Of a stretch of 11,866 nucleotides of DNA, positions 1-11,866 are shown in pieces. Where the stretch lies: contig JAILCJ010000088.1 of assembly GCA_024680445.1 (NCBI GenBank), forward strand, positions 1 through 11,866, in the 5' to 3' direction. The first letter of the stretch is position 1. Each line of letters starts with the position of its first letter. The position numbers were made by a program, and so were the translations under genes. Under the pieces are notes generated by a model. It saw only the letters and a list, made by a program, of their open reading frames with translations. It was not told where the DNA came from and made no database searches. This DNA is from Campylobacter sp. (GTDB lineage Bacteria; Campylobacterota; Campylobacteria; Campylobacterales; Campylobacteraceae).

Positions 1-1
1 T

Positions 2-532
2 GAAGATTTATCAAATTTGGACGAAGGCTTATCGGATGTAGATGAGAATTTGGGCGAAGTTAGCGAACAAACAGACACGGCGGATTTAAGTTTGGATGAA
101 AACCAAGCCATGGATGAAAAGGCTGAAAATTTAGATGAAATGACTGAAAGTTTAGACGAAGTTATCCAAACCCCAAGCCAAGAAGCCAAAAATTTAGACG
201 AAACAAATACAAGCGATGAAGAAATTTTAGATCAAAGTCAAGAAACAGATCTTAATAAGTCTGTAAAAAATACTACAAATATCGATACTAGCGGTATTAC
301 AGACATAGCCGATATAGATGAAAAAACCATGCTAAGTGCTCTTGGACTTGCTGATGATACTAGCGAAATTAAAGAAGATGAAAAAGTAGACAAAGGCGAT
401 ACGAGCGACTTTAAAAACGAGCTAAAAGAAAAAATTAGCGAACAAATCACTACTTCACTAAGTGCAAGCTCTATAAAAGAAGCATTAAAAGACATGAATA
501 TCAAAATAAGCATAAGTTTTGAGGAAAAATAG
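2..532 (+). CDS. Highly acidic repeat protein, 3' part (5' end outside window)
   Basis: The reading frame is open from the first bases of the window, so this is the C-terminal 176 residues of a longer protein. A TTG at 17 is in frame but is not a convincing start. The visible part is dominated by Asp and Glu. Its first 65 or so residues are imperfect repeats built on the core N-L-D-E or S-L-D-E at spacings of about 7-15 residues. The last 65 residues are less repetitive and end in a conserved-looking, helix-then-strand segment (roughly S-S-I-K-E-A-L-K-D-M-N-I-K-I-S-I-S-F). No enzyme motif, signal peptide or membrane segment is visible. From memory, C. jejuni has a gene annotated only as 'highly acidic protein' (Cj1178c) between fliR and gmk, and this is the same position. 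Function is unknown. The stop codon overlaps the gmk start by one base, which suggests coupled translation. Sure of the gene, not of any role. Confidence 0.85.
   Translation, partial: EDLSNLDEGLSDVDENLGEVSEQTDTADLSLDENQAMDEKAENLDEMTESLDEVIQTPSQEAKNLDETNTSDEEILDQSQETDLNKSVKNTTNIDTSGITDIADIDEKTMLSALGLADDTSEIKEDEKVDKGDTSDFKNELKEKISEQITTSLSASSIKEALKDMNIKISISFEEK
8..214 (+). repeat. Degenerate acidic peptide repeat (L-D-E core) within the acidic protein
   Basis: The DNA repeats the pattern AA(T)TTAGA(T/C)GAA about every 20-60 bases, for example at 130-140, 151-160 and 192-201. It encodes recurring N-L-D-E and S-L-D-E units. The copies have drifted, so this is an old protein-level repeat and not a simple slippage tract. 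Confidence 0.55.
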
Positions 533-1236
533 TGAAAGAGCAAGGCAAAAAACAAAAAAAACAACATTTTTCAAAGGTTAAGGTTAAAAAATCTGCCAAG
601 GCTTTAAAAAAAATAATCAAATCATATAAAGGGCAAATTTTACTTCTATCTGGTCCAAGTGGTAGCGGAAAAAGCACGCTTTTAAGCAGACTTTTAAAAG
701 AAGAAAAAGATTTGTATTTTTCTATATCATCTACGACTAGAACTCCACGAGAGGGCGAAAAACACGGCATAAATTATTATTTTACAAGTAAAGATAAATT
801 CAAACAAGATATAAAAGACGGAAATTTCTTAGAGTGGGCATATGTACATAAAAATTATTATGGCACACCATTAAAGCCGATTATACAAGCGTTTGCCGAA
901 GGAAAAATAGCCATTTTTGATATAGATGTTCAAGGTTTTGAGATAGCTAGACGCAAATTTCCACGTATAATTACTTCTGTTTTTGTAACAACAGCAAACA
1001 AAAATATTTTAAAAACTCGTTTACAAAATCGCAAAACAGATAGCGAACAAAGCATAGAAAACCGCTTGATTAACGCTGCTGTTGAGATGAAATGTTTAAA
1101 AGAATATGATTATTTGCTGATAAATGACGACTTAGAAAAAAGTTACGACGCTTTAAAATCCATACTAAAAACAATGCGTTTAAAAACTTCAAAGATAAAT
1201 TTACGAAAATCACTCGATCGCTGGATTAATTGCTAA
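532..1236 (+). CDS. gmk: Guanylate kinase
   Basis: Phosphorylates GMP (and dGMP) to GDP using ATP in the cytoplasm, a required step in purine nucleotide supply. The P-loop G-P-S-G-S-G-K-S is at residues 41-48. The GMP-binding stretch T-T-R-T-P-R-E-G-E followed by H-G-I-N-Y-Y-F is at about 68-84, the lid-region arginines are at about 163-178, and the D-I-D-V-Q-G motif is at 130-135. The protein has 234 residues where about 205 is usual. The excess is an N-terminal extension of about 33 residues with 14 lysines and one acidic residue. The GTG at 532 is the only standard start before the P-loop and has GAGGA eight bases upstream, so the extension appears to be translated. The start overlaps the stop of the acidic protein gene (TAGTG), which implies translational coupling. 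The enzyme assignment is secure. The role of the basic extension is unknown. Confidence 0.96.
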   Translation: MKEQGKKQKKQHFSKVKVKKSAKALKKIIKSYKGQILLLSGPSGSGKSTLLSRLLKEEKDLYFSISSTTRTPREGEKHGINYYFTSKDKFKQDIKDGNFLEWAYVHKNYYGTPLKPIIQAFAEGKIAIFDIDVQGFEIARRKFPRIITSVFVTTANKNILKTRLQNRKTDSEQSIENRLINAAVEMKCLKEYDYLLINDDLEKSYDALKSILKTMRLKTSKINLRKSLDRWINC

Positions 1237-1253
1237 AAAATTTAAATAAAATA

Positions 1254-1262
1254 TGTTAAGAT
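1254..1262 (+). promoter_or_regulatory. Possible extended -10 promoter for tatA
   Basis: TG-T-TAAGAT fits an extended -10 element (TGn plus a 4/6 match to TATAAT) in the 51-base gap between gmk and tatA, 25 bases before the tatA start. There is no clear -35, which is usual for Campylobacter vegetative promoters. A second run, TATAAG at 1273-1278, overlaps the ribosome binding site and is less likely. Confidence 0.35.
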
Positions 1263-1287
1263 TGCATTTTTTTATAAGGAGGAAAAA

Positions 1288-1497
1288 ATGGCAAATATTG
1301 GACCGATGCAATGGGTTATAATCCTAATCATCATAATTTTACTTTTTGGAGCTAAAAAAATCCCAGAACTTGCAAAGGGAGTTGGCAAAGGCATAAAAAC
1401 CTTTAAAGCCGAAATGGACGAACCACTAGAAAAAGTCGAGAAAAAAGACGACGAAAGCGAAGCTCAAATCAAAAAAACTGAAAACAAAGAAGCATAA
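1288..1497 (+). CDS. tatA: Sec-independent protein translocase subunit TatA
   Basis: Forms the pore-like oligomer of the twin-arginine pathway, which exports folded, cofactor-bearing proteins across the inner membrane. The 69-residue protein has the family layout. A short hydrophobic N-terminal helix spans about residues 8-20 and is followed by the hinge F-G-A-K-K-I-P-E-L at 20-28. An amphipathic helix ([11 protein letters not shown]) comes next, then a highly charged, Lys/Glu-rich tail. An excellent ribosome binding site, AAGGAGG at 1276-1282, fixes the ATG. The gene lies three bases before argS, so the two are probably cotranscribed. TatA and TatB/TatE can be hard to tell apart by sequence alone, but the length and short tail favour TatA. 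tatC is not in this window. The Rieske protein encoded downstream at 3598 is an obvious Tat client. Confidence 0.95.
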
Positions 1498-1500
1498 GCC

Positions 1501-3087
1501 TTGAAAGAGATAGTAAAACAAGAAATTTTTAGGATTTTAAACCGAGACTTTGTTCTTGAAAAACCAAAAGACAAAAACATAGCACACTATGCGACTCCGC
1601 TTGCTTTTAGCTTGGCAAAAGAGTTTAGAAAATCGCCAGTTGCCATAGCCGAAGAGCTAGCAAGCAAATTTGAAAAAAACGAAATTTTTGATGTTAGTGC
1701 GGTAAAGGGCTATTTAAATTTTAAATTAAAAAGTGAATTTTTAGATAAATTCTGTACCGAAGCCTTGCAAAATCCCCAAAATTTCGCTACTTCGCCTAAG
1801 CAAAATTCTTCTTTGCTTATAGAATACATTAGTGCGAATCCGACCGGACCTTTACATATCGGACATGTGCGTGGAGCGGTATATGGCGATACTTTGGCTC
1901 GTATAGGTAAGCATATAGGCTATGATATCACGACAGAGTACTATATAAACGATGCTGGCAATCAAATAGACTTGCTAGGCACTTCAATAAGCCTTTGGGC
2001 AAAAGAAAATCTTTTTGGCGAAAATGTTAATTATCCAGAAAAATACTACCGAGGCGAATATATCGCACAAATAGCAAAATTAGCAAATAACAAATTTGGT
2101 AAAGAAATTTTTTATGATGAAGGCAAAAATGCCGAACTTGCAAATTTTGCAAAAGATATAGTTCTTGATATCATCAAAGCCGATTTAAAAGACGCAAACA
2201 TTTTTATACAACAATGGGCAAGCGAAAAAAGCTACTATGATAAACTTGATGCTACCATACAAAAACTTCGTGCCTCCAATCAAATGTATCAAAAAGATGG
2301 TGCAACTTATATCGCATCTACAAAACTTGGAGATGATAACGATAGAGTCGTGATTCGAGATGATGGCAGACCAACATATTTAGCTGGTGATATAGTTTAT
2401 CATAATGACAAATTTGAAAGAAATTTTGATAGGTATCTTAATATCTGGGGAGCCGATCATCACGGTTATATAACCAGATTAAAGGCGGCTATAAATTTTT
2501 TGGGATATGATGAAAATCGCTTAGATATTTTACTTATGCAAATGGTTAGTTTGCTTAAAGACGGCAAACCTTATAAAATGAGTAAAAGAGCTGGAAACGC
2601 GATACTTATGAGCGATATATTAAACGAGATTGGCGCAGATGCTTTGCGTTTTATCTTTATTAGCAAGGCTAACACTTCAAGCTTGGAATTTGATATAGAC
2701 GAGCTAAAAAAACAAGATAACTCCAACCCTATTTTTTATATAAATTACGCACACGCAAGAATCAACCAAGTTTTTGGCAAAACCGGCAAAAAAGTAGCCG
2801 ATATCATAAATGCTAATTTGCAAAGCCTTAATGATGATGGCAAAAATTTGCTTTTTGAGGCATTGACTTTAAATGAAACTTTATGTGATGCCTATACTCA
2901 ACTAGCGTTGCAAAAAGTTCCTGATTATTTAAAAAATCTTTGTGCTAATTTTCATAAATTTTATAATGAAAACAGAGTCGTCGGTAGTCAAAACGAAGAT
3001 GCTTTACTAAAATTATTTGCCATTGTTGCCCTTAGTATTAGAACAGCTCTCGCTTTGATGGGTATAACAGCAAAAGATAAAATGTAA
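1501..3087 (+). CDS. argS: Arginyl-tRNA synthetase
   Basis: Charges tRNA-Arg with arginine, using ATP. It is a class I aminoacyl-tRNA synthetase of 528 residues, normal for Campylobacter ArgS. The N-terminal tRNA D-loop recognition (Add-1) domain covers about 1-85. The Rossmann catalytic domain carries the HIGH signature as H119-I-G-H122 after S-A-N-P-T-G-P-L. The KMSKS-type signature is K359-M-S-K362. A DALR-type anticodon-binding domain fills about residues 405-528, and the run Y-I-N-Y-A-H-A-R lies near its start. The start is a TTG, three bases after the tatA stop. This position aligns with the start of C. jejuni ArgS as I remember it, and no ATG lies nearby. Any ribosome binding site would sit inside the tatA 3' end and is weak, so coupling to tatA translation is likely. 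Confidence 0.97.
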   Translation: MKEIVKQEIFRILNRDFVLEKPKDKNIAHYATPLAFSLAKEFRKSPVAIAEELASKFEKNEIFDVSAVKGYLNFKLKSEFLDKFCTEALQNPQNFATSPKQNSSLLIEYISANPTGPLHIGHVRGAVYGDTLARIGKHIGYDITTEYYINDAGNQIDLLGTSISLWAKENLFGENVNYPEKYYRGEYIAQIAKLANNKFGKEIFYDEGKNAELANFAKDIVLDIIKADLKDANIFIQQWASEKSYYDKLDATIQKLRASNQMYQKDGATYIASTKLGDDNDRVVIRDDGRPTYLAGDIVYHNDKFERNFDRYLNIWGADHHGYITRLKAAINFLGYDENRLDILLMQMVSLLKDGKPYKMSKRAGNAILMSDILNEIGADALRFIFISKANTSSLEFDIDELKKQDNSNPIFYINYAHARINQVFGKTGKKVADIINANLQSLNDDGKNLLFEALTLNETLCDAYTQLALQKVPDYLKNLCANFHKFYNENRVVGSQNEDALLKLFAIVALSIRTALALMGITAKDKM

Positions 3088-3122
3088 TAATTTATTTATA
3101 AAAAATTTAAAAAAGGATAAGA

Positions 3123-3527
3123 GTGTTACTAAAAGTAGCAATGCAAAAATTTTTAGAAGATCCGAGTGCTAAAAATGAAAAAAAACTAATTACCGAGCTA
3201 AAAGAGGCGGAATTTTTAGCACCAATTTTGCTTCTTTCGCCTCTTGCAAAACCAGATGGCGGAGCTATTTATGAAGAAGAAGGTTCAAATATCAAATTTG
3301 TTCTTTTAGAAGATGAAGACACTAATGAAAGCTATTTTCCGGCATTTACAAGCAAAGATGAGTTAAAAAAATGGCGAAATGATGATGAGCAAGAGAGCAT
3401 TAAACTAAAATTAAGCGAATATCTCGCGATGCTTGAAGACAAAAAAGGAAAAATTCAAGGCGTTGTGATAAATGCTTTTGACGAAAATTTGATTTTAAAT
3501 CAAAAAGTTTTGCAATCTATACTTTAA
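3123..3527 (+). CDS. SseB family protein
   Basis: A 134-residue protein resembling the SseB N-terminal domain. It starts with a helix of the type L-x-x-A-M-Q-K-F-L-E-D-P. The middle contains a hydrophobic strand (F-L-A-P-I-L-L-L) and the segment Y-F-P-A-F-T-S-K-D-E-L-K-K-W at 71-84, which is the most typical part of the family. The end has V-V-I-N-A-F-D-E-N-L-I-L. No signal peptide or membrane helix is seen. The biochemical role of this domain is poorly understood. The name comes from a Salmonella secretion chaperone, but these stand-alone proteins should not be assumed to serve a secretion system. The GTG at 3123 follows AAGGAT (3113-3118) with good spacing. An ATG at 3141 is the alternative and would remove six residues. 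It sits 35 bases after argS and just before the petA promoter, so it probably ends the upstream transcription unit. Confidence 0.75.
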   Translation: MLLKVAMQKFLEDPSAKNEKKLITELKEAEFLAPILLLSPLAKPDGGAIYEEEGSNIKFVLLEDEDTNESYFPAFTSKDELKKWRNDDEQESIKLKLSEYLAMLEDKKGKIQGVVINAFDENLILNQKVLQSIL

Positions 3528-3555
3528 TATCAACAAAAATTTAATAAATTTATTG

Positions 3556-3561
3556 TATAAT
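3556..3561 (+). promoter_or_regulatory. Promoter -10 box of the petABC operon
   Basis: A perfect TATAAT preceded by TATTG in a T-rich run, about 37 bases upstream of the petA ATG. It matches the Campylobacter vegetative (sigma-70) promoter pattern, in which the -10 is strong and a -35 is often absent. It lies in the 70-base gap after the SseB-like gene. Its position inside a theoretical longer petA frame argues for the ATG at 3598. Confidence 0.7.
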
Positions 3562-3597
3562 CCGTCAGTTTATAATCAATTTAATGAAGGGGCAAGT

Positions 3598-4101
3598 ATG
3601 TCTAATTTAGAACAAAGACGTAATTTTATCGGACTTGCATTTGGCACGGTTGCTGCTATCGGTGGCGGTTTTGCTTTAGTCGCGATGAAAAAAACTTGGG
3701 ATCCGCTACCTAGCGTAAAGGCGGCTGGATTCACAACTGTCGATCTAAGTCCGATGAAAGACGGCGAGATGCGACAAGTTGAGTGGCGTAAAAAGCCGAT
3801 TTTTATCCTTAAAAAGGATGCAAACATGGCACCAAATGATAGCCGTGATGTTGTAGTTGGAGATGCAAGATACAGTGTAGCTATCGGGCTATGCACGCAT
3901 CTTGGTTGTATCCCAGAATGGAAAGCAAGCAAACAAAAATATGTCTGTGCCTGTCATGGTGGCGAATTTAACGCTGACGGCATAAACACATTTGGGCCAC
4001 CACCACGCCCACTTGATATTCCTCCATTTAAAGTAGACGGCACAAAACTTGTGCTTGGCGAAACAAGTCCAGAGTATCTAAAACTCGTTGGCAAAGCATA
4101 A
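3598..4101 (+). CDS. petA: Ubiquinol-cytochrome c reductase, Rieske iron-sulfur subunit
   Basis: Carries the [2Fe-2S] cluster that takes the first electron from the quinol in the cytochrome bc1 complex and passes it to cytochrome c. The protein is 167 residues. The N-terminus holds a twin-arginine signal-anchor: R7-R8-N-F-I followed by a hydrophobic helix at about 11-30 that stays in the membrane. Rieske box 1 is C99-T-H101-L-G-C104 and box 2 is C117-A-C119-H120-G-G. The predicted cluster ligands are C99, H101, C117 and H120, with a C104-C119 disulfide. A G-P-P-P-R-P loop at about 133-138 follows, as in the family. The ATG at 3598 has GAAGGGG upstream. A TTG at 3553 in the same frame is rejected because the TATAAT promoter would fall inside it. 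It is the first gene of petABC. Membrane insertion needs the Tat system, and tatA is 2 kb upstream. Confidence 0.97.
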   Translation: MSNLEQRRNFIGLAFGTVAAIGGGFALVAMKKTWDPLPSVKAAGFTTVDLSPMKDGEMRQVEWRKKPIFILKKDANMAPNDSRDVVVGDARYSVAIGLCTHLGCIPEWKASKQKYVCACHGGEFNADGINTFGPPPRPLDIPPFKVDGTKLVLGETSPEYLKLVGKA

Positions 4102-4111
4102 GGGGGAATAA

Positions 4112-5356
4112 ATGGCACATATACGCAAAGCAACTGGAGTCATTGACTGGCTAGATCAACGTTTAGCTGTTAATAAGCTTATGAAAGTTTTAGTAAGCGA
4201 GTATTGGATCCCAAAAAATATCAACTTCCTTTGGGCGATGGGCGTTATACTAATGACTATTTTCCTCTTACTTATCATAACTGGCTTTTTACTTATGATG
4301 TACTATAAGCCAGATGTAAATTTGGCATTTAAAAGCGTTAACTACACTATAATGCAAGAAGTTGACTATGGTTGGTTATGGCGACATATTCATGCAGTTT
4401 CAGCTTCTGTTATCTTTCTTATTATGTATATTCACTTATTGACTGGACTTTATTACGGCTCATATAAAAAAGGTCGTGAGATGATTTGGATAAGTGGTAT
4501 GTTGCTTTTCATCTGCTTTTCAGCCGAAGCATTTAGTGGCTATATGCTCCCTTGGGGTCAAATGAGCTACTGGGCAGCCACTGTTATCACCCAACTTTTC
4601 GGTGCAGTTCCAGTCATAGGCGATGCCTTGGTTGAGTGGATACGTGGGGATTACGCCGTTGGCGATGCAACACTTACAAGATTTTTCATGCTACATGTTT
4701 GTATGCTACCTCTTGTAACTATACTTGTTTTGGCTATACACTTTTACTCACTTCGTGTACCTCATGTTAATAACGAAACTAGCGAAGAAATAGACTTTGA
4801 AGTAGAAGCAGATATTTATCTAAAAGGCGACAAAGCTAAATCAAAAGTCATACCATTTTGGCCGGGATTTTTGGCAAAAGACTTCATGTATGTTTCATTT
4901 TTCATGATTTTCTTTTTCTATCTTGTTTGCTACCAATACGGCTTTGCAATGGATCCGATCAACTTTGAACCAGCAAATGCCCTTAAAACACCAGCCCATA
5001 TTTACCCAGAGTGGTATTTCATGTGGCAATACGAAATTTTGCGTGGATTTTTCTTTGATATAGCTGGAATTTCAGCTGCAAATATCGGTCTTATCGCATT
5101 TGCTTTTGCTGGCGTTTCCTTTTTCTTGGTTCCAGTTTTTGATAGAAGCGATGTCGTTGCCCCAGCTCATAAAAGACCACTTTATTTTATATGGTTTTGG
5201 ATTTTAGTTATCGACTTGGTTGGACTTTCTATACTTGGAAAACTTCCTACGGGCGGTATCATGGACTGGCTTGGCTTTGGCTTTTCAACGCTTTATTTAT
5301 TTTTGATGATAATCGCACTTCCGGTTATCACTATACTTGAAAGAAAAAGGGGATAA
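4112..5356 (+). CDS. petB: Ubiquinol-cytochrome c reductase, cytochrome b subunit
   Basis: The membrane core of the bc1 complex, holding hemes bL and bH and both quinone sites. At 414 residues it is a complete, unsplit cytochrome b with about eight membrane helices. Predicted heme ligands are H94 and H108 in helix B and H195 and H210 in helix D. The helix D pair has 14 residues between the histidines, as in cytochrome b6. Mitochondrial-type cytochrome b has 13. The P-W-G-Q motif (147-150) at the end of helix C and the quinol-site P-E-W-Y motif (299-302) are present. The C-terminal helices run to about residue 408 and end in a basic tail. The start follows GGGGG at 4102-4106, ten bases after petA, and the end is two bases before petC. 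The gene is certain. The symbol follows the Campylobacter petABC naming. Confidence 0.97.
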   Translation: MAHIRKATGVIDWLDQRLAVNKLMKVLVSEYWIPKNINFLWAMGVILMTIFLLLIITGFLLMMYYKPDVNLAFKSVNYTIMQEVDYGWLWRHIHAVSASVIFLIMYIHLLTGLYYGSYKKGREMIWISGMLLFICFSAEAFSGYMLPWGQMSYWAATVITQLFGAVPVIGDALVEWIRGDYAVGDATLTRFFMLHVCMLPLVTILVLAIHFYSLRVPHVNNETSEEIDFEVEADIYLKGDKAKSKVIPFWPGFLAKDFMYVSFFMIFFFYLVCYQYGFAMDPINFEPANALKTPAHIYPEWYFMWQYEILRGFFFDIAGISAANIGLIAFAFAGVSFFLVPVFDRSDVVAPAHKRPLYFIWFWILVIDLVGLSILGKLPTGGIMDWLGFGFSTLYLFLMIIALPVITILERKRG

Positions 5357-5358
5357 TT

Positions 5359-6408
5359 ATGAAAGAGCTTAAAATTTTTGCCATAGTTGTTTTCCTTACA
5401 GGTGTTTTATATTGGGGTCTTGAACCATATGCACATTCACAGCTTCATCCTCATACAAGTGCTGCAAATTTTGACTATGCACAAGAAGATGAAGCCCATG
5501 CACAACATGTTTTACAAGCAAAACAAGATGCATTAAAAGAAGCTACTGCAAGTGGCGATGAAGCTAAGATAAAAGCCGCTACTAGTGATTTAGAAGCTGC
5601 TCAAGCTTATTTGCAAAATTATCAAGCTTTTTGGGCTGATATAAATTCTATTGATTTTAGTAAAGGCGATGCTACAAAAGGTGCTGAAACTTTTATGGCT
5701 GCTGGCTGTTCAGGTTGCCATGGTGTTCAAAGTGCTGGTATGCCAGCTAGCATGGATAATGTTGCGGCTTCACAAAGCTTTGGTGTAGCCTTGCCAGATC
5801 TTAGTACAGCAGGTAAAATTTATGATGAAAAATTCCTTGCTGCTCTTATAAAAGATCCGGTTAAAGCTCTTGTTTTAACTCATAAATTTAATGATGAGCA
5901 ACCACATCCTATGCCAGGATTTTTTGGTGCTGGTGGCGAAGATGTAAATCAAGAAGTAGCCGATATGGTTGCATATCTTAAAAGCGTAGCTAACGAATAC
6001 GAAAAACAAAATGGTGCCATAAGCAATGATAAATTATTTGAAGATGCTTGCCAAAGATGCCATGATGTAGATTACGATAAAAAATACACTCTTGGAGATC
6101 GTGTTAGTTTAAGTAACTACATGGGTTCAAATCCACCTGATTTATCTATGATGATACGTTCTAAAAATTCAGACAATTACTTGACTAAATTTATAAACAA
6201 TCCTCAAAAAATGTTGCCGGGAACTGCTATGCCACGCGTTGGTCTAAGTGAAGAATCAACAAAACAACTTGTTTCTTACTTTGAAAGTGTTGGCGATAGC
6301 AAAAAAGCACAACGTGATAACTTAGGAATTTACTTGATGGCTTACTTCTTGATACTTGGCATTTTCGCTTGGTTATGGAAGAGAAAAGTCTGGTCAGAAC
6401 TTCATTAA
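5359..6408 (+). CDS. petC: Two-heme cytochrome c subunit of the bc1 complex
   Basis: Takes electrons from the Rieske protein and passes them on to periplasmic or oxidase cytochromes. The 349-residue protein starts with an uncleaved-looking membrane helix at about 5-20. A charged Ala/Gln/Glu-rich helical stretch (about 40-95) comes next and looks like a coiled coil. Two cytochrome c domains follow. Heme 1 is bound at C117-S-G-C120-H121 with likely axial M185 (H-P-M-P-G-F). Heme 2 is bound at C231-Q-R-C234-H235 with likely axial M291 (T-A-M-P-R-V-G). A second membrane helix at about 322-340 ends in a basic, cytoplasmic K-R-K-V-W tail. This replaces the one-heme cytochrome c1 of other proteobacteria, which is typical of Campylobacterota. 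The ribosome binding site AAGGGG lies in the end of petB, and the gene is followed by a stem-loop terminator. Confidence 0.95.
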   Translation: MKELKIFAIVVFLTGVLYWGLEPYAHSQLHPHTSAANFDYAQEDEAHAQHVLQAKQDALKEATASGDEAKIKAATSDLEAAQAYLQNYQAFWADINSIDFSKGDATKGAETFMAAGCSGCHGVQSAGMPASMDNVAASQSFGVALPDLSTAGKIYDEKFLAALIKDPVKALVLTHKFNDEQPHPMPGFFGAGGEDVNQEVADMVAYLKSVANEYEKQNGAISNDKLFEDACQRCHDVDYDKKYTLGDRVSLSNYMGSNPPDLSMMIRSKNSDNYLTKFINNPQKMLPGTAMPRVGLSEESTKQLVSYFESVGDSKKAQRDNLGIYLMAYFLILGIFAWLWKRKVWSELH

Positions 6409-6417
6409 ATTACATTT

Positions 6418-6457
6418 AACCAAATCTCAAAGCTTTAAGCCAAGAGATTTGGTTTTT
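6418..6457 (+). terminator. Rho-independent terminator after petC
   Basis: An uninterrupted 11-base stem, AACCAAATCTC (6418-6428) pairing with GAGATTTGGTT (6444-6454), around a 15-base loop. Its 3' arm runs straight into T residues, giving five Ts at 6453-6457. It begins 9 bases after the petC stop and closes the petABC operon. The U-tract is short, but the perfect stem makes this convincing. Confidence 0.8.
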
Positions 6458-6483
6458 ATAACTTCGTATATTTCTTAAAACAT

Positions 6484-6501
6484 TATAAATTTAAATTTAT
6501 A
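6484..6501. promoter_or_regulatory. 18-bp perfect AT palindrome in the cluster's upstream region
   Basis: TATAAATTTAAATTTATA reads the same on both strands. It lies about 100 bases upstream of the first cluster gene and could be an operator half-site pair. It is pure A/T in AT-rich DNA, so chance is a real alternative. Confidence 0.25.
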
Positions 6502-6502
6502 C

Positions 6503-6574
6503 AAAAATTTATCTTTACTACAAAAGTACAAAGAAAGTGAAATTTTAGTAAAATTTACTCTAAAAATTTATCTT
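6503..6574 (+). repeat. Pair of 13-bp direct repeats flanking the cluster promoter
   Basis: AAAAATTTATCTT occurs at 6503-6515 and again at 6562-6574, 59 bases apart. One copy lies upstream of the -10 candidate and one in the leader, just before the AGGA ribosome binding site (6575-6578). The span between them includes the 6540-6556 palindrome. Confidence 0.45.
6540..6556 (+). promoter_or_regulatory. Probable promoter -10 of the biosynthetic cluster inside a palindrome
   Basis: TAAAAT at 6549-6554 is a 5/6 match to the -10 consensus, 30 bases before the ATG at 6585. It lies within the inverted repeat AAATTTTA-g-TAAAATTT (6540-6556), so a protein bound there would block the promoter. With the terminator just upstream, the cluster needs its own promoter, which supports the call. 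The exact element is uncertain because the DNA is A/T-rich. Confidence 0.4.
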
Positions 6575-6584
6575 AGGAAAAAAT

Positions 6585-7619
6585 ATGCAAAAACAAACAA
6601 AAATTCAACCATTCACTATTTTGGGTGGCGGAGTTGCTTTACCAAAAAAAGAAATTTTAGCAAAAGATTTAGACGAAAAACTAAATTTACCAAAGGGCAG
6701 TATTCAAAAAGCCGGTGCCAACAAACGTTTTTTTATATCAAAAAATGAAACTACTGACTTACTTATACAAACAGCAGTATCAAAAGCATTAAATTTGGCA
6801 AATCTTCGACTAGATGAAATAGAGTGCATAATAGATGCTTCGGCTAGTATGCGACAGGCTATACCATTTAATGCTGCAAATGTTTGTAGAGTACTCGGTT
6901 TATCTGGTATACCTGCATTTGATGTAAATATGACTTGCTTAGGAGCTTTACAAGCAATGTCATTAGCATCAAATTTATTTAATGAATATAAATATATTTT
7001 AATACTATGTTGTGAAATCGCATCAGTAGGTTTGGATAAACAAGATTTACATTCTTTTGCCTTATTTGGCGATGGAGCAACAGCACTTATAGTTTCACCA
7101 TCAAAAAGCGGTGGAATTTTAAATAAAAATTTTGCCGTTTACCCAAATGGTTATGATTATTGTCAAATTCAAGGTGGCGGCTGGGCTTGCCATCCTATTC
7201 ATTTTCCCAAAGAAACTTTATTATCTGATTATGTACAATACACACAATTTCACATGGATGGAAAACGATTATATAAACTAACTGCCGATGTTATGCCTGA
7301 TTTTTTAGAAAAAAATTTAAAAAGCATAAATTTATCTTTATCAGACATAGATTTTATAGTACCCCATCAAGCATCACGAGGGGCTTTAAAACATTTATCT
7401 GCAAAATTACATATAAAACCAGAAAAAATAATAAATATTTTTGAACAATATGGCAATCAAATAGCAGCCTCATTACCACATGCTTTAATTTATTTATTAA
7501 ACAATAAAACGCTTAAAGGCGGTGACAAAATATTATTAGTAGGCACTTCAGCCGGACTAGGTCTAGGTATGCTTGTTTGGGAAATTCCACAAGAATTTAT
7601 AAATTTTAAAAGCAAATAG
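6585..7619 (+). CDS. KASIII/thiolase-fold condensing enzyme (FabH- or OleA-like)
   Basis: A 344-residue member of the beta-ketoacyl-ACP synthase III family, which forms a carbon-carbon bond between an enzyme-bound acyl group and a second acyl thioester. The catalytic triad is complete. C118 lies in D-V-N-M-T-C-L-G-A, H261 in I-V-P-H-Q-A-S-R, and N291 in Y-G-N-Q-I-A-A-S-L-P. A Cys-His-Asn triad fits condensation, whereas CerJ-type acyltransferases lose the Asn. The C-terminal glycine-rich loop is G-T-S-A-G-L-G-L-G (320-328). It is probably not the housekeeping FabH, since it sits in an accessory operon with its own promoter and downstream tailoring genes. The start ATG has AGGA at 6575-6578. 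It is followed seven bases later by the reductase gene. Substrate unknown. The alternatives are chain initiation with an acyl-CoA and malonyl-ACP, or OleA-like head-to-head condensation. Confidence 0.85.
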   Translation: MQKQTKIQPFTILGGGVALPKKEILAKDLDEKLNLPKGSIQKAGANKRFFISKNETTDLLIQTAVSKALNLANLRLDEIECIIDASASMRQAIPFNAANVCRVLGLSGIPAFDVNMTCLGALQAMSLASNLFNEYKYILILCCEIASVGLDKQDLHSFALFGDGATALIVSPSKSGGILNKNFAVYPNGYDYCQIQGGGWACHPIHFPKETLLSDYVQYTQFHMDGKRLYKLTADVMPDFLEKNLKSINLSLSDIDFIVPHQASRGALKHLSAKLHIKPEKIINIFEQYGNQIAASLPHALIYLLNNKTLKGGDKILLVGTSAGLGLGMLVWEIPQEFINFKSK

Positions 7620-7626
7620 GGAAAAA

Positions 7627-8634
7627 ATGAAAGCTATAGTAACAGGTGCCACTGGTGGATTGGGACGACATTTAACTTCTACTTTATTAGAACACGGGTG
7701 GGAAGTTTTAGCTTTTGGACGAAATACAAAAATAGGTAAAAATCTCGCAACAAATTTTGTAGCATTTGATTTAAGCGATACAAAAGCTACTCTTCAAGCA
7801 TGGCAAAGTACTGACATAGTATTTCATTGTGCTGCTTTATCGTCACCATGGGGAAAATTTTCGGATTTCGAAGCGGCAAATATTAAAGCTACGCAAAATG
7901 CGATTTTAGCTGCCGAACAAATGGGTTGCGAACGATTTATTCATGTTTCTACACCAAGCATTTATTTTGATTTTACAGATCATATAAATGTCAAAGAAAA
8001 TTATGTCGCTAAAAATTTTGCAAATCATTATGCCGCAAGTAAATTTCAAGCGGAAAATTGCATTGCAAACGCTAAATTGAAAAGCATCATAATAAGGCCA
8101 AGAGGACTTTTTGGTGAATATGATACGGCACTATTGCCTCGCTTAACTCGTCTAGCGCAAAAAGGTTTTTTGCCACTAATCAAACGCAAGAATCGTCAAG
8201 CTGGGGATGCTTTAATAGATACAACTTACATCGGAAATGTTGTTTTGGCAATGATGGCAGCAACAACTTGTCAAATTCCAAGCAAAACATCATCTGATAA
8301 TTTATTTTTTAAAAATAAAACACCAGTATTTAACATTAGTAATAATGAACCAAAAACTATAAAAGAAATTTTCCTAATGATTTCAGAAATCTTACATTGG
8401 GATATTCGTTTTAAAAATGTTTCGTACGGACTTTTGGATACGGCAGCAAAAATAATGGAAATATTCTCACCTTATAATAAAGAACCTATTTTAACTCGTT
8501 ATTCTGCTGGCGTTTGTGCTTTTGATCAAACATTAAATATTACAGCTGCACAAAAATATTTAAATTACAATCCTATTTTTTCTTTATCAGAAGGTTTAGA
8601 GCGTTATGCAAAATATATCGCCACAAAACATTGA
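7627..8634 (+). CDS. NAD(P)-dependent extended SDR (3-beta-HSD/OleD-like reductase)
   Basis: A 335-residue extended short-chain dehydrogenase/reductase of the epimerase/3-beta-hydroxysteroid dehydrogenase group. The cofactor loop T-G-A-T-G-G-L-G is at residues 6-13. The segment G-R-N at 31-33 ends the second strand, where an arginine often favours NADPH. The motif V-F-H-C-A-A is at 65-70, the active-site Ser/Thr lies in V-S-T-P-S (107-111), and the catalytic pair is Y135-A-A-S-K139. The stretches S-P-W-G, R-P-R-G-L-F-G, and near the C-terminus P-I-L-T-R-Y and Y-N-P-I-F-S-L-S-E-G-L resemble OleD-type enzymes, which reduce a 2-alkyl-3-keto acid. The likely job is to reduce the keto product of the condensing enzyme seven bases upstream. 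A sugar epimerase role is possible but less consistent with the neighbours. AGGGA overlapping the previous stop gives the ribosome binding site. Confidence 0.85.
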   Translation: MKAIVTGATGGLGRHLTSTLLEHGWEVLAFGRNTKIGKNLATNFVAFDLSDTKATLQAWQSTDIVFHCAALSSPWGKFSDFEAANIKATQNAILAAEQMGCERFIHVSTPSIYFDFTDHINVKENYVAKNFANHYAASKFQAENCIANAKLKSIIIRPRGLFGEYDTALLPRLTRLAQKGFLPLIKRKNRQAGDALIDTTYIGNVVLAMMAATTCQIPSKTSSDNLFFKNKTPVFNISNNEPKTIKEIFLMISEILHWDIRFKNVSYGLLDTAAKIMEIFSPYNKEPILTRYSAGVCAFDQTLNITAAQKYLNYNPIFSLSEGLERYAKYIATKH

Positions 8635-9421
8635 TTTTTATCATACTGGCTATTGCAAACATCCGTCTTGTATAGCATGTCGAGGTAGCGGTTTACGACC
8701 CGCCCATTTTCCAGCTATGGCAGCACATATTCATGAAGGCGGAGGTATACTTTTTGATACAGGCTATGCCAAACGCTTTAAAACAGCGACAAAAACTTTT
8801 CCAGAGTGTTTATATGCACTCACAACACCAGTAAACTTTAATAAAAAACCATTAATAGAACAATTAGGTCAAAACGCTCAAAAAATTTCTAAAATTTTCT
8901 TATCACATTTGCACGCTGATCATATCGCCGGTCTAATCGATTTTCCACAAAGGGAAATCATTTGTTCAAAATCAGCTTTAAATTTTGCACTAAGCTCTAT
9001 TTCATCTTGGCTAAAACTCAAACAAGGATTTTTACCGCAACTTTTACCACACGATTTTCAAAAACGAGTAAGTTTAATCGAAAATTTTCCACTTATCAAC
9101 TTACCACCAGATCTTCGACCTTTTAAGACTGGTTATGAAATCGCAAAAGGCGTAGTTGCGATCGAATTAGCTGGTCACGCTGTTGGACATTATGGCATTT
9201 GGACACAAAATGTTTTGCTTATAGCCGATGCAGCTTGGCGTATAGAAAATATTACACAAAACCAACCACCGCATTGGTTAAGTGCTTTAATAATGCACAA
9301 TTATGCTGATTTTTGCCAAAATTTAAAAAATTTACAAGAACTTCATCAGCATAATCCAAATTTACATATAATCCCTTCGCATTGCGAAAAAACATTATCA
9401 AATTTATGGAAAAATACATGA
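8606..9421 (+). CDS. Metallo-beta-lactamase-fold hydrolase
   Basis: A 271-residue hydrolase with a complete two-metal site: H101-L-H103-A-D105-H106, then H191 (in A-G-H-A-V-G-H), D208 (in I-A-D-A-A-W) and H259 (in P-S-H-C). An L-F-D-T-G-Y segment at 49-54 is typical of the lactonase/glyoxalase II branch. This fold hydrolyses esters, thioesters or lactones, and a role as pathway thioesterase or lactonase is an inference. Before the fold there is a cysteine cluster, C17-x4-C22-x2-C25, with histidines at 13 and 19, which might bind a further metal. No signal peptide is seen, so the protein is cytoplasmic. The ATG overlaps the reductase gene by 29 bases with TAGAG as a weak ribosome binding site. 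No other standard start is available before the conserved N-terminal H-T-G-Y-C. The stop overlaps the next start as ATGA. Confidence 0.87.
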   Translation: MQNISPQNIDFYHTGYCKHPSCIACRGSGLRPAHFPAMAAHIHEGGGILFDTGYAKRFKTATKTFPECLYALTTPVNFNKKPLIEQLGQNAQKISKIFLSHLHADHIAGLIDFPQREIICSKSALNFALSSISSWLKLKQGFLPQLLPHDFQKRVSLIENFPLINLPPDLRPFKTGYEIAKGVVAIELAGHAVGHYGIWTQNVLLIADAAWRIENITQNQPPHWLSALIMHNYADFCQNLKNLQELHQHNPNLHIIPSHCEKTLSNLWKNT

Positions 9422-10686
9422 AAATTTCTAAATTAGCCATCTTAAGCTCTTTTTTACAAACCAAACATTTTACATCACTAAAAAAATTAAAACAATTTCA
9501 AGAAAAACGTTTGCATAAAATTTTATCTAACCATAAAAATCGTTTCTATCCGCAATCATTATCTTTGCAAGATTATCCTATTATCGATAAAGCTATTTTT
9601 ATGGCAAATTTTGATCGCATTAATACCATCGGCATTAGTGAAAAAGAAGCGCTCGATCTTGCTTTAAAAGCTGAAAATAGTCGTGATTTTTCACCGGTAT
9701 TACATACATCACAAGGCGATATAGTAGTTGGTTTATCATCCGGCACTTCTGGAAGTCGTGGCATTTTTTTGCTCTCACAAAAAGAGTGTGCCATGTGGGC
9801 AGGGTATATATTAAAACGTATGCTACCAAAACCATATTTTAAAAAACGAAAAATTGCATTTTTTTTAAGAGCTGATAGTCATTTATATCATAGCGTGGGC
9901 AGTCGTTTAATAAATTTCAAATTCTATGATTTATTCCAACCTCTTTCAGAACACATTAAAACTTTAAACGAACAAAATCCAGACATCTTAATCATGCCGG
10001 CGAATGCTCTAAAACGGCTAATTCAAATGCCAAATTTACATATCTCGCCACAAAAAATTATCTCAGTTGCCGAAGTTTTAGAAGATGATGCAAAAATACA
10101 AATCGAACAATACTTTAAGCAAAAAGTTTTTCAAGCATATCAATGCACCGAAGGTTTTTTGGCACATACTTGTGAATATGGAAATTTGCATTTAAATGAA
10201 GATGCAGTTTATATAGAATATGATTGGATAGATAAAAAAAGCGAACGTTTTTGTCCAATCATTACCGACTTAAATAGACAAACACAACCAGTTATCCGTT
10301 ATCGTTTAAATGATATCTTAACTTACGATAGCAAACCATGCCCATGCGGTAGCGTATTTACTCGAATAAAAAAAATTGAAGGGCGTTGCGACGATATATT
10401 AATCGCTAAAAATTTAGTTGGAGAAAATTTTGATTTATATCCTGATTTTGTCCGCAATGCCATTGTTGGATTTACACAAAATTTGCAAGAATTCCGTGTA
10501 GAACAAGATTTAGAGTATTTAAAAGTTTATATTCAACCTTTTGATGAAAATACAAGCGAACAAATAAAACAAGCTCTAAATCAAATGGCACAAAATTTAA
10601 AAATAATACCATTTAAATTAAAATTTTTTCCGTATCACGAACCACCATTACACCAAAAATTTCGCCGTATTCAAAAAATAAGGTAA
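9418..10686 (+). CDS. Adenylate-forming enzyme of the F390 synthetase/PaaK type
   Basis: A 422-residue member of the ANL-related group that includes phenylacetate-CoA ligase and coenzyme F390 synthetase. It probably activates a carboxylate as an acyl-adenylate with ATP. The phosphate-binding loop S-S-G-T-S-G-S-R-G is at 107-115. The adenine-site segment Y-Q-C-T-E-G is at 241-246, and the ribose-binding aspartate is in R-Y-R-L-N-D299. The C-P-C-G motif at 308-311 and the E-G-R-C-D-D hinge at 321-326 are typical of this branch. A basic R-R-I-Q-K tail ends the protein. The N-terminal F-Q-E-K-R-L-H-K-I-L segment also fits the branch. I place the start at the ATG at 9418, which forms ATGA with the preceding stop and has GGA seven bases upstream. 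A TTG at 9382 and an ATG at 9406 in the same frame are less likely. F420, the F390 precursor, is not expected in this organism, so the substrate must differ. Some relatives have been annotated simply as 'F390 synthetase-related'. Confidence 0.83.
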   Translation: MKISKLAILSSFLQTKHFTSLKKLKQFQEKRLHKILSNHKNRFYPQSLSLQDYPIIDKAIFMANFDRINTIGISEKEALDLALKAENSRDFSPVLHTSQGDIVVGLSSGTSGSRGIFLLSQKECAMWAGYILKRMLPKPYFKKRKIAFFLRADSHLYHSVGSRLINFKFYDLFQPLSEHIKTLNEQNPDILIMPANALKRLIQMPNLHISPQKIISVAEVLEDDAKIQIEQYFKQKVFQAYQCTEGFLAHTCEYGNLHLNEDAVYIEYDWIDKKSERFCPIITDLNRQTQPVIRYRLNDILTYDSKPCPCGSVFTRIKKIEGRCDDILIAKNLVGENFDLYPDFVRNAIVGFTQNLQEFRVEQDLEYLKVYIQPFDENTSEQIKQALNQMAQNLKIIPFKLKFFPYHEPPLHQKFRRIQKIR

Positions 10687-10690
10687 GCAA

Positions 10691-11791
10691 ATGAATATTT
10701 TAATCACCTCGGCACGTGCACCGGTAGCAGCAGAATGGGCAAGACTTTTAAAATCTGAAAAAAATCAAATTTTTGTTTGTGATAGTTTATATTTCCCTAT
10801 CTCCAAATTTACACCAAACGTAAAATATCTAAGACACGAAAATATTAAAAATAACTTTGAAGCATATAGTATAAGCATAAAAAAATATATATCCAAATTT
10901 GATTTTATCATTCCAACTTGCGAAGATATATTTTGGTTAGCGAAACTCCCATTAAATGATAATGAACGCAAAAAATGTTTAATGCCACCAGTTGAAATTT
11001 TATTGCAACTTCATAATAAATTTAGCTTTTTTAATTTATTGCCAGAGTGCGAAAATATAGGCATAGTAAAAACAAAACTTATAAAAGATAAAAGCGAAAT
11101 TGACTATAGCAAAGAAAAAAGCATCTTAAAACCAGTTTACTCACGTTTTGGACAAAAAATTATTAGAGATGTAAACCCTCAAACTTGTAAAAATCTAGAA
11201 ATTTCAGCAACTATTGCATGGGTACAACAAAAATTTATACAAGGTGAAAACTATTGTAATTTTTTAATTGCACAAAATGGGAATTTAATCGCACATAGTG
11301 CCTATCGTCCAAAATGGCTTATAAATAATGCAGCCGCAAGTTATTTTGAACCCATATATGACAAAAGAATTGAAAATTTTGCTCAAAAATTTTGTAAAAA
11401 ACTCAATTTTACAGGGCAAGCAGCTTTTGATTTTATAGATGATGGTAAAAAATTATGGGTTATAGAGTGCAACCCTAGAAGCACCAGTGGCTTACATTTG
11501 TTTTCTGGCAGAATCGAGCTTTCTAAACAAGGCGAATTATCATATTTAGGTCAAAGAAAAACCCAATCTTTGAGAGTTGGCTACTCTTTGCCATTACTTT
11601 TTTCTTTAAATGCTATTAAAAATAAAAAATTTAAAAAACTTTGGCACGATTTTTATAACTCACAAGATGTATTAAATCATCTGCCTTTTTATGCCCCCAT
11701 ATTAAGTTTTAGCGAATTAATTATCAAAGCATGCTATAACAAACAAAGTCTTTCAGCTGCTTCTACCGCAGATATCGAATATAATGGATAA
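10691..11791 (+). CDS. ATP-grasp domain protein, carboxylate-amine ligase type
   Basis: A 366-residue protein with the three-part ATP-grasp layout. The N-terminal Rossmann-like domain begins L-I-T-S-A-R-A-P-V-A-A and includes I-I-P-T-C-E-D near residues 73-79. The L-H-N-K-F-S-F-F element is at 107-114. The ATP-binding region has I-L-K-P-V-Y-S-R-F-G at 145-154, with K147 as the likely nucleotide-contacting lysine. The metal and catalytic segment is F-D-F-I-D at 246-250 followed by E259-C-N-P-R at 259-263. Enzymes of this fold join a carboxylate to an amine or thiol through an acyl-phosphate. The tail after residue 275 is less recognisable. The gene starts four bases after the adenylate-forming gene, with AGGT overlapping that stop as a modest ribosome binding site. 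It is the last gene of the cluster here. Substrates are unknown. Having both an adenylating enzyme and an ATP-grasp ligase suggests two carboxylate activations. Confidence 0.8.
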   Translation: MNILITSARAPVAAEWARLLKSEKNQIFVCDSLYFPISKFTPNVKYLRHENIKNNFEAYSISIKKYISKFDFIIPTCEDIFWLAKLPLNDNERKKCLMPPVEILLQLHNKFSFFNLLPECENIGIVKTKLIKDKSEIDYSKEKSILKPVYSRFGQKIIRDVNPQTCKNLEISATIAWVQQKFIQGENYCNFLIAQNGNLIAHSAYRPKWLINNAAASYFEPIYDKRIENFAQKFCKKLNFTGQAAFDFIDDGKKLWVIECNPRSTSGLHLFSGRIELSKQGELSYLGQRKTQSLRVGYSLPLLFSLNAIKNKKFKKLWHDFYNSQDVLNHLPFYAPILSFSELIIKACYNKQSLSAASTADIEYNG

Positions 11792-11837
11792 TTGATATTT
11801 TAAATTTATAAAACTTATACAAAAATGTTAAATGTAA

Positions 11838-11843
11838 TATACT
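11838..11843 (+). promoter_or_regulatory. Possible -10 box for a gene beyond the window
   Basis: TATACT, a 5/6 match to TATAAT, preceded by TGTAA in the noncoding 75 bases after the ATP-grasp gene. No ribosome binding site or start follows before the window ends. I see no stem-loop terminator in this stretch, so the operon could also continue. Confidence 0.35.
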
Positions 11844-11866
11844 ATGACATTAAAATATTCAATTAT

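Follow-up and report, generated by a model that had tools for sequence, protein, structure and literature searches.

A five-enzyme operon of Campylobacter sp. and its relatives suggest a widespread lipid-type system with a four-gene core

What can a ketosynthase, a reductase, a metallo-hydrolase, an adenylating enzyme and an ATP-grasp ligase make together, and do their genes belong together at all? This question is raised by a contig (C169, JAILCJ010000088.1) of a Campylobacter sp. genome assembly (GCA_024680445.1) of 1.72 Mb in 226 contigs. The window is the whole stretch of 11,866 nucleotides that was analysed. An earlier note on it described a compact operon of five enzymes and proposed an acyl-derived lipid or metabolite as the product.

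The operon is composed of five complete ORFs on the forward strand, without internal stops, at 6585-11791. The first encodes KAS, a KASIII-fold ketosynthase resembling MxnB and CorB (6585..7619). It is followed by SDR, an extended OleD-like NAD(P)-dependent reductase (7627..8634), and MBL, a lactonase-like metallo-hydrolase with a complete metal site (8606..9421). The last two are AMP, an adenylate-forming enzyme of the TIGR02304 family (9418..10686), and GRASP, an ATP-grasp ligase (10691..11791). Packing is tight, with a 7-bp gap between KAS and SDR, a 29-bp overlap of SDR and MBL, a 4-bp ATGA overlap of MBL and AMP, and a 4-bp gap before GRASP. ATG 9418 is taken as the AMP start for its overlap with the MBL stop and its agreement with the N-terminus of relatives; the alternative in-frame starts are ATG 9406 and TTG 9382. 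The five genes are confirmed as intact, and profile searches and alignments bear out the enzyme families and active-site residues that the earlier note had named.

Upstream, a 176-bp gap (6409..6584, forward strand) separates the operon from gmk and from genes that we take to be argS and petABC. Two other names used for genes in this analysis, pnp and universal stress protein, are likewise our assumption. A promoter and terminator scan gave matches at chance level, among them the promoter-like ones in the region of this gap. The operon has a GC content of 0.32, and the first 6400 bases of the window one of 0.35. Downstream lie the final 75 bp of the contig (11792..11866, forward strand). The operon may continue beyond the window, as the contig stops at 11866. 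The sixth gene usual in this type of locus has no start in 11792..11866, unlike in relative L008. The five genes are real and intact, and this copy of the system is cut off by the contig end.

A scan of one genome per species gave 429 confirmed relatives of AMP. The best 80 loci were scored with profiles made from the window genes and from neighbour genes. All five families occur within 8 kb of AMP in 61 of these 80, a fraction that, like the others given for this set, does not describe the whole family because the loci were chosen by likeness to the window AMP. By record title, the 61 full loci span five phyla: Pseudomonadota, Campylobacterota, Bacillota, Cyanobacteriota (L039) and Planctomycetota (L086). 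A chance neighbourhood is rejected, since the same families recur together so often and so widely. The earlier note had named as a refuting outcome that the five genes do not keep together in related genomes, and these loci do not bear that out. The steadiest unit is nonetheless the four-gene KAS-SDR-MBL-AMP core (68/80), and loci of the window type usually have a sixth gene, so that the unit of five in the earlier note stands only in part. In 71 of the 80 loci, SDR, MBL and AMP are contiguous and share a strand.

Nineteen loci do not have all five families. A contig end truncates seven of them (L019, L020, L025, L035, L042, L077, L078), just 2.5 kb of downstream DNA is covered in L061, and at least one gene is absent from the DNA examined in the remaining eleven. 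Neisseria loci L010 and L011 have the four-gene core only, with ATP-grasp and sixth gene absent from about 10 kb downstream. Two gene orders dominate: KAS-SDR-MBL-AMP-GRASP in Pseudomonadota and Campylobacterota, and KAS-GRASP-SDR-MBL-AMP in Bacilli. A second subfamily has the order SDR-MBL-AMP-KAS, and in L086 KAS and SDR lie on the opposite strand. The pairwise distances of the six proteins correlate in all 15 pairs (Mantel r 0.843 to 0.934, 60-96 loci, 0/999 permutations each), most highly for ATP-grasp with the sixth gene. These correlations show joint inheritance only, because the set is without unlinked control genes; it includes three near-certain duplicates (L097, L099, L100).

KAS matches the Pfam families ACP_syn_III and ACP_syn_III_C and possesses the catalytic triad Cys118-His261-Asn291. 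With its best NCBIfam model it reaches 292 bits against a cut-off of 402, and with the FabH model TIGR00747 it reaches 166 against 292.1. Among proteins of the PDB, KAS scores 170.9 bits with MxnB, 159.3 with CorB and 111.7 with FabH, and the family profile gives 332.5, 327.1 and 267.8, respectively. PqsD reaches 87 bits and OleA at most 50, against 171 for MxnB; PqsC is also among the PDB matches. A tree of 37 rows separates 33 family rows, including MxnB and CorB, from three FabH rows (100/99); it has no OleA, PpyS or CHS row, the L115 row is very long, and five rows deviate in letter composition. MxnB and CorB pair with the protein of planctomycete L086 (99/97). The genome has a separate FabH-like protein (L114) that falls with FabH, and the window KAS lies outside the FabH rows, so ordinary fatty-acid initiation is rejected as its role. 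By sequence, KAS belongs with the chain-fusing MxnB and CorB rather than with FabH. A third, very divergent KASIII-like gene lies beside an SDR-like frame on contig C58 of the same genome (L115).

Passages of PMC4578411 describe a glutamate that is essential in PpyS, is the proposed base in OleA and is replaced by valine in MxnB and CorB. At this position (E117 of OleA, E105 of PpyS), the window KAS has isoleucine at the site of the MxnB valine. OleA-type catalysis is therefore not supported, and an MxnB-style fusion with a beta-keto partner is possible. As presented in PMC5724707, MxnB condenses two chains carried on carrier proteins and has two tunnels; within the MxnB/CorB group, this activity is known for MxnB only. 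By analogy, the window KAS could possibly condense two carrier-bound acyl chains; from its sequence, a malonyl reaction is also conceivable. MxnB and CorB, of myxopyronin and corallopyronin, are the nearest solved relatives of KAS, with the same Cys-His-Asn triad and without the OleA-type glutamate. They differ in being standalone enzymes of PKS pathways that make alpha-pyrones. We know of no SDR-MBL-AMP core in those pathways.

SDR matches the Epimerase and 3Beta_HSD families and has the motifs GATGGLG and YAASK. Its best NCBIfam models are two OleD models (2-alkyl-3-oxoalkanoate reductase), at 161 bits each against a cut-off of 580. The operon shares a KASIII-fold enzyme, an OleD-like SDR and an adenylating enzyme with the olefin/beta-lactone (Ole) pathway of OleA to OleD, but has a TIGR02304 enzyme where that pathway has OleC, and MBL where it has OleB. 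A variant of that pathway would have KAS act as OleA and SDR as OleD, with AMP making a beta-lactone in place of OleC and MBL, which is lactonase-like, opening it. We consider this the least probable of the alternatives. Without the catalytic glutamate, KAS is rejected as an OleA member, its OleA score is far below that for MxnB, SDR falls far short of the OleD cut-off, and AMP belongs to TIGR02304.

MBL matches Lactamase_B. Its metal ligands H101, H103, D105, H106, H191, D208 and H259 (HxHxDH, then H, D, H) are invariant in 30 of 30 aligned proteins. The nearest PDB profiles are the AHL lactonases GcL and AiiA, and PqsE is absent from its list of PDB matches. Its best score with NCBIfam lactonase models is 44 bits (4-pyridoxolactonase), against a cut-off of 325. 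AMP is a clear member of TIGR02304, the F390 synthetase-related protein family (443.7 bits, cut-off 251.9), and has the motifs SSGTSG and YQCTEG. NCBIfam assigns this family no function. One of 14 control genomes scores above the TIGR02304 cut-off (Deinobacterium chartae), and the E. coli control scores below it.

GRASP has an ATP-grasp fold and the motif ECNPR. It matches ATP-grasp_3 above the Pfam cut-off and PRK06849 below it (277 bits against 406). By analogy with its fold family, it may join a carboxylate to an amino group. The sixth gene, present in 59 of the 80 loci, encodes a protein with a predicted FemX/MprF-like fold. This is a tandem-GNAT fold by prediction, and acyl-CoA-using GNATs score nearby. 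Likeness to the aminoacyl transferases FemX, MprF and Sbb17 is in the predicted fold, with 7-13% identity, and the sixth-gene profile finds nothing under E 0.01 among PDB sequences. A natural fusion of ATP-grasp and transferase is seen in sequence. In Shewanella (L022, L037, L053), the sixth-gene family is represented two or three times in one gene row, as if several units had been added in turn. A second SDR gene of the PRK06914 subfamily follows the operon in Bacilli (L024, 11346-12230, and relatives, 26 loci). A Rieske oxygenase gene occurs in 14 of the 80 loci. On a Paraburkholderia plasmid (L107, 11603-12623), a Rieske-type match extends over two ORFs 3' of the sixth gene.

Elsewhere in the assembly to which the window belongs, contig C65 ends within a 42-codon open frame (L095, 4647-4774) that looks like the beginning of the sixth gene. 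The match covers 34 residues (44% identity, E 1.4e-4) and follows two unrelated genes; no further part of the gene was found in the assembly. The five genes could be the remnant of a pathway whose sixth gene has been displaced or broken, a reading suggested by this isolated piece and by the place after GRASP, where the sixth gene is not next. We regard it as quite unlikely, because all five ORFs are complete and keep their active-site residues, and both places are contig ends in a fragmented assembly.

The neighbours of the core differ between lineages. In E. coli, they are genes for a PAP2 phosphatase, an FA_hydroxylase and an FA_desaturase. Glycosyltransferase genes of differing families adjoin the second subfamily: UDPGT/MGT-type in L096 and L029 (MGT below the NCBIfam cut-off), GT4-type in L061 and GT21 in Fusobacterium L105. 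GT21 includes ceramide glucosyltransferases. Ketogulonicigenium and Paracoccus have a divergent sulfotransferase and a TetR gene. In L076, the neighbours are ACP, Acyl_transf_1, ketoacyl synthase and PPTase-type genes, and in L086 an AMP-binding/PKS megasynthase adjoins KAS. In L098, a fusion of MFS, acyltransferase and AMP-binding parts ends 1 bp 5' of the KAS ORF; a similar fusion lies one gene upstream in L014. Exporter-type genes are near some loci (ABC in L039; MFS in L022, L098 and L099). The earlier note had remarked on the absence of a dedicated carrier protein or exporter, which is true of the window; in some relatives, however, genes of both kinds lie close to the core.

A plasmid protein search gave 25 records, of which 12 were examined with local profiles; 10 of the 12 keep the core of four together. 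On two Pseudomonas megaplasmids, the core genes are scattered among others over about 10 kb (L104) or only AMP and an ATP-grasp gene are found (L109). On Rhizobium plasmid pMK-2 (L110, 9319-11482), a DUF3419 gene and then a member of the sixth-gene family (362 bits) lie beside the core. No ATP-grasp match is found in this stretch, as if DUF3419 stood in its place. DUF3419 includes BtaA-type betaine-lipid enzymes, and the protein gave no match to PDB sequences. Any single neighbour may be a bystander, but as a group they fit a shared core product, hydrophobic and hydroxyl-bearing, whose polar heads can be exchanged.

The best explanation, to which we give about half of our confidence, is lateral acquisition of one copy of a lipid-type system that is widespread and apparently undescribed, and that combines four core genes with an exchangeable head-group module. 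The module here is the ATP-grasp, usually with a FemX/MprF-fold transferase, and the head is probably amino-acid-like. On this view, the four core enzymes would make an acyl-derived backbone with a hydroxyl group. The families, residues, linkage, fusion and neighbours are read from sequence; from them we infer the reactions, their order, the head group and the product. KAS would join two acyl thioesters, or link an acyl chain to an activated extender, to give a beta-keto or lactone product. MBL would open the thioester or lactone to a free carboxylate, and SDR would reduce the keto group to a hydroxyl. AMP would then activate the carboxylate as an acyl-AMP or CoA ester. The ATP-grasp and its partner transferase would add amino-acid-like units, yielding an amphiphilic, probably aminoacylated lipid that a Rieske enzyme, where present, may oxidise. 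The earlier expectation of an acyl-derived lipid or metabolite as the likely product is supported. The finding reaches further than that note could see: the window carries one copy, truncated by the contig end, of a widespread lipid-type system in which the neighbours of four core genes are exchangeable.

The PQS set, PqsA to PqsE, also brings together an AMP ligase, a KASIII-type enzyme and an MBL hydrolase; the present system differs in SDR, ATP-grasp and the FemX-fold partner of relatives. A small secreted signal or antibiotic of this kind would have AMP make an acyl- or aryl-CoA, KAS extend it, MBL hydrolyse the thioester, SDR reduce the product and ATP-grasp add an amine. The kinds of enzyme correspond to those of PqsA, PqsD/PqsBC and PqsE. 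PqsD and PqsC are among the KAS matches in the PDB, and exporter-type genes lie near some loci. We nevertheless consider it unlikely. The likeness of KAS to PqsD is far weaker than to MxnB, MBL is nearest to AHL lactonases, and neighbours such as lipid hydroxylase, desaturase, acyltransferase fusion and glycosyltransferases suit a membrane-type lipid better.

With the lipid-type system as the preferred reading, a broader one can be offered tentatively, as a possibility that we rather doubt. The system would define a new bacterial lipid class, with a backbone made by C-C fusion of two acyl chains and heads (sugar, sulfate, aminocarboxypropyl-type, amino acid) swapped between lineages as gene modules. 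It would occur in Campylobacterota, Neisseriaceae, Bacilli, Cyanobacteria, Fusobacterium and about one-eighth of complete E. coli genomes. That the core is kept across phyla beside differing head-group enzymes suggests that a kind of amphiphile has been overlooked.

In E. coli, the system takes the form of a seven-gene stretch. Of 5426 complete genomes, 672 match it, 671 of these along 80% or more of the query; such counts reflect sequencing effort and not natural frequency. Its places are 671 chromosomal and two plasmid. It lies between narI and purU in both records examined, a chromosome (L113, NZ_CP082775.1, 4001-10882) and a plasmid (L101, 6191-13072). One matching row is named O25b:H4-ST131, and the occurrence in many E. 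coli genomes, this one included, makes the question of the product directly testable. A form so common might already be described in literature beyond the open-access articles searched, which we think very unlikely. Among the listed matches in the open-access PMC literature, there is no account of the operon or core, and NCBIfam 20.0 (June 2026) calls the marker merely 'F390 synthetase-related protein'. In line with the earlier note, the enzymes are of known families and their combination appears undescribed. The sole open-access match naming both 'F390 synthetase' and 'synthase III' was PMC2649909, on ladderane clusters. A Desulfotalea gene annotated as F390 synthetase is mentioned there in passing, and these clusters are rejected as the same system.

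The operon was probably acquired laterally, because none of 36 other genomes of the same genus has a TIGR02304 match. The TIGR02304 cut-off is passed by one of 60 genomes, the window's own, and across the phylum by seven of 397, the window's own included. Among named relatives, the closest are Neisseriaceae of roe-deer and sheep stomachs, with AMP identities of 74 and 72%. In two relatives, petC is followed by other genes. In the KAS tree, the L008 protein is sister to that of the window (100/100).
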